Positions 1 to 64,000 of a stretch of DNA of 64,000 nucleotides are shown piece after piece (positions within the stretch are counted from its first letter, which is position 1; the number at the start of each line of letters is the position of its first letter). The DNA is taken from positions 868,001 to 932,000 of the forward strand of contig NZ_CP072943.1 of assembly GCF_018069705.1 (NCBI RefSeq), in the 5' to 3' direction. Origin of the DNA: Aminithiophilus ramosus. GTDB lineage: Bacteria > Synergistota > Synergistia > Synergistales > Aminithiophilaceae. The notes under the pieces were generated by a model. The model had not been told where the DNA came from, made no database searches, and was given only the letters and a program-made list of their open reading frames with translations. Made by a program: the position numbers and the translations under genes.

Positions 1-2
1 AA

Positions 3-92
3 CGGTATGGCATCGCCACGCCCGTCAACCGGCTCGTCTTTCAGCTGATCAGGGCCTTGGAGTGGCAGGAGCGACACGCAGAGAGCGAGTAA
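3..92 (+). CDS. Ketopantoate-reductase-like protein, C-terminal 29 residues (partial)
   Basis: The window opens inside this gene, and only the last 29 codons and a TAA stop remain. The residues YGIATPVNRLVFQLIRALE match the typical end of the C-terminal helical domain of the PanE/ApbA family (2-dehydropantoate 2-reductase), which uses NADPH to reduce ketopantoate in pantothenate synthesis. That family also contains many oxidoreductases of unknown substrate, so no gene symbol is given. A hairpin follows the stop. The fragment is too short to test the Rossmann domain. Confidence 0.6.
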   Translation, partial: RYGIATPVNRLVFQLIRALEWQERHAESE

Positions 93-100
93 CCGTTCAG

Positions 101-142
101 CGGAGGCCCCGATGAAAAGACCTCAAGCGACGGAAGGGGCCT
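101..142 (+). terminator. Possible terminator after the partial ketopantoate-reductase-like gene
   Basis: AGGCCCC pairs with GGGGCCT across a loop of about 24 bases and is followed by TTTCGTTT. The long loop makes it weak. Confidence 0.35.
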
Positions 143-230
143 TTCGTTTGCGAGAGAAGGACGCTCTCCCTCACCGGGTGCGATCCGGCTCGATCCTCAC
201 AGCGGACAGGAAAGAGTGTCGAAGCATCGT

Positions 231-276
231 GAAAGGAGGCAGGACCGCTCGTCCCCGAAAGGGGCGGTCTTGCCTG
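231..276 (+). promoter_or_regulatory. Bulged GAAA-capped hairpin in the leader of the aldehyde:ferredoxin oxidoreductase gene
   Basis: Bases 237-247 pair with 265-275 (11 bp, one wobble). A 5-base bulge follows, then CCCC-GAAA-GGGG. No T tract follows, so it is not a simple terminator. It ends about 25 bases before the start codon of a predicted tungstopterin enzyme. A cofactor-sensing RNA of the Moco/Tuco type is possible, but I could not match the full consensus. Confidence 0.35.
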
Positions 277-302
277 AAGAACGGGGAAAGGGGAGGACGG
301 AC

Positions 303-2162
303 ATGAAGGGCGGCTACGCCGGCAGACTCCTTTACGTCGACCTGACGGAAGAAAAGACCGAGGCCCGCGAACTGCCGACGAGGCTCCAGGAGGACTACCT
401 GGGCGGAAGCGGCCTGGGAACGCGGCTCCTCTACGACATGACGGGACCTGAAACGGACCCGCTGGGACCGGAGAACGTTCTGATCTTCATGACAGGGCCT
501 TTCACGGGGACGAAGGTCCCCACGTCGGGACGCCACCAGATCCTGGCCAAATCGCCTCTGACGGGCATTTTCGGCGAGGGCGACGCAGGCGGCCGATGGG
601 GAGCCGCCCTGAAAGGGGCCAAATGGGACGGCATCGTCGTCACGGGAGCGGCCTCGCGCCCCCTCTACCTCCTCGTCGAAGGCGACGCGGTCCGCCTTGT
701 CGCTGCCGACGAGCTCTGGGGACGGGACACCTTCGAGACGGGAAGGATCCTCGTCGAACGTCACGGCACGACCTGCCGCGTGGCCGCCATCGGACCGGCG
801 GGAGAGAGGAAGACTCCCCTGGCCGCCATCGTCCACGACGGAGCCGACGCCCGCGTCGCCGGCCGCTGCGGACTCGGAGCCGTCATGGGTTCGAAGAAGC
901 TCAAGGCCCTGGCCGTCATCGCCACGGAGGACGTGCTCCCCCTGGACGAGAGGGGCCTCAGGAGCCACCTCCGGGAGCGCCTGCCCCTCTTCGTCGAAAA
1001 CGCCAAGGGACTCCACCTCCTGGGAACGGCCGGCGGCGTGGCCGGAGCGGAGAAGCTGGGCGATCTTCCCCTGAAGAACTGGTCCCGGGGCGGATGGGAC
1101 CGTGCCGCGGCCATCTCGGGCCAGGAAATGGCCGCGACGATCCTCACGGGGCGCTTCTACTGCGCCTCCTGCCCCATCGGCTGCGGCCGCACCGTGGCCA
1201 TCGAGGAGGGACCCTACAGAGGCGTCGTCGGAGCCGGTCCCGAGTACGAAACGCTGGGCATGTTGGGCGCCTCCTGCCTGGTCAGCGACCTCGAGGCCAT
1301 CACCTACGCCGCCGACATCTGCAACCGCTGCGGCATGGACACGATCGAGACGGGCAACGCCGTCGCCATGGCCATGGAGTGGGCCGAAAAAGGGATCCTC
1401 TCCCCGGCCGAGCTCGAGGGTCTCGATCTCCGCTGGGGCAACGCCGGAGCCATGGTCGAACTCGTCAGACGCATCAGTCGGGGCGAGACCTTTCTGGGCA
1501 GGCTTCTGGGACAGGGCGTGGCCGCCGCCGCCCGCAGCCTGGGCCGTGGTCTGGAGGCGGCCATCCACTGCAAGGGCCTCTCCTTTCCGGCTCACGATCC
1601 CCGCTGCTTCAACAGCCTGGCCCTGGGCTACGCCACCTCCAACCGGGGAGCCTGCCACCTCCAGGGGGGGACCTACATGTTCGAGAAGACGGCCCTTCTC
1701 CCCGAGCTGGGCTACGACCGCCCTCAGGATCGCCGCGGCGTCGCCGGCAAGGGAAGACTCAATTTCGACGCCCAGAACGTCATGGCCCTCTTCGACTCCC
1801 TCAAGCTCTGCAAATTCCTCCTCTACGCCGGGGTGACCCTCACCGACATCCGACGCTGGCTCGCCCTCGTCACGGGACGGGAGATCTCGCTGGAGGAACT
1901 GATGAAGACCGGCGAACGCCTTTTCAATCTCAAGCGTCTCTACAACGTCCGCTGCGGAATCAGCCGCGACGACGACGTCCTGCCCGATCGGATCGTCTCC
2001 CTTCCCCGCCGCGACGAGGGAACGGGAGAGAACCTGCCCCCCCTGGCGACGATGCTCGAAGAGTACTACGCCTGCCGCGGCTGGGACGCCAGGGGAGTCC
2101 CGACGCGGGAGCGGCTCCTTTCTCTCGGTCTGGCCGACGAGGCGGCCTCTCTCCGGCCGTGA
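303..2162 (+). CDS. aor: Aldehyde:ferredoxin oxidoreductase (tungstopterin enzyme)
   Basis: A 619-residue protein of the AOR family, cytoplasmic enzymes that oxidise aldehydes to carboxylic acids with ferredoxin, using a bis-pterin tungsten (or molybdenum) site and one [4Fe-4S] cluster. The N-terminus (GGYAGRLLYVDLTE) is typical. Three cluster cysteines lie at about residues 287, 290 and 294 (CASCPIGC) and the fourth at about 504 in DSLKLCKF, close to the spacing in the Pyrococcus enzyme. The ATG at 303 is chosen because a GGGGAGG ribosome site lies just upstream; an upstream in-frame start at 216 would add residues unlike the family. It overlaps a ThiS/MoaD-like gene by three bases. In amino-acid fermenters such enzymes handle aldehydes derived from 2-oxo acids; the exact substrate is not readable here. 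Confidence 0.9.
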   Translation: MKGGYAGRLLYVDLTEEKTEARELPTRLQEDYLGGSGLGTRLLYDMTGPETDPLGPENVLIFMTGPFTGTKVPTSGRHQILAKSPLTGIFGEGDAGGRWGAALKGAKWDGIVVTGAASRPLYLLVEGDAVRLVAADELWGRDTFETGRILVERHGTTCRVAAIGPAGERKTPLAAIVHDGADARVAGRCGLGAVMGSKKLKALAVIATEDVLPLDERGLRSHLRERLPLFVENAKGLHLLGTAGGVAGAEKLGDLPLKNWSRGGWDRAAAISGQEMAATILTGRFYCASCPIGCGRTVAIEEGPYRGVVGAGPEYETLGMLGASCLVSDLEAITYAADICNRCGMDTIETGNAVAMAMEWAEKGILSPAELEGLDLRWGNAGAMVELVRRISRGETFLGRLLGQGVAAAARSLGRGLEAAIHCKGLSFPAHDPRCFNSLALGYATSNRGACHLQGGTYMFEKTALLPELGYDRPQDRRGVAGKGRLNFDAQNVMALFDSLKLCKFLLYAGVTLTDIRRWLALVTGREISLEELMKTGERLFNLKRLYNVRCGISRDDDVLPDRIVSLPRRDEGTGENLPPLATMLEEYYACRGWDARGVPTRERLLSLGLADEAASLRP

Positions 2163-2389
2163 CCCTGACCCTCTCCTTCAGGATCCACCCCCTCGTGACC
2201 TCTCGCTCGGGAGAGATTCCGAGACGACTCGTCATCGAGGGACCGACGACGGCGGGCAAAATCATCAAGGACCTCGGTCTCGACGAGACCGAGGTCCTTG
2301 CCGTCCTGAAAGGACGCTATCTCCCGATGGAAAGCGTCATCGACGGAGAGGTCGAGATCGGCCTCTACCCCGTCCTGGCCGGCGGTTAG
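2159..2389 (+). CDS. ThiS/MoaD-like sulfur carrier protein
   Basis: A 76-residue beta-grasp protein that begins with GTG overlapping the TGA of the aldehyde oxidoreductase gene, so the two are translationally coupled. It ends in LAGG immediately before a TAG stop, the di-glycine tail that is adenylated and thiocarboxylated in MoaD and ThiS. Small MoaD-like genes often sit beside AOR genes and probably feed sulfur into the pterin cofactor. Assignment as a MoaD paralogue for tungstopterin is inferred from position; a thiamine role is less likely because no thi genes are nearby. The gene is convergent with adenine deaminase and the two stops overlap by four bases. Confidence 0.75.
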   Translation: MTLTLSFRIHPLVTSRSGEIPRRLVIEGPTTAGKIIKDLGLDETEVLAVLKGRYLPMESVIDGEVEIGLYPVLAGG

Positions 2390-4191
2390 ACGAAAAGCTC
2401 GGTGAAGCGGAAGGCCACGGTGTCGACGAGCCCCCTGTTGGTCAGGCGCAGCTCGGGAAGACAGGCCAGGGGAAGAAGGGCCATGGTCATGAAGGGGGCG
2501 TGAAGAGAACAGCCAAGCTCCTTCCAGGCCCGGTCGAGAGCCTCGACGGAAGCCGCGACGATCCGGGCCGGCTCGTCGCTCATGAGCCCCGCCAGAGGCA
2601 GAGGAAGGAGGGCCAGAACCTGGCCGTCGCGGACGGCGATCATGCCCCCTCCCGCCTCGGCCAGGGCGTTGGCGGCCAGGGCCATGTCGGCGTCGTTGGT
2701 GCCGACGACCATGAGATTGTGGGCATCGTGAGCCACGGTGGAGGCGACGGCCCCTCCTTGGAGTCCGAAGCCCGTGACGAAGCCGAGTCCCCTCGTCCCC
2801 GTGGCCCTGTGGCGTTCGAAGACGGCCATCTTGGCCACGTCCCTGTCGACGGAGGCGGGGACGGCGCCGTCGACGACGGGAAGCTCCATCTGACGGGCGT
2901 AGGTCCCCACATGGGCCTCGATGATCTCCATGACGCGGGCCCGGACGGAAGAGGCGCCCTCGGGGGCGTCGATCTTCAGATCGGCCTCCGAAACGGGGCG
3001 GGCCAGGCGGACCGTTTTTCTCGCCCAGCCGGGGACGACGGAAGGCGCGATGGCGACGACCATCTCTCCCTTCTCGGCCACAAGCCTTCCATTGTAGAAG
3101 ACGCGGTCCACGGTGACGCGGGAGAGGTCCGAGAGAAGGACCATGTCGGCGAACTTGCCCGGGGAGATGCTGCCGATCTCGTGGGCCATGCCGAAGCACT
3201 GGGCCGTGTTGATCGTCACCATCTGGACGGCTCGTATGGGATCGAGTCCCTCCTCGATGGCCCTGCGGACGATGTGGTCCAGGTGTCCGAGAGAAAGGAG
3301 CGTGTCGGGATGGGCGTCGTCGCTGACGAGGAGGCCGAAACGGGAATCGATCTTCTCCTCCGTCAGGCTTCGGACCGTCTCTTTCACGTCGTGCCAGGCC
3401 GACCCTTCGCGCATCATGGCGTACATGCCCAGGCGCATCCGGGCCAGGGCGTCCTCCTTGCGGGTCGACTCGTGACAGGAGCTGACGCCGGAGGCGATGT
3501 AGGCGTTGAGCCCCCTGTCGATATCGGGCATGGAGTAGTGGCCCGTCACGGGCTTGCCCGCCCGAAGCGTGGCCTCGATCTCGCCGTGGGCGTGGTCGCT
3601 CCCCATGAGGACGCCGGGGAAGTTCATGAGCTCGCCCAGACCGGCGATCCCTTCCCAGGTCATGGCCTCGGCCACCTCGGCGGGGCCGAACTGGGCGCCT
3701 CCGTCCTCGAAACCGGGAACGGCGGGAACGCAGGAGGGCATCGTGGCCCAGACGTTGAGGGGCACGTCGCGGCCGTCGTCGACCATGAAACGGACCCCCT
3801 CCATGCCGAGAACGTTGGCGATCTCGTGGGGATCCATGAAGATGGCCGTCGTCCCGTGGGGAACGACGACGCGGGCATATTCGCGGACGGTGACCATGCT
3901 GCTTTCGACATGGATGTGGCCGTCGATAAAACCGGGGACCAAAACCTTTCCCTCTCCGTCGACGACGATCGTATCGGGACCGATCGTGTGATCGGCCCTG
4001 CCCACATAGGCGATCCGCCCGGCCCTGACGGCCACGTCGAGGCCCTCTTGGATTTCGGCCGTATTGACGTTGAGAAGGCGGACGTTGCGGAGGACCAGGT
4101 CGGCCTTCTCCAGCCCCTGGGCCACGGCGACGAGTTCCTTCGTCACCTCGAAAAGAGGACGACGCTCCTGGAGTTTCCTGTCTGTCGTCAC
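2386..4191 (-). CDS. ade: Adenine deaminase
   Basis: A 601-residue amidohydrolase that converts adenine to hypoxanthine and ammonia in purine salvage. The metal-binding motif GFIDGHIHVESSM is at about residues 87-99 (two histidines), followed by DPHEIANVLG, GHYSMPD, SCHEST and SDDAHPD, all typical of bacterial Ade. The C-terminal domain carries AHDAHNLMVVG. The GTG at 4191 is chosen because GGAGGT lies six bases upstream; an in-frame start at 4269 would add a non-conserved extension. It is transcribed alone, convergent with the AOR/MoaD pair. Confidence 0.92.
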   Translation of the reverse strand: MTTDRKLQERRPLFEVTKELVAVAQGLEKADLVLRNVRLLNVNTAEIQEGLDVAVRAGRIAYVGRADHTIGPDTIVVDGEGKVLVPGFIDGHIHVESSMVTVREYARVVVPHGTTAIFMDPHEIANVLGMEGVRFMVDDGRDVPLNVWATMPSCVPAVPGFEDGGAQFGPAEVAEAMTWEGIAGLGELMNFPGVLMGSDHAHGEIEATLRAGKPVTGHYSMPDIDRGLNAYIASGVSSCHESTRKEDALARMRLGMYAMMREGSAWHDVKETVRSLTEEKIDSRFGLLVSDDAHPDTLLSLGHLDHIVRRAIEEGLDPIRAVQMVTINTAQCFGMAHEIGSISPGKFADMVLLSDLSRVTVDRVFYNGRLVAEKGEMVVAIAPSVVPGWARKTVRLARPVSEADLKIDAPEGASSVRARVMEIIEAHVGTYARQMELPVVDGAVPASVDRDVAKMAVFERHRATGTRGLGFVTGFGLQGGAVASTVAHDAHNLMVVGTNDADMALAANALAEAGGGMIAVRDGQVLALLPLPLAGLMSDEPARIVAASVEALDRAWKELGCSLHAPFMTMALLPLACLPELRLTNRGLVDTVAFRFTELFV

Positions 4192-4293
4192 GACGACACC
4201 TCCCTCGGATGGGACGCCGGAAGACGCCCCCTTCCCATGGTACCAGCCTGGGGCTCCGCAGAAAACCATCCTCCCCCTGCGGGAAGCGGTGGA

Positions 4294-4590
4294 TCAGGCC
4301 CGGGCCTCTCTCCCCTCGCCTGCCTCCAGACGCCTGTTCCGGACGTAGAGAAGGATGTCGGCGACGATCATCATCGTATTGACGATGTAGAGGCCGTTGA
4401 GGTAACTCAGGCCGGGATAGTCGAGGAAAACATGGATCATGCCCGCCACGTAGCCGACGAGGACAATGAGCAGAAAGAAGACGCTCTTGCCCTTCGTGCT
4501 CCTCGACACATAGGACTTGTAGACCGAGACGGGCCAGGCCAGACCGAAACAGACGATCATGACGGCCTCGAAAAGCTCACCCATGGACAC
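4294..4590 (-). CDS. Small three-helix membrane protein, SemiSWEET/PQ-loop-like
   Basis: A 98-residue protein with three predicted membrane helices at about residues 5-22, 35-56 and 61-83. The topology, the proline in the first helix (LAWPVSVYKS), the KGKS loop after it and an asparagine in the third helix (YIVNTMM) resemble SemiSWEET/PQ-loop half-transporters, but the exact PQ pair is absent (WP instead). The start is GTG with GGGAG five bases upstream; a second start two codons later is possible. A minus-strand promoter lies about 50 bases upstream. The function is not established. Confidence 0.6.
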   Translation of the reverse strand: MSMGELFEAVMIVCFGLAWPVSVYKSYVSRSTKGKSVFFLLIVLVGYVAGMIHVFLDYPGLSYLNGLYIVNTMMIVADILLYVRNRRLEAGEGREARA

Positions 4591-4641
4591 ATTCGCTCCC
4601 TTCCGTCGCAGAGGGCTCGGGGACGAGCCTCGACAGAGGGA

Positions 4642-4669
4642 AGTATATCCCTTCTCCGACGAGGGACAA
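4642..4669 (-). promoter_or_regulatory. Promoter for the small membrane protein gene
   Basis: On the minus strand TTGTCC, a 16-base spacer and TATACT. It lies 52 bases before the GTG start at 4590. Confidence 0.55.
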
Positions 4670-5028
4670 AGGGAAGAAGCCCGTCACAAAATTCCGTCAA
4701 CGCGCGAGACCGCGCAGGGAAAAATCTCCCCTGAAGCCATTCCTCGGCAGGCCGGGGCTCCGCCGGACGTAGCCTGTACCACCTCTTTCGTATCGTTTTA
4801 AAATACCTGCGCTTAGAGGTCGGCCCTCCCCTCATATGCAAGCGACATCGACCTTTCCCCTCGATAGGCCCGGCATCCCTCTTGGCCAGGCACCCCCCTA
4901 TCCGCCGATTCGAGCGATCCGATCCGTTCGTCGGCGCGGGCCCGACGCGACCCCGCCATCCGTTCCGAGACCGGGCCAACGGAGTGTCTGCCCTTTTTCG
5001 ACGGCGGATTCGTGTGAGGGAATCCCTT
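4670..5028. other. Intergenic stretch with no gene recognised
   Basis: This is the divergent spacer between the small membrane protein gene and corA. Short open frames exist on both strands but have neither ribosome sites nor recognisable protein sequence. No tRNA or repeat was seen. Confidence 0.5.
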
Positions 5029-5057
5029 TTGCCACCCCTTCCGTCAGAGGCTATAAT
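5029..5057 (+). promoter_or_regulatory. Promoter for corA
   Basis: TTGCCA, a 17-base spacer and a perfect TATAAT. It implies a leader of roughly 280 bases before corA. Confidence 0.7.
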
Positions 5058-5059
5058 CA

Positions 5060-5343
5060 GGACACGCGGACGAGGGGCTCACCCCCGTCCCCCTTCAACG
5101 CCAAAAGGAAGTGACTCTCCATCATGGAAGGCGACAGTCCCAGTACGACCGTTCCGCGACAATCTGCCACTCCGTACTGAGCCGTCGGCCCTTTCATCGG
5201 TCCGGCGGCGCCGGATCGGTGAGGAAGGGCTTCCCTTCCCTCGATCCCCCGAACAACCATATCAGGCCTGATCGACCACCTCGGCGGGCCGCCGCCCGGC
5301 GGCCTTTATGTCGTTGTCGGCGCGGGCGGCAAGGGGGAAAGCC
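5060..5343 (+). promoter_or_regulatory. Long structured 5' leader of corA
   Basis: The leader contains a hairpin GGACG-A-GGGG-CTCA-CCCC-CGTCC near its start (about 5067-5089), a perfect 7-bp pairing CAGTACG/CGTACTG around an internal loop, and a GC-rich stem just before the gene. Long leaders before CorA-type genes can hold metal-sensing RNAs. I could not match it to the M-box or another known class. Confidence 0.35.
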
Positions 5344-6291
5344 ATGATCACCGTCTTCAAATCCGAGGAACGCGGCATCCGTCAGCTCGATTTTCCCGCT
5401 CTCGAGCCGGGATGCTGGATCAACGTCATCGCACCCAAAGGGGACGAAGTCGCCGCCCTCTCCTCTCTTCTCAACATTCCCGCCGATTTCATCACAACGG
5501 CCCTGGACCCGGAGGAGACATCCCACATCGAAAGCGACGACGGAATCCTCCTCATCGTCATCAATGTCGGCAAGAGCGCCACCGAGTACGAGTTCGACAC
5601 CGTTCCTCTGGGCATCATCATCACGGCCCACCATATCGTCACCGTCTCCCTCGAGGCCAACGATATCCTCCCTCAGGGCGTCGTGACCATGGGCGGCTTC
5701 TCCACCTTCAAGAGAACCCGTTTTCTCCTCCAGATTCTCTACAAGACGGCGACGGCCTTCCTCCGCTACCTGAACCAGATCAACCGCCGCTCCAACCAGA
5801 TCGAGAACAACCTGCGCCACGCCATGAAAAACGAGGAGCTCTACCAGCTCTTCGATCTCGAGAAAAGTCTCACCTACTTCAGCGCCGCCCTGAGATCGAA
5901 TCGCGTCGTCATCGACCGCATCATGCGCCTCCTCCAGAACCCTCAGATGCGGGAGATCATCAAGATGAGGGAGGACGACGAAGATCTCCTCGAAGACGTC
6001 CAGATCGAGTACAACCAGGCCTACGAAATGGTGCAGATGTACAGCAACGTCCTGAGCGGAATGATGGACGCCTTCGCCTCCATCATCTCCAACAACCTCA
6101 ACATCGTCATGAAATTCCTCGCCTCGGTGACGATCATCATCTCCGTGCCGACGGCCGTGGCCAGTTTCTGGGGGATGAACGTGGGCGTCCCTTGGAGCGA
6201 CATGCCCTACGGGTTTCTCTTCGTCCTCCTCCTCGCCCTGGCCACGAGTGCTCTTTCCACCTTCTGGCTCTGGCGCAAGCGCATGCTCTGA
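5344..6291 (+). CDS. corA: CorA-family magnesium/divalent metal transporter
   Basis: A 315-residue inner-membrane channel of the CorA family, which takes up Mg2+ (sometimes Co2+ or Ni2+) as a pentamer. The N-terminal cytoplasmic alpha/beta domain and long stalk helix (residues about 150-250) are followed by two C-terminal helices. The first carries the signature GMN (in FWGMNVGVPW) that forms the selectivity ring. The ATG at 5344 follows AAGGGGGAAAG; an in-frame start 12 codons earlier lacks a ribosome site. The gene stands alone behind a strong promoter and a long leader. Confidence 0.9.
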   Translation: MITVFKSEERGIRQLDFPALEPGCWINVIAPKGDEVAALSSLLNIPADFITTALDPEETSHIESDDGILLIVINVGKSATEYEFDTVPLGIIITAHHIVTVSLEANDILPQGVVTMGGFSTFKRTRFLLQILYKTATAFLRYLNQINRRSNQIENNLRHAMKNEELYQLFDLEKSLTYFSAALRSNRVVIDRIMRLLQNPQMREIIKMREDDEDLLEDVQIEYNQAYEMVQMYSNVLSGMMDAFASIISNNLNIVMKFLASVTIIISVPTAVASFWGMNVGVPWSDMPYGFLFVLLLALATSALSTFWLWRKRML

Positions 6292-6298
6292 CTTCAGG

Positions 6299-6342
6299 GC
6301 CGATCCCTCTTCCGCCACGCTCGGCCTCGAAGAGGGATCGGC
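6299..6342 (+). terminator. Strong hairpin after corA
   Basis: Fourteen perfect base pairs (6299-6312 with 6329-6342). There is no clear T tract, so it may act as an RNA-stabilising hairpin or a leader element of the next gene rather than as an intrinsic terminator. Confidence 0.4.
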
Positions 6343-6368
6343 ATCTGCCGTCGGGAAGGAGGTCCCCG

Positions 6369-7880
6369 GTGAGAAAAAAGAACAACCCGGCGCCGCGAAC
6401 GTTGCCGCTCCTGGCCGCTCTCTGGCTGATCCTGACGCCCGTCGCCTCGCAGGCGGCGGAGCTGACGGTGCTTCACATCAACGACAGCCACGGCCATCTC
6501 TGGGAGGAAGAGGGCCGGGGCGGCTTCGACGCCTTGGCCTTTCTCGTCGCCTCCATCGACAGAGAGGTGACGGGCAGGGGGGGACACCTTCTCTTCCTTC
6601 ACGGAGGCGACGTCAATACCGGCGTCCCCGAGTCGGACCGCCAGCAGGCCCTCCCCGATCTGGCCCTGCTGCGCCTCATGGGCTGCGACGCCATGGTTTT
6701 GGGCAACCACGAATTCGACAATCCCCAGGCCCTACTCCGCTTTCAGGAAAGTTTCGCCCGCTTCCCCTTCCTCTCGGCCAACTTCGTCGACGCAAGAGGG
6801 GAAAATCCCTTTGCGCCCTACCGGCTCTTCGATCTGGGCGATCTCCGCGTCGCCGTCCTTGGGCTGACGACGGAGGAGACCTCCCGAGCCTCCTCCCTCA
6901 ACCTCGACGGAGGACATTTCGAGGATGTCGTCGAGACGGCCCGGCGCCATGTGGCCGACCTCAAGGAAAGGGCCGACGTCGTCATCGCCCTGGCCCATCT
7001 CGGCTGGGACCTCCCCCTGCGGGCGGGAACGGGGTCGGAAGAGCTGGCCCGGGCCTCCATCGACGGGCTCGATCTCGTCATCGACGGCCACTCCCACACG
7101 CTCTTCCGGGAAGCCCGGAGGATCGGCGATACCTTCGTCGCCCAGGCCGGGTGGGCCGGTCGACATCTGGGACGTTTCGATCTCACCATCGAGGAGGGGA
7201 ACATCGTCGAGGCGCGATGGCGCGCCATCGCCGTCGCCCCCGCGACGGGACGGGACGCCGCGACGACGGCGAGGCTGAACTACTACCGGTGGCAGGGATC
7301 GAGAAAGATCGGAGCCATCATCGGTTCGACGGAGAAGATCCTCGACGGGGAGCGGGAACGGATTCGCTCGGAAGAGACGAACCTCTCCCATATCGCCGTC
7401 GACGCCATGAGGGAAAGGACCGGGGCCGACGTGGCCCTCCTCAACGGCGGCGGCATTCGGGACTCCATCGCCGCCGGTCCCGTCAGCCTCCGCGACGGCC
7501 TGGCCGTCTTTCCCTTCGGCAACGACGTGGTCACCCTCGACCTCTCGGGCGGCGAGTTGCTCCGTCTTCTCCGGTTCCTGGCCTCCATCCCCTCCGGAGC
7601 GGGGGCCTTCCCTCACGTCTCGGGCCTCCGATGCCGCATCGCCGACGGCACCGTCACCGATGTCGCCATCGGCGACACGCCTCTCGACGAGAATGCGATC
7701 TACCGCCTGGCCACCATCGCCTACCTGGCGGGAGGCGGCGACGGCTACGAGATCTTCCTCCCCTGGAAGGAACGTCTCGTCGAGACGGGGTACAAGGACA
7801 TCGACGCCTTCGTCGCCTACGTCGAAGCCAACAGCCCCCTGGACGGCGTCATGGGGCCGGAGCGCCTCGTTCGCGAATAG
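6369..7880 (+). CDS. Secreted 5'-nucleotidase / UshA-family phosphoesterase
   Basis: A 503-residue precursor. A signal peptide (basic start, hydrophobic PLLAALWLILTPVASQA) points to the periplasm. The metallophosphatase domain shows HINDSHGHL, GGDVNTG, LGNHEFD and GHSHT, the residues that hold the two-metal centre. The C-terminal substrate domain carries LNGGGIRDSI and a YLAGGGDGYEIF segment. The family removes phosphate from nucleotides and related compounds such as 2',3'-cyclic nucleotides. The GTG at 6369 is preceded by AAGGAGGT. The next gene encodes another secreted phosphoesterase-type protein, so the pair may salvage extracellular nucleic acids or phosphate. Confidence 0.85.
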   Translation: MRKKNNPAPRTLPLLAALWLILTPVASQAAELTVLHINDSHGHLWEEEGRGGFDALAFLVASIDREVTGRGGHLLFLHGGDVNTGVPESDRQQALPDLALLRLMGCDAMVLGNHEFDNPQALLRFQESFARFPFLSANFVDARGENPFAPYRLFDLGDLRVAVLGLTTEETSRASSLNLDGGHFEDVVETARRHVADLKERADVVIALAHLGWDLPLRAGTGSEELARASIDGLDLVIDGHSHTLFREARRIGDTFVAQAGWAGRHLGRFDLTIEEGNIVEARWRAIAVAPATGRDAATTARLNYYRWQGSRKIGAIIGSTEKILDGERERIRSEETNLSHIAVDAMRERTGADVALLNGGGIRDSIAAGPVSLRDGLAVFPFGNDVVTLDLSGGELLRLLRFLASIPSGAGAFPHVSGLRCRIADGTVTDVAIGDTPLDENAIYRLATIAYLAGGGDGYEIFLPWKERLVETGYKDIDAFVAYVEANSPLDGVMGPERLVRE

Positions 7881-7967
7881 GCCGAGGCGCTCCGGGAACC
7901 GCCGATTCCGACTTTTAAAGGGAAAGGCCCGCCATGAGGCGGAGAAGAAGGGAGTCTTTCGATTTTG

Positions 7968-8843
7968 ATGAGGTTTCGGAAGCGGATCGGACTCGTCCTC
8001 GCCTCACTGGTTCTGGCCCTCTCTCTCCCGGGCGTCGGGTGGACCCTCTCCATCGGGACCTTCAACATCGAGTACTTCACCGTCTCGGGCAAGAAAGCCT
8101 ACGTCGACGACGATCTCGAAAAACTCGCCGACGCCGTCCTGGCCTCGGGCGCCGACGTCCTGGCCCTTCAGGAGATCGGCGACGGTCCGTCGCTGCGCTA
8201 TTTCCTCCAGAAGACCCTGCCGGGCTGGAAGTACGTCATCCACGACAGGGGAAGCCGCCAGGATCTGGCCTTCATCTGGAACGACGACAGGGTGAAGCTT
8301 CTCGACGGGCCGACCCCCTACTACCAGAACGCCTCCTTCCTCTGGAAAGAACGCTCTCTGACCCTCTTCGACAGGCCCCCCCTCGTGGCGGTCTTCCTCG
8401 ACAGGGAGGCAGACCGGCGCTTCACCCTCGTCAACGTCCACCTCAAGAGCCAGAGCACCCAGGGCAAGCGGGACAAAGTGGAAGCCCTGATCTACAACGA
8501 AACGAAGCGGGGCCTCCAGATCCTCAAGATCAACGAACTGGTCCAGTCACTCCGGGGGGTACGTTTCGTCCTCGGCGACTACAACATCGAGACCGTCGTC
8601 GGAGCGGCCTTCCCCCTCCTCACTCTACCCGAGGGACACTACTCCTACGACAACCTGAAGGTCAACATCGACCATATCGGCTACGTCGGCATCGATTCCG
8701 ACGACTCCTGGTGCCTGGCCGAGACGGAATCGGCCATCGAACGACGGTCGACGAAGAAGGCCCAACATCCCGACCACGACATCGTCGTCCTCCATTTCCG
8801 ATGGCCTTCGGCGGAACAGGGAACGGGAGGCCATCGACCGTGA
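7968..8843 (+). CDS. Secreted endonuclease/exonuclease/phosphatase-family protein
   Basis: A 291-residue protein with an N-terminal signal peptide (basic residues, then a hydrophobic run to about residue 27). The EEP fold is visible from SIGTFNIEY, LALQEIGD (catalytic Glu), LVNVHLKSQ, LGDYNIE and the final HPDHDIVVL (Asp-His pair). Family members include DNase I-like nucleases, phosphodiesterases and sphingomyelinases, and substrate specificity cannot be read here. The ATG at 7968 or the TTG one codon earlier may be used; GGGAG lies at 7950-7954. The downstream gene overlaps its stop. Confidence 0.75.
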   Translation: MRFRKRIGLVLASLVLALSLPGVGWTLSIGTFNIEYFTVSGKKAYVDDDLEKLADAVLASGADVLALQEIGDGPSLRYFLQKTLPGWKYVIHDRGSRQDLAFIWNDDRVKLLDGPTPYYQNASFLWKERSLTLFDRPPLVAVFLDREADRRFTLVNVHLKSQSTQGKRDKVEALIYNETKRGLQILKINELVQSLRGVRFVLGDYNIETVVGAAFPLLTLPEGHYSYDNLKVNIDHIGYVGIDSDDSWCLAETESAIERRSTKKAQHPDHDIVVLHFRWPSAEQGTGGHRP

Positions 8844-9421
8844 GGAGGAAGGAGAAAGCCCCTCTCGTCCTCGTCTGCGACGACGAACGTCTCCTCCGGC
8901 GCCTGCGAGCCCAGCTGGGCCCTCTGGGTCGTCCTCTTCTTCTCCCCGGCGAAGCGGAAGATCTCCTCCCCTCCGACGTCGAGCTGGTCCTCGTCGCCGG
9001 GAAGGCGCCTCTCCCCGAGACTCTCGCCGGAATCCCCCGGATGGATCTCCCCCTCGCCCTGCCATCAGCCGCACTCCGCGAGGCCCTGCGGACCCGCCTC
9101 GGCCGGGGCGGTTACGAGGCGCTCTGTCTCGAGGCGGAGGCGTTCATCGCCGACAACCGCCTCTCCCAAGCCGAGGAGACTCTCCGTCTGGCCCTCTCTC
9201 AGGCGCCTTCGAGACCGGAGGCCTTCTTTCTCGCGGCGACGATCCTCGAAAAAAACGGCTCCCCCTTCGAGGCCCGAGAGAATTACGCCACGGCCCTCGC
9301 CCTCGACTCCGGCTACGAGCCGGCACGGAAGGCCCTGGAACGCCTCGATGAAAAGGAAAGAGCGGAGCTGGAAGAGACGGAAAGGCCTCCCACGGGTATA
9401 ATGAATGGTCGTCGGGAGTAG
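8840..9421 (+). CDS. TPR-containing protein with a receiver-like N-terminal half, function unknown
   Basis: A 193-residue protein whose GTG overlaps the stop of the previous gene. The N-terminal ~75 residues look like a degenerate Rossmann/receiver fold (PLVLVCDDERLLRRL, then VELVLVAG), but a phospho-acceptor aspartate at the usual place is not evident. Residues about 95-165 form two tetratricopeptide-like helical repeats (AEAFIADNRLSQAEETLRLA and FFLAATILEKNGSPFEAREN). It lies just ahead of a response-regulator gene and may be part of that signalling unit. I do not recognise the family. Confidence 0.5.
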   Translation: MRRKEKAPLVLVCDDERLLRRLRAQLGPLGRPLLLPGEAEDLLPSDVELVLVAGKAPLPETLAGIPRMDLPLALPSAALREALRTRLGRGGYEALCLEAEAFIADNRLSQAEETLRLALSQAPSRPEAFFLAATILEKNGSPFEARENYATALALDSGYEPARKALERLDEKERAELEETERPPTGIMNGRRE

Positions 9422-9486
9422 AACGTCGGACCTTTCGACGGTCGACTGTCCGCCTTCAGAAAAGCCCGGAGAGAGGTGAATCTCCT

Positions 9487-10191
9487 GTGAAGGCCCTTTC
9501 AGTCCTCGTCGCCGAGGACGATCCCACTCTGCGCGATCTTTACGGCGATTATCTCAAACGGCTGCGCGGCTTCCGCCTGCAGGATCAGGTCAGCTCCGGC
9601 CCGGCTCTCTTCGAGGCCCTGAAGGAAAAGGCAATCCACCTCGTTCTCCTCGACCTCTTCCTGCCGGGTTTCGACGCCCTCGACGGGCTGCGCCGTGCCC
9701 GCGTGTCCCATCCTCGAATCGACTTCATCGTCCTCTCCGTCGGCACCTCGCCCGACGCCGTAAGGGGTTCCCTCTGCCTCGGAGCCTTCGACTACCTCAT
9801 CAAGCCCTTCGCCTTCAGCCGATTCAAAACGGCTCTCGAGGCCTACAGGACCTACCACCTGGGACTGACGGAACGGCGCGAACCCTGGCGACAGGAGGAG
9901 CTGGACCGCCTCACGGGAACGCTGGCCACCCCCCCTCTGGCGCCTGATTTGGCACCGCCGAAGGGGCTTCAGGCCAAGCTCGTCGGCGACGTTACGGCCC
10001 TTCTGCAGGCCTGGGACAAGTCCCTCTCGGCCGCCGAGGTGGGCGAACTCCTGGGCATCTCCCGGTCAACGGCGCGGCGCTACCTCGAATACCTCGTCGA
10101 AATCGACCAGGTCTCCGTCGACTACGCCTTCCGCGAAGTGGGCCGCCCCGTCAAGCTCTACCGCCTCGGCGGCCGCGACGGAACCTGCTGA
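9487..10191 (+). CDS. Response regulator of the CitB/DpiA/DcuR type
   Basis: A 234-residue two-component regulator. The receiver domain has the acidic pair EDD at residues 10-12, the phospho-acceptor in VLLDLFLPG (about residue 57) and the conserved lysine in LIKPFAF. A linker leads to a C-terminal helix-turn-helix (LSAAEVGELLGISRSTARRYLEYL), as in the regulators of citrate and C4-dicarboxylate genes. The start is GTG with GAGAGGTGA upstream. No sensor kinase lies nearby, so it is an orphan here. Control of the citrate-lyase region 35 kb away is possible by family analogy only. Confidence 0.82.
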   Translation: MKALSVLVAEDDPTLRDLYGDYLKRLRGFRLQDQVSSGPALFEALKEKAIHLVLLDLFLPGFDALDGLRRARVSHPRIDFIVLSVGTSPDAVRGSLCLGAFDYLIKPFAFSRFKTALEAYRTYHLGLTERREPWRQEELDRLTGTLATPPLAPDLAPPKGLQAKLVGDVTALLQAWDKSLSAAEVGELLGISRSTARRYLEYLVEIDQVSVDYAFREVGRPVKLYRLGGRDGTC

Positions 10192-10197
10192 GGGAGT

Positions 10198-11025
10198 TCA
10201 GGGCAGATCCTCTCTGACGAGATCTCCGTAAAGGCGGGGAAGACGCTTCCGGAAGACCTGAAGAAACTCCCGGGCCTCTCCGATCCTCCCTCTGTCGATC
10301 TCGACGAAGAGACCGTCCTCGTCCCCCGAGGCCTCTGCCAGGACCTCCCCGTCGGGGGAGCAGACGAGGGAGCGACCTCCGAAATCGAGTCCGCCGGTGA
10401 CCCCGACGTTGTTGACGAAGGCGACGTAGAGGGCGTTCTCCATGGCCCGTGATTTGACCATGGAGTGGATCATATCCATGCGGGACCGGACCCACTGGCT
10501 CGTGACGAAGAGAAGCTCACATCCCCGCAGGGCGTAGACGCGGCCCCACTCGGGAAAGCGCACGTCGTAGCAGATGATGGACCCGGCCCGCATCCCGGCG
10601 AAATCGAAGAGACAGGCCTCCTCCCCGCGGGAGAAAACCCGGTCTTCGGGAGTGATGAAGGGGACGAGATGAACCTTGTCGTACTGGGCGACCAAGCTCC
10701 CGCTGTCGTCGATGACCTGCGAGCGGTTGAACAGCCCCCCCTTTCCCCGGGCCATGACGGAACCGCCGATGAACCAGGTCCCGTAGAGGCGAGCCAGGTC
10801 CCCAAGAAAGGCCGCCGCCTCTTCGCCATCCCCGTCGGCCAGGGTTTCGGCCGAGTCGAGGGCGTAGCCCACATCCCAGAGTTCGGGGAGAACGAGGGCC
10901 GTCGGCAGCTCGGAGGGAACGTAATGACGTTCCATCCACCGTCGGACCTGCTCCTGATTTCCCTTCCTGTCGCCAAGACGAACGGCGATCTGACAGAGGC
11001 CGATGCGAAAACGTTCCGGATTCAC
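10198..11025 (-). CDS. Carbon-nitrogen hydrolase (nitrilase superfamily)
   Basis: A 275-residue cytoplasmic amidase-type enzyme. The Glu-Lys-Cys triad is present as E48 (LVLPELW), K117 (YDKVHLVPF) and C152 (IICYDVRFPEW). The sequence looks closest to omega-amidase/YafV-like members, which hydrolyse omega-amides of 2-oxo acids, but this is a family-level guess. The start is GTG with AGGAGGG nine bases upstream. It is convergent with the response regulator, with only six bases between the stops. Confidence 0.85.
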   Translation of the reverse strand: MNPERFRIGLCQIAVRLGDRKGNQEQVRRWMERHYVPSELPTALVLPELWDVGYALDSAETLADGDGEEAAAFLGDLARLYGTWFIGGSVMARGKGGLFNRSQVIDDSGSLVAQYDKVHLVPFITPEDRVFSRGEEACLFDFAGMRAGSIICYDVRFPEWGRVYALRGCELLFVTSQWVRSRMDMIHSMVKSRAMENALYVAFVNNVGVTGGLDFGGRSLVCSPDGEVLAEASGDEDGLFVEIDRGRIGEAREFLQVFRKRLPRLYGDLVREDLP

Positions 11026-11084
11026 CGATTTTCCCTCCTGACGCGGCGCCGCTTCTGCCGGTCACGGCGCTTCTTTTGCCTCAT

Positions 11085-11314
11085 TCTCCGCCGGGAAAAG
11101 AGTGCCGTCAAGTTCGACGGGGAATTTTTAAATCAAAAATCAATATTTTTTCCCGAAAGGCTCCAGGTGAATTCATTTATAAAAAATTATAGCGCCGTTG
11201 TTATTCGTTATAGATTTTTCTCTTCCCTCCATCTATAATCTCTAAAGTTGTGAAGCAAATAGATTTTCACTGTGGACCCCTTGGAAGGATCGACCGGAGG
11301 GAGGTATCGTCGGC
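11085..11314. promoter_or_regulatory. AT-rich divergent promoter region
   Basis: This 230-bp stretch is strikingly AT-rich in a GC-rich genome and separates two divergent genes. A perfect TATAAT lies at 11234-11239 on the plus strand, about 75 bases before the GGDEF gene, but no good -35 box is present at the right distance. Several TTATAG/TTATAA elements could serve either direction. Confidence 0.45.
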
Positions 11315-12568
11315 TTGGAGCTCGGCCGTCCGTCGCCTCGACGTCGCTTTCGCTTTCTCGTGGCCGTCGCCGTCTATCTTGTCGGCGTCGCGGCTTTTGT
11401 CGTCTTCGCCTATCGGAGCGCACTGAGTCGGACCTTGAGGGAGACCGACGAACGTCTCGTCATGGCCGCCGTAACGCTCAAACACCTCCTGGCGAAGGAC
11501 TTCCACGACAGGGCCGTCGGCCCCAGAAGCATCTCTTTCGAGGAGGAGATGCGCAACCGCCAGGTACTCAACGCCTTCATCGCCGAGACGGGCTTCGCCT
11601 GGCTCTACACCCTCGTCGAGGAAGAGGGACGCTTCCATTTCGCCGCCCCCACCGTCACCGACGAGGAGGCCCGGGAAAAGGCCTCCTGGTACTATCACCC
11701 CTACGGAGACATCCCGGCGGCCTTCCGCGAGGCCTATGAAAAGGGAACGACCGTCTTCGTCAGCTACGACGACCAGTGGGGCTCCTTCCGCTCCGTCGCC
11801 GTGGCCGAGACGACGCCGGGCGGGCGGCGCTACCTGGCCTGTGCCGACGCCTCGGCCGACCATCTCGCCGCCCTGGCCCGGAGGGACGCGGGACGGACGG
11901 CCCTGACGGGGCTCTACTTCCTGCTTTTGGCCCTCCCCCTCCTTCTCCTCTCCCGATCGCAGAGAACGAGCCTGCAGGCGGCCCTGAAAAAGCTGTCGGA
12001 ACACAAGGAGGATCTCGAAGAGGAGGTCAGCCGACGGACGGCCGAGCTGGAACGCACGCAGGGAGCCCTGAGAGAGAGGGCCATCCGCGATCCCCTGACG
12101 CACCTTTTCAACAGGAACTACATCCTGGAACGCCTTCGCGAGGAGATCGGCCACGCAAAGAACCAGGGCAGTCCCCTCTGTCTCATGATGATCGATCTCG
12201 ATCATTTCAAGGCCGTCAACGACAGCAAGGGCCATCTGGCCGGAGACCGCGTCCTTCGGACGGTGAGCGTCATCCTGCGCCAGACGGTCCGCCACTCCGA
12301 CATCGTCGGCCGTTTCGGCGGCGATGAATTCCTCGTCGTCCTGCCCAATACCGATCTTTCCGGAGGCCGGACCGTCGCCGAGAAGCTGCGTCGGCGGCTG
12401 CGGGAGAGCCCCGTCGGACAGGGAGATCAGGCCATCGGATTCAGCATCGGCGTGGCCTGCCGCTGCTCCGACCTCCACGCCACGGGCCTCCTGGCCCAGG
12501 CCGACAGGCTCCTCTACGAGGCCAAGCGCCAGGGCGGCGACTGCATCATCGCCGAAGCCACGGCCTGA
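11315..12568 (+). CDS. Membrane-bound diguanylate cyclase (GGDEF)
   Basis: A 417-residue protein that makes cyclic di-GMP from two GTP. A membrane helix at about residues 12-32 is followed by a periplasmic sensor domain (about 33-190), a second helix near 197-213, a coiled coil (215-250) and the GGDEF domain. The active-site motif is intact (RFGGDEF). An inhibitory I-site RHSD sits five residues before it, so product feedback is expected. The TTG start is preceded by GGAGGGAGGT nine bases away. The sensor region is not a family I can name. A small peptidase-like gene follows after five bases and is probably co-transcribed. Confidence 0.85.
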   Translation: MELGRPSPRRRFRFLVAVAVYLVGVAAFVVFAYRSALSRTLRETDERLVMAAVTLKHLLAKDFHDRAVGPRSISFEEEMRNRQVLNAFIAETGFAWLYTLVEEEGRFHFAAPTVTDEEAREKASWYYHPYGDIPAAFREAYEKGTTVFVSYDDQWGSFRSVAVAETTPGGRRYLACADASADHLAALARRDAGRTALTGLYFLLLALPLLLLSRSQRTSLQAALKKLSEHKEDLEEEVSRRTAELERTQGALRERAIRDPLTHLFNRNYILERLREEIGHAKNQGSPLCLMMIDLDHFKAVNDSKGHLAGDRVLRTVSVILRQTVRHSDIVGRFGGDEFLVVLPNTDLSGGRTVAEKLRRRLRESPVGQGDQAIGFSIGVACRCSDLHATGLLAQADRLLYEAKRQGGDCIIAEATA

Positions 12569-12573
12569 AGGGC

Positions 12574-13167
12574 ATGAACCGCCGACGCGTCGCCTTCCAC
12601 GAGGCCGGCCATCTCGTCATGGCCTTCCTTCTCCACATGGAGGTCCTCTCCTGCCGTCTGGGCCCGTCGCAGGAGGAGTCGGGAGAGAGGGGGCGTTGCG
12701 TCGTCGTCACGCCCGACCCCGTGGGAGTGAGACGCTTTCTCCTCTCCATGGCCGGCGTCATGGCCGAAGACCGTTTCTTCCACGACGAGGAGGGCGGCAT
12801 CAGGGACCGCCACGACGCCGCCGACGCCCTGGAAAACTACCTGAGCCACTATCGGCGGCGGGACCGCGACGAGGCCGAGTCGGTCCTCCGCCTGGCCTCC
12901 GCCTTCTTCCACTCGCCTCCCGCTCTTCGCGTGCTGCGCAGGGCCGCTTCGATCCTGGTCCAGGTCCGTGTCCTCGACGGCGACCGGTTGGACCGCCTTC
13001 GCCAGGAGCTTCTCGAGGCCTGCGACTCGACGCCTCTCATCGAGGCCGTCGACGGCCTCGCCGAACCGGAGCCGTCGCCGCCGATGGACGAGATTCTCCT
13101 CCGAGGCGCCCGCCTCGTCAAAAGGCTCCTTCTTTCTCTGCGGAAACCCTTCGATGACCCCTCCTGA
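12574..13167 (+). CDS. Stand-alone M41 (FtsH-type) HEAGH metallopeptidase-like protein
   Basis: A 197-residue soluble protein. The zinc motif HEAGH is at residues 9-13 (VAFHEAGHLVM), the same signature as the protease domain of FtsH. A later stretch, SMAGVMAEDRFF followed by RDRHDAADALENYL, resembles the FtsH segment where an aspartate gives the third zinc ligand. No AAA+ ATPase and no membrane helix are present, unlike FtsH. Related FtsH-independent M41-like proteins exist, but their roles are mostly unknown. It follows the diguanylate cyclase gene by five bases, so the two may act together. Confidence 0.6.
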   Translation: MNRRRVAFHEAGHLVMAFLLHMEVLSCRLGPSQEESGERGRCVVVTPDPVGVRRFLLSMAGVMAEDRFFHDEEGGIRDRHDAADALENYLSHYRRRDRDEAESVLRLASAFFHSPPALRVLRRAASILVQVRVLDGDRLDRLRQELLEACDSTPLIEAVDGLAEPEPSPPMDEILLRGARLVKRLLLSLRKPFDDPS

Positions 13168-13278
13168 GGCCGACAAGGCCCCTTGCGCCCTTTTCCTCTC
13201 TCGACGATCCTGTAAAATGAAGGGAGACGACGGAGAAGCCCTTTCACGAAGCCCCTTTGCGAGGAAAGAGGAGAGGCG

Positions 13279-14427
13279 ATGAGGATCGAGACGACGCCGA
13301 CAGGTGGTCCCGCGTTCGGCGAAGGTTTTTTCCCCCGAGGCTGTTCTTCCCTCTGCCGGGCCTGTGATCACCGATCGCTGAGCCGGGAGGAAAGCGAGGC
13401 CCAGAAAAGGGGATGGCTCGCCTCCAAGCTGGCCCCCTGGGCCGACCGCCTTGCCCCTCTGGAGGGAGCCACGGAGGCCGAATCCTTGGGATATCGCGAT
13501 CGGGTCCGCCTCCATGTCCGCCGTATCGACGGCCGATGGCGCTTCGGCATGCTCCGGGGCGACGAGCTTCTTCCTCTGGAAGACTGCCCCGTCCACTCTT
13601 CCCGCGTCCGACGCTCTCTGGCCCTCCTGAGCCGGATCCTGCCCGACGACCCCCTCCTGCCCCTGGCCTTCTACGCTCAGTCGGGCGCTCAGGCGACGCT
13701 CATCGTCAAGTCCAGAACCCGTCCCGATCTGACCTGGACGAAAGGGCTCGACGAAGGGGGAGTCGAAAGCGGCCTCGAGGGACTCTGGCTCCATCTCCAC
13801 CCCTCTGCGGGGCGAAGGCTTTTCGCCAACAGGGAGTGGATCCTTCTCTGGGGGCAAAGACGCTCCCAAGACTCCGGAGGCCTCGTCTACGGTCCTTGCG
13901 CCTTCCAGCAGCTTCTGCCCCGCCTCTACGAACGCTCCCTCGACGAGGCGGAGGCCTTTCTGGCCCCCTGCATGGGCGATGGCGTCGTCGATCTCTACTG
14001 CGGCAACGGCGCCAGCCTCGCCCGCTGGCTCCGGAGGGGCGCCGCCGTCGTCGGCGTCGAGCTCTCGGGCGAGGCCATGGAGAACGCCGCCGTCAACGGC
14101 CCCGGAGCCTCTCTCCTGCGGGGCTGCTGCGCCGAGAGGATCCCCCAGCTCGACTCTTTCCTCTCCCCCCACGCCCGTTCACGGCGTCTGGCCTACGTCA
14201 ACCCGCCAAGGACGGGGTTGGAGCCGGAAGTCGCCCGTTGGCTCCCCCGAGCGGGTTTCCGTCGCATCGCCTATCTCTCCTGCAGCGCCGGGACACTGCG
14301 GCGGGACATGACTTTCCTGGAAGAGGCCGGCTACGACGTGCTTCGCCTCAGACCCTACGATTTCTTCCCCCGGACGCGCCACGTCGAATGTCTGGCCCTT
14401 CTCTCCTCCCGCGACGATCGGCCATGA
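13279..14427 (+). CDS. TrmA/RlmD-family RNA (uracil-C5) methyltransferase-like protein
   Basis: A 382-residue class I SAM methyltransferase. The SAM site is VVDLYCGNGASLARWL. The family motif NPPRTGL and the catalytic-cysteine segment YLSCSAGTLRRDM are present, and the end HVECLALL is typical. Near the N-terminus CSSLCRACDH resembles the iron-sulfur cysteine cluster of RlmD enzymes; the usual TRAM domain is missing. It probably forms 5-methyluridine in tRNA or rRNA, but which one cannot be decided. The ATG is preceded by GGAAAGAGGAGAGG. Confidence 0.82.
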   Translation: MRIETTPTGGPAFGEGFFPRGCSSLCRACDHRSLSREESEAQKRGWLASKLAPWADRLAPLEGATEAESLGYRDRVRLHVRRIDGRWRFGMLRGDELLPLEDCPVHSSRVRRSLALLSRILPDDPLLPLAFYAQSGAQATLIVKSRTRPDLTWTKGLDEGGVESGLEGLWLHLHPSAGRRLFANREWILLWGQRRSQDSGGLVYGPCAFQQLLPRLYERSLDEAEAFLAPCMGDGVVDLYCGNGASLARWLRRGAAVVGVELSGEAMENAAVNGPGASLLRGCCAERIPQLDSFLSPHARSRRLAYVNPPRTGLEPEVARWLPRAGFRRIAYLSCSAGTLRRDMTFLEEAGYDVLRLRPYDFFPRTRHVECLALLSSRDDRP

Positions 14428-14445
14428 CCGACGAAAAAAGGGATC

Positions 14446-14901
14446 TCACCCGCGGGACCGGTAGCGGAAATCGCAGCGGCTGCCGCCCTCCATGATCGTC
14501 TCGGAACGCCTCAGTTCGAGGGCGTCGTTGAACCCCTCGAGAAAGGCGAAGTCCCGGTTGCAGGAGAGAACGGCGCCCCAGGGACCGAGCCCCATCGCCT
14601 CGTAGAGTTCCGCGTAGGCGCAGCGGCGGACGTCGAAGGCGAGTCCCTCCTCGTCGGGAATCTCTTCGATCGCCAGGGCCCCTCCCTCCGACCAGAGGGC
14701 GAGGCCCTTTTTGAGGTCCTCCAGGCCGTCTCCCTCGCAGGCGGCCCTCCGGCCGGCCTCGCGGGCGGCTCCGCAGAGGGCCTTGCCGACGGCCTCGCGG
14801 AGTTCCTCTTCCGTCATTTTCTCCAGAAGAGCTCCCATGAGAGTCTTGAAAAAGGCCGCCTCGATCTCACGGCGTTTCAGCAGGGTCAGGCTTTCCGACA
14901 T
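14446..14901 (-). CDS. L-2-amino-thiazoline-4-carboxylic acid hydrolase-family protein
   Basis: A 151-residue protein that resembles the ATC-hydrolase family, named for an enzyme that opens a thiazoline ring on the way to L-cysteine. Typical features are the AYAELYEAMGL region, the conserved cysteine in VLSCNRDFAFLEGFN and the final CDFRYRSRG. Most relatives in anaerobes have no proven substrate. The ATG is chosen because AAGGAGGAGAGG precedes it; the longer open frame upstream has no family similarity. It is convergent with the RNA methyltransferase gene. Confidence 0.65.
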   Translation of the reverse strand: MSESLTLLKRREIEAAFFKTLMGALLEKMTEEELREAVGKALCGAAREAGRRAACEGDGLEDLKKGLALWSEGGALAIEEIPDEEGLAFDVRRCAYAELYEAMGLGPWGAVLSCNRDFAFLEGFNDALELRRSETIMEGGSRCDFRYRSRG

Positions 14902-15297
14902 TGGACCTCTCCTCCTTTTCGCCTTCCTCGGGACTGCGGCACCATCGCCCTTTCCTCCAGGGGAGGCGACGGACCGTCTACGATCATAGTCCCCTCGCGG
15001 GGAGAAGGCCAGGCCGCAGCCGCTCGGACCGAGACCGCCCGGACGTTCCGAAAGCCGATCGAAGACACGGCCTTCGAACTTCCCTTCGCGTACAGGGGCT
15101 TCCCCGTGAAATCGGCGACGGAGCCCGCGAGTCGAGGAAGACGCGGCATAAAGGACCGGACGTTCCTCGATGTGGTCGAGAGACCGAAGACACTCGGGAG
15201 AGGGGATGGAGGTATCTCTTGCGGAGGCCTTCAACTCCTCGGTGGACTGTGTCAAAATGATGTGACACTCCGCAGAGGAAAAAGAGGAGAGGAAGTC
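14902..15297. promoter_or_regulatory. Divergent spacer with an operator-like palindrome
   Basis: No gene was recognised in these 396 bases. A perfect inverted repeat GTGTCA-N8-TGACAC lies at 15249-15268, about 30 bases before the next start codon, and could bind a dimeric regulator. Confidence 0.4.
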
Positions 15298-17856
15298 ATG
15301 AGCGAGGAACGAAGGGATCGAGGCGGCGAGGAGAGGGGACGGGAGCGCCCTCTCCCGGGCGACGGCTGCCACTGCGAGATCTGGCAGTCCGCCGAGGGGA
15401 ACATCCTTCACGTCTCCGGGGCCTGTGAGTCTCTATCGGGCTATCCGCCTCGGGATTTTTTCGACGACGACAACCTCCTGAGTTCCCTTGTGGAGGAGGA
15501 GGACCGCCCCCTCTGGGAGAGCCCCCGCCAGGGACGATCGGTCCTCCGCTTCCGGATCCGACGCCGGGACGGAACCGTCATCCCCATAGAGGAGACCTCC
15601 TGGCCCCTCTTCGGAGAGGGGCACGATCTCGGCCGACGCTTCGCCTTCCGCGACGTGACGGAGGAGACGAAGGCCCTTGCAGCCCTGAAGGAGTCGGAAG
15701 ACCGGTTCCGGCGCGTCATCGAAAACCTCCCCTACCCTCTCGCCGTCGTCGACGGCGACGGGACCTTCCTCTATGCCAACCCCAGCTTTTCTGAACTTTT
15801 CGAGACCTCTCCCGAGGCCCTATCGAGGGGAACGAAGGCCTCTTCCTTCTGGGGCGAGCCGAAAGAACGCGAGGCCTGGCTCGCCGCCCTCCGCGAAAAG
15901 GGCGTCGTCAGAGATTACGAGATCCGCGCCCGGACCGCTTCGGGAAGGCTCCTCTGGATCACCCTCAGCGGCCTCTTCATCACCTGGCAGGGACGCCTCT
16001 CCGTCCTCTCGACGCAGCGCGACGTGACGGAGACGAAAAGGGCCAGGGAGGCCCTCGTGGAGAGCGAGGCGCGCCTCCGGATCATCCTCGACACCATCCC
16101 CGACGGCATCAGCCTCACCGATCCGGACGGGACGATCCGCTCCGTCACGCCCAAGACCCTTCAGCTCGGCGGCTACGCCAGTGCCGACGAGGTCGTCGGC
16201 GGCAACATCCTCGACCAGCTGGCCCCCTCCGAGAGGGAAAGGGCCCGCTCCCTCATCGGCGAGAGGCTCTGCGGGAAGGCGTCGGGCCCCGTCGAATACC
16301 TCCTGCGGCGCAAGGACGGCTCCTTCTTCCACGGCGAGATCAACGGCAACGTCCTCCGCGACGAGCGGGGAGAGGTGACAGGCATCGTCTATACCCAGAG
16401 GGACGTCACGGAGCGGAGGACCTTCGAGGCGGCCCTCCGGGAGAGCGAGGAGAAGTACCGCCTTCTGGCCGAGTCCGTCTCGGACGTGATCTGGGTCTAC
16501 AACGTGACCCGCAGCCGCTTCACCTACGTCAGTCCCTCCGTCTTCCGCCTCCGCGGCTACACGGCGGAAGAGGCCATGGCTCAGACTCTGGCCCAATCGC
16601 TGACGGCCGAGTCCCTCTCGGAGACGGAGGCCCTCATCGCCGAGGGGTTGCGTCTTTTTCTCGAAAACCCCGAGGAGAACAGCGACCACATCAACGAGAT
16701 CTGTCAGCCCTGCAAGAACGGCAGAGTCGTCTGGGTCGAGGTCTCGACGCGGTTCCGCTTCGCCGCCGACGGCGACATCGAGCTCTTCTGCGTGAGCCGC
16801 AACATCGACGGGAGGAAACGGGCCGAGGCCGAGGTTCGCTTCCTCAGCTACCACGATCAGCTCACGGGGCTTCACAACCGCCGTTTCTACGAGGAGGAGT
16901 TCCGCCGCCTCGACGACGCGTCCCATCTGCCCCTCTCCCTCATCATGGCCGACGTCAACGGCCTCAAGCTGACCAACGACGCCTTCGGACACCAGGTCGG
17001 CGACGAGCTGCTCCGGACCATGGCCTCCATCTTTCGGGAGGCCACCCGTCCCGGCGACGTCCTGGCCCGCATCGGCGGCGACGAGTTCGTCTTCCTTCTC
17101 CCCCGAAGCGACGCCAGGGCGGCCTGGGCCATCGTCGAGAGGATAAGGAGCGTACTGAAGACCCGCGAGAGCGAGGGCCCTCTTCTTTCCGTATCCTTCG
17201 GCGTCGCAACGAAGACGAAGGGTACGGAGACGCGCGAGCGGCTTTTTTCCGATGCGGAAAACCGCATGTACCGCAACAAACTCTCCGAGAGCGACAGCAT
17301 GAAGAGCAAGACGATCCGCCTCGTCACTCAGAGCCTCTACGAGAGAAGCCCCTGGGAAAGAGGTCACGGAGAGAGGGTCAGCCGCTTCTGCCGCCTCATG
17401 GGAACGGCCCTCGGTCTCGGCCCCGACGACGTGGAGGAGCTGGCCCTGGCGGGGCTTCTCCACGACATCGGGAAAATCGGCGTCGAGCGGAGTCTTCTCC
17501 TCAATCCGGAACAGCTCGACGAGGAGGAGAGGAACGAGATGAGGCGCCACCCCGAGATCGGTTTTCAGATCCTGCGCTCCTCCGGGGAATTCGCCACCAT
17601 TGCCGAGGCCGTCCTTGCCCACCACGAACGTTTCGACGGCAAGGGCTATCCCCGCGGGAAGAAGGGAAAAGCTATTCCTCTCTCGGCACGGATCATCGCC
17701 CTGGCCGAGAGCTACGAGGCCATGACGGGCGACCATCTCTACAGACGGCCCCTGCCGAAGGCGATCGCCCTGAGGCAGATCGAGGAGGAGGCCGGAAGAC
17801 AGTTCGACCCGGACCTTACGAAAATTTTCGTCGACGTCATCGCCGGAGAGGATTAG
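15298..17856 (+). CDS. Multi-PAS GGDEF/HD-GYP cyclic di-GMP protein
   Basis: An 852-residue cytoplasmic signalling protein without membrane helices. Four PAS modules fill about residues 20-520, several ending in the PAC signature ((Q)RDVTE). A GGDEF domain follows (IGGDEFVFLL near residue 600; preceding RPGD fits an I-site), then a complete HD-GYP phosphodiesterase domain with LLHDIGKIG and HHERFDGKGYPRG. Having both synthase and hydrolase signatures, its net activity may depend on the PAS inputs; PAS domains in anaerobes often sense redox or small ligands. The ATG has AGAGGAGAGG before it. It is transcribed alone. Confidence 0.88.
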   Translation: MSEERRDRGGEERGRERPLPGDGCHCEIWQSAEGNILHVSGACESLSGYPPRDFFDDDNLLSSLVEEEDRPLWESPRQGRSVLRFRIRRRDGTVIPIEETSWPLFGEGHDLGRRFAFRDVTEETKALAALKESEDRFRRVIENLPYPLAVVDGDGTFLYANPSFSELFETSPEALSRGTKASSFWGEPKEREAWLAALREKGVVRDYEIRARTASGRLLWITLSGLFITWQGRLSVLSTQRDVTETKRAREALVESEARLRIILDTIPDGISLTDPDGTIRSVTPKTLQLGGYASADEVVGGNILDQLAPSERERARSLIGERLCGKASGPVEYLLRRKDGSFFHGEINGNVLRDERGEVTGIVYTQRDVTERRTFEAALRESEEKYRLLAESVSDVIWVYNVTRSRFTYVSPSVFRLRGYTAEEAMAQTLAQSLTAESLSETEALIAEGLRLFLENPEENSDHINEICQPCKNGRVVWVEVSTRFRFAADGDIELFCVSRNIDGRKRAEAEVRFLSYHDQLTGLHNRRFYEEEFRRLDDASHLPLSLIMADVNGLKLTNDAFGHQVGDELLRTMASIFREATRPGDVLARIGGDEFVFLLPRSDARAAWAIVERIRSVLKTRESEGPLLSVSFGVATKTKGTETRERLFSDAENRMYRNKLSESDSMKSKTIRLVTQSLYERSPWERGHGERVSRFCRLMGTALGLGPDDVEELALAGLLHDIGKIGVERSLLLNPEQLDEEERNEMRRHPEIGFQILRSSGEFATIAEAVLAHHERFDGKGYPRGKKGKAIPLSARIIALAESYEAMTGDHLYRRPLPKAIALRQIEEEAGRQFDPDLTKIFVDVIAGED

Positions 17857-18053
17857 GGACGGCGACCTACCGACGGGGATAACCGAAACGCCGGGAGGAG
17901 ACGGCTCGCGAGGCGCGATGTTTTTTCAACAAGAAGGTAGAAGCGGTGGCAATCCCGCCGAGATGGGAAGACGGACGAAGACCGCCGCTCACGGGACGAC
18001 GGCCGATCCGTGGGCGGACCGCCTTCGGTCCGGGCCCTCCGGACGTCCGTCGA

Positions 18054-18413
18054 GACGGTGACGACGCGGTTCCGCCCCTCTCGCTTGGCCTGCTAGAGGG
18101 CCCTGTCGGCGGCACCGAGAAGGGACTCCGCACCGCCCTCTCGGGCAAGGGCGACGAGATCGACGGCGATTCCCCCGTAGTGCCCCTCTCCGTCGATCCA
18201 CTCATAAGGGGCCCAATCGGGATCGACGCACATCTTCACCGGACCGAGACGCTCCAGATAGTCCCGCTCCTCGGGAGAGAGGAGAACGAGGGGATCGCCC
18301 GCCGAGACCCCGGCCGGACAGAGCAGGAAAAGCAAGAAAAGGGCAAGGCGGATCGCCCTTCGGGACAGGGCGGCGTCATCGGGCGAAAGGATCGGCGAAG
18401 AGGGCGATCTCAC
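18054..18413 (-). pseudogene. Remnant of an SBP-GGDEF sensor gene with internal deletion and amber codon
   Basis: The minus-strand reading frame starts with GTG (AAGGAGG upstream), encodes a signal peptide and the first part of a family-3 solute-binding domain (VKMCVDPDWAPYEWID, HYGGIAVDLVALA), then passes directly into the last residues of a GGDEF domain (LLGAADRAL-stop-QAKREGRNRVV). The stop is TAG at 18093-18095, where diguanylate cyclases usually have tyrosine. Most of the binding domain and nearly all of the cyclase are gone, so an in-frame deletion and a nonsense codon have destroyed the gene. Known full-length relatives sense amino acids or similar ligands in the periplasm and make c-di-GMP. 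Confidence 0.75.
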
Positions 18414-18592
18414 GGCGGGCGGCCTCCTTGGATCTTCTTTTTCTGCCTTCTCCCTCCACTATACCGAAAGGCCGCGATCATGGCGACGGCGACACTGTCG
18501 TCGGAAAGGAGGAGGCGTCGCCGCAAGATCCGAACTCGAGGTCCGACCGGGGTCGAAATCGCCGTGAACCGCCGAGCCACGAGACGAAATCC

Positions 18593-18641
18593 CGTCACGA
18601 AGGAGGGGGAGAGCCCCAGGCTCTCCCCCTCCTTCGTGACG
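18593..18641 (-). terminator. Large hairpin after the EF-G-like gene
   Basis: A perfect 23-bp stem (18593-18615 with 18619-18641) and a 3-base loop lies 27 bases past the stop of the minus-strand GTPase gene. The T tract is short (ATTT), so termination may be partial. Confidence 0.6.
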
Positions 18642-18668
18642 GCCAAGGAAGCCCCCGTCTTTGACGGC

Positions 18669-20750
18669 CTACTCCTCTTCCTCCTCGACCTTGCGGGCGG
18701 CGATGACCTTCTTGGAGATGTCGCCGGGCACGTCTTCGTAGTGGGAGTAGCTCATGGTGAAGTTGCCCCGTCCCGAGGTCATGGAACGGAGGATGATGGC
18801 GTAACGGAACATCTCGGCCAGGGGGACCTGGGCCTTGACGATCTGGAGGCGCCCCTTGGAATCGATGCCCATGATGCGGCCCCGACGGCTGTTGAAGTCG
18901 CCCATGACGTCGCCGAGATACTCCTCCGGAACGACGACCTCGACGTTCATGATGGGCTCGAGCAGGACGGGAGAGGCCTCGGCGATGCCCTTTTTGAAGG
19001 CCAGATGGGCGGCGAGCTTGAAGGCCATTTCCGACGAGTCCACGTCATGGTAGGAGCCGAAGAAGAGGGAGGCCTTGAAGTCGACGACGGGGAAGCCTGC
19101 CAGGACGCCCTTGTTCTTCACCTCCCGCAGGCCTTTCTCGACGGCGGGGATGAAGTTCTTGGGAACGGAGCCTCCGACGATCTTGTCCTCGAAGACGAAA
19201 CCCTCGTCTTTGCCCAGAGGAGAGAACTCGATATGGACGTCGCCGTACTGGCCGTGTCCGCCCGTCTGTTTCTTGTGCTTGCCCTGGGCCTTGGCGGGCT
19301 TGCGGATCGTCTCCCTGTAGGGGACGGCCGGAGTGGCCACCTCGAGATCGACGCCGTAGCGCTCCTTGACGCGGGCCAGGACGATGTCGAGGTGGACGTC
19401 GCCCATGCCGGAGAGGACGTTGTCGCCCGTCTCGGCGTTCTTGTCGAACTGGAGGGTCATGTCCTCGTCGAGGATCTTGCGGACGGCGCTGGCCAGCTTG
19501 TCCAGGTCCGCCCGCGTCTTGGGACTCACGGCGAGGCTGTAGATGGGACGGGGGAACTTGATGGGCGGCAGAATCAGGCTGGCCCCCTTGGCGGCCAGAG
19601 TGTCGCCCACGGCGGCCGAGACGAGCTTGGGAACGGCGACGATGTCGCCGACGACGACGTCCTTGCTGTCGACGCCGTTCTTGCCCGTCATGAGCTTGTA
19701 GACGCTGACGCGCTCCTCCTCGCCGCGGTTGACGTTGAAGACCGTCGTATCCGTCGAGTGACCTCCGGAGACGACGCGGATGAAGGAGAGCTTGCCCACG
19801 TAGGGGTCGACCATGACCTTGAAGCAGAGGGCGTAGAAGGGCCCCTTGGGGTCGGGAGCGACAAGGACTTCCTCTTCCCCTCTGAGGGCCGGGCGGGGTG
19901 CCGTCTCGAGGGGCGACGGCAGGAGGTCGACGACGACGTCGAGGAACTGGGTGATGCCCACGTTGGCCGGCCCGGCGCCGGGAACGACGGGGAAGAGCCT
20001 GCACTCGACGACGGAGCGGCGCAGAAGGGCGGCGATCTCCTCGTCCTGGAGGGTTTCTCCGTCGAGGTAGCGCATCATGGCCTCGTCGTCGACTTCGACG
20101 GCCCGCTCGACGAGGGCCTCGCGGGCGGCGGCGACGGCATCGGCCATATCGGCCGGCATTTCACCGACGGTGAAGTCCTTGCCGCCGTTGCCCCTGTAGG
20201 TATAGGCCTTGCCCGTGAGGACGTCGACGACGCCCTTGAAGGAGGCCTCCTGCCCGATGGGGAGAAGAACGGGAAGGGCATTGGCCGTCAGGGCCTCCTG
20301 AATGTTCTCGACGGTCTTGCCGAAATCGGCGTTTTCCTTGTCCATCTTGCTGACGAAGAAGACGGTGGGACGGCCGAACTCGTCGGCGAACTCCCAGGCC
20401 TTCTCCGTCTGGACCTCGACGCCGTGGACGCCGCTGACGACGATGGCAGCGCCATCGGCGACACGCATGGCCGACCGCAGCTCGCCGACGAAGTCGGAGA
20501 ATCCGGGGGTATCAAGGGCATAGACCGTCTTGCCCCTATAGGTGAGCGTGGCCAGAGAGGTATTGATCGAGATCTGACGCTTCTGCTCTTCGGGCGTGAA
20601 GTCCGAAACGGTGTTGCCGTCTTCGATCTTCCCCATGCGCGTCACCGCGCCCGTGTTGAAGAGCATGGCCTCGGTGAGCGATGTCTTGCCCGCCCCGCCA
20701 TGAGCGGCGATCGCGATGCTACGAATATCCTCCGGCTTGCGTGTCCCCAT
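18669..20750 (-). CDS. Elongation factor G-like translational GTPase (FusA2 type)
   Basis: A 693-residue five-domain GTPase. The P-loop reads AHGGAGKTS instead of AHIDAGKTT, G3 is DTPGFSDF and G4 is VSKMDKEN, which together mark the EF-G-like (EF-G-2) branch rather than the main EF-G. Domains IV and V are present (GGHGQYGDV, MTSGRGNFTM). Members bind ribosomes, but their exact role (translocation backup, stress or recycling) differs between species. The main fusA is not in the window. It is transcribed alone from a promoter at about 20831-20859. Confidence 0.85.
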   Translation of the reverse strand: MGTRKPEDIRSIAIAAHGGAGKTSLTEAMLFNTGAVTRMGKIEDGNTVSDFTPEEQKRQISINTSLATLTYRGKTVYALDTPGFSDFVGELRSAMRVADGAAIVVSGVHGVEVQTEKAWEFADEFGRPTVFFVSKMDKENADFGKTVENIQEALTANALPVLLPIGQEASFKGVVDVLTGKAYTYRGNGGKDFTVGEMPADMADAVAAAREALVERAVEVDDEAMMRYLDGETLQDEEIAALLRRSVVECRLFPVVPGAGPANVGITQFLDVVVDLLPSPLETAPRPALRGEEEVLVAPDPKGPFYALCFKVMVDPYVGKLSFIRVVSGGHSTDTTVFNVNRGEEERVSVYKLMTGKNGVDSKDVVVGDIVAVPKLVSAAVGDTLAAKGASLILPPIKFPRPIYSLAVSPKTRADLDKLASAVRKILDEDMTLQFDKNAETGDNVLSGMGDVHLDIVLARVKERYGVDLEVATPAVPYRETIRKPAKAQGKHKKQTGGHGQYGDVHIEFSPLGKDEGFVFEDKIVGGSVPKNFIPAVEKGLREVKNKGVLAGFPVVDFKASLFFGSYHDVDSSEMAFKLAAHLAFKKGIAEASPVLLEPIMNVEVVVPEEYLGDVMGDFNSRRGRIMGIDSKGRLQIVKAQVPLAEMFRYAIILRSMTSGRGNFTMSYSHYEDVPGDISKKVIAARKVEEEEE

Positions 20751-20830
20751 AAATGATTCCCCCTCTGTCTGCGATGGTTTGCGATACGGGACGAAACCTA
20801 CAGGTAAACGGTGAGAGTATCCAAGGCCTT

Positions 20831-20859
20831 ATATTACGCACCTGTGACGAAAAGGTCAA
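20831..20859 (-). promoter_or_regulatory. Promoter of the EF-G-like gene
   Basis: On the minus strand TTGACC, 17 bases, TAATAT, about 80 bases before the start codon. Confidence 0.5.
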
Positions 20860-21084
20860 TTAGAGTATACAACCAGCCGATCCCATGAAAAGCCCCGAAC
20901 ACAGGCCGCGTCTTCGCCTCGCGCGAGACCACTCCCTCCGGAGGACAGCGAAGACCGTCGCCCCATCCCGCAGGGGAAGAAGGCCTTCCCCTGCAAAGGC
21001 GACATCGCAACCGAGACGCCCCGAGCCGGAGTTCCCTCGGCCAGCCTCATCGGCTTCGACGGGAAGAGATTGCCCCGGGCTCTC

Positions 21085-21531
21085 TCAGGAATCCTTCCCG
21101 CGAGAGCCGCTGTCGACAAAACCTCGCTCCATGGCCTTTTCCACGTCGACAAAGCGGGCCATGGCCGTCTTCATTCTCCTGAAAGCGAACTTCTCGTAGA
21201 AGGCCTCCTTCCCGGGCGAGGCGTAGAGAAGGACGTTCATGGCAGTCAGCCTCTCCAGAAGGGCCTCGACGACGGCCCGCCCCAATCCCCTTCCCTAATA
21301 GTCGGGGCAGACGGCCACATCGTAGAGAGCCGCCTGATAGGCCCCGTCGGAGAGGGCCCGCCCTAAGGCGACGAGGCGCTCTCCGTCGTAGAAAAAGACG
21401 GTGACGGCGCTGTTTCGGAAGGCCCTCTCGTGGCGCTCGGCCTCGAAGGAGGCCATGGCCGCCTCCTTCAGAAGGTCCGCCACTTTCTGCCAGTCGACGC
21501 CGTCGGCATCGAAAGTCTTTCTGAAAATCAT
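21085..21531 (-). pseudogene. GNAT-family N-acetyltransferase interrupted by an in-frame amber codon
   Basis: A single reading frame of 148 codons encodes a complete GNAT acetyltransferase except for TAG at 21295-21297. The stop lies in motif A, where the sequence reads DVAVCPDY-stop-GRGLGRAVVEALLE; relatives commonly have Gln (CAG) or Arg there before the GxGxG/A acetyl-CoA loop. Both sides keep family character (FYEKFAFRRM downstream), so the mutation looks recent. The ATG has GGAGGG upstream. Unless the stop is suppressed or is a sequencing error, the product is a 78-residue fragment without the acetyl-CoA site. The substrate is unknown. Confidence 0.8.
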
Positions 21532-21553
21532 CTTCGATTACCCTCCATCCTTC

Positions 21554-22423
21554 TTACGAATCTACCCTGAGGCTTTCTTCCGCAAGGTCTCTTTCGGACG
21601 ACGCGGACCCCATCTCAGAACGATCGGACAGGGAGAGATCGGGAGCCAGCAAAAGCGTATAGGCCCAAGGGGAACCGAAAAAGGCCCTTTCGATGAAACC
21701 CGCCGAAGAGGCCAGTCGGCGCACCTCTTCCCGCCCCTGGAAATGGGGGTCGGCGATCACCTCGGACAGGCAGAGAAGGCCCTCCCTCTTCAGTCCTCGG
21801 CGCATTTCCCCAAGGGCCCCCTCCCTATCGGGAATTTCGCCCAAGACGGCCACGAGGAGGATCCTGTCGAAACGGCCCGGATCGACCTTTCCCTCTCCTG
21901 CCTCGCCTCGGACATAGGCGACGTTGGAAAGGCCCTCGTTCTCGGCCCGAACCCGAACCCGGTCGAGCATGGCCTGCTGCATATCGAAGGCGACGACCGA
22001 ACCTCCCTCCCTGAGAGCCCGGGCCAGAGGCAGGGTGAGGCGGCCGGGGCCGCAGCCGAAATCGAGAACCGTCATGGTCGGATTCAGATCGAGCGCTTCG
22101 ATGATCGACGACGACCGGTGGTTCCGAAAAAAAGGATTCTCCATCTCCACCATCCACCCCAACCAAGCCGGGCAGGGAAGGGAGACGCGGCGCGAGCGGC
22201 GCCGCCAGACGAGGGAAAACAGGAGGACAAACGCGACCGTCGCAAGAAGAAGGAAGACCAGGACAGGACCGCTCCTTTCGGAATATCTGAAATTTCCGGC
22301 AGGGGCAAGGACGTCCGACGAAGGCCCGGAGGCAGGCGAAAAGCGGCCCTCTCCCGGAAGATCCTCACCGGGAGGACCGTTTCCCCTGGAAGAACACCCT
22401 CCGTCGTCGTCAAGAAGGGGCAT
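21554..22423 (-). CDS. Membrane-anchored class I SAM-dependent methyltransferase
   Basis: An open frame of 289 codons. One strong membrane helix lies at about residues 53-69 (VLVFLLLATVAFVLLFS). The methyltransferase domain begins near residue 100: PTMTVLDFGCGPGRLTLPLA is the SAM site and VVAFDMQQAMLDRV the acidic loop. The target is unknown (lipid, quinone or small molecule). The start is uncertain: the first ATG lacks a good ribosome site and the first 45 residues are low in family character; a start near the membrane helix is possible. It stands between gatB and the broken acetyltransferase gene. Confidence 0.65.
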   Translation of the reverse strand: MPLLDDDGGCSSRGNGPPGEDLPGEGRFSPASGPSSDVLAPAGNFRYSERSGPVLVFLLLATVAFVLLFSLVWRRRSRRVSLPCPAWLGWMVEMENPFFRNHRSSSIIEALDLNPTMTVLDFGCGPGRLTLPLARALREGGSVVAFDMQQAMLDRVRVRAENEGLSNVAYVRGEAGEGKVDPGRFDRILLVAVLGEIPDREGALGEMRRGLKREGLLCLSEVIADPHFQGREEVRRLASSAGFIERAFFGSPWAYTLLLAPDLSLSDRSEMGSASSERDLAEESLRVDS

Positions 22424-22567
22424 GCCTTTTCTCTGCCGCCTTTGCCGGGAGAGGACCGGAGAGGGGCAGGAATCCTTTCAGGGCCGCCCCCCCATGAAAG
22501 CAAAAAGTCCCCGGGCAGCTCCCCTGTGGGGCGAGCCGTCCGAGGACCGAGTTCACGCGATCGGCCT

Positions 22568-24043
22568 TCAGATCAGCTTCCGCTTCAGAACGGCCTCGAC
22601 CTGGACGGCGTCGGCCTGACCGCGGATCTCGCGCATGACGAGGCCCTGGAGGAACTTGATCTTCTTGCCCTTGAGATCCTTGCCGCTCCGGACGGCCTCG
22701 ACGGCCTCGACGGCCTCGACGTTGGCCGCGAGGATCGTCTCGACGATCTCCTCCAGGCGGGATCCGGAGACCTGACCGGAGACGACGCCCGTAGCGGCCA
22801 TGGCCGCCTCCAGAGGCGATCCGTCACGGACCATGACGTCGAAGACGTCCTTGGCTGCCGTCGTCGAGAGCCCCTTGCCTTCGACGAGGACGAGGAGGGC
22901 CGCCAGATTTTCGGCCTTGAGGGGAAAGGCCTCCAGAGAGATTCTCTTTTCGTTGAGGACTCGGAGGACTTCGGTGCGAACCCAGTTGGCGGCGCGCCTG
23001 GCCTCGGCACCGGCCCGGACGCAGCCGTCGAGGTAGGCCACGGCGGCTGCGCTTTCGGCGATGACCTTGGCGTCTTCCGCTCCCAGTCCGTAGGCGTCGA
23101 CGAGGCGACGCTCGGCCTCCCAGGGAAGTTCGGGCATGGCCGACCGGACCCTCTCGAGACGATCTCTGTCGACGATAAGGGGGGGAAGATCGGGATCGGG
23201 GAAGTAACGGTAGTCGTGGGCCTCCTCCTTGCTCCTCATGGAACGGGTCTTTCCCTCGCCATCGTCCCAGTGGCGCGTCTCCTGGCGGATCTCGCCTCCC
23301 TCGGAGAGGACCTTCCGCTGGCGTCCCTCCTCGTATTCGAGAGCCCGTTCGAGGGCCCGAAGCGAGTTCATGTTCTTGATCTCGACCCGGGAGCCCCAGC
23401 GGCCGTCGGAGACCTTCTGAGAGATGTTGGCGTCGACGCGGAGCGATCCCGACTCCATGTCTCCGTCGGAGACGGCCAGGTAACGGACGAGACGGCGGAT
23501 CTGCTCCGTGTAGAGCCGGGCGTGGGCCGGACAGGTCATGTCGGGCTCGGAGACGATCTCCAGGAGCGGCACGCCGCCGCGGTTGTAGTCGACCAGGGAG
23601 TGGGCCGCTCCGGCCAGACGGCCGTCGGAGCTGGGATGGACGAGCTTGCCGGCGTCCTCCTCCAGATGGGCCCTCGTGATGGCCACGCGCACCGTCTCGC
23701 CCTCGTCGTCGGTGAAGGAGACGAGCCCTCCGGCGCAGATGGGCAGGTCGTACTGGCTGATCTGATAATCCTTGGAGAGGTCGGGGTAGAAGTAGTTCTT
23801 GCGGTGAAAGCGCGTCGCCTCCTGGACCTTCGAGCCGAGGGCGAGGCCCACGCGGGCCGCCAGCTCGACGGCCCTGCCGTTGACGACGGGGAGGGCTCCC
23901 GGCTGGCCCAGGCAGACGGGGCAGACGTTGCTGTTGGGACGGGCGCCGATGTAGTTCGTCGAGCAGGAGCAAAAGAGCTTCGTCTTCGTCGCCAGCTGGA
24001 CGTGGATCTCAAGTCCGATGACAGTCTGGAAGGTGAGGGCCAT
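22568..24043 (-). CDS. gatB: Aspartyl/glutamyl-tRNA(Asn/Gln) amidotransferase subunit B
   Basis: A 491-residue kinase-like subunit of GatCAB, which turns Glu-tRNA(Gln) or Asp-tRNA(Asn) into the amidated forms. The family start (TVIGLEIHVQLATKTKLFC), the zinc cysteines (CSCS, CPVCLG) and the signature YFYPDLSKDYQISQYD are all present. The C-terminal YqeY-like tail for tRNA binding is complete. The ATG overlaps the gatA stop by one base (TGATG). The presence of GatCAB implies indirect synthesis of Gln- and/or Asn-tRNA in this organism. Confidence 0.96.
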   Translation of the reverse strand: MALTFQTVIGLEIHVQLATKTKLFCSCSTNYIGARPNSNVCPVCLGQPGALPVVNGRAVELAARVGLALGSKVQEATRFHRKNYFYPDLSKDYQISQYDLPICAGGLVSFTDDEGETVRVAITRAHLEEDAGKLVHPSSDGRLAGAAHSLVDYNRGGVPLLEIVSEPDMTCPAHARLYTEQIRRLVRYLAVSDGDMESGSLRVDANISQKVSDGRWGSRVEIKNMNSLRALERALEYEEGRQRKVLSEGGEIRQETRHWDDGEGKTRSMRSKEEAHDYRYFPDPDLPPLIVDRDRLERVRSAMPELPWEAERRLVDAYGLGAEDAKVIAESAAAVAYLDGCVRAGAEARRAANWVRTEVLRVLNEKRISLEAFPLKAENLAALLVLVEGKGLSTTAAKDVFDVMVRDGSPLEAAMAATGVVSGQVSGSRLEEIVETILAANVEAVEAVEAVRSGKDLKGKKIKFLQGLVMREIRGQADAVQVEAVLKRKLI

Positions 24044-25503
24044 CAGAGGTCACCTCCTGCGATTCGGGGCAGGCCCAGTCTTTTCTCGATGACGGCGGCG
24101 GCACCGAAGATCTCCATCTCGCCGAAACGGGGTCCCATGAGTTGAACCCCCACGGGAAGGCCTCCGCTGTAGCCGCCGTTGAGAGAGAGGGCCGGCAGTC
24201 CGGCCATGTTGGCCGGCAACGTGAAGAGGTCGCTCATGTACATCTTGATGGGATCGCCCATGTTCTCCCCCTTCCTGAAGGGAAGAGTGGGCGTCGTCGG
24301 CGTCAGGAGAAGGTCCACCTCGGAGAAGGCCCTCTCGAACTCGTCTTTGAGAATGCTGACGACCTTGAGGGCCCTGTTGTAATAGGCGTCGTAGTAGCCC
24401 GAGCTGAGGACGTAGGTCCCCGTCAGGAGGCGGCGTTTCACCTCGGGACCGAAGCCGAGACGGCGCGTCCTGAAATAGAGTTCGAGAAGCCCCTCGGCCT
24501 GGGCCGAGAGACCGTAGCGGACGCCGTCGAAGCGGGCCAGGTTCGAGCTGGCCTCGGCGGGGGCGATGATGTAGTAGCAGGCCAGGGCGTGTTTCATCGT
24601 CGGGAGAGAGACGTCGACGATCTCGGCGCCGGCCGACCGGAGAAGATCGGCGACGTCCTTCAAGGTCGCGTCGATGGCCCCGTCGATCTCGTAGGCGGAA
24701 AACTCCTTCACGAGACCGATCTTCTTGCCCTTCAGCGATTCCGTCTCGAGGGCACTCAGGAAAGCGGGCCTGGGACGGCGACTGCATGTGCCGTCACGCT
24801 CGTCGGGGCGGGCGACGACCTCCATGGCCAGGAGGAGGTCCTCGAGGCTGCGGGAAAAGGGACCGATCTGGTCGAGGGAACAGGCGAAGGGAACGAGGCC
24901 GTAGCGGCTCACCATGCCGTAAGTGGGTTTGAAGCCGTAGACGCCGCAGAAGGCGGCGGGCTGGCGAATGGACCCTCCCGTGTCGCTGCCGAAGGTGAGG
25001 GGGGCATAACCGGCGGCACAGGCCGCCGCGCTGCCGCCCGAGCTCCCTCCGGGAACGCGCTGGGGATCCCAGGGATTGGACGTGGTGAAGAAGGCCGAAT
25101 GCTCCGTCGAGCTGCCCATGGCGAATTCGTCCATATTGGCCTTGCCGATGAGGATCGCACCGGCCTCTTCGAGGTAGCGGACGACGGAGGCATCGTAGGG
25201 AGGAACCCACTGTTCGAGCATGCGGCTCGAACAGGTCGTGCGGACGCCACGGGTACAGAAGTTGTCCTTGACGATGACGGGAACGCCCGTCAGGGGGCCG
25301 GTCTTCTCTCCTCTGTCGAGGGCGATGTCGAGGGCGGCAGAGCGGGAGCGGGCTTCCTCTCTCATGGGCGTCACCAGGGCCGACAGGGCCGGCTCCATCC
25401 TCTCCAACCGGCTCAGATGAGCCTCGACGACTTCGGAGACGGAGAACTTCCCTTCCCTTACGGCCCGGGCCAGATCGGCGGCGGAACGTTCAAAGAGCTT
25501 CAT
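24043..25503 (-). CDS. gatA: Aspartyl/glutamyl-tRNA(Asn/Gln) amidotransferase subunit A
   Basis: A 486-residue amidase that releases ammonia from glutamine for GatB. The Ser-cisSer-Lys triad is visible: Lys in PVIVKDNFCTRG, the glycine/serine-rich loop GGSSGGSAAA and the nucleophile region SDTGGSIRQPAAFCG. The length fits the family. It starts with ATG two bases after the gatC stop and overlaps gatB at its end, so gatC-gatA-gatB are translated together. Confidence 0.96.
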   Translation of the reverse strand: MKLFERSAADLARAVREGKFSVSEVVEAHLSRLERMEPALSALVTPMREEARSRSAALDIALDRGEKTGPLTGVPVIVKDNFCTRGVRTTCSSRMLEQWVPPYDASVVRYLEEAGAILIGKANMDEFAMGSSTEHSAFFTTSNPWDPQRVPGGSSGGSAAACAAGYAPLTFGSDTGGSIRQPAAFCGVYGFKPTYGMVSRYGLVPFACSLDQIGPFSRSLEDLLLAMEVVARPDERDGTCSRRPRPAFLSALETESLKGKKIGLVKEFSAYEIDGAIDATLKDVADLLRSAGAEIVDVSLPTMKHALACYYIIAPAEASSNLARFDGVRYGLSAQAEGLLELYFRTRRLGFGPEVKRRLLTGTYVLSSGYYDAYYNRALKVVSILKDEFERAFSEVDLLLTPTTPTLPFRKGENMGDPIKMYMSDLFTLPANMAGLPALSLNGGYSGGLPVGVQLMGPRFGEMEIFGAAAVIEKRLGLPRIAGGDL

Positions 25504-25505
25504 CG

Positions 25506-25799
25506 TCAGGCCTCCTCCAGAATCCGGGGGACGCGGAAGAAGTCGTCGTCTCTGTCGGGTGCCTGGGCCAGGGCTCCTTCCCGGTTGTCCCAGACGACGA
25601 CGACATCCTCCCGCCAGGGGGGAATGTCGGCGACGACGTCGACGACATCGCCGACATGGGAAACGTCCACTTCCTGCAGGCTCTCGAAGTGTCCCATGAT
25701 GGCGTTGAAATGCCCCGCCAGGGCCGAGACTTCCTCCGCCTCCACTTCGAGGCGGGCCAGCCGGGCCACATGCCTCACTTCGTCTTCCGTGATGGCCAT
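25506..25799 (-). CDS. gatC: Aspartyl/glutamyl-tRNA(Asn/Gln) amidotransferase subunit C
   Basis: A 97-residue belt-like subunit that holds GatA and GatB together. The start MAITEDEVRHVARLARLEV and the end DDDFFRVPRILE are characteristic. The ATG at 25799 is chosen because AAGGAGGG stands seven bases before it; the much longer open frame upstream is only a shadow of ligA. It lies 13 bases after the ligA stop. Confidence 0.95.
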   Translation of the reverse strand: MAITEDEVRHVARLARLEVEAEEVSALAGHFNAIMGHFESLQEVDVSHVGDVVDVVADIPPWREDVVVVWDNREGALAQAPDRDDDFFRVPRILEEA

Positions 25800-25812
25800 A
25801 AGATTCCCTCCT

Positions 25813-27903
<2,091 letters not shown>

Positions 27904-29415
27904 CTAGTCTCGGGGGCGCATGGTGGGAAAGAAGATGACGTCCCTGATGGAGCGGGAGTTGGTCAGGAACATGACGAGGCGGTCGATGCCGATGCCCAGG
28001 CCACCCGTGGGAGGCAGACCGTACTCGAGGGCGTTGATGAAGTCCTCGTCGAAGGCGTGGGCCTCGTCGTCCCCGGCCTCCTTCTTCTGGAGCTGATCCA
28101 TGAAACGTCCCCTCTGATCGATGGGATCGTTGAGCTCGCTGAAGGCGTTGGCCACTTCCTTGCCGTAGACGAAGAGCTCGAAGCGGTTCGTGAAATCGGG
28201 CTCGTCTGGGTTCCTCTTGGCCAGAGGGGAGATTTCCGTCGGATGGCCGAGGACGAAGGTGGGCTGGATGAGCTTTTCCTCGACGAACTCCTCGAAGAGC
28301 TTGGAGAGGACGATGAAGCGGCTCTCGTCGCCCTTGATCTCGATGTGGCGCCTTTTGGCCTCGGATCGGGCCTCGTCGTCGCTCTTCCAGGCGTGGAAGT
28401 CGACGCCGCAGTGTTCGCGGACGAGATCGACCATGGTGCCCCTCCGAAAGGGACGTTCGAAGGAGATCTCCGTCCCCTGGTAGTCGACGACGCGGCTCCC
28501 CACGGCATCGGCGCAGGCCGAGATGATCTCCTCGGTGAGATTCATCATGTCCTCGTAGTTCGCGTAGGCCCAGTAGACCTCCATGGCCGTGAACTCCGGG
28601 TTGTGCATGGCGTCGATGCCCTCGTTGCGGAAGTTCTTGCCGATCTCGTAGACGCGGCCCATCATGCCCACGATGAGGCGCTTCAGGTAGAGCTCGGTGG
28701 CGATGCGGAGATACATATCCAGACCGAGGGCGTTGTGATAGGTGACGAAGGGACGGGCATTGGCCCCTCCGGCGAGGGGAGACAGAGTCGGCGTCTCCAC
28801 CTCGAGGGTCCCGTGGGCCTCCAGGACGCGGCGGAAGGTGGCGATGATGAGGCTCCGCTTGCGGAAGACGTCACGCACCTCGGGGTTGGCGATGAGGTCG
28901 ACGTAGCGCCGGCGGTAGCGCGTCTCCGTGTCCTTCAGGCCATGCCATTTCTCCGGCAGAGGGCGAAGGGCCTTGGAGAGAAGCTTGAAGGAGTCGACCT
29001 GGAGGGAGAGCTCGCCCCGTCGGGTCCGGAAAGGATGGCCCACGACGCCGACGAAATCCCCGCTGTCGACCCATTTCTTGAAGAAACCGTACGACTCCTC
29101 GCCCAGGGCGTCGACCTGAAAGTAGAGCTGCAGCGTCGCCGTCTCGTCGCCGACGGTGAGGAAAGAGGCCTTGCCGTGCTTGCGAACGGTGAGGACCCGT
29201 CCGGCGGTGACGAGGCGGTCTTCGACGTGCTCGTCCTCCTTCAGATGGGCGAAGTTCCGGGCCACTTCGGCCAGAGTCGTCTCCCTCTCCCAGCGATCGA
29301 CGAGAAAGGGGTCGTACCCCTCTTCCCGGCGCAGGCGGTCGAGCTTCTCCATCCTCTGGCGGTAGACTTCATTCTCCTCTTCCAGAGTCCATTCCATCTC
29401 TTTCGGTTCCGACAT
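27904..29415 (-). CDS. lysS: Lysyl-tRNA synthetase, class II
   Basis: A 503-residue class II synthetase. The anticodon-binding OB domain (about 60-160) is followed by the catalytic core with motif 1 (RSLIIATFRRVLEAHG), motif 2 (FRNEGIDAMHNPEFTAMEVY) and motif 3 (GLGIGIDRLVMFLT). The ATG at 29415 lies two bases after the dusB stop, with AAGGAG inside the end of dusB; the upstream in-frame start at 29472 lies within dusB and adds unrelated residues. It charges tRNA(Lys). Confidence 0.96.
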   Translation of the reverse strand: MSEPKEMEWTLEEENEVYRQRMEKLDRLRREEGYDPFLVDRWERETTLAEVARNFAHLKEDEHVEDRLVTAGRVLTVRKHGKASFLTVGDETATLQLYFQVDALGEESYGFFKKWVDSGDFVGVVGHPFRTRRGELSLQVDSFKLLSKALRPLPEKWHGLKDTETRYRRRYVDLIANPEVRDVFRKRSLIIATFRRVLEAHGTLEVETPTLSPLAGGANARPFVTYHNALGLDMYLRIATELYLKRLIVGMMGRVYEIGKNFRNEGIDAMHNPEFTAMEVYWAYANYEDMMNLTEEIISACADAVGSRVVDYQGTEISFERPFRRGTMVDLVREHCGVDFHAWKSDDEARSEAKRRHIEIKGDESRFIVLSKLFEEFVEEKLIQPTFVLGHPTEISPLAKRNPDEPDFTNRFELFVYGKEVANAFSELNDPIDQRGRFMDQLQKKEAGDDEAHAFDEDFINALEYGLPPTGGLGIGIDRLVMFLTNSRSIRDVIFFPTMRPRD

Positions 29416-29417
29416 CC

Positions 29418-30494
29418 TTAAACGCTCTCCTTTCGCGCCCCGGAAGGGGGCACAGGACCTGACGGCAGGCATCCTTCACGCAGCGTCTCATATCGAAAAA
29501 GGCTCCGCCCCTCGATGAGGCGAGAGGAGAGCCCCTCCCAGGTCATCTCGACGGCCACGGCGCGGCGGAAGGCCGATGCGCCGGTAAACCCTTTAAACAT
29601 ACAGGAGACGAACCGCTTGAGCAAGACGAGGGCAAAGCGTTCTCCCTCCTGATCGAGCAGAGCCCGGCCCATCTCCATCAGAAGGTCCAGTTCCCTCTCC
29701 GGCGCCGGGACGAGCAGGCTTTCGTCGACGTCGTATCCCAATGCAGCCAAGGCCCTGGGGACGAGGAAGGGATCGCGCAGAATCCCCCGGGCCAGGAAGA
29801 CGCCGACGCAGCCTCCGTCAAGATAGCTTCGGATCGCCTCGACGGAGAAGACATCGCCGCTGGCGCTCACCCGGCCCGGGAAGGCCCGGGCGAGGGAGAG
29901 GACGGCCTCTCTGTCGGCGACGCCCTCGTAGCGTTGGGCCGCCGTACGGCCGTGAAGGGTCAGGTGATCGGCGCCGGCCTCGATGAGAGCGGCGGCGAAA
30001 TCCTCCGTCGCCAGGGGGTGAAGCGCCGTCGTCTTCCTCAGCTTGACCCAGAGGGGAAGGCCCAGATCGGAAAGGCGAAGAACCATCTCCCGGGCCCTTT
30101 GGGGCACCTCGAGAAGGCGGGCCCCCGATCCCTTGCGGAAGACCTTGGGCATGGGACAGGCCATATTGAGCCCCAGGGCGTCGAAACCGCCCACGGCCAG
30201 AGCCCGCCGGGCCCCCCTCTCGACGAGAAGGGGGTCGTCGCCGAAAAGCTGCATGACCAGAGGCCGGTCCCGCCCGTCGGGAGAGGCCACCATGGCCTCC
30301 GTCTTTTTGTTGGACATGACGATCCCGGCGGCGCTGACCATCTCCGTATGGGTCAGGGCCACGCCGAGGCGGCGAAAGAAGGCGCGCACGGCCGGGACGG
30401 TGACGCCGGCCAAAGGGGCCAGCCAGAGGGGGTTGGCCAGGTCGAGGCCGCCGACGGCCAGCCTGGCGTGACCAAGAGGGAAGCCTTCTGTCAT
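29418..30494 (-). CDS. dus: tRNA-dihydrouridine synthase
   Basis: A 358-residue FMN enzyme that reduces uridines in the tRNA D-loop. The TIM-barrel start NPLWLAPLAGVT, the catalytic cysteine in LGLNMACPMPKVF, the FMN-contact lysine in LWVKLRKTT and the HGRTAAQRY motif are present. It is placed with the DusB-like group by motif spacing. It overlaps the end of coaX by four bases and is followed by lysS, giving a block of tRNA-related genes. Confidence 0.92.
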   Translation of the reverse strand: MTEGFPLGHARLAVGGLDLANPLWLAPLAGVTVPAVRAFFRRLGVALTHTEMVSAAGIVMSNKKTEAMVASPDGRDRPLVMQLFGDDPLLVERGARRALAVGGFDALGLNMACPMPKVFRKGSGARLLEVPQRAREMVLRLSDLGLPLWVKLRKTTALHPLATEDFAAALIEAGADHLTLHGRTAAQRYEGVADREAVLSLARAFPGRVSASGDVFSVEAIRSYLDGGCVGVFLARGILRDPFLVPRALAALGYDVDESLLVPAPERELDLLMEMGRALLDQEGERFALVLLKRFVSCMFKGFTGASAFRRAVAVEMTWEGLSSRLIEGRSLFRYETLREGCLPSGPVPPSGARKESV

Positions 30495-31264
30495 GAACGA
30501 GGGACCCCGTTCCGTTCGTAGAGGATGCGGAGCCCCTCCAGCGTGAGCCAGGGATCGACGGTCTCGATCGTCTCCGAATGGGCGGCCACGGCCGAGGCCA
30601 GCCCTCCCGTGGCGATGACCGTCGTCTTCCGCCCCAAGGCATCCCAGATGCGCCGGACGAGGCCGTCGACAAGGCCGGCGTTGCCGTAGAGAATGCCGGC
30701 CTGAATCGATTCCATCGTCGTCCTTCCGATGACGCTCGAAGGGGCCTCGAGGGCGATCTTGGGCAGCTTGGCCGTCCGGCCGAAGAGGGCCTCCATGCTC
30801 GTCATGAGTCCCGGCGCGATGGCCCCGCCGAGATAGACGCCCTTGGCGTCGATGACGTTAAGCGTGATGGCCGTCCCGAAGTCGGCGATGACGAGGGGAG
30901 CCCCGTAGCGGGCCACGCCGGCCACGGCATCGACGATCCTGTCGGCACCCACCTCGTGAGGGGCACCGTAGCCGATGACGATGCCCAGATCGAGATCGGT
31001 CGAGACCTTGAGGCAGGTCCGTCCCAGATAACGGTCGATTCCCTCCGAGAAGGCCCCGTCGAGGGGGGGCACGACGGAGGCCATGATGGCGCCGTCGATG
31101 GATCGGGGATCGATGTCGGCCGTGCGGAGCAGGTTGAGCAGGTAGATGCCGACTTCGTCGGCCGTGTGACGCTCCGACATGAGGCGCCAATGGGATTTCA
31201 GTTTGGAGCCGTCGAAGACGCCTACGGTGGTGTTCGTGTTGCCCACGTCGATCACGAGAAGCAT
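30491..31264 (-). CDS. coaX: Type III pantothenate kinase
   Basis: A 257-residue enzyme of the ASKHA fold that phosphorylates pantothenate, the first step to coenzyme A. The phosphate loop DVGNTNTTVGVFDG opens the protein, and EVGADRIVDAVAG and VIADFGTAITLNVI are the other signatures. The type III form is typical of bacteria that lack CoaA. A ribosome site GGAGGG precedes the ATG, and the end overlaps dusB. The ketopantoate-reductase-like fragment at the window start may belong to the same pathway but is 30 kb away. Confidence 0.94.
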   Translation of the reverse strand: MLLVIDVGNTNTTVGVFDGSKLKSHWRLMSERHTADEVGIYLLNLLRTADIDPRSIDGAIMASVVPPLDGAFSEGIDRYLGRTCLKVSTDLDLGIVIGYGAPHEVGADRIVDAVAGVARYGAPLVIADFGTAITLNVIDAKGVYLGGAIAPGLMTSMEALFGRTAKLPKIALEAPSSVIGRTTMESIQAGILYGNAGLVDGLVRRIWDALGRKTTVIATGGLASAVAAHSETIETVDPWLTLEGLRILYERNGVPRS

Positions 31265-31319
31265 CGTCTATCCCTCCTGAAGAGGGCCGGGAAGAGCCCG
31301 GCCTCGTGTGGCACCTTTT

Positions 31320-32723
31320 TTAAAGAGAAGTCGCGCAGAAAAGGGTCAGGGCCAAAGCGGCCGCCAGGGAACGCGGGGGACCGACGCCGACTTTGCGGGC
31401 CAGAAGCAGAAAGAGGACGAAGGTCCCGGCGGCGTAGATCAAAGCCGAGAAGGTCACCTCTCCCACCAAGAGGTTCGCCGCCCCGTCGGCAGCCCGAGCC
31501 CAGAGGGCGAAGAGGTCTTCACCGAAACGGGCCGCCGCCGCGCCGCCGCGCCAGCCCGCCAGGACCGGCAGGGCCGCCAGAGAGGCCAGAGGCAGGAGAA
31601 AGGCAAAAAGGGGCAGCGCGACCAGATTGAGGACGATTCCGGCCAGGGGCACGACGCCGAAGACCTCGGCGGCGACGGGAGCCGTCGTGAGCCAGACGAG
31701 GGGACCGGCCAGAAAAGCCGTTCCCTTGCCCCAATCAGGCAGGGCCGTCAGAGTGAGAACAGCCGTCATGGAAAGACGCCACCCCACGTCCCAGAACCAC
31801 CAGGGACGCCAGGCCAGAAGGATCAGCCCCGCCAGGGCGACGGCGTTCACTCCGCCTCCCCGCCGTCCCATCTGCCTTCCCTGGAGGTAGAGCTGGACCA
31901 TCAGGGCCGCCCTGACGGCGCTGGCCGGAGCGCCCGCCAGGAAGACATAGGCCCAGACGAGGGCAGAGGCGACGACGAGCCCCACCGTCGACGGCCCGGC
32001 GAAAAGCAGGATCGCCGAGGCGACGAGGCCGACATGAAAGCCCGAGACGGCCAGAAGATGCGACGTTCCCCAGCGCCGGTGGGCTCGGGCCAGATCGGGG
32101 TCGCGTCCGCCCGTCCAGGCCGCCAGCAGGTGGCCTCTCATGAGAGGCGGCAGCTTCAGAAGAAGGGCCGCCTCGATCCGGGCTCGCCGCCAGGCCCAAC
32201 CGCTCTTTCCGTCAAGGAGACGCCACCGGCCGGGTCGGAGCTCGCCCTCGATTCCTCGGGCCCTGGCCCAGCGGGAGAAGTCGAAAGACTCCCCCTCTCG
32301 AGCCTTTCGGAGAGGAAGGACCTCCCCTTCGACGTCGAGGTGCGATCCTGCCCCGACGACCTGTCGAGGCGGGACGAAGGCGGCCAGCCGAAGGCCTCCC
32401 CCTTCGACGACGACGAGGCGCCGCTTCCCCCAGGGACGTTCGGAGAGGACCGTGACCTCGCCTTCGTAACGGGGCGGGAGTGAGGGCTCGGCCAGACGAT
32501 GCAGGAAGAGGACCGCCCCTCCCAAAGAGAGGAGAAGGACGAGGAGGGCCGGGCGGAACGCCCAGCCCTCGAAGCCGTCGCTGCCCAGAAGAAGGAGGCC
32601 CACAGGGGCCAGAAGGGCCGCCGCGACGACGGCTCCCGGCGGAAGTCCCCTGCCGAGGAAGGTCAGGGCCAGGCTCCAGGCCGCCAGGACGACGAGGGCC
32701 GGCGCCTTGACGAGAAAGGTCAC
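31320..32723 (-). CDS. comEC: ComEC/Rec2 competence channel, short form
   Basis: A 467-residue polytopic inner-membrane protein. After two to three N-terminal helices there is an OB-like domain (residues about 85-165) and the competence core with AVSGFHVGLVASAILL and the R-A-A-L-M signature. It would pass single-stranded DNA into the cytoplasm. The C-terminal metallo-beta-lactamase domain found in long ComEC proteins is missing; the gene ends after the helices. It overlaps comEA by four bases (ATGA), so the pair is translationally coupled. Confidence 0.88.
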   Translation of the reverse strand: MTFLVKAPALVVLAAWSLALTFLGRGLPPGAVVAAALLAPVGLLLLGSDGFEGWAFRPALLVLLLSLGGAVLFLHRLAEPSLPPRYEGEVTVLSERPWGKRRLVVVEGGGLRLAAFVPPRQVVGAGSHLDVEGEVLPLRKAREGESFDFSRWARARGIEGELRPGRWRLLDGKSGWAWRRARIEAALLLKLPPLMRGHLLAAWTGGRDPDLARAHRRWGTSHLLAVSGFHVGLVASAILLFAGPSTVGLVVASALVWAYVFLAGAPASAVRAALMVQLYLQGRQMGRRGGGVNAVALAGLILLAWRPWWFWDVGWRLSMTAVLTLTALPDWGKGTAFLAGPLVWLTTAPVAAEVFGVVPLAGIVLNLVALPLFAFLLPLASLAALPVLAGWRGGAAAARFGEDLFALWARAADGAANLLVGEVTFSALIYAAGTFVLFLLLARKVGVGPPRSLAAALALTLFCATSL

Positions 32724-33385
32724 GGCCCGACGGTGACGAAAGGACGGATCGATTCGAGCTTGCCGTCGCCGATGCCCCGGACCCGCTTGAGGTCGTCGAC
32801 GGTGCGGAAGGGCCCCTTGGCCTCCCTGTCGTCGACGAGGGCCTGGGCAAGCTTGGGGCCGATCCCGGGCAGAGTGGCCAGGTCGGCAGCCCCGGCCCTG
32901 TTGACGTCGACGAGAACCTTCTCCGTCCCCGAAACGCCGGGAGAGGGCGACGGGCGGGAGGGGAGCGGCTGAGGAGCCGGGACCTCTCCCCTGCGTGGCA
33001 CGTGGAGGTGACGTCCGTCCGCGAGGGGTTCGGCCAGATTGATGGCCTCCCTATCCCCCTCGGCCGAAAAGCCTCCGGCCATCTCGACGGCCAGGTAGAC
33101 GCGGGATCCGGGAGGGACCTGATAGACGCCGGGAGAACGGATGCCTCCCGTGACGTAGACGACCCAGGGCTCAGACGGCTCGACCCGCTCCGGACGTTCC
33201 GCGACCGGCTCGGAGGGCGGCAGGCGGTGGGCCAGCTCCTCCCTGACGGCCAGAGCCGGACCGGCCACCGTCGTCGGCTCCGGAGAACCCCACCGGCCCG
33301 AAAAATGGCTCAGGAGGAGCCAGGCGGCAAAGAGACAGACGACGGCTCCGGAAAAAAAGGCCAGCCCCTTCCAGCGTCTCTCCAC
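32720..33385 (-). CDS. comEA: ComEA-like DNA-binding protein
   Basis: A 221-residue protein anchored by one N-terminal membrane helix (residues about 8-26). A SLBB-type domain (VYVTGGIRSPGVYQVPPGS) is followed by a proline-rich linker and a C-terminal helix-hairpin-helix domain (VDVNRAGAADLATLPGIGPKLAQALVDDR) that binds double-stranded DNA. With ComEC it forms the DNA-uptake machinery of the envelope. It sits six bases after miaB. Confidence 0.92.
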   Translation of the reverse strand: MERRWKGLAFFSGAVVCLFAAWLLLSHFSGRWGSPEPTTVAGPALAVREELAHRLPPSEPVAERPERVEPSEPWVVYVTGGIRSPGVYQVPPGSRVYLAVEMAGGFSAEGDREAINLAEPLADGRHLHVPRRGEVPAPQPLPSRPSPSPGVSGTEKVLVDVNRAGAADLATLPGIGPKLAQALVDDREAKGPFRTVDDLKRVRGIGDGKLESIRPFVTVGP

Positions 33386-33391
33386 GATCCC

Positions 33392-34687
33392 TCACATCCT
33401 TTCGACGAGACGCCCCTTGAGACTCCAGGCGTCGGCATCGGCGACGACGACGTCGACGAAACGCCCCTCAAGACCCTGACCGGGAAAGAGGACGACCTTG
33501 TCCGTCGCCGTCCTCCCCTGGAGAAGCCCCTCGCCCCTGTGGGCGGGACCGTCGACGAGGACGGTGAAGACCCGTCCCAGGAGAGAGGCGTTGATCTCTC
33601 GGGCGATGCCGAGCTGGAGATCGTTGACGGCGTTGAGACGACGCCGGGCCTCCATGGCGGGAAGACGGCCGGGAAAAGACGCCGCCGCCGTCCCGGGACG
33701 GGGCGAGTAGGCGGCGCTGTGGACCTGGTCGAAGCGGAAACGCCTCAGCGCCTCGAGAGAAAGAGTGAAGTCCTCTTCCGTCTCGCCGGGAAAGGCGACG
33801 ATGAGGTCGCTCGTGACGGCCAGGTCGGGAAGGGCCGACCTCAAGGCTCCGATCCTCTCCGCGTAGGAGGCCACGTCATAGCCGCGGTTCATGAGCTTCA
33901 GGACTCTGTCGCTGCCCGCTTGAATGGGCAAGTTGACGGCGGGACAGATCTTGGGCTCCTCGGCCATGGCGGCGATGACGTCATCGGTCAGGTCCTTGGG
34001 GTGGTTGGTGGCGAAACGGAGGCGGCGCAGTCCCTCGACGGCAGAAAGAGAGCGCAGGAGGGAGGCAAAGGAGACCCCCTGCAGATCGGTGCCGTAGCTG
34101 TTCACGTTCTGGCCCAGCAGCGTCACCTCGACGACGCCGTCGTCGACGAGGGACCGGACCTCGTCGACGACGGCCCCGGGAAGTCGGGACTGGAAGCGGC
34201 CCCTCACATGGGGCACGATGCAGTAGGTGCAGAAATTGTCGCAGCCATGGGCGATGGTGACGAAGCTCTTGAAGGGGAGCTGGCGTCGCCTCGGAATCTG
34301 CTCCAGGTCCTCGAGGGCCCTCGGGTCGTCGTCGAGGAGAACCGTCGTCCTCCCCTCCATGGCCTCTTCGACAGCCCCGGCCAGTCGTCCCAGTTGACGG
34401 GGCCCGCAGAGGACGCGGACCTGAGGGAAGCGGGCGAGGAGTTCCCGCCCCACCCTCTGGGCCATGCAGCCCACGACGGCGACAAGAGGCTTCCTGCCGC
34501 CCCGTCCCAGGTCGCTTCGAACCTTCTGCTCGGCCTTGTCGCGAATGCTGCAGGTGACGTAGACGACGAGATCGGCCTCCTCCTCGGGGACCTCCCGCCA
34601 GCCCCGGACGCGAAGTTCCGAGGCGATGCGATCGCCGTCGTAGACGTTCATCTGGCAGCCGAAAATCTTCAGAGCGAAACCGTTCAT
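33392..34687 (-). CDS. miaB: tRNA-2-methylthio-N6-dimethylallyladenosine synthase
   Basis: A 431-residue radical-SAM methylthiotransferase that modifies A37 of tRNAs reading U-starting codons. The N-terminal UPF0004 domain holds three cluster cysteines (IFGCQMN, TCSIRDKA, GCMAQR), the radical-SAM motif is GCDNFCTYCIVP, and the C-terminal TRAM domain closes the protein. It lies 57 bases after carB and six bases before comEA. Confidence 0.95.
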   Translation of the reverse strand: MNGFALKIFGCQMNVYDGDRIASELRVRGWREVPEEEADLVVYVTCSIRDKAEQKVRSDLGRGGRKPLVAVVGCMAQRVGRELLARFPQVRVLCGPRQLGRLAGAVEEAMEGRTTVLLDDDPRALEDLEQIPRRRQLPFKSFVTIAHGCDNFCTYCIVPHVRGRFQSRLPGAVVDEVRSLVDDGVVEVTLLGQNVNSYGTDLQGVSFASLLRSLSAVEGLRRLRFATNHPKDLTDDVIAAMAEEPKICPAVNLPIQAGSDRVLKLMNRGYDVASYAERIGALRSALPDLAVTSDLIVAFPGETEEDFTLSLEALRRFRFDQVHSAAYSPRPGTAAASFPGRLPAMEARRRLNAVNDLQLGIAREINASLLGRVFTVLVDGPAHRGEGLLQGRTATDKVVLFPGQGLEGRFVDVVVADADAWSLKGRLVERM

Positions 34688-34744
34688 TTTTTCATCCTCC
34701 CCGGGGCGGACCCCGAAAAGAGGATAGCACGACTTGCCCGGCGA

Positions 34745-37700
34745 CTACAGGGCCCGACCGGTCCTCCCCTTTTCCGTCGCCGCCAGGGCCACGGCCAGGG
34801 CCGAGGCCGTCTCGACGGTATGGAGACAGAGGATGGACGATTCGACGGCGGCCCGCCTGAGGCGGAATCCGTCGGAGATCGTCTCGGGATGCTCGCCCGG
34901 AACGTTGACGACGAGATCCCACCGCCTCTCGGCCATGGCCTCGACGAGGGAGGTCCCCTTTTCGACGGAAGAGACGGCCAACCCCCAGCGGCTCAGAAGA
35001 GCCGCCGTGCCCGCCGTGGCCTCCAGCTCCCAGCCCAGAGCCGAAAAGGCCGCAGCCAGAGCCGGGGCCTGGTGCTTGGCCCGGTCGGCCAGGGAGAGGA
35101 GAAGGCGCCCCTTGCGGGGGATCTTCCACCCCGCTCCGGCGAGGGCCTCCATGAGGGCACCGGAGATGCAGTCGCCCAAACCCAGAGCCTCGCCCGTCGA
35201 CTGCATCCGGACGCCGCCCTGGGCATCGACGCCGGGCAGCTTCTCCGTCGAGAAGACGGGGACCTTGACGCCCCTCGGTCCCTGATGGTCGTGAAGGCCT
35301 CCCTTCAGCCCCAGATCGGAGAAGGGAACTCCCAGGGCGAGGCGGACGGCCATTTCGACGAGAGGAATGCCCGTCAGCTTGGCGGCGATGGGCACGGTCC
35401 GGCTGGCCCGGGGATTGGCCTCGATGACGTAGAGACGCCCCTCGTGGAGGACGAACTGAACGTTCATCAGCCCCTTGACGCCCAGGGCCGCCGAAAGGGC
35501 CTGGACCGTTTCGACCATCTCGCGGCGCTGAGCGGCCGTGAGGCTCATGTCAGGAAAGAGGGCCATCGAGTCGCCCGAGTGGATCCCGGCCGGCTCGAGG
35601 TGTTCGAAAATGCCCGGAAGGAAGACATCCTCGCCGTCGCAGAGGGCATCGACCTCGAACTCGCGCCCCTGAAGAAAGCGATCGATGAGGACCGACTGGC
35701 CCTTCTCGGCGGAGAAGGCCAGATCGACGATCTCCTCGAAATCCCTCTCGTCGAAACAGAGGCGCATGGCCACGCCGCCTATGACGAAACTGGGGCGTAC
35801 CATGAGGGGATAGCCGAGGGAGCGCGCCGCCTGCCTGGCCTCGTCGGGGCTCTCGGCGGCCACCCCCGGCGGCTGGAGAATGCCCAGATCGTCGAGGAGA
35901 CTGGAAAAAAGCCCCCGGTCCTCGGCGCTGCGGATGACATCGCCCGTCGTCCCCAGAAGGGCAACACCCCGTCTTTCCAGGGCCAGGCCGAGTTTGAGGG
36001 CGCTCTGTCCGCCGAAGGCGGCCAGGACGCCGAGAGGACGCTCCCTCTCGATGACGGGAAGGACATCTTCGACGGTGAGAGGCTCGAAATAGAGGCCATC
36101 GGAAAGATCGTGATCGGTGCTGACCGTCTCGGGGTTGTTGTTCACCATGAGAGCCCGCAGTCCTCCCTTGCGGAGGGCCATGGCGGCCTTGACGCAGCAG
36201 TAGTCGAACTCGATACCCTGGCCGATGCGGATCGGACCGGAACCGAGGACGAGGGCCGAGGGGCGGTCATCGGCGGGAACGACGTCCCCTCCGGCGCCGA
36301 AGACGCCGTAGTAGTAGCCCGTGTGCGTCGGCGTCTCGCCGGCGCAGCCGTCCACCTCGCGGAAGGCCCGCTCCAGACCGAGGGCCTTGCGTCGCGCCTC
36401 GACCTCTCCTGCGGGAAGGGAGACGCAGCGGGCCACGTCTTCGTCGGAGAATCCCTCGTACTTGGCCTGACGGAGGAGGGAGTCCTCGAGCCCTTCGAGG
36501 GCCAGACGCCTCTCGACGTCGACGAGACGGCCCAACTCGAAGAGGAAGAAGGGATGGACGCCGCCCCTGTCGGCCAGCTCCTTCGGGTCGCGGCCCCGGC
36601 GAAGGAGTTCGAGGAAGGCCCAGAGACGGCGATGATCGGCCCTCTCCACGCTGGCCATGAGGGCCCCGTCGCCGAAGGAGGCCAGAAGGGGATCGCGGAG
36701 GCCGAAGGGAAGCTCGAGGGAGCGGAGGGCCTTCTGCAGGGCCTGGTTGAAATGAAGGCCTAAGGCCATGACCTCGCCCGTCGATTTCATCCGCGTCCCC
36801 AGCCCGCCCGAGGCCTGAGGGAATCGGTCGAAGGGCCAGCGGGGAAACTTGACGACGACATAATCGAGAACGGGCTCGGCCAGGGCGCTCCCCTGGCCCG
36901 TGACGGGGTTGGCCATCTCAGCCAGGCTCTGCCCCAGGGCGATGCGGGCGGCCATGCGGGCGATGGGGTAGCCCGTGGCCTTGCTGGCCAGGGCGCTGGA
37001 GCGGCTGGCCCTGGGATTGACTTCGATGACGGCGTAGTCCGACCCGTCGGGGCTGAAGGCGAACTGAACGTTGCAGGCCCCTTCGATGGCGAGCCCCTCG
37101 ACGATGCGCAGGGCCGAGGAGCGCAGACGCTGCCACTGGCCGTCGGTCAGGGTCAGAACGGGGGCGACGACGATGCTGTCGCCCGTGTGGATTCCCATGC
37201 CGTCGAAGTTCTCCATGGAACAGACGGCCAGGGCATTGCCCCAACCGTCACGGACGACCTCGACTTCGATCTCCCGCCATCCTTCGAGATAGCGCTCGAC
37301 GAGGACCCGTCCGACAGGCGAGGCCGCAAGCCCCTCGCGGGCGATGCGGGCCAGCTCCCCTCCGTCGCGGGCCACGCCGCCGCCCGTCCCGCCCAGCGTG
37401 TAGTCGGGGCGGACGACGAGGGGAAAGGAGGCTTCGGCGGCAAAGGCAAGGGCCTCGTCGACGGAGGCCGCATAGGCGCTCTCGACGACGGGCTCGCCCA
37501 GTTCCGTCAGGACATCGCGGAAAGAAAGGCGTCCCTCGGAGCGGCGGACGGAATCGACGGAGGTTCCCAGGACCTTGACGCCGTAGCGCTCCCAGAGTCC
37601 CTTCCCGTCGAGCTCGACGAGAAGATTGAGGGCCGTCTGGCCTCCCAGGGTGGCGATGACGCCCTGGGGCCTCTGCTCCCTGAGGACGTCTTCGACGACG

Positions 37701-37942
37701 TCGGCCGTCAGAGGGCGGAGGTAGACCACGTCGGCCAGGCCCAGATCGGTCTGGATCGTCGCGGGATTGCTGTTGAGGAGAATGACGCGGTGGCCCTCCT
37801 CCTTGAGGGTGCGGCAGGCCTGGCTGCCCGAGTAATCGAACTCGGCGGCCTGGCCGATCCGGATGGGCCCCGAGCCGAGGACGAGAATCGTCATGGCCTC
37901 CAGGGGAGACCTTCCTTTCGAGACCCGGCTTTCCTCTGTCAT
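34745..37942 (-). CDS. carB: Carbamoyl-phosphate synthase large chain
   Basis: A 1065-residue enzyme that makes carbamoyl phosphate for pyrimidines and arginine from ammonia delivered by CarA, bicarbonate and two ATP. Both homologous halves have the LVLGSGPIRIGQ start (residues about 17 and 550) and ATP-grasp cores (PEN/FEVDAL regions), followed by the C-terminal MGS-like allosteric domain. The ATG at 37942 overlaps the carA stop as ATGA and has GGGAGG upstream, which decides it over an in-frame start six codons earlier. Confidence 0.96.
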   Translation of the reverse strand: MTEESRVSKGRSPLEAMTILVLGSGPIRIGQAAEFDYSGSQACRTLKEEGHRVILLNSNPATIQTDLGLADVVYLRPLTADVVEDVLREQRPQGVIATLGGQTALNLLVELDGKGLWERYGVKVLGTSVDSVRRSEGRLSFRDVLTELGEPVVESAYAASVDEALAFAAEASFPLVVRPDYTLGGTGGGVARDGGELARIAREGLAASPVGRVLVERYLEGWREIEVEVVRDGWGNALAVCSMENFDGMGIHTGDSIVVAPVLTLTDGQWQRLRSSALRIVEGLAIEGACNVQFAFSPDGSDYAVIEVNPRASRSSALASKATGYPIARMAARIALGQSLAEMANPVTGQGSALAEPVLDYVVVKFPRWPFDRFPQASGGLGTRMKSTGEVMALGLHFNQALQKALRSLELPFGLRDPLLASFGDGALMASVERADHRRLWAFLELLRRGRDPKELADRGGVHPFFLFELGRLVDVERRLALEGLEDSLLRQAKYEGFSDEDVARCVSLPAGEVEARRKALGLERAFREVDGCAGETPTHTGYYYGVFGAGGDVVPADDRPSALVLGSGPIRIGQGIEFDYCCVKAAMALRKGGLRALMVNNNPETVSTDHDLSDGLYFEPLTVEDVLPVIERERPLGVLAAFGGQSALKLGLALERRGVALLGTTGDVIRSAEDRGLFSSLLDDLGILQPPGVAAESPDEARQAARSLGYPLMVRPSFVIGGVAMRLCFDERDFEEIVDLAFSAEKGQSVLIDRFLQGREFEVDALCDGEDVFLPGIFEHLEPAGIHSGDSMALFPDMSLTAAQRREMVETVQALSAALGVKGLMNVQFVLHEGRLYVIEANPRASRTVPIAAKLTGIPLVEMAVRLALGVPFSDLGLKGGLHDHQGPRGVKVPVFSTEKLPGVDAQGGVRMQSTGEALGLGDCISGALMEALAGAGWKIPRKGRLLLSLADRAKHQAPALAAAFSALGWELEATAGTAALLSRWGLAVSSVEKGTSLVEAMAERRWDLVVNVPGEHPETISDGFRLRRAAVESSILCLHTVETASALAVALAATEKGRTGRAL

Positions 37943-38982
37943 TCTGCAGCCTCCCTGCACTGGTCGATAAAAAGGTCGAAAAGGCCGCCGCTCTCCTCGG
38001 GACCGGGCGTCGCCTCGGGGTGAAACTGGACGCCCCAGGCCCCCGTCTCGGGATGGCGAAAGCCCTCTACGCTACCGTCGCCTCCGTGACGGTAGGTGAC
38101 GGTGATCCCCGTTCCCTCCAGGGAATCGTCGCGCAGAGCATAGCCGTGATTCTGGCTCGTCAGAAAACCCTTTTTGCCGCCGGCCTCGATGACGGGCTGG
38201 TTGCCCCCTCGGTGGCCGAAGGGAAGTTTGACCGTCTTGCCCCCCAGGGCGAGGGCCAGAAGCTGCATGCCCAGACAGATGCCGAAAAGGGGGACCTTTC
38301 CCAGAAGAGCTTCGACGACGGAGACGGCCTCCACCAGAAGGGCCGGATCGCCGGGGCCGTTGCTGAGGAGGACGCCGTCGGGCCTCAGAGCGAGGATCGC
38401 CTCGGAGGACGTGTCGTGGGGAAGGACATCGACGGCGCAGCCCCGGGCCAACAGGGACCGGACGATGCCCGCCTTGACGCCGTAGTCGACGACGGCGATC
38501 CTGGGCCCTCTGCCGGGATGGGAGAGGGGACGGACCGTCGAGACCTGGGCCACGGGAGATCCCGCCTCGGCGACGACGGGGACCTCCTCTCCGGGCGAGA
38601 CGATGCGGCCAGCCAGAGTGCCCCGGCTCCGGAGGTGGATCACGAGACGGCGCGTGTCGACGCCGCCCATCCAGAAGGCCCCGTTTTCCTCGATCCATCC
38701 GAAAAGATCGGGCCCGGCACTCTCTCCGTGGCAGGGATGAGCCGTCACGACGCCGCGGGCCCAGATGCGGGGACTCTCAAACCGCTCTCCGTCGGTGCCG
38801 TAGCACCCCACCATGGGGAAGGCGAAGACGACGATCTGTCCCGCGAAAGAGGGATCGGTCAGGGCCTGAGGGAAACCGGTGGGAATCGTCGTAAAGACGA
38901 CCTCGCCGCCGTCACTCCGGCCTCGCTTTCCGAGGCCGGGCCAGCGCGTTCCGTCGCTTAAAAGCAGTTCAAGGGCTTCCAC
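37939..38982 (-). CDS. carA: Carbamoyl-phosphate synthase small chain
   Basis: A 347-residue glutaminase subunit that supplies ammonia to CarB. The N-terminal CPSase domain (VVFTTIPTGFPQALTDPSF, close to the usual Q-E-x-L-T-D-P-S-Y) precedes a class I amidotransferase with nucleophile loop VPLFGICLGMQLLALALGG and the His-Glu pair in GVQFHPEATPGP. The start is GTG with GGAGGT eight bases upstream. It begins a long minus-strand block of housekeeping genes and follows a leader with a terminator. Confidence 0.95.
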   Translation of the reverse strand: MEALELLLSDGTRWPGLGKRGRSDGGEVVFTTIPTGFPQALTDPSFAGQIVVFAFPMVGCYGTDGERFESPRIWARGVVTAHPCHGESAGPDLFGWIEENGAFWMGGVDTRRLVIHLRSRGTLAGRIVSPGEEVPVVAEAGSPVAQVSTVRPLSHPGRGPRIAVVDYGVKAGIVRSLLARGCAVDVLPHDTSSEAILALRPDGVLLSNGPGDPALLVEAVSVVEALLGKVPLFGICLGMQLLALALGGKTVKLPFGHRGGNQPVIEAGGKKGFLTSQNHGYALRDDSLEGTGITVTYRHGGDGSVEGFRHPETGAWGVQFHPEATPGPEESGGLFDLFIDQCREAAE

Positions 38983-39008
38983 GTTTCCTCACCTCCGTCA
39001 AAGGTCAC

Positions 39009-39037
39009 AAAAAAGGAGGCGCCGTCGCTGCGCCTTC
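39009..39037 (-). terminator. Terminator in the carA leader (possible attenuator)
   Basis: On the minus strand GGAAGGCGC-loop-GCGCCTCC (8 bp, one wobble) followed by six T. It stands between the promoter and the carA ribosome site, so it would stop transcription before the gene unless prevented. Confidence 0.75.
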
Positions 39038-39180
39038 CCGATCGTCCACGGCTCCTCGCGAGAGCTCCGACAGGACGGACGTCGCCGGCCATCGCCCCGT
39101 CGGGGAGAGGGACTCCGTCGGAAAAATCTATAAACCCTGGTTCTCTCTTCCCAAGTTTATCACCTCGATTTTCTTGAGGC

Positions 39181-39208
39181 ATTATAGCCCCCTTTGGGAA
39201 ACTGTCAA
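39181..39208 (-). promoter_or_regulatory. Consensus promoter of the carAB block
   Basis: A perfect TTGACA, a 16-base spacer and a perfect TATAAT on the minus strand. It gives a leader of about 190 bases before carA. Confidence 0.85.
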
Positions 39209-39468
39209 GGGCTCAAAATCACCCCGAATCCGCAGGCCCGCCAGGAGGATGACGCCATCGGTTCCGCCTGTTCGAGGTCCGCTCGGATCCCCTCGCCGAT
39301 GCAGGCTGGCCGACTCGCATCGGTGGCTCTTTTCCCGGCCGGGGCGCCTGGCGAGGGACATGGCCTCGAAAAGAGGCGACGGCGATCTCCCGTACCCCCA
39401 GCACGAGAAGATCGCCGTCCTTCGGACCCTCCTTCTGCGGACCTTGTCCCTCTTGAGGGAGAAGAACG

Positions 39469-40941
39469 CTAGAGGGGATAGGCCGCCCCGTCGACACACT
39501 CTCCCAGACCCACGTTCCGACGGTTGACCCGGGCGAACTTGCCCACGAGAAAATCCTTCGCCACGGCGGGGAAAAGGACATAGCTGAGCAGGTCCTCCGT
39601 CGAATCGGCCCAGGCCCCCATCGTCCGCCGGGCCTCTTCCATCTCGCCCGACAGAAGCTGGCCGGGCATGACGGAAAGGGGCTCCTCGGAACCGATGACC
39701 TTGCGGCGGATCTTTTCGTCGAGGGGAGCCGGAGGACGGCCGTAGAAGCCGAGGAAATAGTTTTTCACCTCTTTGGGGACGATCTTCCACCTCTCGCCGA
39801 CGAGAACGTTGAGCGTCGCCTGCGTTCCGACGATCTGGCTCGTCGGCGTCACCAGAGGCGGGTAGCCCATCTCCTCCCTCACTCTCGGCACTTCGGACAG
39901 GACGTCACCGAGACGGTCCAGGGCCTTCTGCTCCTTCAGCTGGCTGACAAGATTGGAATACATGCCGCCGGGAATCTGATAGCGAAGGATGTTGATATCG
40001 ATACCCTCGAGGTTGACGACGATATCCCGGTAGTGTTCCCTCATGCGGCGGAAGTGATCGGCGATGGGAACGAGCTTTTCCAGGTCGATGGCCGTATCGC
40101 GAGGTCCGCCCTGCAGAGCCGCGACGAGACTTTCCGTGGCGGGCTGACTCGTCCCCATCGCGAAGGGCGATATGGCACAGTCGACGACATCGGCACCGGC
40201 CCTGGCCGCCTCGAGATAACTCATGGCGGCAAGACCCGTCGTGTAGTGGCTGTGCACCTGAAGGGGCAGCCCCGTCTCCTCTTTGATGGCCTTCACCAGC
40301 GAATAGGCGTCGCCCGGAGAGAGAAGACCGGCCATGTCCTTGATGCAGATCGAGTGGGCTCCCATGGACTTCATCGTCCCGGCCAGTTTCCGGAAGGCCC
40401 CGGCACTGTGGACGGGAGAGAGGGTGTAGGCGATGCAGAGCTAGAGATGAGCCCCCTCGCGAAGGACCTGATCGGCGGCCGTCTCGAGGTTGCGGACGTC
40501 GTTGAGGGCGTCGAAGACGCGAATGATGTCGATGCCGTTTCCGACGGCACATCGGACGAACTCCCGGACCACTTCATCGGAATAGTGGCGGTATCCCAGA
40601 AGATTCTGCCCTCGGAGAAGCATCTGAAGCCGCGTCTTTTTGAATGTCCTTCGGAGCGTCCTCAGACGATCCCAGGGGTCTTCCCTCAGGAAACGCATGG
40701 CGGCATCGAACGTCGCCCCGCCCCACATCTCGATGGAGTGATAGCCCACCTCGTCCATTTGTTCCGCCACGGGGAGCATGTCGGCGAGGGTCAGACGGGT
40801 GGCCATGATCGACTGGTGGCCGTCGCGAAGAACCGTCTCGGTAATGCCCAGCTTTCCCCTTACCTCAGATCGTCCCTCTGCGGGAGCGAAACGATCCCTT
40901 CCTGCGCCTTCTTTCTGGGGCTTCAATGGTCGCTTCTCCAC
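39469..40941 (-). pseudogene. oadA: Oxaloacetate decarboxylase/pyruvate carboxylase subunit B (carboxyltransferase), amber-interrupted
   Basis: A 490-codon frame encodes the biotin-dependent carboxyltransferase barrel: [54 protein letters not shown] (metal/Lys site), PLQVHSHYTTG and the C-terminal lid to GECVDG. TAG at 40441-40443 breaks it: the frame reads EGAHL-stop-LCIAYTLSPVH, where relatives have HxQGTxxYTxSPVH, so the stop sits at the conserved glutamine (CAG to TAG). Family members decarboxylate oxaloacetate to pyruvate or form part of pyruvate carboxylase. No biotin-carrier domain is attached. The GTG start has AAGGAG upstream. It is the last gene of the cobalamin-riboswitch cluster. 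Confidence 0.85.
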
Positions 40942-40968
40942 TGTCCCATCTCCTTTTTTGCCCTTCGC

Positions 40969-41002
40969 GACGGAGGAGAACCCGCCTAGGTTCTCCTCCG
41001 TC
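40969..41002 (-). terminator. Hairpin between the pyruvate oxidoreductase gene and oadA
   Basis: Fourteen perfect base pairs (40969-40982 with 40989-41002) and a 6-base loop right after the nifJ stop. There is no T tract, so it may protect the upstream mRNA end or pause transcription rather than terminate it. Confidence 0.4.
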
Positions 41003-41010
41003 GTCCGGTT

Positions 41011-42327
41011 TCAGTCCGCCATGGCGGCCATATGCTGGTAGAGCTTCCAGCGGTAGGCGTTTTCGGCCCTGGCCCGCTCCAGAAGCCGGGCCGCCTCTTC
41101 GGGGTGGGCCCGCTGGAGGATGCGGTAGCGGTTCTCGCCGTAGATGTAGTCCTCCAGGGGCAGGGAGGGTTCCTTGTTGTCGAGGGTGAGGGGGTTCTTG
41201 CCCTCTTCTCGCCTCCTCGGGTCGTAGCGCATCGTGATCCAGTGGCCCGAGGCGACGGCCTTTTTCTGCTGTTCCAGGCCGTTTTTCAGTTCGATGCCGT
41301 GGGCGATGCAGTGGGCGTAGGCGATGATGATCGACGGGCCGTCGTAGGATTCGGCCTCTCGGAAGGCCTTGACGACCTGGGCGTCGCTGGCGCCCAGGGC
41401 CACGCGCGCCACGTAGACGTTGCCGTAGGCCATGGCCATGAGGGCCAGGTCCTTTTTCATGGCCGGCTTGCCACCGGCGGCGAATTTCGCCACCGCTCCC
41501 ATCGGCGTCGATTTCGACATCTGACCGCCCGTGTTCGAGTAGACTTCCGTGTCCAGGACGAGGACGTTGACGTTTCTGCCCGAGGCCAGGACGTGGTCCA
41601 GGCCGCCGTAGCCGATGTCGTAGGCCCAGCCGTCTCCTCCGAGGATCCAGACGTTTTTGCGGACCAGGACGTCGGCAAGGCTCAGGAGGTCTTTGGCCTT
41701 GGCCTCTTCCCTCCCGGCCAGGTTCGCCTTGAGGCGCGCCACTCTTTCGCGTTGCGCCGCGATTCCCTTTTCGTCGCTCTGGTCGGCGCCGACGAGGTCC
41801 GCGACCAGGCTCTGGCCGACGATCTCTTTCTGGCCTTCGAGCAGTTCGAGGGCGTACTGGAGCTGTTTGTCCAGGGCAAGACGCATGCCCATGCCGAATT
41901 CGGCGTTGTCCTCGAAGAGGGAGTTGGACCAGCTCGGGCCCCGTCCTTCTCCGTCGCTCGTCCAGGGGGTGGTGGGGAGGTTGCCTCCGTAGATGGACGA
42001 GCAGCCCGTGGCGTTGGCGATGAGGGCTCTGTCTCCGAAGAGCTGACTCAGGAGTTTGACGTAGGGCGTCTCTCCGCAGCCGGCGCAGGCGCCGGAGAAT
42101 TCGAAGAGGGGGCGCAGGAGCTGGATGTCTTTGACCGTTCCCAGGTTGAGCTGCCCCCTGTCCATGTCGGGCAGGCTCAGGAAGTAGGTCCAGTTCGCCT
42201 TTTCGCTTTCCCGAAGCGGCGGCTGGGGCACCATGTTGATGGCTTTTTTCCCCTCTTCCTTTTTGCTCCGGGCCGGGCAGTTCTGGACGCAGAGGCTGCA
42301 GCCGGTGCAGTCTTCCGGCGAGATCTG
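41011..42327 (-). pseudogene. nifJ: Pyruvate:ferredoxin oxidoreductase, 3' part cut off by an IS element
   Basis: This is the downstream 437 codons of nifJ. They include the second 4Fe-4S motif (CTGCSLCVQNCPA) and the thiamine-diphosphate domain with CAGCGETPYVKLL, the third-cluster cysteines, GGDGWAYDIGYGGLDHV and NVLVLDTEVYSNTGGQ. Reading resumes at ATCTCGCCG directly after the duplicated CAG. With the 5' part it makes about 1178 residues, the normal NifJ length, so the gene was intact before insertion. Without a start of its own, this part is probably not translated. Confidence 0.92.
42325..42327. repeat. Target-site duplication, left copy (CTG)
   Basis: CTG here and at 43597-43599 flanks the IS element. 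Removing the element and one copy restores the nifJ reading frame exactly. Confidence 0.85.
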
Positions 42328-42414
42328 TATAGTGGACCCCGAAAACTGGACCACGAGCTAAGTTGCAGTTGAAGTCGGGCTGTATCATAGGGTCCCAGAA
42401 AGAGAGGGGACATC

Positions 42415-42699
42415 ATGGCAGCCAAGCGACAGAGGCGTTCAGCGGAGTTCAAAAGCAAAGTGGCCTTCGCTGCCCTGAAAGGGGATAAGACCCTGGCTCA
42501 ATTGTCGGGTGAGTTCGAGGTTTCCGCCGTCCAGATCGGTCAGTGGAAGAAGCAGCTTCTGCAAGGGGGTCCGGAGATCTTTCAACGCAAAGGCACTCCG
42601 ATGGATGTCGAGACGTTGATGGCCCCCCTCTACCAGGAGATCGGTCGGCTCAAGATGGAGCTCGACTGGCTCAAAAAAAAATCAGGCGCTGACGCTTGA
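42415..42699 (+). CDS. IS3-family transposase OrfA
   Basis: A 94-residue protein with the typical helix-turn-helix start (RRSAEFKSKVAFAALKGDKTL, then QLSGEFEVSAVQIGQWKKQLL) and a leucine-zipper-like end (IGRLKMELDWLKKK). It recognises the terminal repeats and is normally joined to OrfB by frameshifting. GAGAGGGG lies before the ATG. Near its end is a run of nine A (42673-42681), a probable slippage site. Confidence 0.92.
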   Translation: MAAKRQRRSAEFKSKVAFAALKGDKTLAQLSGEFEVSAVQIGQWKKQLLQGGPEIFQRKGTPMDVETLMAPLYQEIGRLKMELDWLKKKSGADA

Positions 42700-43546
42700 G
42701 GGAAAGCGGACCTCCATCGATCCCGAGCACCCTTCGATCAGTGTTCGTCGGCAATGTGACCTCCTTGATCTTAACCGGTCCAGCTTCTACTACGCGAGCT
42801 CTTCCGCGACGGAGACGGCGGAGAACCTTGAAATCATGGAGCTCATCGACGGCCGGTACACCTGCGCCCCCTCTTACGGGAGCCGCCGGATGACGGCCTG
42901 GCTGCGTCGACAGGGACAGGACGTGAACCGCAAACGGATCGGACGGCTGATGAGGCTTATGGGGCTCGAAGGGATTGGCCCCAAACCGGGAACCAGCAAG
43001 CCTCACCCCGAACATGAGATTTATCCCTACCTGCTCCGGAACGCCGTCATCGTCAGACCGAATCAGGTCTGGAGCACCGATGTCACCTACCTCCCGATGA
43101 GTGGCGGTTTCATGTACCTCGCGGCCGTCATCGATTGGCACAGCCGCTTCGTCCTCTCCTGGGAACTTTCCAACACCCTGGACGCAGAGTTCTGCGTCGT
43201 CGCCCTCGACAGGGCTCTTCGGCAGGGAACGCCGGAGATCTTCAACACCGACCAGGGCTGTCAGTTCACCAGTAAGGCCTTTCTGTCTCTGCTCAAGGAA
43301 AAGGAGATCCGGATCAGCATGGACGGTCGTGGCAGGGCCCTCGACAACATCTTCGTGGAACGCTTCTGGCGGACCCTCAAGTATGAGTGGCTCTACTTGA
43401 ACGACTATGAGCGGGTCCGCGATCTCCGCTGCGGCCTGCGGGAGTATATGGACTTCTACAACGACGAAAGGCTTCACTCCTCACTGAACTACAGGACACC
43501 GCGGGAGGTTCACTTTGCCGACCGGGAGGGACCGATGGCGGTCTGA
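42683..43546 (+). CDS. IS3-family transposase OrfB (DDE integrase domain)
   Basis: A frame of 287 codons that runs back without a start codon to the A9 run in orfA; the first ATG is at 42836. The N-terminal part (SISVRRQCDLLDLNRSSFYY) and HTH_21-like region (YGSRRMTAWLRRQGQDVNRKR) precede the catalytic core. The DDE triad is present as WSTDVTYL, NTDQGCQFTS and the Glu in ERFWRTLKYE. Relative to orfA it is in the +1 (-2) frame, so a simple -1 ribosomal slip would not connect them; loss of one A by transcriptional slippage would. Confidence 0.9.
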   Translation, partial: QALTLEGKRTSIDPEHPSISVRRQCDLLDLNRSSFYYASSSATETAENLEIMELIDGRYTCAPSYGSRRMTAWLRRQGQDVNRKRIGRLMRLMGLEGIGPKPGTSKPHPEHEIYPYLLRNAVIVRPNQVWSTDVTYLPMSGGFMYLAAVIDWHSRFVLSWELSNTLDAEFCVVALDRALRQGTPEIFNTDQGCQFTSKAFLSLLKEKEIRISMDGRGRALDNIFVERFWRTLKYEWLYLNDYERVRDLRCGLREYMDFYNDERLHSSLNYRTPREVHFADREGPMAV

Positions 43547-43596
43547 CTTTAACTAACTTCGGGCCTCAAATGGTCTTGACAATGGGGTCCACCATA

Positions 43597-43599
43597 CTG
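43597..43599. repeat. Target-site duplication, right copy (CTG)
   Basis: The partner of 42325-42327. Three-base duplications are usual for IS3-family elements. Confidence 0.85.
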
Positions 43600-45819
43600 G
43601 ACGGTGTATTTTTTGTCTTTGAAGGCGGGCCATTTGGCCTCGGCCGATTTGAAGGTCGCAGGCGCGCCCTCCAGCAGGGTGCCGTCGTAGACTTTGGAGC
43701 GGATGACGGCGTGGGGGCAGACGAGGACGCATTTGCCGCACTGGATGCACGTTTCCGGGTCCCACTGGGGGATTTCCATGGCGATGTTGCGCTTTTCCCA
43801 CTGGGTCGTGCCCGTCGGGAAGGTGCCGTCGGCCGTGAGGGCCACGTCTTTGACGGTGAGGCTGTCTCCTTCGTTGGCGAGCATGGGACCCAGGACGGTT
43901 CTGACGAATTCGGGCGCCTCGGCGGGGACGGCGGGTTTCATGGCGAAGGCGCTGGTGACTTCCTTCGGGATTTTGACTTCGTGGAGGTTCGCCACGGAGG
44001 CGTCGACGCAGGCGTAGTTCTTTTTGACGATGGCTTCGCCTTTGTTTCCGTAGGTTTTTTTGATGCTCCGCTTGATGGCTTCGATGGCCTCGTCCTGGGG
44101 GAGGATTCCGCTGATGGCGAAGAAGCAGGTCTGCATGACGGTGTTGATGCGGACGCCCATTCCCGTTTCGTGGGCCACTTTGTAGGCGTCGATGACGTAG
44201 AAGCGGATCTGTTTGTCGATGATTTCTTTCTGCAGTTCCCGCGGCAGACGGTCCCAGACGTCTTCCGGGCCGTAGATGCTGTTGAGGAGGAAGGTGCTTC
44301 CCGAAGCCGCCTGGGCGAGGAGACGGTATTTTTCGACGTAGGTGAAGACGTGGCAGGCGATGAAGTTGGCCTGGCCGATGAGGTAGGACGATCTCAGTTC
44401 TTTCGGGCCGAACCGCAGGTGCGAGACGGTGAGACCTCCGGATTTCTTGGAGTCGTAGACGAAGTAGCCCTGGGCGTAGTTGTCCGTGTCGTCTCCGATG
44501 ATTTTGATGGAGTTTTTGTTGGCCCCCACGGTGCCGTCGGAGCCGATTCCCCAGAAGAGGCAGCGGACGGTTTTTTCGTCTTCCGTGCTGTAGGCGCTGT
44601 CGTAGGCGAGGCTGAGGTGGGTCTGGTCGTCGTCGATGCCGACGACGAAGGGCTGTTGCGGCTGTTCCTTTTTGAGTTCGTCGAGGACGGCTTTGACCAT
44701 GGCCGGCGTGAAGTCTTTCGACGAGAGGCCGTAGCGCCCTCCGATGAGGCGCACCGAGGGGCGCCCGTCGGAGAGGGCCGCTTTGACGTCGAGGTAGAGG
44801 GGCTCTCCCTGGGAGCCCGGCTCTTTGGTGCGGTCGAGGACGGCGACGGAGCGGACGCTCGACGGGAGGGCCGCCAGGAGGTGGGTCGCCGAGAAGGGGC
44901 GGTAGAGGCGCACTTTGACGACGCCCACTTTTTCTCCCGCTTTCATCAGGTGCTCGACCGTTTCGTGGGCCGTTTCGGCTCCGCTTCCCATGAGGATGAC
45001 GACGCGCTCGGCGTCACTGGCTCCGACGTAGTCGAAGAGGTGGTAGCTTCTGCCGACGACGGAGGCGAACCGATCCATGGCGGCCTGGACGTGGCCCGGG
45101 CAGGCTTCGTACCAGGGGTTGGAGGCCTCTCTGGCCTGGAAGTAGTAGTCGGGGTTCTGCGCCGTCCCCCGGATCCGCGGACGGTCCGGCGTGAGGGCCC
45201 TTTCTCTGTGGGCCTGGACGAGGCCGTCGTCGATCATGGCGCGGGCGTCTTCTGCCGTGAGCTGTTCCACTTTCGCCACTTCGTGGGAGGTCCGGAAGCC
45301 GTCGAAGAAGTGGACGAAGGGGACACGCGACGAGAGCGTCGCCGTCTGGGCGATGAGGGCCATGTCCATGGCCTCCTGGACCGATCCCGAGGCCAGAAGG
45401 GCGAAGCCCGTCTGGCGCACGGCCATGACGTCGCCGTGATCGCCGAAGATGGAGAGGGCGTGGGACGCCACGGTGCGGGCCGCGACGTGGATGACCGTCG
45501 ACGTCAGTTCGCCGGCGATCTTGTACATGTTGGGGATCATGAGAAGAAGACCCTGGGAGGCCGTGAAGGTCGTGCCCAGCGATCCGGCCTGGAGCGCCCC
45601 GTGGAGCGCCCCCGCCGCGCCTCCTTCGCTCTGCATTTCCACCACCGAGGGCACCGTGCCCCAGATGTTCGTCCTCCCCTCCGAGGACCACTGGTCCGCC
45701 CATTCGCCCATGTTCGACGACGGCGTGATCGGGTAGATGGCGATCACTTCGTTCGTCAGGTGCGCCGAGTAGGCCGCCGCTTCGTTGCCGTCGATCATGA
45801 CTCTGTGCCTTTCCGTCAT
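43597..45819 (-). pseudogene. nifJ: Pyruvate:ferredoxin oxidoreductase, 5' part cut off by an IS element
   Basis: The first 741 codons of the enzyme that oxidises pyruvate with CoA to acetyl-CoA, CO2 and reduced ferredoxin. The N-terminal domain (IDGNEAAAYSAHLTNEVIAIYPITPSS), the transketolase-like domain II, the EKR region and the first 4Fe-4S motif (CIQCGKCVLVCPHAVIR) are present. The frame reads into the IS for 14 codons and stops, giving a truncated protein that lacks the second cluster motif and the thiamine site. The ATG at 45819 (GAGAGGAG upstream) or the GTG three codons earlier may start it. It follows citF by 64 bases. Confidence 0.92.
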
Positions 45820-45840
45820 TGCCTCCACTCCTCTCCCGAT

Positions 45841-45860
45841 AAAAGGGGCTGCCCCCCCTT
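45841..45860 (-). terminator. Terminator-like hairpin between citF and nifJ
   Basis: On the minus strand AAGGGG-loop-CCCCTT followed by TTAT. It is weak, so partial read-through into nifJ is likely. Confidence 0.4.
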
Positions 45861-45883
45861 ATGACTCTGCCCTGAAGCCGTCT

Positions 45884-47455
45884 TCACTTGACCTGGAAGA
45901 CGCTGTCGATGAGGGTGCCGTCGCGGTACTCGACGACGGCGACGACGCGGTCCGAATCGGGCTCGTTCGGGCGGGGGACTCCCGTGAGAGCCTCGACCTC
46001 CCTCTTGAGGTCGCCGATCTCCTTCACGGGCAGCCGGGCGGAACGGGCCGCCTCGATGAGATCGCTCCTCCGGGGGTTGATGCAGAGGCCCCGCTCGGTG
46101 ACGATGGCGTCGACGGTCTCGCCGGGCGTGACGACGGTCTGGACCCGGTCGAGGATGGAGGGGACGCCGCCGCGGAAGGAGGGGACGACGACGACGGCCA
46201 GCTTGGCCCCGGCCGCCGTGTCGCAGTGGCCGCCCGAGGCGCCGCGGAGCACGCCGTCGTGTCCCGTCATGACGTTGACGTTGAAGGCCACGTCCACCTC
46301 CAGGGCCGCCAGGACGACGACGTCCAGGTTGTGGACGACGCAGCCCCGGTTGAGGGGGTTGGCGTACCAGGACTGGTCGATCTCGATGTGGTTGCCGTTG
46401 CGCACCAGCGAGTCACGGACGGCGGCGTCGAAGCTCTGGACGTCGTAGAGGGCCTCGAAGAGTCCCTCCTCGAGCATCCGGACCATGTAGCCCGTGATCC
46501 CGCCGCAGCCCCAGCTCCCTTTGATTCCCTTCTCCTTCATGTGGTCCCGGACGAAGGCCGCCACGGCCAGGCTGGCTCCTCCGGCGCCGACCTGGAAGGA
46601 GACGCCCGGGGCGAGCAGCCCCGAGGCGGCGATGAGGCGGTAGGCGTCGCGGGCGATCTTGAGGTCCACGGGACTCCGCGTGATCCGCGCCGCCCCGGTG
46701 GCGATCTTCGAGGCGTCTCCCAGGCTCTCGACGACGACGACCTGGTCGACGAGGTACTGGGGGATGGAGACGCGGTTCAGCGGCTGGGGGACGAGGTGGT
46801 CCGTGACGGCCACGACGTGGCGGGCGTGGCGGGCGTCGATCTGGGCGTAGCCCAGGGAGCCGCACCCCGAGGGGCCCAGGGCCCCCGTCAGGTTCCCCTG
46901 GGGATCGCAGGCCGGGGCGGCCAGGAAGGCCACGTCGATGGAGATGGAGCCCTCCTCGATGGCCCGCGCCCTCCCCCCGTGGCTGCGGATGACGACGGGA
47001 AAGGGGACCTCCCCCTTCGAGATGGCCCTGCCCACGGCGCCGCGGACGCCGGAGGTGTGGATCTGGCTCACGACGCCCCGCCGCACCAGGTCGGCCACCC
47101 CGTCGTGGGCGTCGGTCAGGGAGCTGGGGGCGAGGGTGAGGTTTCCGATCCCCATGGCCTCGCATTCGTTCAGGACGGCCATGAGAAGGGCGTCGCCGTT
47201 GCGCAGGTGATGGTGGAAGGAGAGGGTCATGCCGCTCTGAAGGCCCGAGGCCTCGATGGCACGGCGGAGGCTTTCGACGACCTTCGTCTTCCGCGGCATC
47301 GACCCCCGCAGGGGCGGGACGAGGCGGGGCGCCTCGTAGCCCCGCTCGAGGCGGCTCCAGGGGCCCTCGTAGGGATCGAAGGCGCCGAGCCCTTCGATGA
47401 AGGCCGGGACGCGACGTCCCAGCCCGTTGACGACCCGTCCTCTGTCACGTGTCAT
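45884..47455 (-). CDS. citF: Citrate lyase alpha subunit (citrate CoA-transferase)
   Basis: A 523-residue subunit that transfers the acyl-carrier prosthetic group from acetate to citrate. It is full length, from NGLGRRVPAFIEGLGAFDPYEG through SFHHHLRNGD, the GxGG-type loop QVGAGGASLAVAAF and GASGGHCDTAAGAKL to the C-terminal RRSDLIEAA. With CitE and CitD it cleaves citrate to acetate and oxaloacetate in the cytoplasm. Its ATG follows the citE TAG directly, with no gap and in the same frame. The maturation genes (citC, citG, citX) are not in this window. Confidence 0.95.
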   Translation of the reverse strand: MTRDRGRVVNGLGRRVPAFIEGLGAFDPYEGPWSRLERGYEAPRLVPPLRGSMPRKTKVVESLRRAIEASGLQSGMTLSFHHHLRNGDALLMAVLNECEAMGIGNLTLAPSSLTDAHDGVADLVRRGVVSQIHTSGVRGAVGRAISKGEVPFPVVIRSHGGRARAIEEGSISIDVAFLAAPACDPQGNLTGALGPSGCGSLGYAQIDARHARHVVAVTDHLVPQPLNRVSIPQYLVDQVVVVESLGDASKIATGAARITRSPVDLKIARDAYRLIAASGLLAPGVSFQVGAGGASLAVAAFVRDHMKEKGIKGSWGCGGITGYMVRMLEEGLFEALYDVQSFDAAVRDSLVRNGNHIEIDQSWYANPLNRGCVVHNLDVVVLAALEVDVAFNVNVMTGHDGVLRGASGGHCDTAAGAKLAVVVVPSFRGGVPSILDRVQTVVTPGETVDAIVTERGLCINPRRSDLIEAARSARLPVKEIGDLKREVEALTGVPRPNEPDSDRVVAVVEYRDGTLIDSVFQVK

Positions 47456-48328
47456 CTAGAGCACCTCCTCGGCCAGTCGGGCCATCTCGAGGGTGTGAAG
47501 GGCCCGCTTCACCACGGGAGCGTCGACCATCCTGCCGTCGACGGAGACGACGCCTCTGCCCTCGGCCTCGGCGGCCTGGGCCGCCTCGACGATGCGTCGG
47601 GCCCTGACGATCTCCTTGGCCTCGGGGACGAAGGCCTTGTGGATCCACTCGATCTGGCCGGGATGGATGGCCGCCTTGCCCGAAAAGCCCAGGCCGACGA
47701 CGGCCTTCGTCTCCTCCAGGAGTCCTTCGTTGTCGTTCACGTCGGTCCAGACCGTGTCGAAGGCGTCGATCCCCGCGGCGCGGGCCGCCAGGGCCACCAG
47801 GGTCCGGGCCGTGAAGAGTTCCTTCCCCTCGCGGGTCTTCCTCACCCCCATGTCGGCCGTCAGGTCCTGGCCGCCCAGGGTGAGGGCCGTAACGCGGGGA
47901 CAGCAGTCGGCGATGGCCTGGGCGTTGGACAGGCCCCGGGCCGTCTCGATCATGGCGTGGAGCTTCACCGTGCCGACGTCGAGGCCCGACTCCCTCTCCA
48001 GCTCGGCCATGAGGGCGTCGCAGGCCAGGACGTCCTGAGGCGACGAGCACTTGGGCAGACGGACGGCGGCGGGGCGACAGGGGATCACGGCCCGGAGGTC
48101 ACCGTCGAAAAAGGGCGTGTCCGATCCGTTGAGGCGGACCGTGACGACGACCGTGCCGAAGTCGAGGCCCTTCAGGAAGGCGCAGACCAGATCGCGGGCG
48201 CTGTCCTTCTCCGAGAGGGCCACGGCGTCCTCCAGGTCGAGGAGGATGCTGTCGGCCCCGAAGACGGGAGCCTGCTGGATCATGGCCGGGCTGTTGCCGG
48301 GGATGTAGAGCATGGAGCGGAGCCTCAT
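47456..48328 (-). CDS. citE: Citrate lyase beta subunit (citryl-CoA lyase type)
   Basis: A 290-residue TIM-barrel protein of the HpcH/HpaI fold that splits citryl-ACP into oxaloacetate and acetyl-ACP. The start RSMLYIPGNSPAMIQQAPVFGADSI, the acidic metal site DLEDAVALSEKD, and HAMIETARGLSNA and LTLGGQDLTADMG are typical. It overlaps citD by four bases and abuts citF, so the three subunits are translated as one unit in the order D-E-F. Confidence 0.95.
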   Translation of the reverse strand: MRLRSMLYIPGNSPAMIQQAPVFGADSILLDLEDAVALSEKDSARDLVCAFLKGLDFGTVVVTVRLNGSDTPFFDGDLRAVIPCRPAAVRLPKCSSPQDVLACDALMAELERESGLDVGTVKLHAMIETARGLSNAQAIADCCPRVTALTLGGQDLTADMGVRKTREGKELFTARTLVALAARAAGIDAFDTVWTDVNDNEGLLEETKAVVGLGFSGKAAIHPGQIEWIHKAFVPEAKEIVRARRIVEAAQAAEAEGRGVVSVDGRMVDAPVVKRALHTLEMARLAEEVL

Positions 48329-48591
48329 CGCGCGCCTCCCCGGGCCCGGTCCAGGGCCGTGCCGATCCGGGCCCGGAGGGTCAGCTCCAGCGCCCCCTGA
48401 TCCTGGATCTGCACCTTCGCTCCCGTCAGACCCCGCTCTCGCAGGACCGATTCGACGACGGCGCGGTTACGCTCGGCGAAAAGCCCCGCCGTCGCGCCGC
48501 GACACTCCAGCTCCAGCGTCGGCGACGGCGAGACCGTCACGAGACAGTCCGACGACTCCAGCGTTCCCGCCTGGGCGATTGTTTCGATCAT
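48325..48591 (-). CDS. citD: Citrate lyase gamma subunit (acyl carrier protein)
   Basis: An 88-residue carrier protein. The serine that takes the phosphoribosyl-dephospho-CoA arm lies in AGTLESSDCLVTV, matching the GTLESGD motif of known CitD proteins. The C-terminal half (VQIQDQGALELTLRARIGTAL) is also typical. The ATG at 48591 is chosen over a GTG three codons earlier because GGAGG is then eight bases away. It follows icd after about 90 bases that hold a strong hairpin. Confidence 0.92.
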   Translation of the reverse strand: MIETIAQAGTLESSDCLVTVSPSPTLELECRGATAGLFAERNRAVVESVLRERGLTGAKVQIQDQGALELTLRARIGTALDRARGGAR

Positions 48592-48607
48592 GAAAGACAC
48601 CTCCAGA

Positions 48608-48653
48608 CAAAAAGAGAGAGGGAATTCCCCCGCCGAGACAGGGGGGAATTCCC
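48608..48653 (-). terminator. Terminator-like hairpin between icd and citD
   Basis: On the minus strand GGGAATTCCCCC pairs with GGGGGAATTCCC (12 bp, 10-base loop), followed by TCTCTCTTTTTG. It looks able to terminate some transcripts after icd. Confidence 0.6.
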
Positions 48654-48679
48654 CTTGGGGATAGGAAGGTGTTTCGGGA

Positions 48680-49942
48680 CTACATCTTGTCGCAGATGGC
48701 CTCGGCGAATCGGGAACAGGAGACCTCCTGGGCCCCCTGACGCTGACGGGCCAGGTCGTAGGTGACGATGCCCTCGCTGATGGCCTTCTCCATGCCGCCG
48801 ACGATGAGGTCGGCGGCCTCCTGCCAGCCCAGGTGCTCCACCATGAGGACGGCCGAGAGGATGAGAGAGCCCGGGTTGACCTTGTCCTGGCCGGCGTATT
48901 TGGGCACCGTCCCGTGAGTGGCCTCGAAGAAGGCCACCTCGTCGTTCATGTTCGCTCCGGGGGCCAGACCCAGGCCTCCGACGGAGGCGGCCAGGGCGTC
49001 GGAGATGTAGTCGCCGTTCAGGTTGGCCGTGGCCAGCACGTCGTACTCGGCGGGGCGGAGGAGGATCTGCTGGAACATGGCGTCGGCGATGCGGTCCTTG
49101 ACGACGATCTTCCCCTCGGGGCACTTCCCGCCGTAGGTCCCGAAGAGCTCCTCTTCGGTGATGCAGACGGAGCCGAACTCCTCGCGGGCCACTTCGTAGC
49201 CCCACTTGCGGAAGGCCCCTTCGGTGAACTTCATGATATTGCCCTTGTGGACGAGCGTCACCGAGGGACGTTTGTGGTCGACGGCGTACTGGATGGCCAT
49301 GCGGACCAGGCGCTTCGTCCCCGTGATGGAGATGGGCTTGATGCCGATGCCCGAGTCGTCGCGGAACTGCCTGGCCCCCATCTCCTCCTTGATGAAGCGG
49401 ATCATCTTCTCGCAGGCGGCCGTCCCCTGTTCCCACTCGATGCCGGCGTAGAGGTCCTCCGTGTTCTCGCGGAAGATGACCATGTCCACGTCCTGAGGGC
49501 GCTTGAGAGGGGCCGGGACGCCGTCGAACCAGCGCACGGGCCGGACGCAGGCGTAGAGGTCCAGGACCTGGCGGAAGGCGACGTTGAGGCTTCGGAAGCC
49601 GCCGCCGACGGGGGTGGTCAGGGGACCCTTGATGCCGATGCGGAAGTACCGGAGGGCGGCGAAGGAGTCGTCGGGGATGGCCGTGTCGTAGAGCCCCATG
49701 GCCTTCTCACCGGCGAAGATCTCCCACCAGGCGAGACGGCGTCGGGTGCCGTAGGCCTTCCTGACGGCGCAGTCGACGACGGCCTTCATGGCCGGCGTGA
49801 TGTCGACGCCGATCCCGTCGCCCTCGACGTAGGGGATGACGGGCTCGTCGGGAACGACGAGGCGCCCCCCCTTCACTTCGATTCTCTCGCCCCGTTCGGG
49901 CTCCTTGTAGTTCTTCAGCTCCAGGTCGGCAAAACGGCTCAT
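48680..49942 (-). CDS. icd: NADP+-dependent isocitrate dehydrogenase
   Basis: A 420-residue enzyme very close in layout to E. coli Icd. The substrate loop [13 protein letters not shown] holds the regulatory-type serine, and [20 protein letters not shown] and [13 protein letters not shown] are conserved. NADP specificity is supported by [13 protein letters not shown] (the Lys-Tyr pair) and by Tyr and Arg in VTYDLAR. It interconverts isocitrate and 2-oxoglutarate plus CO2; its place between aconitase and citrate lyase suggests the reductive direction here. The ATG at 49942 is chosen because AGGAGG then lies nine bases upstream; an earlier in-frame ATG touches the ribosome site. Confidence 0.96.
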
Positions 49943-49983
49943 GCAAATCATCCTCCTCGGAGAATAGGGGGCGAGTTTTCCTT

Positions 49984-50003
49984 GATAAAGGGGCTCGCCC
50001 CTT
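49984..50003 (-). terminator. Terminator-like hairpin between aconitase and icd genes
   Basis: On the minus strand AAGGGGC-GA-GCCCCTT followed by TATC. The stem is short and partly shared with the T tract, so termination would be incomplete. Confidence 0.4.
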
Positions 50004-50045
50004 CGTACGAAAGGGGAAAGGAACGACCTCTTTTCCGTCTTTCCA

Positions 50046-51995
50046 TTAGAAGGAAGGAACGGCCAGACGCTCCTTCACGTAATTGAGCTTGCCTCCTGCC
50101 TTGACGACGTCGAGATCTTCCTGCCCCAGCGGCGTTTTGCAGGCGATGGGCCTATCTTTCGTCTCGTTTCTGATGATGAACGCCCCCCCGGCCAGAAGAT
50201 GCTCCGTCTCCAGCGAAAGATGGTCACCCTGATCGATGCCGTCGTAATCGGATTCATCGACGAAGGTCAGGGGAAGGATGCCGAAGTTGACCAGGTTGGC
50301 CAGATGAATGCGGGCGAAGCTTTTGACGATGACGGCGCGCACGCCGAGATAGCGCGGGGCGATGGCGGCATGCTCCCGGCTCGAACCCTGCCCGTAGTTG
50401 GCCCCTCCGACGACGAAGCCGCTCCCCGCCTCTTTGGCCCTGGCGGGAAAAGAGGCGTCGACGACTTCGAAGACATGTTCGGCGATGGCGGGGATGTTGG
50501 AGCGCAGGGGGAGGATCTTGGCCCCGGCGGGCATGATGTGGTCCGTCGTGATGTCGTCGCCCACCTTGAGGAGGACCTCGCCCCGGACGGTGGCCTCCAT
50601 GGCCTTCATCTCGGGCAGGGGGGCGATGTTGGGACCACGGCGGATGACGATCGTCTCCGGCTCCGGAGAGGGCGCCTCGAAAAGACCGTCATCGATGAGG
50701 AACGTCTCGGGCATGGAGAAGCGGAAGGGCTCCAGTCCCCGGTCCCGGGCAAAGGCACGGGGATCGGTGAGGACGCCCGTGACGGCCGAGGCGGCGGCGA
50801 CTTCGGGGCTGACGAGGTAGACCTTGCCCGTCTTGTGGCCGCAGCGGCCCAGGAAGTTGCGGTTGATCGTCCGCAGCGAAACGCCCTCCGTGGGAGGGGC
50901 GAATCCCATGCCGATGCAGGCGCCGCAGCTCACCTCGAGGAGGCGCACGCCGGCGCGGATCATCTTCGAAAGGGCTCCCCGCTCCGTGGCCTCGAGGAGA
51001 ACCTGCCGGCTTCCGGGTGAAATGCCGGCGTCGACGGAAGAGGCGATCTTCTGTCCGTCGAGAAGATGGCCGATGGAGAGAAGATCGCGCAGGGAGGAGT
51101 TGGTGCAGGAGCCGAACATGACCTGGTCGATGGCCATGCCCTCCAGCGCGGAGACCCTGACGACCTTGCCTGGCTGGAAGGGTTGGGCCACCATCGGCTC
51201 CAGCTCCGAGAGGTCGATGTCGATGATCTCATCGTAGCGGGCGTCGTCGTCGGCGGAAAGTTCCACCCAGGAGGACTCCCGCCCCTGAGAGCGGAGCCAG
51301 CGGCGCGTCACCTCGTCGCTGGGGAAGACAGACGACGTGGCACCCGTCTCGGCGCCCATGTTGGTGATCGTCGCCCGATCGGGGACGGAGAGGTTCTTCA
51401 CGCCGGGGCCGAAATACTCGATGATCTTGCCCACACCGCCGTTGACGTCGGTGTGGCGGAGCACTTCGAGGATGACGTCCTTGGCCGAGACGAAGGGCTG
51501 AAGGGTTCCGACGAGGCGGACGCCGAGAAGGGCCGGCATGGGGAGACAGAAGGGCTCGCCGGCCATGGCCAGGGCCACGTCAAGCCCCCCGGCTCCGATG
51601 GCGAGCATACCCACGGCGCTGGACGTGGGAGTATGGGAGTCGCTGCCGATGAGGGTTTTACCCGGCTCGGCGAAACGCTCGACGTGAAGCTGGTGACAGA
51701 TGCCGTTCCCCGGAGGGGAGAAGATGCTCCCGTGGCGAGCCGCCACGTCCTGGAGGTAACGGTGATCGTCGGGGTTGCGATAGTCTCCCTGAATCATGTT
51801 GTGGTCGACGTAGCTGACGGACCTTTCCGTCCTCACGCGGGCGACGCCCATGGCCTCGAACTCGAGGTAGGCCAGCGTCCCCGTGGCGTCCTGCGTCAGC
51901 GTCTGGTCCATGCGAAGGGCGATCCTCTCTCCGCGCCGCATCTCTCCCTCGACGAGGTGGGTCCTGATGATTTTCTCCGCGACAGTTCTGCCCAT
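50046..51995 (-). CDS. Aconitate hydratase, short (AcnA/IPMI-like) form
   Basis: A 649-residue [4Fe-4S] enzyme that interconverts citrate and isocitrate. The cluster cysteines appear in FGSCTNSS and [10 protein letters not shown], and other signatures are [30 protein letters not shown] and, in the swivel domain, [13 protein letters not shown]. It is shorter than classical AcnA (about 890 residues) and resembles the roughly 640-residue aconitases of anaerobes; homoaconitase or isopropylmalate isomerase activity is less likely given the icd and cit neighbours. The ATG has AGGAGGG upstream. It is the first gene after the two cobalamin riboswitches. Confidence 0.9.
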
Positions 51996-52128
51996 GACGA
52001 TCCCTCCTGCCTTTCCCTGAGCCGACGGATCGGCTCCCTGCCCGAGAAGAGGGCGAAACGGAACCGCCCCTCCCCCTCATTCGGAACTCCCTCTGCTGCG
52101 GAAGCCTTCGCGACCTACCCTCTCGACG

Positions 52129-52158
52129 AAAAAAGAGAGCCTCTTTTCGAGACTCTCT
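52129..52158 (-). terminator. Intrinsic terminator of the promoter-distal cobalamin riboswitch
   Basis: On the minus strand AGAGAGTCTC-GAAAA-GAGGCTCTCT (10 bp, one U-G pair) followed by six T. It stands about 100 bases after the aptamer and 134 bases before the aconitase gene, so it is the likely gene-off state. Confidence 0.8.
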
Positions 52159-52259
52159 CCTGGGGGCACGCGGCCGGACATCCCCTCCTTCTCCGAACGA
52201 GACGAAAGAGGAACCCCAGGCGAGAGTTCGAACGCCGCGAACCTTCACCTTTCGCGCCG

Positions 52260-52394
52260 CCAGGCCGGTCTCCTGGCTCCCCTTCATCCTCCGCCGACCT
52301 TCCCGCCCTCGAAAGGGCAGTGGCATCCCGGCTTCGTCGAGGTCACAGTGGCGGGTCCGCGCCGGATTCGCACCGGTCTTCCCGTTCACCTGAC
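52260..52394 (-). ncRNA. Cobalamin riboswitch, promoter-distal copy
   Basis: On the minus strand the aptamer reads in order: GGTGAACGGGAA, the paired GACCGG/CCGG arm, GCGGACCCGCCACTGT, GCCACTG, GGGAAGG, GGAGGATGA and the B12-box core AGCCAGGAGACCGGCC. These are the conserved blocks of AdoCbl/cobalamin riboswitches. It is followed by a terminator and then by aconitase. Cobalamin binding would be expected to favour termination. Compared with the upstream copy it differs at one base across the ~135-base aptamer. Confidence 0.95.
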
Positions 52395-52444
52395 GGCGTT
52401 TTCTTTATCTTTCCGATAGGTCTTTCGCTGGTCCGAAACGAACG

Positions 52445-52479
52445 AAAAAGGGGGGAGTCCGCAACGGACTCCCCCCTTT
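52445..52479 (-). terminator. Intrinsic terminator of the promoter-proximal cobalamin riboswitch
   Basis: On the minus strand a perfect 15-bp stem (52465-52479 with 52447-52461), 3-base loop, and a run of T. It lies between the two aptamers, so transcripts stopped here never reach the second one. Confidence 0.88.
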
Positions 52480-52563
52480 AAGGGCACGCCAGACAAAGAG
52501 CTCCTCAAAGGGCTCTCCGCCAGACGAACGTCCGATCTCCGCGAACTGTCTGCTGACCTTCTC

Positions 52564-52698
52564 CCAGGCCGGTCTCCTGGCTCCCCTTCATCCTCCGCCG
52601 ACCTTCCCGCCCTCGAAAGGGCAGTGGCATCTCGGCTTCGTCGAGGTCACAGTGGCGGGTCCGCGCCGGATTCGCACCGGTCTTCCCGTTCACCTGAG
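52564..52698 (-). ncRNA. Cobalamin riboswitch, promoter-proximal copy
   Basis: The same aptamer as at 52260-52394, shifted by exactly 304 bases with no insertion or deletion and a single base change (GATGCC versus GAGATG context: CCC to CTC on the plus strand). All conserved blocks, including the B12 box, are intact. It begins about 30 bases after the predicted transcription start. Its own terminator follows. Confidence 0.95.
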
Positions 52699-52735
52699 AG
52701 AATCATCTTTTGAGTTTAATTCACTGACCGCCGTG

Positions 52736-52764
52736 AGTATGAAAGAACCGGAGAAAAATGTCAA
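52736..52764 (-). promoter_or_regulatory. Promoter of the riboswitch-controlled acn-icd-cit cluster
   Basis: On the minus strand a perfect TTGACA, 17 bases, CATACT. The leader that follows is about 730 bases and holds both riboswitches. Confidence 0.75.
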
Positions 52765-52846
52765 TAGACCTATATTTTTCAAAAAATACTCTACGTTACA
52801 GTTCCATCACGACCCGCCCCCCGACGGAAGGTCCGGGAAGAAGGAC

Positions 52847-52891
52847 GGCGGCGACAAAAGGGGAGGCTCACGCCTCCCCTCGTCGCCGCCG
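52847..52891 (-). terminator. Terminator after the rubredoxin gene
   Basis: On the minus strand GGGGAGGC-GTGA-GCCTCCCC-TTTT, nested within an outer GGCGGCGAC/GTCGCCGCC pairing. It separates rubredoxin from the riboswitch promoter. Confidence 0.75.
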
Positions 52892-52903
52892 TTTCAAGCT
52901 GGG

Positions 52904-53065
52904 CTACTCCGTGGCCTCGAACATGTCCTTGCCGACGCCGCAGACGGGACAGACCCAATCCTCCGGAATCTCTTCAAAGGGCGTTCCCGGTGCGATGCCG
53001 GCATCAGGGTCACCGGTGGCCGGATCATAGACGTAGCCGCAGACGGTGCAGAGGTACTTTTTCAT
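52904..53065 (-). CDS. Rubredoxin
   Basis: A 53-residue iron protein for one-electron transfer. Two CxxCG motifs ([12 protein letters not shown] and [13 protein letters not shown]) bind the single iron, and the spacing and length are standard. In anaerobes it commonly serves oxygen and superoxide detoxification or other redox partners. The ATG has GGGAGGG nine bases upstream. It has its own promoter and terminator, so it is a single-gene unit. Confidence 0.96.
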
Positions 53066-53103
53066 AAAGGCACCCTCCCCTCGTTGAGGTCGAAACTAGG
53101 CCG

Positions 53104-53132
53104 ATTATACAATTAATGTCGATCAAAAACAA
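53104..53132 (-). promoter_or_regulatory. Promoter of the rubredoxin gene
   Basis: On the minus strand TTGTTT, 17 bases, perfect TATAAT, about 40 bases before the ATG. Confidence 0.7.
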
Positions 53133-53140
53133 CCGTGCCC

Positions 53141-54241
53141 TCAGACCTCGAAGAGGCGAGCCTCGAGCTTTTCCGTGAGGCAGATCGCCCCCGTCTCGGT
53201 GATGACATAGTCGTCTTCCAGCCGCACGCCTCCTCGGCCCTCGACGTAGATGCCCGGCTCTACGGTGACGACGTCTCCCACCTCCAGGATGTCGTCGAAG
53301 CGGGGAGAGAGGCGGGGTGCCTCGTGAACTTCCAGTCCCAGACCGTGACCGAGGCCGTGGGGAAAGGCCTCGCCGTAGCCCCCCTCTTCGATGACGGAGC
53401 GGGCCGCCCTGTCCACGTCCCGGCAGGGGACTCCGGGAACGAGAAGAGCCGCGGCCCGGTCATGGGCGCAGGTGACGAGGCCGTGAATCTCCAGCAGCCA
53501 GGGATCGGCCGGACCGACGGTGAAATTGCGGGTGATATCGCTGAGATAGTCGCCGTAGCGGGCGCCGAAATCGACGGTAACCCAGTCGCCTCGAAGAAAG
53601 ACGCGGTCCGTGGGACGACCGTGAGGAAGGGCCGAGCGGCTGCCCGAGGCGACGATGAAATCGCTCGTCCCCCATCCTCCTTCGGCGCCGGCCGATCGGA
53701 TCTCGAACTCCAGGAGGGCGGCGAATTCGCGCTCCGTCATCCCCTCCCCGGCCTTGGCCAGCGTCCGCCGGAAGGCCAGAGCGGCCCGCTCCGCCGCCCC
53801 CCGGATGAGGGGAATCTCCGTCTCGTCCTTGCGGCGACGCAGACGGGGAAGCAGGGACGAGACGTCGACGAGAGGATAGCCCAGGGATTCGAAGGAGAGG
53901 TAGGTGCCATGGGTGACGCGGTCCCACTCCAGGCCGACGTTGCGGGGAGAGAGCCTCCGCAGAAGCGCGGCCAGGGCTTCCGAAAGACGGCCGCCCCGTT
54001 GTTCGAGGACCTCGAAGGGGGACTGGCGGCGGGCCTGGGCCAGATACCGTCCGTCGGTGACGAGGAAGGTCTCCGTCGAGGTGACGACGGCGGCGCCGCT
54101 CGTGCCGCGGAAGCCCGATAGGTAGTAGAGGCTTTCCCAGTTAGCTCTCTCGATGACGGGCAGGACGAAGGAGAAACAGCCCCGCTCCGTCATGAGTCGC
54201 CGCAGGGCCTCGACGCGGCGGCCGATGGGGCCGAAATTCAC
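53141..54241 (-). CDS. M24-family Xaa-Pro aminopeptidase
   Basis: A 366-residue cytoplasmic metallopeptidase that removes N-terminal residues before proline. The creatinase-like N-terminal domain (YYLSGFRGTSG) is followed by the pita-bread domain with the five metal ligands: two Asp in TVDFGARYGDYLSDITR, His in HGLGHGLGLEVHE, Glu in TVEPGIYV and Glu in GGVRLEDDYV. The GTG at 54241 has GGGGAG upstream; another GTG three codons earlier overlaps the stop of the preceding gene. It fits a peptide-fermenting life style. Confidence 0.9.
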   Translation of the reverse strand: MNFGPIGRRVEALRRLMTERGCFSFVLPVIERANWESLYYLSGFRGTSGAAVVTSTETFLVTDGRYLAQARRQSPFEVLEQRGGRLSEALAALLRRLSPRNVGLEWDRVTHGTYLSFESLGYPLVDVSSLLPRLRRRKDETEIPLIRGAAERAALAFRRTLAKAGEGMTEREFAALLEFEIRSAGAEGGWGTSDFIVASGSRSALPHGRPTDRVFLRGDWVTVDFGARYGDYLSDITRNFTVGPADPWLLEIHGLVTCAHDRAAALLVPGVPCRDVDRAARSVIEEGGYGEAFPHGLGHGLGLEVHEAPRLSPRFDDILEVGDVVTVEPGIYVEGRGGVRLEDDYVITETGAICLTEKLEARLFEV

Positions 54242-54246
54242 GGCCC

Positions 54247-55239
54247 TCACTCCCCTTTCAGCTCCAGAAGGCGCCAGAGCTCCTCGTCGAGAGAGGGAGG
54301 GCAGTCGCCGGGCCCGTCGACGACATGACCCACGACGGCCCATTCCAGGGCCGCCCCGTCAAGCCTTCTTCCGGCCTCGGCGAGATGCTCGGGAGGAAGA
54401 ACGGCGAGGAGGACGCCGGAGGAGATAAGCCTCAACGGATCGAAGTCGAGGGCCTGGGCGAGGCGACGGGTATGACGGTGGACGGGAACGGCGTCGCGAT
54501 GGAGGCAGAGCCCAAGGCGTGAGAGACGCGATATTTCGCCGAAACCGCCCAGGAGCCCTCCCTCCGTCGGATCGTGCATGAAGCGGGCCAGGTCACGAAG
54601 AAGACGCCCCTCGGGGACGACGGAGAGGAGCCCTGTCCAGGAGAGAACGTCGGCGAGAGCCTCCTCTCCCAGGAGGGGCGCGACGAGGTCCGGTCTGTCC
54701 TGGGCGAGGATGGACATCCCCTCGATGCCGACGTGTTTGGTCATGACGAGAAGGTCGCCGGGCTCCATCCGCTCGATCCGAAGGACGCGCCGCGCCCGCC
54801 CCAGCATGGTGCCCACCAGGACGGGCCTGTCGTAGCGGGGAGTGAACTCCGTGTGGCCGCCGACGACGGCCACGCCGAGTTCCCTGCAGGCCCCGTCGAT
54901 TTCGGCCATGAGGGCCGAGGCCTCGTCCTCTCCCTGAGAGGCGGGAAGGATGAGGGTGACGATGAGGTAGCAGGGCTCGCCCCCCTTTGCGACGATATCG
55001 TTGGCGTTGACCTGGACGAGAAGGCGGCCCGCCCCTTTCGTGGCTCCGACGATGGGATCGGAAGAGGCCACGAGGAAATCGCCCGAGGGCCAGGCGATGA
55101 CGGCGGCATCCTCGCCGACTCGGGGACCGACGAGAACCTCGGGACGGTCGGTCCCGCGATATTCCAGAACGTGATGTTCCAGAAGCTCGGGAGCCAGTTT
55201 GCCCGAGGGACAGAAGTTCATCTCAGGGTTTCTTTTCAC
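54247..55239 (-). CDS. AIR synthase/HypE-like protein
   Basis: About 330 residues of the PurM/HypE ATP-binding fold: VGPRVGEDAAVIAW, the glycine-rich NANDIVAKGGEPCYL, GGHTEFTPRYDRPV and MHDPTEGGLLGGF. The C-terminal cysteine of true HypE is missing (the protein ends LLELKGE), and no hyp genes are near, so hydrogenase maturation is unlikely. Selenophosphate or thiamine-phosphate kinase roles are not supported either. It overlaps the end of queH; the GTG at 55239 has GAGGTG nine bases upstream, and an ATG at 55221 is an alternative. The function is open. Confidence 0.7.
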   Translation of the reverse strand: MKRNPEMNFCPSGKLAPELLEHHVLEYRGTDRPEVLVGPRVGEDAAVIAWPSGDFLVASSDPIVGATKGAGRLLVQVNANDIVAKGGEPCYLIVTLILPASQGEDEASALMAEIDGACRELGVAVVGGHTEFTPRYDRPVLVGTMLGRARRVLRIERMEPGDLLVMTKHVGIEGMSILAQDRPDLVAPLLGEEALADVLSWTGLLSVVPEGRLLRDLARFMHDPTEGGLLGGFGEISRLSRLGLCLHRDAVPVHRHTRRLAQALDFDPLRLISSGVLLAVLPPEHLAEAGRRLDGAALEWAVVGHVVDGPGDCPPSLDEELWRLLELKGE

Positions 55240-55807
55240 GGTCTTCATCACCTCTTAGGCTGTAGAGACAGCCGCAGTATTTCTGCCGATAAAGGGCCAG
55301 GCGACGGCTCTCGGCGACGGAGCGGACGAAGCCTCCCCCCTTGCGCCAGATCCGATCGAGCCAGACCAGCCCCCGTCGGGCGGCCACCTCCCGACCGACG
55401 GCATTGACGGCCGTCACATCCTTGTGGGGACTGATGGTGAGCGTCGTCGCCAGAAGGGAGAAGCCCAGAGATCCGGCCAGATCGCCGGCGGCCTCGAGCT
55501 GGAGGCGGAAACAGAGGAGACAGCGTGCGCCTCCCTCGGGCTCCCGCGCCAGCCCCCGCGTCGTCTCGATCCAGGACTGCGGGTCGTAGGAGAGGACATG
55601 AAGGGGACACCCCAGGGAGGAGGCCAGGATCCGCGCCGCATCGAGACGGCGACGGAACTCCTCCTCGGGGTGGATGTTGTTGCCGTAGAAAAACCCCTCG
55701 ACGGCATAGCCCTCGGCCAGAAGATCGGGCCAGGGTACCGTCCCGTCGGGGGCGCAACAGAGGTGGAGCAGGACCTTTTCCTTCGTCTCAGGCCCCGTCG
55801 CCTTCAT
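55223..55807 (-). CDS. queH: Epoxyqueuosine reductase QueH
   Basis: A 194-residue enzyme for the last step of queuosine formation in tRNA, the non-orthologous replacement of QueG. The conserved cysteines and motifs are present: LLHLCCAPDG, FFYGNNIHPEEEFRRRLDAA, RCLLCFRLQLEAA and KYCGCLYSL. The family binds an iron-sulfur cluster next to a second iron. The ATG at 55807 overlaps the end of trmI, and GTG codons just before it are alternatives. It sits in an operon with another tRNA-modifying enzyme. Confidence 0.92.
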   Translation of the reverse strand: MKATGPETKEKVLLHLCCAPDGTVPWPDLLAEGYAVEGFFYGNNIHPEEEFRRRLDAARILASSLGCPLHVLSYDPQSWIETTRGLAREPEGGARCLLCFRLQLEAAGDLAGSLGFSLLATTLTISPHKDVTAVNAVGREVAARRGLVWLDRIWRKGGGFVRSVAESRRLALYRQKYCGCLYSLRGDEDREKKP

Positions 55808-56603
55808 CGGCGCCCTCACCCTCACCGCTCCCGCCCCGTGCGAGGACAGCCGTCGCGATGACGAGGTAACCGGTATGACCGATCATGGTGTCGTCGGGGC
55901 GGATCCGTCTGGCGTTGGTCCTGTAGGTCCGTAGGAAGGTCTCCAGAACCTGGATGTCGACGAAGGCTCCCTCGTTGAGGCCGTCGATGAGCCGCTCCAG
56001 CTGATTCGTCGTCGGCACGAGGGCGGCCAGGCGGCGGCCCGGAGCGAGGGCGGCGTGGGCGGCGTCGAGGGCCTCCCAGGGGGAGGGAAGATCGAGGACG
56101 AGGGCATCGACGTCGCGCTCCTCGAAGCCATCGACGGCCTCTCCTATGCGAAAGGTGACCCTCTCCTCGACGCCCCAGCGACGGCAGTTGTCGCGGGCGA
56201 TGAGGGAGAATTCCTCCCGCCGGTCGTAGCTGTAGACGCGGCCGGACTCGCCGACGAAATGACCCAGGAGACTGGTCAGGCTCCCCGAACCGGTGCCGCA
56301 TTCGAGGACGCGGGCACCGGGGAAGATATCCAGGTAGAGGAGAAGAAGGCCCGCGTCCTTGGGGTAGATGATCTGGGTCTGACGCCTGATCCGGCGCATG
56401 AATTCGCCCGAAGTGGGGCGGAGGACGTAGAAGAGCTGCCCTTTGCCCGTCGTGACGACCCCTCCGTAAGAGGCCTCGGCGACGCTGTCGTGGGGAATGG
56501 TCCCCGTGCGGGTTCCCTGAAAGGCGCCGCTCTTCAGGCTCAACAGATAGGAGTCGCCCTTGTGGGGCGACCAGAGAAGGACCAGATCGCCTTCGTTCAA
56601 CAT
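55788..56603 (-). CDS. trmI: tRNA (adenine-N1)-methyltransferase, TrmI family
   Basis: A 271-residue SAM enzyme that forms 1-methyladenosine at position 58 of the T loop. The N-terminal beta domain (LNEGDLVLLWSPHKGDSYLL) and the SAM site (RVLECGTGSGSLTSLLGHFVG) are typical, as is the RQTQIIYPKDAG segment. The ATG has GGGAGGT six bases before it. It follows the HD-GYP gene and overlaps queH. Confidence 0.93.
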   Translation of the reverse strand: MLNEGDLVLLWSPHKGDSYLLSLKSGAFQGTRTGTIPHDSVAEASYGGVVTTGKGQLFYVLRPTSGEFMRRIRRQTQIIYPKDAGLLLLYLDIFPGARVLECGTGSGSLTSLLGHFVGESGRVYSYDRREEFSLIARDNCRRWGVEERVTFRIGEAVDGFEERDVDALVLDLPSPWEALDAAHAALAPGRRLAALVPTTNQLERLIDGLNEGAFVDIQVLETFLRTYRTNARRIRPDDTMIGHTGYLVIATAVLARGGSGEGEGADEGDGA

Positions 56604-56639
56604 GACCTTACCTCCCTGAGAAGCGGATCAGAGAGGTCA

Positions 56640-58781
56640 TTATACCTCGTCCTCCCTATAGCTGTTGAAAATGACATCGAGCTCCCCATGCTCTCGGCGG
56701 AAGATTTCGACGAGGGCGGGGTCGAAGTGACCGGGCCTGAGGCGGTCATCCCCTTCGAGGATGATGGAGACGGCCTTCTCGTGGCTGAAGGCCCCTTTGT
56801 AGGCCCGAGAGGAGCGGAGGGCATCGTAGACATCGGCCAGGGCCATGACGCGGGCCTCCCAGGGGATGGCCTCTCCGGCCAGACCCTCCGGATAGCCCTT
56901 GCCGTCCCAGCGCTCGTGATGGTAGAGACAGATCTTCCGTCCCGGGTCGAGCCACCGGGCCTCTCCGAGGATCTCGGCCCCCCAGCGGGTGTGGTTTTTG
57001 ATCAGCTCGAACTCCTCCGCCGTCAGACGCCCCGGTTTGGTCAGGATATAGCGAGGCACCCGCAGCTTTCCGATGTCGTGCAGGCGGGAGAAGAAGCCGA
57101 CCCGCTCGATCTCCTCGTCGTTCTTGCCGAGGCGGCGGGCGAGGAAGCGACAGTAGGCCTCGGTGCGGGCGACATGCTCGGCCGTCTCGTCGTGATAGAG
57201 AGCCGTCAGATGCTGGAGGCGGCCGGCCATGTAGGAGTAGGACTGCCTCAGCTCCTCGAGGGAGCGCTGCACGTCGAGGCTCCCGGCCAGGAAGGCTCCG
57301 AGGGGAACGAGGGATTCGATGAGATGGTCGTCGCGTTCGCGCCGCTCCTTCCAGGAGAGGGTGAGGACACCGAGGACGCGCCCCATATGGACGAGAGGGA
57401 GGAGGAATTCGCTGCGGACCTCGTCGTGGACCTCGAAATAGCCCGACTCGGTTCCGACGTCGGCTATCCAGAGCGGACGCCCCTCCCGCACGGCCCTGCC
57501 GGCGAGACAGGCGTCGAAGGGCAGAGCCGTGCGGGAGGGGAGCCCCAGATAGCCTTTTTCCACGAGAAGGACGAGCCCCTCTCCCTCGACGCGATCGACG
57601 GCGACGCCGGAGGCCTCGCCCACGTCGAGAAGGATCTCGGCCATCCGCCCCAGGAGTCCCTCGTCTCCCTTGGAGGAGACGGCCCGGGAGGCCTCGAGCA
57701 TACATCGCCAGAGGTCCTCGCGATGACGGATGGCCTCGTTCGTCTCCGTCAGAGCCACGTTCATCGACTCCAGCTCCTGGCTGTAGGAGATGAGCTCCTC
57801 CTGCTGGGCCACCAGGGTCTGTAGCGAACTGGCCAGGGCCTGTCCGAAGGTCGTCACCTCTTCGAGGCGGCTCCCCTGGGAGAAGATCGTCATTCCTCTG
57901 CTGAGTTCCTCGATCGTCGCCGTATAGTCCGAGGGGATCCTGACGGAGTCGAGATGATCGCGCATGGAGACGGCGGCGAGGCGGGCCTGCTCCATGGGGT
58001 CGAGAACCTGTCTGGAGACGATGGACCAGAAACTCCAAAGGAGCAGCAGGCTGGACAGCCCCAGAAGGACGGGGAGGTAGAGCCTCCCCACCAGGGTCTT
58101 CAGGAAGGAGCGGAGCGGGACATGGACGAAAAGGCGCAGACCGGCCAGAGGGAGACTGTAGGCCCGTCCCCAGAAGAGATCTCCCCAGGGAGCCTTACTC
58201 CACTGGGGTTGCGATCGCAGGAAAGAGGGGGGAATCATGCCGCGGGAGACGAAGGGATCGTCGGGAAGCCCCCAGAGAACAACCCCCCTGGCGTCGCAGA
58301 GGATCATCCTCCGCAGGGCCTCCAGCCCGTCGTCGTCGGAGAAGACCTCCTGGAGGTCGAGGTGGACGCCGACGACGAAGGATCGGCCCTCGCTTTCGAC
58401 GAGGCGGACCAGGAGGGGATCGCCTGAGGGGGAAAAAAGCGGCGACGTCGCCCAAAGAGGCCCGACGGACGTGGGATGGAAGCCGAGAGGAAGCGCCCCC
58501 CTGACGGCGGAGCCCGTCCTCTGGCCGTCGACGGGCGAAAGAAGGACCACGTCGAGGGCCGCCGTCTCGCCGCGGGCCGTGACGAGAAAGGGAAGGATCT
58601 CCTCGACGCCGCGGAGCTGGTGCAGCAGACGGGCATAGACGCTCTGAGTCAGGAGACGGGCCATGCGCTCCCGCTCGGCAAACTCGTCGCGGACGGCGGC
58701 GAACCCGAGGAGGACGATGATCAGCGTCAGCAGGACGAGAAGCGCCCCGAAAAAGGGAACGATAAAGCGGCGCAGCCTCAA
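56640..58781 (-). CDS. Membrane sensor with GAF and HD-GYP domains (c-di-GMP phosphodiesterase)
   Basis: A 713-residue protein. Membrane helices at about residues 8-28 and 235-256 enclose a periplasmic sensor domain. A HAMP-like and coiled-coil stretch (260-350) leads to a GAF domain (about 365-510) and a complete HD-GYP domain with RLHDIGKLRVP and HHERWDGKGYPEG. It probably hydrolyses c-di-GMP in response to an envelope signal. The start is TTG with GGAGGG ten bases upstream. It heads an operon with trmI, queH, the AIR-synthase-like gene and the peptidase. Confidence 0.88.
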   Translation of the reverse strand: MRLRRFIVPFFGALLVLLTLIIVLLGFAAVRDEFAERERMARLLTQSVYARLLHQLRGVEEILPFLVTARGETAALDVVLLSPVDGQRTGSAVRGALPLGFHPTSVGPLWATSPLFSPSGDPLLVRLVESEGRSFVVGVHLDLQEVFSDDDGLEALRRMILCDARGVVLWGLPDDPFVSRGMIPPSFLRSQPQWSKAPWGDLFWGRAYSLPLAGLRLFVHVPLRSFLKTLVGRLYLPVLLGLSSLLLLWSFWSIVSRQVLDPMEQARLAAVSMRDHLDSVRIPSDYTATIEELSRGMTIFSQGSRLEEVTTFGQALASSLQTLVAQQEELISYSQELESMNVALTETNEAIRHREDLWRCMLEASRAVSSKGDEGLLGRMAEILLDVGEASGVAVDRVEGEGLVLLVEKGYLGLPSRTALPFDACLAGRAVREGRPLWIADVGTESGYFEVHDEVRSEFLLPLVHMGRVLGVLTLSWKERRERDDHLIESLVPLGAFLAGSLDVQRSLEELRQSYSYMAGRLQHLTALYHDETAEHVARTEAYCRFLARRLGKNDEEIERVGFFSRLHDIGKLRVPRYILTKPGRLTAEEFELIKNHTRWGAEILGEARWLDPGRKICLYHHERWDGKGYPEGLAGEAIPWEARVMALADVYDALRSSRAYKGAFSHEKAVSIILEGDDRLRPGHFDPALVEIFRREHGELDVIFNSYREDEV

Positions 58782-58865
58782 CGGGTCTTATCCCTCCGGT
58801 CAGCGGTCAGGATGGTCGTTTTTGCGGTGCCTCCATTGTAACAGGAGTGACGGTGAAAGGAGAGA

Positions 58866-59750
58866 TCAGTCGTTTCGGAGGAGGAAGCGGACGGCGACGC
58901 GCACCTTCGGCCCCAGGCCGGGGCGGAAGCGCCACTGGGTCAGGGCCTTTCGGGCCGACTCGTCGAGAAGGGAGAAGGAACTGCTCACCTCGACCTCCGC
59001 CGCGACGACGGCACCACGGATATCGAGAGTCGCCACGACGACGACCTCTCCCTCCTCTTTCCTGCGGCGCGAGGCCAGGGGATAGAGGGGCTCGACGCGG
59101 CGGACGATATCGGCCGCTCCGGCCGTGACGACGTCGTCCGCGGAAGCGCCGGGTGACGTCGGGGCCCCTCCTTCCATGTCCCTTGACGGCAGCCGCTCCG
59201 GGAACGAGGAAGAAAGGGCCCTCGCCGCCGACGATCCCTCCACCCTTTCAGACGAGGAAGGAGAGACCGCGGCCTCGTGTTTTCTCTCGGCCTTGGCGTC
59301 GGGTTTCGGTTCGGGTTTCGGTTCGGGTTTCGGTTCGGGTTTCGGTTCGGGTTTCGGTTCGGGTTTCGGTTCGGGTTTCGGTTCGGGTTTCGGTTCGGGT
59401 TTCGGTTCGGGTTTCGGTTCGGGCTTCGGTTCAGGTTTCGGTTCGGGTTTCGGTTCGGGCTTCGGCTCAGGTCTCGGTTCAGGTCTCGGTTCGGGTTTCG
59501 GTTCGGGTTCGGGTTTCTGCGGCCCCTCTTCGGGCTCGACCACGCTCTCCCGTGGGCGATTCCCCTTTTCCCCGTCGACCTCACCCTGGGAAGAGACCTC
59601 CTCTGCAGGGCCCGAGGAGGCGGCCAGGCGCAGCGTCAGGGTGGGCACGACAGGCGAGGGCCTTTCCGGGACAGGCAGACGCAGAAGAACGGCCAGACAG
59701 AGGAGATGGAGGAGAAGGCTCGCGGCGAGAGGCAGAGGCCAGCGTTTCAC
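58866..59750 (-). CDS. tonB: TonB energy-transducing protein with long Lys-Pro-Glu-Pro repeat
   Basis: A 294-residue protein with an N-terminal membrane helix ([13 protein letters not shown]), a periplasmic spacer of about 17 KPEP units (residues about 77-150), a low-complexity segment and the C-terminal TonB domain ([22 protein letters not shown], ending [10 protein letters not shown]). It couples the proton gradient to outer-membrane receptors, which also shows that the cell has an outer membrane. It overlaps exbD by four bases. The spacer is built from a nearly perfect 12-bp DNA repeat. Confidence 0.92.
59299..59515. repeat. 12-bp tandem repeat coding for the TonB KPEP spacer
   Basis: About 17 copies of the unit GGTTCGGGTTTC (plus strand), mostly identical with a few third-base changes near the 3' side. 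Multiples of 12 bp keep the frame, so copy number can change without destroying TonB. Confidence 0.95.
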
Positions 59751-60136
59751 GGGAGAGGCTCTCCTCCCCCCAGGGCGAGACCGATCTCGTCGATCCCCTC
59801 CCGGCGGAGCCCATCGAGAAGGGAGGCGACGAGACCGTAGGGGACCTCCCTGTCGCCTGCTAAAAGAAGGGGGCGTTTGGCCTCCTTGGCCTCACGGGCC
59901 CGGGCGAGGAGATCGTCCCGCCCCACGTTCTCTCCGGCCCAGAGGAAAGAGCCGTCGGCGAGAACGGTGATGACGAGGGGATGGGCCGGGAGGGGTTCCC
60001 CCTGACCGGAGGGGAGGTCGACGTCAAGGCGGCCCTGGACAAAGGCCGCCGTCAGGACGAAAAAGAGGATGAGCATGAAAAGGACGTCGATGAGAGGCGT
60101 CAGGTCCACCTCGGGAGAGGAGCGCCGCCGGCTCAT
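59747..60136 (-). CDS. exbD: ExbD biopolymer transport protein
   Basis: A 129-residue protein with one N-terminal membrane helix that contains the essential aspartate ([19 protein letters not shown]) and a periplasmic domain. It forms the proton-driven motor with ExbB and TonB. Its ATG overlaps the stop of the binding-protein gene (ATGA), and it overlaps tonB at its end. Confidence 0.94.
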
Positions 60137-60975
60137 GGTTCCCGTCTCGCTTCGATCATGGTCACGATCTCCTCGGCGGCGAGGGCGACGCCGGGGCCGG
60201 GATGGAAGAGGATGTCGGCGGGCAGCTCCACGACGGCTCCCCGGGCGATGGCCCGGAGGGGAATGCCCCGGAAGAGTTCGATGAAGTCCTCCGACCGGAT
60301 GGTCATCCCCCGACTTGCACGGGCGACGACGACGATATCCGGGTCCAGGGCGAGAACTTTCTCCCGATCCACTTGGGGAAAGGTGTAGACGATCCCTCCG
60401 GCGGCGTTGGGAACGCCGATGCGATCCAGGATATCATCGAGATAGTTCGACCCACCGGCGATGGTCAGAGGATCGGTCCAGACGACGACGAGGAGAGAGG
60501 GAGGATGGCCGCCGAAACGCTCGGCCACTCTCCGGCCCAGCTCGTCGAGGCGGGTGTCGATGGCCTCGACGAGGGCAAGGGCCCTTTCCTCCCGGCCCAG
60601 GCTCCGTCCCAGAGAGAGAAGGGCCTTACCGACCTCTTCGAGGCCCTGATGGAGGGAGAGGGTCAGGGTGGCGATCTTCAGTTCCTCCAGGCGGCGGAGA
60701 AGCTCGGCGTGAAAGGTGACGGTTCCGACGACGAGGGTGGGCCTCAGGGCCAGAATGCGCTCCAGAGAGGGATCGAGATAGCCTCCCACGCGAGGCAGGG
60801 AAAGAACCTCCTCGGGAGAGACGTCGAAATCGGTGACCCCAACGACGGAGCCCCCTTCGCCGAGGGCGAAGAGGCTCTCCGTGATGGCCGGGGCGAGGGA
60901 GACGATGCGCTCCTCTCCACGGGCGGGGACGAAAAGAGCCAGCAGAAGGGCCAGGACGAGAAAAGGTCGGGTCAT
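60133..60975 (-). CDS. Periplasmic metal-complex (B12/siderophore/haem) binding protein, BtuF-like
   Basis: A 280-residue class III solute-binding protein with a signal peptide (residues 1-20, FLVLALLLALFVPARG). The fold is recognised from RIVSLAPAITESLFALGEG, VVGVTDFDVSPEE, RVGGYLDPSLERILALRPTLVV and the C-terminal DIVVVARASRG. BtuF, FhuD-like and haem-binding proteins share it, and the ligand cannot be fixed from sequence. It lies between exbB and exbD, overlapping both by four bases, but no ABC permease or ATPase is in the operon. Confidence 0.85.
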   Translation of the reverse strand: MTRPFLVLALLLALFVPARGEERIVSLAPAITESLFALGEGGSVVGVTDFDVSPEEVLSLPRVGGYLDPSLERILALRPTLVVGTVTFHAELLRRLEELKIATLTLSLHQGLEEVGKALLSLGRSLGREERALALVEAIDTRLDELGRRVAERFGGHPPSLLVVVWTDPLTIAGGSNYLDDILDRIGVPNAAGGIVYTFPQVDREKVLALDPDIVVVARASRGMTIRSEDFIELFRGIPLRAIARGAVVELPADILFHPGPGVALAAEEIVTMIEARREP

Positions 60976-61589
60976 GGGCGATCGCCGCCGAGAAGCTTTT
61001 CGCGGACGAGGAAGTCCGTCGTGCGGAGGAGAGTCTCCTCCTCGTCGTCGACGCGGTGGATCAGGTAGGCATGGACCAGAATGACCGGAACGGCGACGGA
61101 GAGGCCGGCCACGGTGGTGATCAGGGCCTTCCAGATCCCGGCGGCGAGAAAGGCCATATCGGCCCGTCCGCCTTCGGGGAGGATGCGGAAGATGTCGATC
61201 ATCCCCAGGACCGTGCCCAGAAGCCCCAGAAGAGGGGCCACCCGGGCCAGGGTCGCCAGAAGGTCCAGTCCCTTCTGCCAGCGAAAAAGCTCCCGCCGCA
61301 CCTGCTGACCGAGCAGCTCCCTCAGGGCCTCCCTGTCGACGGCCCAATGGCTGACGGCGGCGGCGCAGAGGCGATGGGCCGACGTGTCGGCGCCTTGCAC
61401 CAGGGACGAGGCCCTCTCTCTGTCCCTATCGTGAAGGGCCTTGCACAGTTCCAGTTCCAGGGCGACCACGTCGGTTCGATTGCGCCGGAAGAAAAGAAGG
61501 CGCTCGACGACGACGGCGAAGGAGACGACGGAGAGGCCGCCGATGACCCAGAGGACGGGACCGCCGAAAGCGACGAGAGAAAGGTCCAT
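60972..61589 (-). CDS. exbB: ExbB/MotA-TolQ-type proton channel protein
   Basis: A 205-residue inner-membrane protein with three helices. The conserved core is LATLARVAPLLGLLGTVLGMIDIF and the following LAAGIWKALITTVAGLSVAVPV. It conducts protons for ExbD/TonB. It starts 16 bases after the transketolase stop, which suggests co-transcription. Confidence 0.93.
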   Translation of the reverse strand: MDLSLVAFGGPVLWVIGGLSVVSFAVVVERLLFFRRNRTDVVALELELCKALHDRDRERASSLVQGADTSAHRLCAAAVSHWAVDREALRELLGQQVRRELFRWQKGLDLLATLARVAPLLGLLGTVLGMIDIFRILPEGGRADMAFLAAGIWKALITTVAGLSVAVPVILVHAYLIHRVDDEEETLLRTTDFLVREKLLGGDRP

Positions 61590-61605
61590 GACAAAAAAAC
61601 CGGGC

Positions 61606-63543
61606 TCAGCGGAGACAGTCGACGGCGGCGCGGGCTATGGCGTCGACATCGAGGCCCATGGCGGCAAAGACGTCGTCGGAGGCCCCCGACTCGCCGTAGC
61701 GCGTCACGCCCAAGGGCTGGAAGCGGATGGGCCGGCCGAGCTGCATCAGGCTCATGGCGACGATGGAGCCGAGACCGCTGTTGACGTTATGATCTTCGAC
61801 GGTGACGACGGCCCCCGTCGAAGAGGCCTCGACGAGATCGGCGATGTCGATGTGCAGGGGCGTCGCCGCGTGGCAGACGCGGGCCGACAGTCCTCGCCCG
61901 GCCAGGATTTCCCGCGCCGCCAGCGCCCTGTGGATCATGTGGCCGCAGGCCAGAAGGGTCAGATCCGTTCCGGGTCGGACGACGTCGAGAGCTCCGTAGC
62001 GGAAGCGATAGGAGGAGCCGAAGAAGGGACGGCCCTCTTCGTCCGTGACGACGGGCAACTTGCTCCGGCCCATGGCGAGGCAAGTGTTCCCCCAGCTGGA
62101 AAGGGCCCATCGGGTGGCCCTGTCGGTCTGATTGGGGTCGGCGGGGACGACGAGCTTCCAGCCGAAGGTGTTCCGCAGGAGGCCGATGTAGTCGATGGCC
62201 TGGTGGGTCTTGCCGTCCTCTCCGACGTCGAGGCCCACATGGGTCAGGACGAGCTTGACGTTGGCGTCGTTGATGTCGTTGAGACGCTGCTGATTGTAGG
62301 CCTCGGATAGACCGAAGACGCCGAAATCGGCCCAGAGGGCCACGACTCCGGCGGCCGAGGCCGCTCCGGCAACGGTGGCCGTGGCGTGTTCCTGGATGCC
62401 CGTCTCGACGAAGGAGCGGGGACAGGCGGCGGCGAAGCCGTCGACTTTGACGGAACCGGCGAGATCGCAGTCGAAGACGAGAAGAGGCGTCCGGCCGGCG
62501 ACGCCCTCGTTGAGACGTCCCACATCGGTCAGGGCCGTCCCGAAGGCCGATCGATTGTCCGTCGCCTTCTCCGGGCCGTAGACCCTCGGCTCGCCCGTAT
62601 CGAGATAGATGGGATAGCGCGTGAGGTTCCGTCCGTCGGGACGCTCGTCCCGCCGCCTCTGTCGAAGCGGCTCAAGCTCCTGATCGTCGCCGCCCAGCTC
62701 CGCCATGGCACGGGCGTAGAGATCGCCCGAGACGGTCTTGCCGTGATAATCGGCGATCCCCTCCATGAAGGAGACGCCTCTGCCCATGACGGTGCGGCAG
62801 AGAACGACAGAGGGACGATCGCTCCTGCCGGCCTCTACGAGGACGTCGAAAAGGGCCTGGATGTCGTGACCGTCGCAGTGCAGGACCTGCCAGCCGTCGA
62901 TTTTCCAGAGGGCCTCGATGTCGGCGGCCATGACCGATTCCGTCGTGCCCGAAATCTGAATGCCGTTCATGTCGATGAGGACCGTCACCGCCGAGAGACC
63001 TTCCTTGACGGCGATGCGCCTCGCCTCGGCGTTCTGCCCCTTCACCTGCTCTCCGTCTCCCATGAGGGCGAAAACCCGCCCCGAATGGCCCCGGGCCCTC
63101 TGGGCCAAGGCGAAACCGACGGCCGCCGAAAGCCCCTGGCCCAGGTTGCCCGTCCCCCAGTCGATGCCGGGAAGATCTCTCTCGACATGACCCTGATAGG
63201 GACTGCCGACCTGGCGAAAGTGGGCGACGGCCTCTTGGGGGTCGAAAAAGCCGAGCCAGGCCAGGGCGGAGTAGACCCCGGGCGAAGTGTGACCGTGGCT
63301 GACGACGACGTAATCCCTGTCGAGATGGGAGGCGTTGTCGGGCGTCAGGTCGGCGACGGCGTAGGTCATGAGGGCCATCTCCAGGCTGGACAGAGAGCCG
63401 GCGGGATGACCGCTTTCGGCAAGGGTCGTCATCGTCACGGCCCAGCGACGACAGGTCGTCGCCCCGTCTCGAAGGATCTTGAGCGTGTCGTCGTCGAGAG
63501 GACCGGCGGGACGGTTGGAAAGCGCTATCTTCTTGAAGGCCAC
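61606..63543 (-). CDS. tkt: Transketolase
   Basis: A single-chain transketolase of 645 residues (pentose phosphate pathway). The thiamine-diphosphate site is GDGEQVKGQNAE with the preceding GTGNLGQGLSAAVG; the pyrimidine domain has FVETGIQEHATATVAGAAS; the C-terminal domain is complete. The GTG at 63543 has GGAGGG ten bases upstream and fits the family start better than an in-frame codon at 63594. The segment before residue 330 is close to archaeal-type split transketolases fused into one chain. Confidence 0.9.
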   Translation of the reverse strand: MAFKKIALSNRPAGPLDDDTLKILRDGATTCRRWAVTMTTLAESGHPAGSLSSLEMALMTYAVADLTPDNASHLDRDYVVVSHGHTSPGVYSALAWLGFFDPQEAVAHFRQVGSPYQGHVERDLPGIDWGTGNLGQGLSAAVGFALAQRARGHSGRVFALMGDGEQVKGQNAEARRIAVKEGLSAVTVLIDMNGIQISGTTESVMAADIEALWKIDGWQVLHCDGHDIQALFDVLVEAGRSDRPSVVLCRTVMGRGVSFMEGIADYHGKTVSGDLYARAMAELGGDDQELEPLRQRRRDERPDGRNLTRYPIYLDTGEPRVYGPEKATDNRSAFGTALTDVGRLNEGVAGRTPLLVFDCDLAGSVKVDGFAAACPRSFVETGIQEHATATVAGAASAAGVVALWADFGVFGLSEAYNQQRLNDINDANVKLVLTHVGLDVGEDGKTHQAIDYIGLLRNTFGWKLVVPADPNQTDRATRWALSSWGNTCLAMGRSKLPVVTDEEGRPFFGSSYRFRYGALDVVRPGTDLTLLACGHMIHRALAAREILAGRGLSARVCHAATPLHIDIADLVEASSTGAVVTVEDHNVNSGLGSIVAMSLMQLGRPIRFQPLGVTRYGESGASDDVFAAMGLDVDAIARAAVDCLR

Positions 63544-63600
63544 TGGGAAATCACCCTCCGTGCGGTTCGGATAGGTCCTGGGAGAACCACCCAAGAGTAT

Positions 63601-63637
63601 AGCCCGAAGGGGGACGGAAAACGTCCCCCTTCGGGCT
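63601..63637 (-). terminator. Hairpin after alanine dehydrogenase
   Basis: A perfect 16-bp stem (63601-63616 with 63622-63637) and a 5-base loop between the ald stop and the transketolase start. The following T content is low. Confidence 0.6.
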
Positions 63638-63665
63638 CCCTTTCCGTAGACGGAAAATTCTCGCG

Positions 63666-63998
63666 TCAGAGGGAGAGGGCCTCCTCGGGATCGACGTAGA
63701 GCGCTTCGAGACCGAAGGCCTGAGCCACGGGGAGGCAGGTGATCTTTCCCCTATGGACGTTGAGTCCTCCCAGAAGGGGTGCGTTGCCTCGGCAGGCCTC
63801 GACGCCCCGGGCGGCCAGTTTGAGGCCGTAAGCTGTCGTATAGTTGCTGAGGGAATAGGTCGACGTCCGGGCGTAGGCGCCGGGCATGTTGGCCACGCAG
63901 TAGTGAATGACGTTGTCGACGACGAAAACGGGATCGCTGTGCGTCGTCGGATGAGACGTCTCGGCGATGCCGCCCTGGTCGATGGCGACGTCGACGAA
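63666..63998 (-). CDS. ald: Alanine dehydrogenase, C-terminal 110 residues (partial)
   Basis: The gene runs out of the window at its 5' side. The visible part (VDVAIDQGGIAETSHPTTHSDP, then HYCVANMPGAYARTSTYSLSN and GLNVHRGKITCLPVAQAFGLE) is unmistakably the C-terminal region of NAD-dependent alanine dehydrogenase, which interconverts alanine with pyruvate and ammonia. It suits a cell that ferments amino acids. One base pair at the window edge belongs to an incomplete codon. Confidence 0.95.
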   Translation of the reverse strand, partial: FVDVAIDQGGIAETSHPTTHSDPVFVVDNVIHYCVANMPGAYARTSTYSLSNYTTAYGLKLAARGVEACRGNAPLLGGLNVHRGKITCLPVAQAFGLEALYVDPEEALSL

Positions 63999-64000
63999 GA

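Follow-up and report, generated by a model that had tools for sequence, protein, structure and literature searches.

We consider it likely, from comparative analysis of the sequence, that the acn leader of Aminithiophilus ramosus forms a pseudo-cooperative cobalamin OFF switch of the tandem type, which arose by an old duplication, has since undergone gene conversion confined to its aptamers, and would shut off a B12-free route from 2-oxoglutarate. The window (the whole stretch of DNA analyzed, 64,000 nt) belongs to the genome of an anaerobic member of the Synergistota, assembled as one contig of 3.11 Mb and called G000 below, and coordinates given without a genome name are window positions.

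Anatomy of the tandem leader

A cmscan search of the window identifies, on the minus strand, two full-length class I cobalamin riboswitches (RF00174) that follow one another downstream of a single promoter. Both matches span model positions 1-189 and lie well above the gathering score of 31.5, and no other Rfam match in the window reaches its gathering score. The elements of the leader, in the order of transcription, are as follows:

52736..52764, minus strand, promoter TTGACA-17-CATACT, the sole promoter-like site in the leader
52550..52712, minus strand, aptamer 1 (RF00174; 98.0 bits, E 3e-23)
52529..52547, minus strand, P13-like hairpin of platform 1, AGUUCG/CGGACG, whose 3' strand is also the 5' strand of antiterminator 1
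52465..52536, minus strand, antiterminator 1, AUCGGAC (52536-52530) with GUCCG of the terminator 5' arm, enclosing an inner hairpin CCCUU/AAGGG
52445..52479, minus strand, terminator 1, stem of 12-15 pairs (52479-52447) followed by a U-run (-27 kcal/mol, z -5.7)
52246..52408, minus strand, aptamer 2 (RF00174; 93.2 bits, E 7e-22)
52225..52243, minus strand, P13-like hairpin of platform 2, GGUUCG/CGAACU
52153..52226, minus strand, antiterminator 2, CUCUCGCCUGGGG (52226-52214) with CCCCAGGAGAGAG (52165-52153), 12/13 pairs
52129..52161, minus strand, terminator 2, stem of 13 pairs (52161-52131) followed by a U-run (-19 kcal/mol, z -3.0)

When 52698-52564 is compared in register with 52394-52260 (offset 304), the two copies differ by a single mismatch, A at 52632 vs. 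G at 52328 in the transcript sense, which together with the covariance-model matches bears out the pair of near-identical cobalamin riboswitches reported in the first-pass annotation. Near-identity is confined to the aptamer core, 132-135 nt long, and identity between the copies drops to background within a few bases of the core on both sides. The outer P1 helix differs in sequence between the copies, yet 10/10 pairs form in each. Since the remaining B12 aptamers of the genome are only 65-77% identical to the tandem aptamers, the 99% identity of the two copies is not an ordinary family resemblance.

A consensus scan of the leader finds one promoter, where 0.1 would be expected, and none between the two switches, which places both riboswitches on one transcript as far as such a scan can tell. 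An identical -35/-10 layout precedes the acn riboswitches of two relatives, the diverged congener G003 and G107, a member of another family. No gene-length reading frame is supported between the riboswitches, and each of them has its own expression platform, which is the arrangement of a pseudo-cooperative tandem. Tandem glycine riboswitches are cooperative and consist of two aptamers that share one platform; the present leader resembles them in having two similar aptamers in series and differs in that each aptamer has its own platform, with two terminators and separate antiterminators.

Both terminators are revealed by folding and were missed by an automatic terminator scan, apparently because the U-run is shortened by A-U pairs that extend the stem. 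Both platforms start with a similar P13/L13-like hairpin (UUCGCGG..UCG.AC), and 65 of 126 aligned positions are equal between them. The view that the terminators and linkers are unrelated in sequence therefore holds beyond this hairpin, but not at the hairpin itself, which follows both aptamers in the window genome and in G003 alike. The L5 sequence GCGAA of the window is complementary to the UUCGC after the aptamer, a match that may reflect the L5-L13 kissing loop by which cobalamin riboswitches connect aptamer and platform.

Antiterminator 1 differs from the plain minimum-energy fold in the window, and its outer pairs are weaker there (6/7) than in G003 (8/8), where the counterpart is a perfect 8-mer, AUCGGACU/AGUCCGAU. 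Antiterminator 2 occupies the 5' arm of terminator 2, retains 12/13 pairs in G003 with two wobble changes, and is the predicted fold of platform 2 transcripts that end before the 3' arm of the terminator. The single acn riboswitch of G107 has the same layout, with 13/15 antiterminator pairs and a promoter of the same sequence type. Because the antiterminators compete with the terminators, we read both switches as terminator-type OFF switches, with ligand binding and switching direction presumed from the riboswitch class. Two such switches behind a single promoter mean that a transcript must pass both in order to reach acn, in agreement with what had been proposed for this leader.

It is also important to consider that near-identical copies could arise in assembly, a concern raised in the first-pass annotation. 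The separate complete genome of strain L-13 (CP074691.1) has the same 1146-nt leader with one SNP at 52750, so the tandem is not an assembly artefact, and a homologous tandem occurs in G003.

The target operon and its relation to B12

The target is the whole acn-icd-citDEF operon rather than aconitase alone, which was the gene originally named:

50046..51995, minus strand, acn, aconitate hydratase, 649 aa (NF005558 above cut-off)
48680..49951, minus strand, icd, NADP-type isocitrate dehydrogenase, 423 aa (TIGR00183 above cut-off)
48325..48600, minus strand, citD, citrate lyase acyl carrier protein, 91 aa (PF06857)
47456..48328, minus strand, citE, citrate lyase beta subunit, 290 aa (best NCBIfam citE model TIGR01588 at 327 bits, below its cut-off of 443)
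45884..47455, minus strand, citF, citrate lyase alpha subunit, 523 aa (TIGR01584 above cut-off)
43549..45828, minus strand, pyruvate:ferredoxin oxidoreductase gene, interrupted by an inserted element at 43597

The pyruvate:ferredoxin oxidoreductase gene is probably the last gene of the operon. It is intact in strain L-13 (1181 aa) and is split in the window by a 1.27 kb, insertion-sequence-like insertion at 42325-43597 with the ends TGGTGGACCCC...GGGGTCCACTA. Elsewhere in the window, the minus strand of 58866-59750 encodes a 294-aa protein with a long KPEP repeat run between its N- and C-terminal parts, a TonB-like layout.

Citrate synthase (PF00285) has no match in G000, G001, G002, G107 or G021. 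Without a citrate synthase of this family, acn-icd-citDEF would most easily run from 2-oxoglutarate through citrate to acetate and oxaloacetate. This route needs no B12, and the conversion of succinyl-CoA to propionate needs methylmalonyl-CoA mutase, an enzyme that is present in G000. Most likely, B12 represses the B12-free route: when B12 is plentiful, the path from 2-oxoglutarate to isocitrate, citrate and finally acetate plus oxaloacetate would be shut, and flux would be left to the B12-dependent mutase. In G021 the methylmalonyl-CoA mutase operon (G021:C29:20087-23674), which encodes two subunits behind a B12 riboswitch with a terminator, lies next to the acn operon and diverges from it, the acn operon having a separate B12 riboswitch, and the two pathways therefore appear tied together.

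The mutase operon of G000 (G000:C1:2365809 on; L166:1310-7083) encodes a two-subunit methylmalonyl-CoA mutase and meaB behind a B12 riboswitch with a terminator. A simple scheme in which a B12-free route replaces a B12-dependent one is strained by this arrangement, since a B12 switch also precedes the B12-dependent mutase. A cobalamin riboswitch of mutA is known in Veillonella parvula (PMC9600662). The location of the mutase, as well as the reversibility of the enzymes of the operon, leaves some room for a different role, in which the operon supplies 2-oxoglutarate to glutamate synthesis or serves the uptake of citrate, with another reason for its control by B12. We regard this role as less likely, as it has to contend with the absence of PF00285 from the five genomes named above and with citrate lyase genes in the very same operon. 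Glutamate mutase was also considered as the B12-dependent partner pathway and was rejected, as PF06368 is without matches in 21 genomes, a result for which the control for that family was weak.

The repression of a B12-free route by B12 would resemble the cobalamin riboswitches over B12-independent isozymes, as for metE vs. metH (PMC9600662), in that B12 would repress substitutes for a B12-dependent step. The present case differs from these in that a pathway branch (aconitase, isocitrate dehydrogenase and citrate lyase) would be controlled instead of an isozyme, by a logic that we infer from gene content. Other B12 riboswitches of G000 are found ahead of the methylmalonyl-CoA mutase-meaB operon, an iron alcohol dehydrogenase locus, transport or cobalamin genes, and two glycyl-radical enzyme/microcompartment loci. 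The region G000:C1:2621000-2636000 (L165) contains two glycyl-radical enzymes and microcompartment shell proteins, with B12 riboswitches nearby at 2629368 and 2633680; these enzymes are probably B12-independent and repressed by B12.

Across the Synergistota, a cobalamin riboswitch is found in the acn leaders of G000, G001, G003, G107, G123, G021, G173, G174 and G175, and none is found in those of G002, G014, G017, G018, G019, G023, G182, G183, G185 and G008 (the last two on short contigs). Two riboswitches precede acn in the genus of the window only, with no more than one in any of the remaining leaders that were found. The single form, which the first-pass annotation did not mention, occurs in several other genera, and the most economical history starts from a lone riboswitch ahead of acn, later duplicated in the genus of the window. 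B12 status is in this way linked to aconitase, isocitrate dehydrogenase and citrate lyase in several Synergistota genera, which suggests a B12-free route for the fermentation of amino acids by way of 2-oxoglutarate. No report of riboswitch control of aconitase and citrate lyase was found in the literature searched.

Concerted evolution of the aptamer cores

The congener G003 carries two riboswitches (G003:C60:93009-93172 and 93270-93471), with the same M24 peptidase/rubredoxin genes on one side and, on the other, an acn fragment that is cut by the contig end. Platform 1 of the window agrees with platform 1 of G003 at 78/117 positions and platform 2 with platform 2 at 95/135, while the likeness of platform 1 to platform 2 is only about half. 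Because G003 shares the tandem, including its two distinct platforms and their order, the duplication is old and evidently predates the split between the species of the window and G003. Comparison of the acn leaders of relatives, which had been suggested as a way of dating the duplication, thus makes the tandem older than this split. Of the two origins originally offered, a recent duplication or a gene conversion of the aptamer alone, the platforms that are orthologous by position reject the former and leave the latter.

The aptamers behave differently from their platforms. They are about 99% alike within each genome and about 82% alike between the window genome and G003, and the two G003 cores, like those of the window, are one base apart. 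Aligned together, the four cores show 109 invariant columns and 21 at which the two copies of a genome agree but the genomes differ; no column splits copy 1 from copy 2 across the genomes, and there are two singletons and one gap besides. A tree of 17 aptamers likewise pairs each copy with its partner from the same genome (100/97 and 94/89). This pattern, 21 sites against 0 in the cores with platforms that are orthologous by position, is that of concerted evolution in two well-separated species. It points to homogenization of the aptamer cores within each lineage since the split, most simply by gene conversion. The exchange evidently ends where the platforms have diverged, and the outer P1 helices, antiterminators and terminators evolved separately while the cores stayed nearly identical.

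Homogenization could also come about by unequal crossing-over, as recombination is possible between the 132-nt direct repeats, which lie 304 nt apart, and cycles of loss and gain of whole units likewise homogenize repeats. However, copy number (two) and platform order are constant in G000, G001 and G003, and neither a one-copy nor a three-copy state is seen among these three members of the genus, which makes crossing-over unlikely relative to conversion. That the aptamer was instead freshly duplicated within each species, as the one-base difference between copies in both genomes might suggest, is very improbable, since the platforms and outer P1 flanks are orthologous by position and the leader already had two units when the species split; a new copy inserted exactly between the old flanks in both lineages would in effect be gene conversion.

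Exchange with the other B12 riboswitches of G000 is rejected, as their aptamers form another group in the tree. A general homogenization of tandem cobalamin riboswitches is rejected as well, as two other same-strand cobalamin pairs found in the phylum, in G146 and G145, are 59% and 71% identical and neither is homogenized.

The genome also has a second, riboswitch-free acn-icd-citDEF operon (G000:C1:2672366-2678540; L140:6367-12540), to which the first-pass annotation made no reference. At the DNA level its icd and citDEF are 99.7-99.8% identical to the window copy, its acn is 83% identical in a patchy manner, and its leader and spacers are unlike those of the window. The acn tree places the window acn as sister to that of G107 (100/99) and the second acn as sister to that of G002 (100/99). 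The copies of the operon evidently also underwent gene conversion, in this case tracking gene boundaries. The two acn contigs of G003 share a 141-nt terminal stretch, as expected if the assembler met a longer repeat.

The predicted joint response and other tandem riboswitches

In the proposed mechanism, transcription from the one promoter would lead through two independent class I cobalamin riboswitches before acn. Binding of adenosylcobalamin (or another accepted corrinoid) to an aptamer would hold the adjoining P13 hairpin, the 3' strand of which would then be unavailable to the antiterminator, and the terminator would form. In the ligand-free state the antiterminator would capture the 5' arm of the terminator and RNA polymerase would continue, such that read-through to acn-icd-citDEF would require a "go" at both switches. 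For equal, independent OFF switches read-through would scale as approximately (1+x)^-2, with the half-point expected to move to 0.41 K, the 90-to-10% range expected to span 40-fold instead of 81-fold, and the residual leak squared. Both a lower threshold and a steeper response would follow from this arithmetic, the steepening being modest.

Published work reads such tandems as giving a sharper response or less leakage and terms them pseudo-cooperative (PMC9481103). Another study argues that OFF tandems of independent switches mainly lower the threshold (PMC545781).

Such a joint response would be lost if only one riboswitch were functional and the other a passive repeat, or if the two differed in kinetics or in corrinoid preference. 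The platforms differ strongly, so the folding kinetics of the two switches may differ, cobalamin riboswitches vary in corrinoid selectivity (PMC9600662), and the P1 of copy 2 in G003, with 2/10 mispairs, favors a single functional switch. On the other hand, complete aptamers, terminators and antiterminators are retained in both copies by two species, and the near-identical cores argue against a difference in ligand selectivity; we find it improbable that no joint response is produced.

If both switches do act together, a tentative further reading, which we put forward as possible, is that recurrent gene conversion, selected for equal affinity, keeps the sensors identical while the platforms diverge, the pair forming one sharpened B12 switch over the B12-free 2-oxoglutarate branch. 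The homogenization in this reading is seen directly in the alignment of cores; selection for matched affinity may have favored it, and the role in the pathway may be as described.

Tandem riboswitches of this type were reportedly described by Sudarsan et al. in 2006. The architecture itself is not new, as same-class AdoCbl tandems are known and 26 doublets have been counted (PMC9481103). Like those doublets, the acn leader has two complete riboswitches of the same class, each with its own platform, before one operon; unlike them, its cores are 99% identical and homogenized in each species, and its target is acn-icd-citDEF. The tandem TPP riboswitches of Desulfovibrio thiSGHFE are similar in that two same-class switches stand in series, each followed by a terminator; they respond to a different ligand, and homogenization is not described in the accessible part of that paper (PMC545781). 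The evolutionary signature of the acn leader is unusually clear and makes it a clear case of concerted evolution restricted to a riboswitch aptamer, a phenomenon of which no report, either as concerted evolution or as gene conversion, was found in the literature searched.

The reason for same-ligand tandems is debated between a sharper response and a merely shifted threshold. Because near-identical sensors here sit on two different platforms, the locus is a natural test in which the contribution of each platform is measurable with the sensor held constant. Elsewhere in the phylum, a stretch of 4 kb in G152 (G152:C198:1-6500; L181) has three same-strand cobalamin riboswitches, of which two are 91% identical; their spacing is wider, at 598 nt and more.
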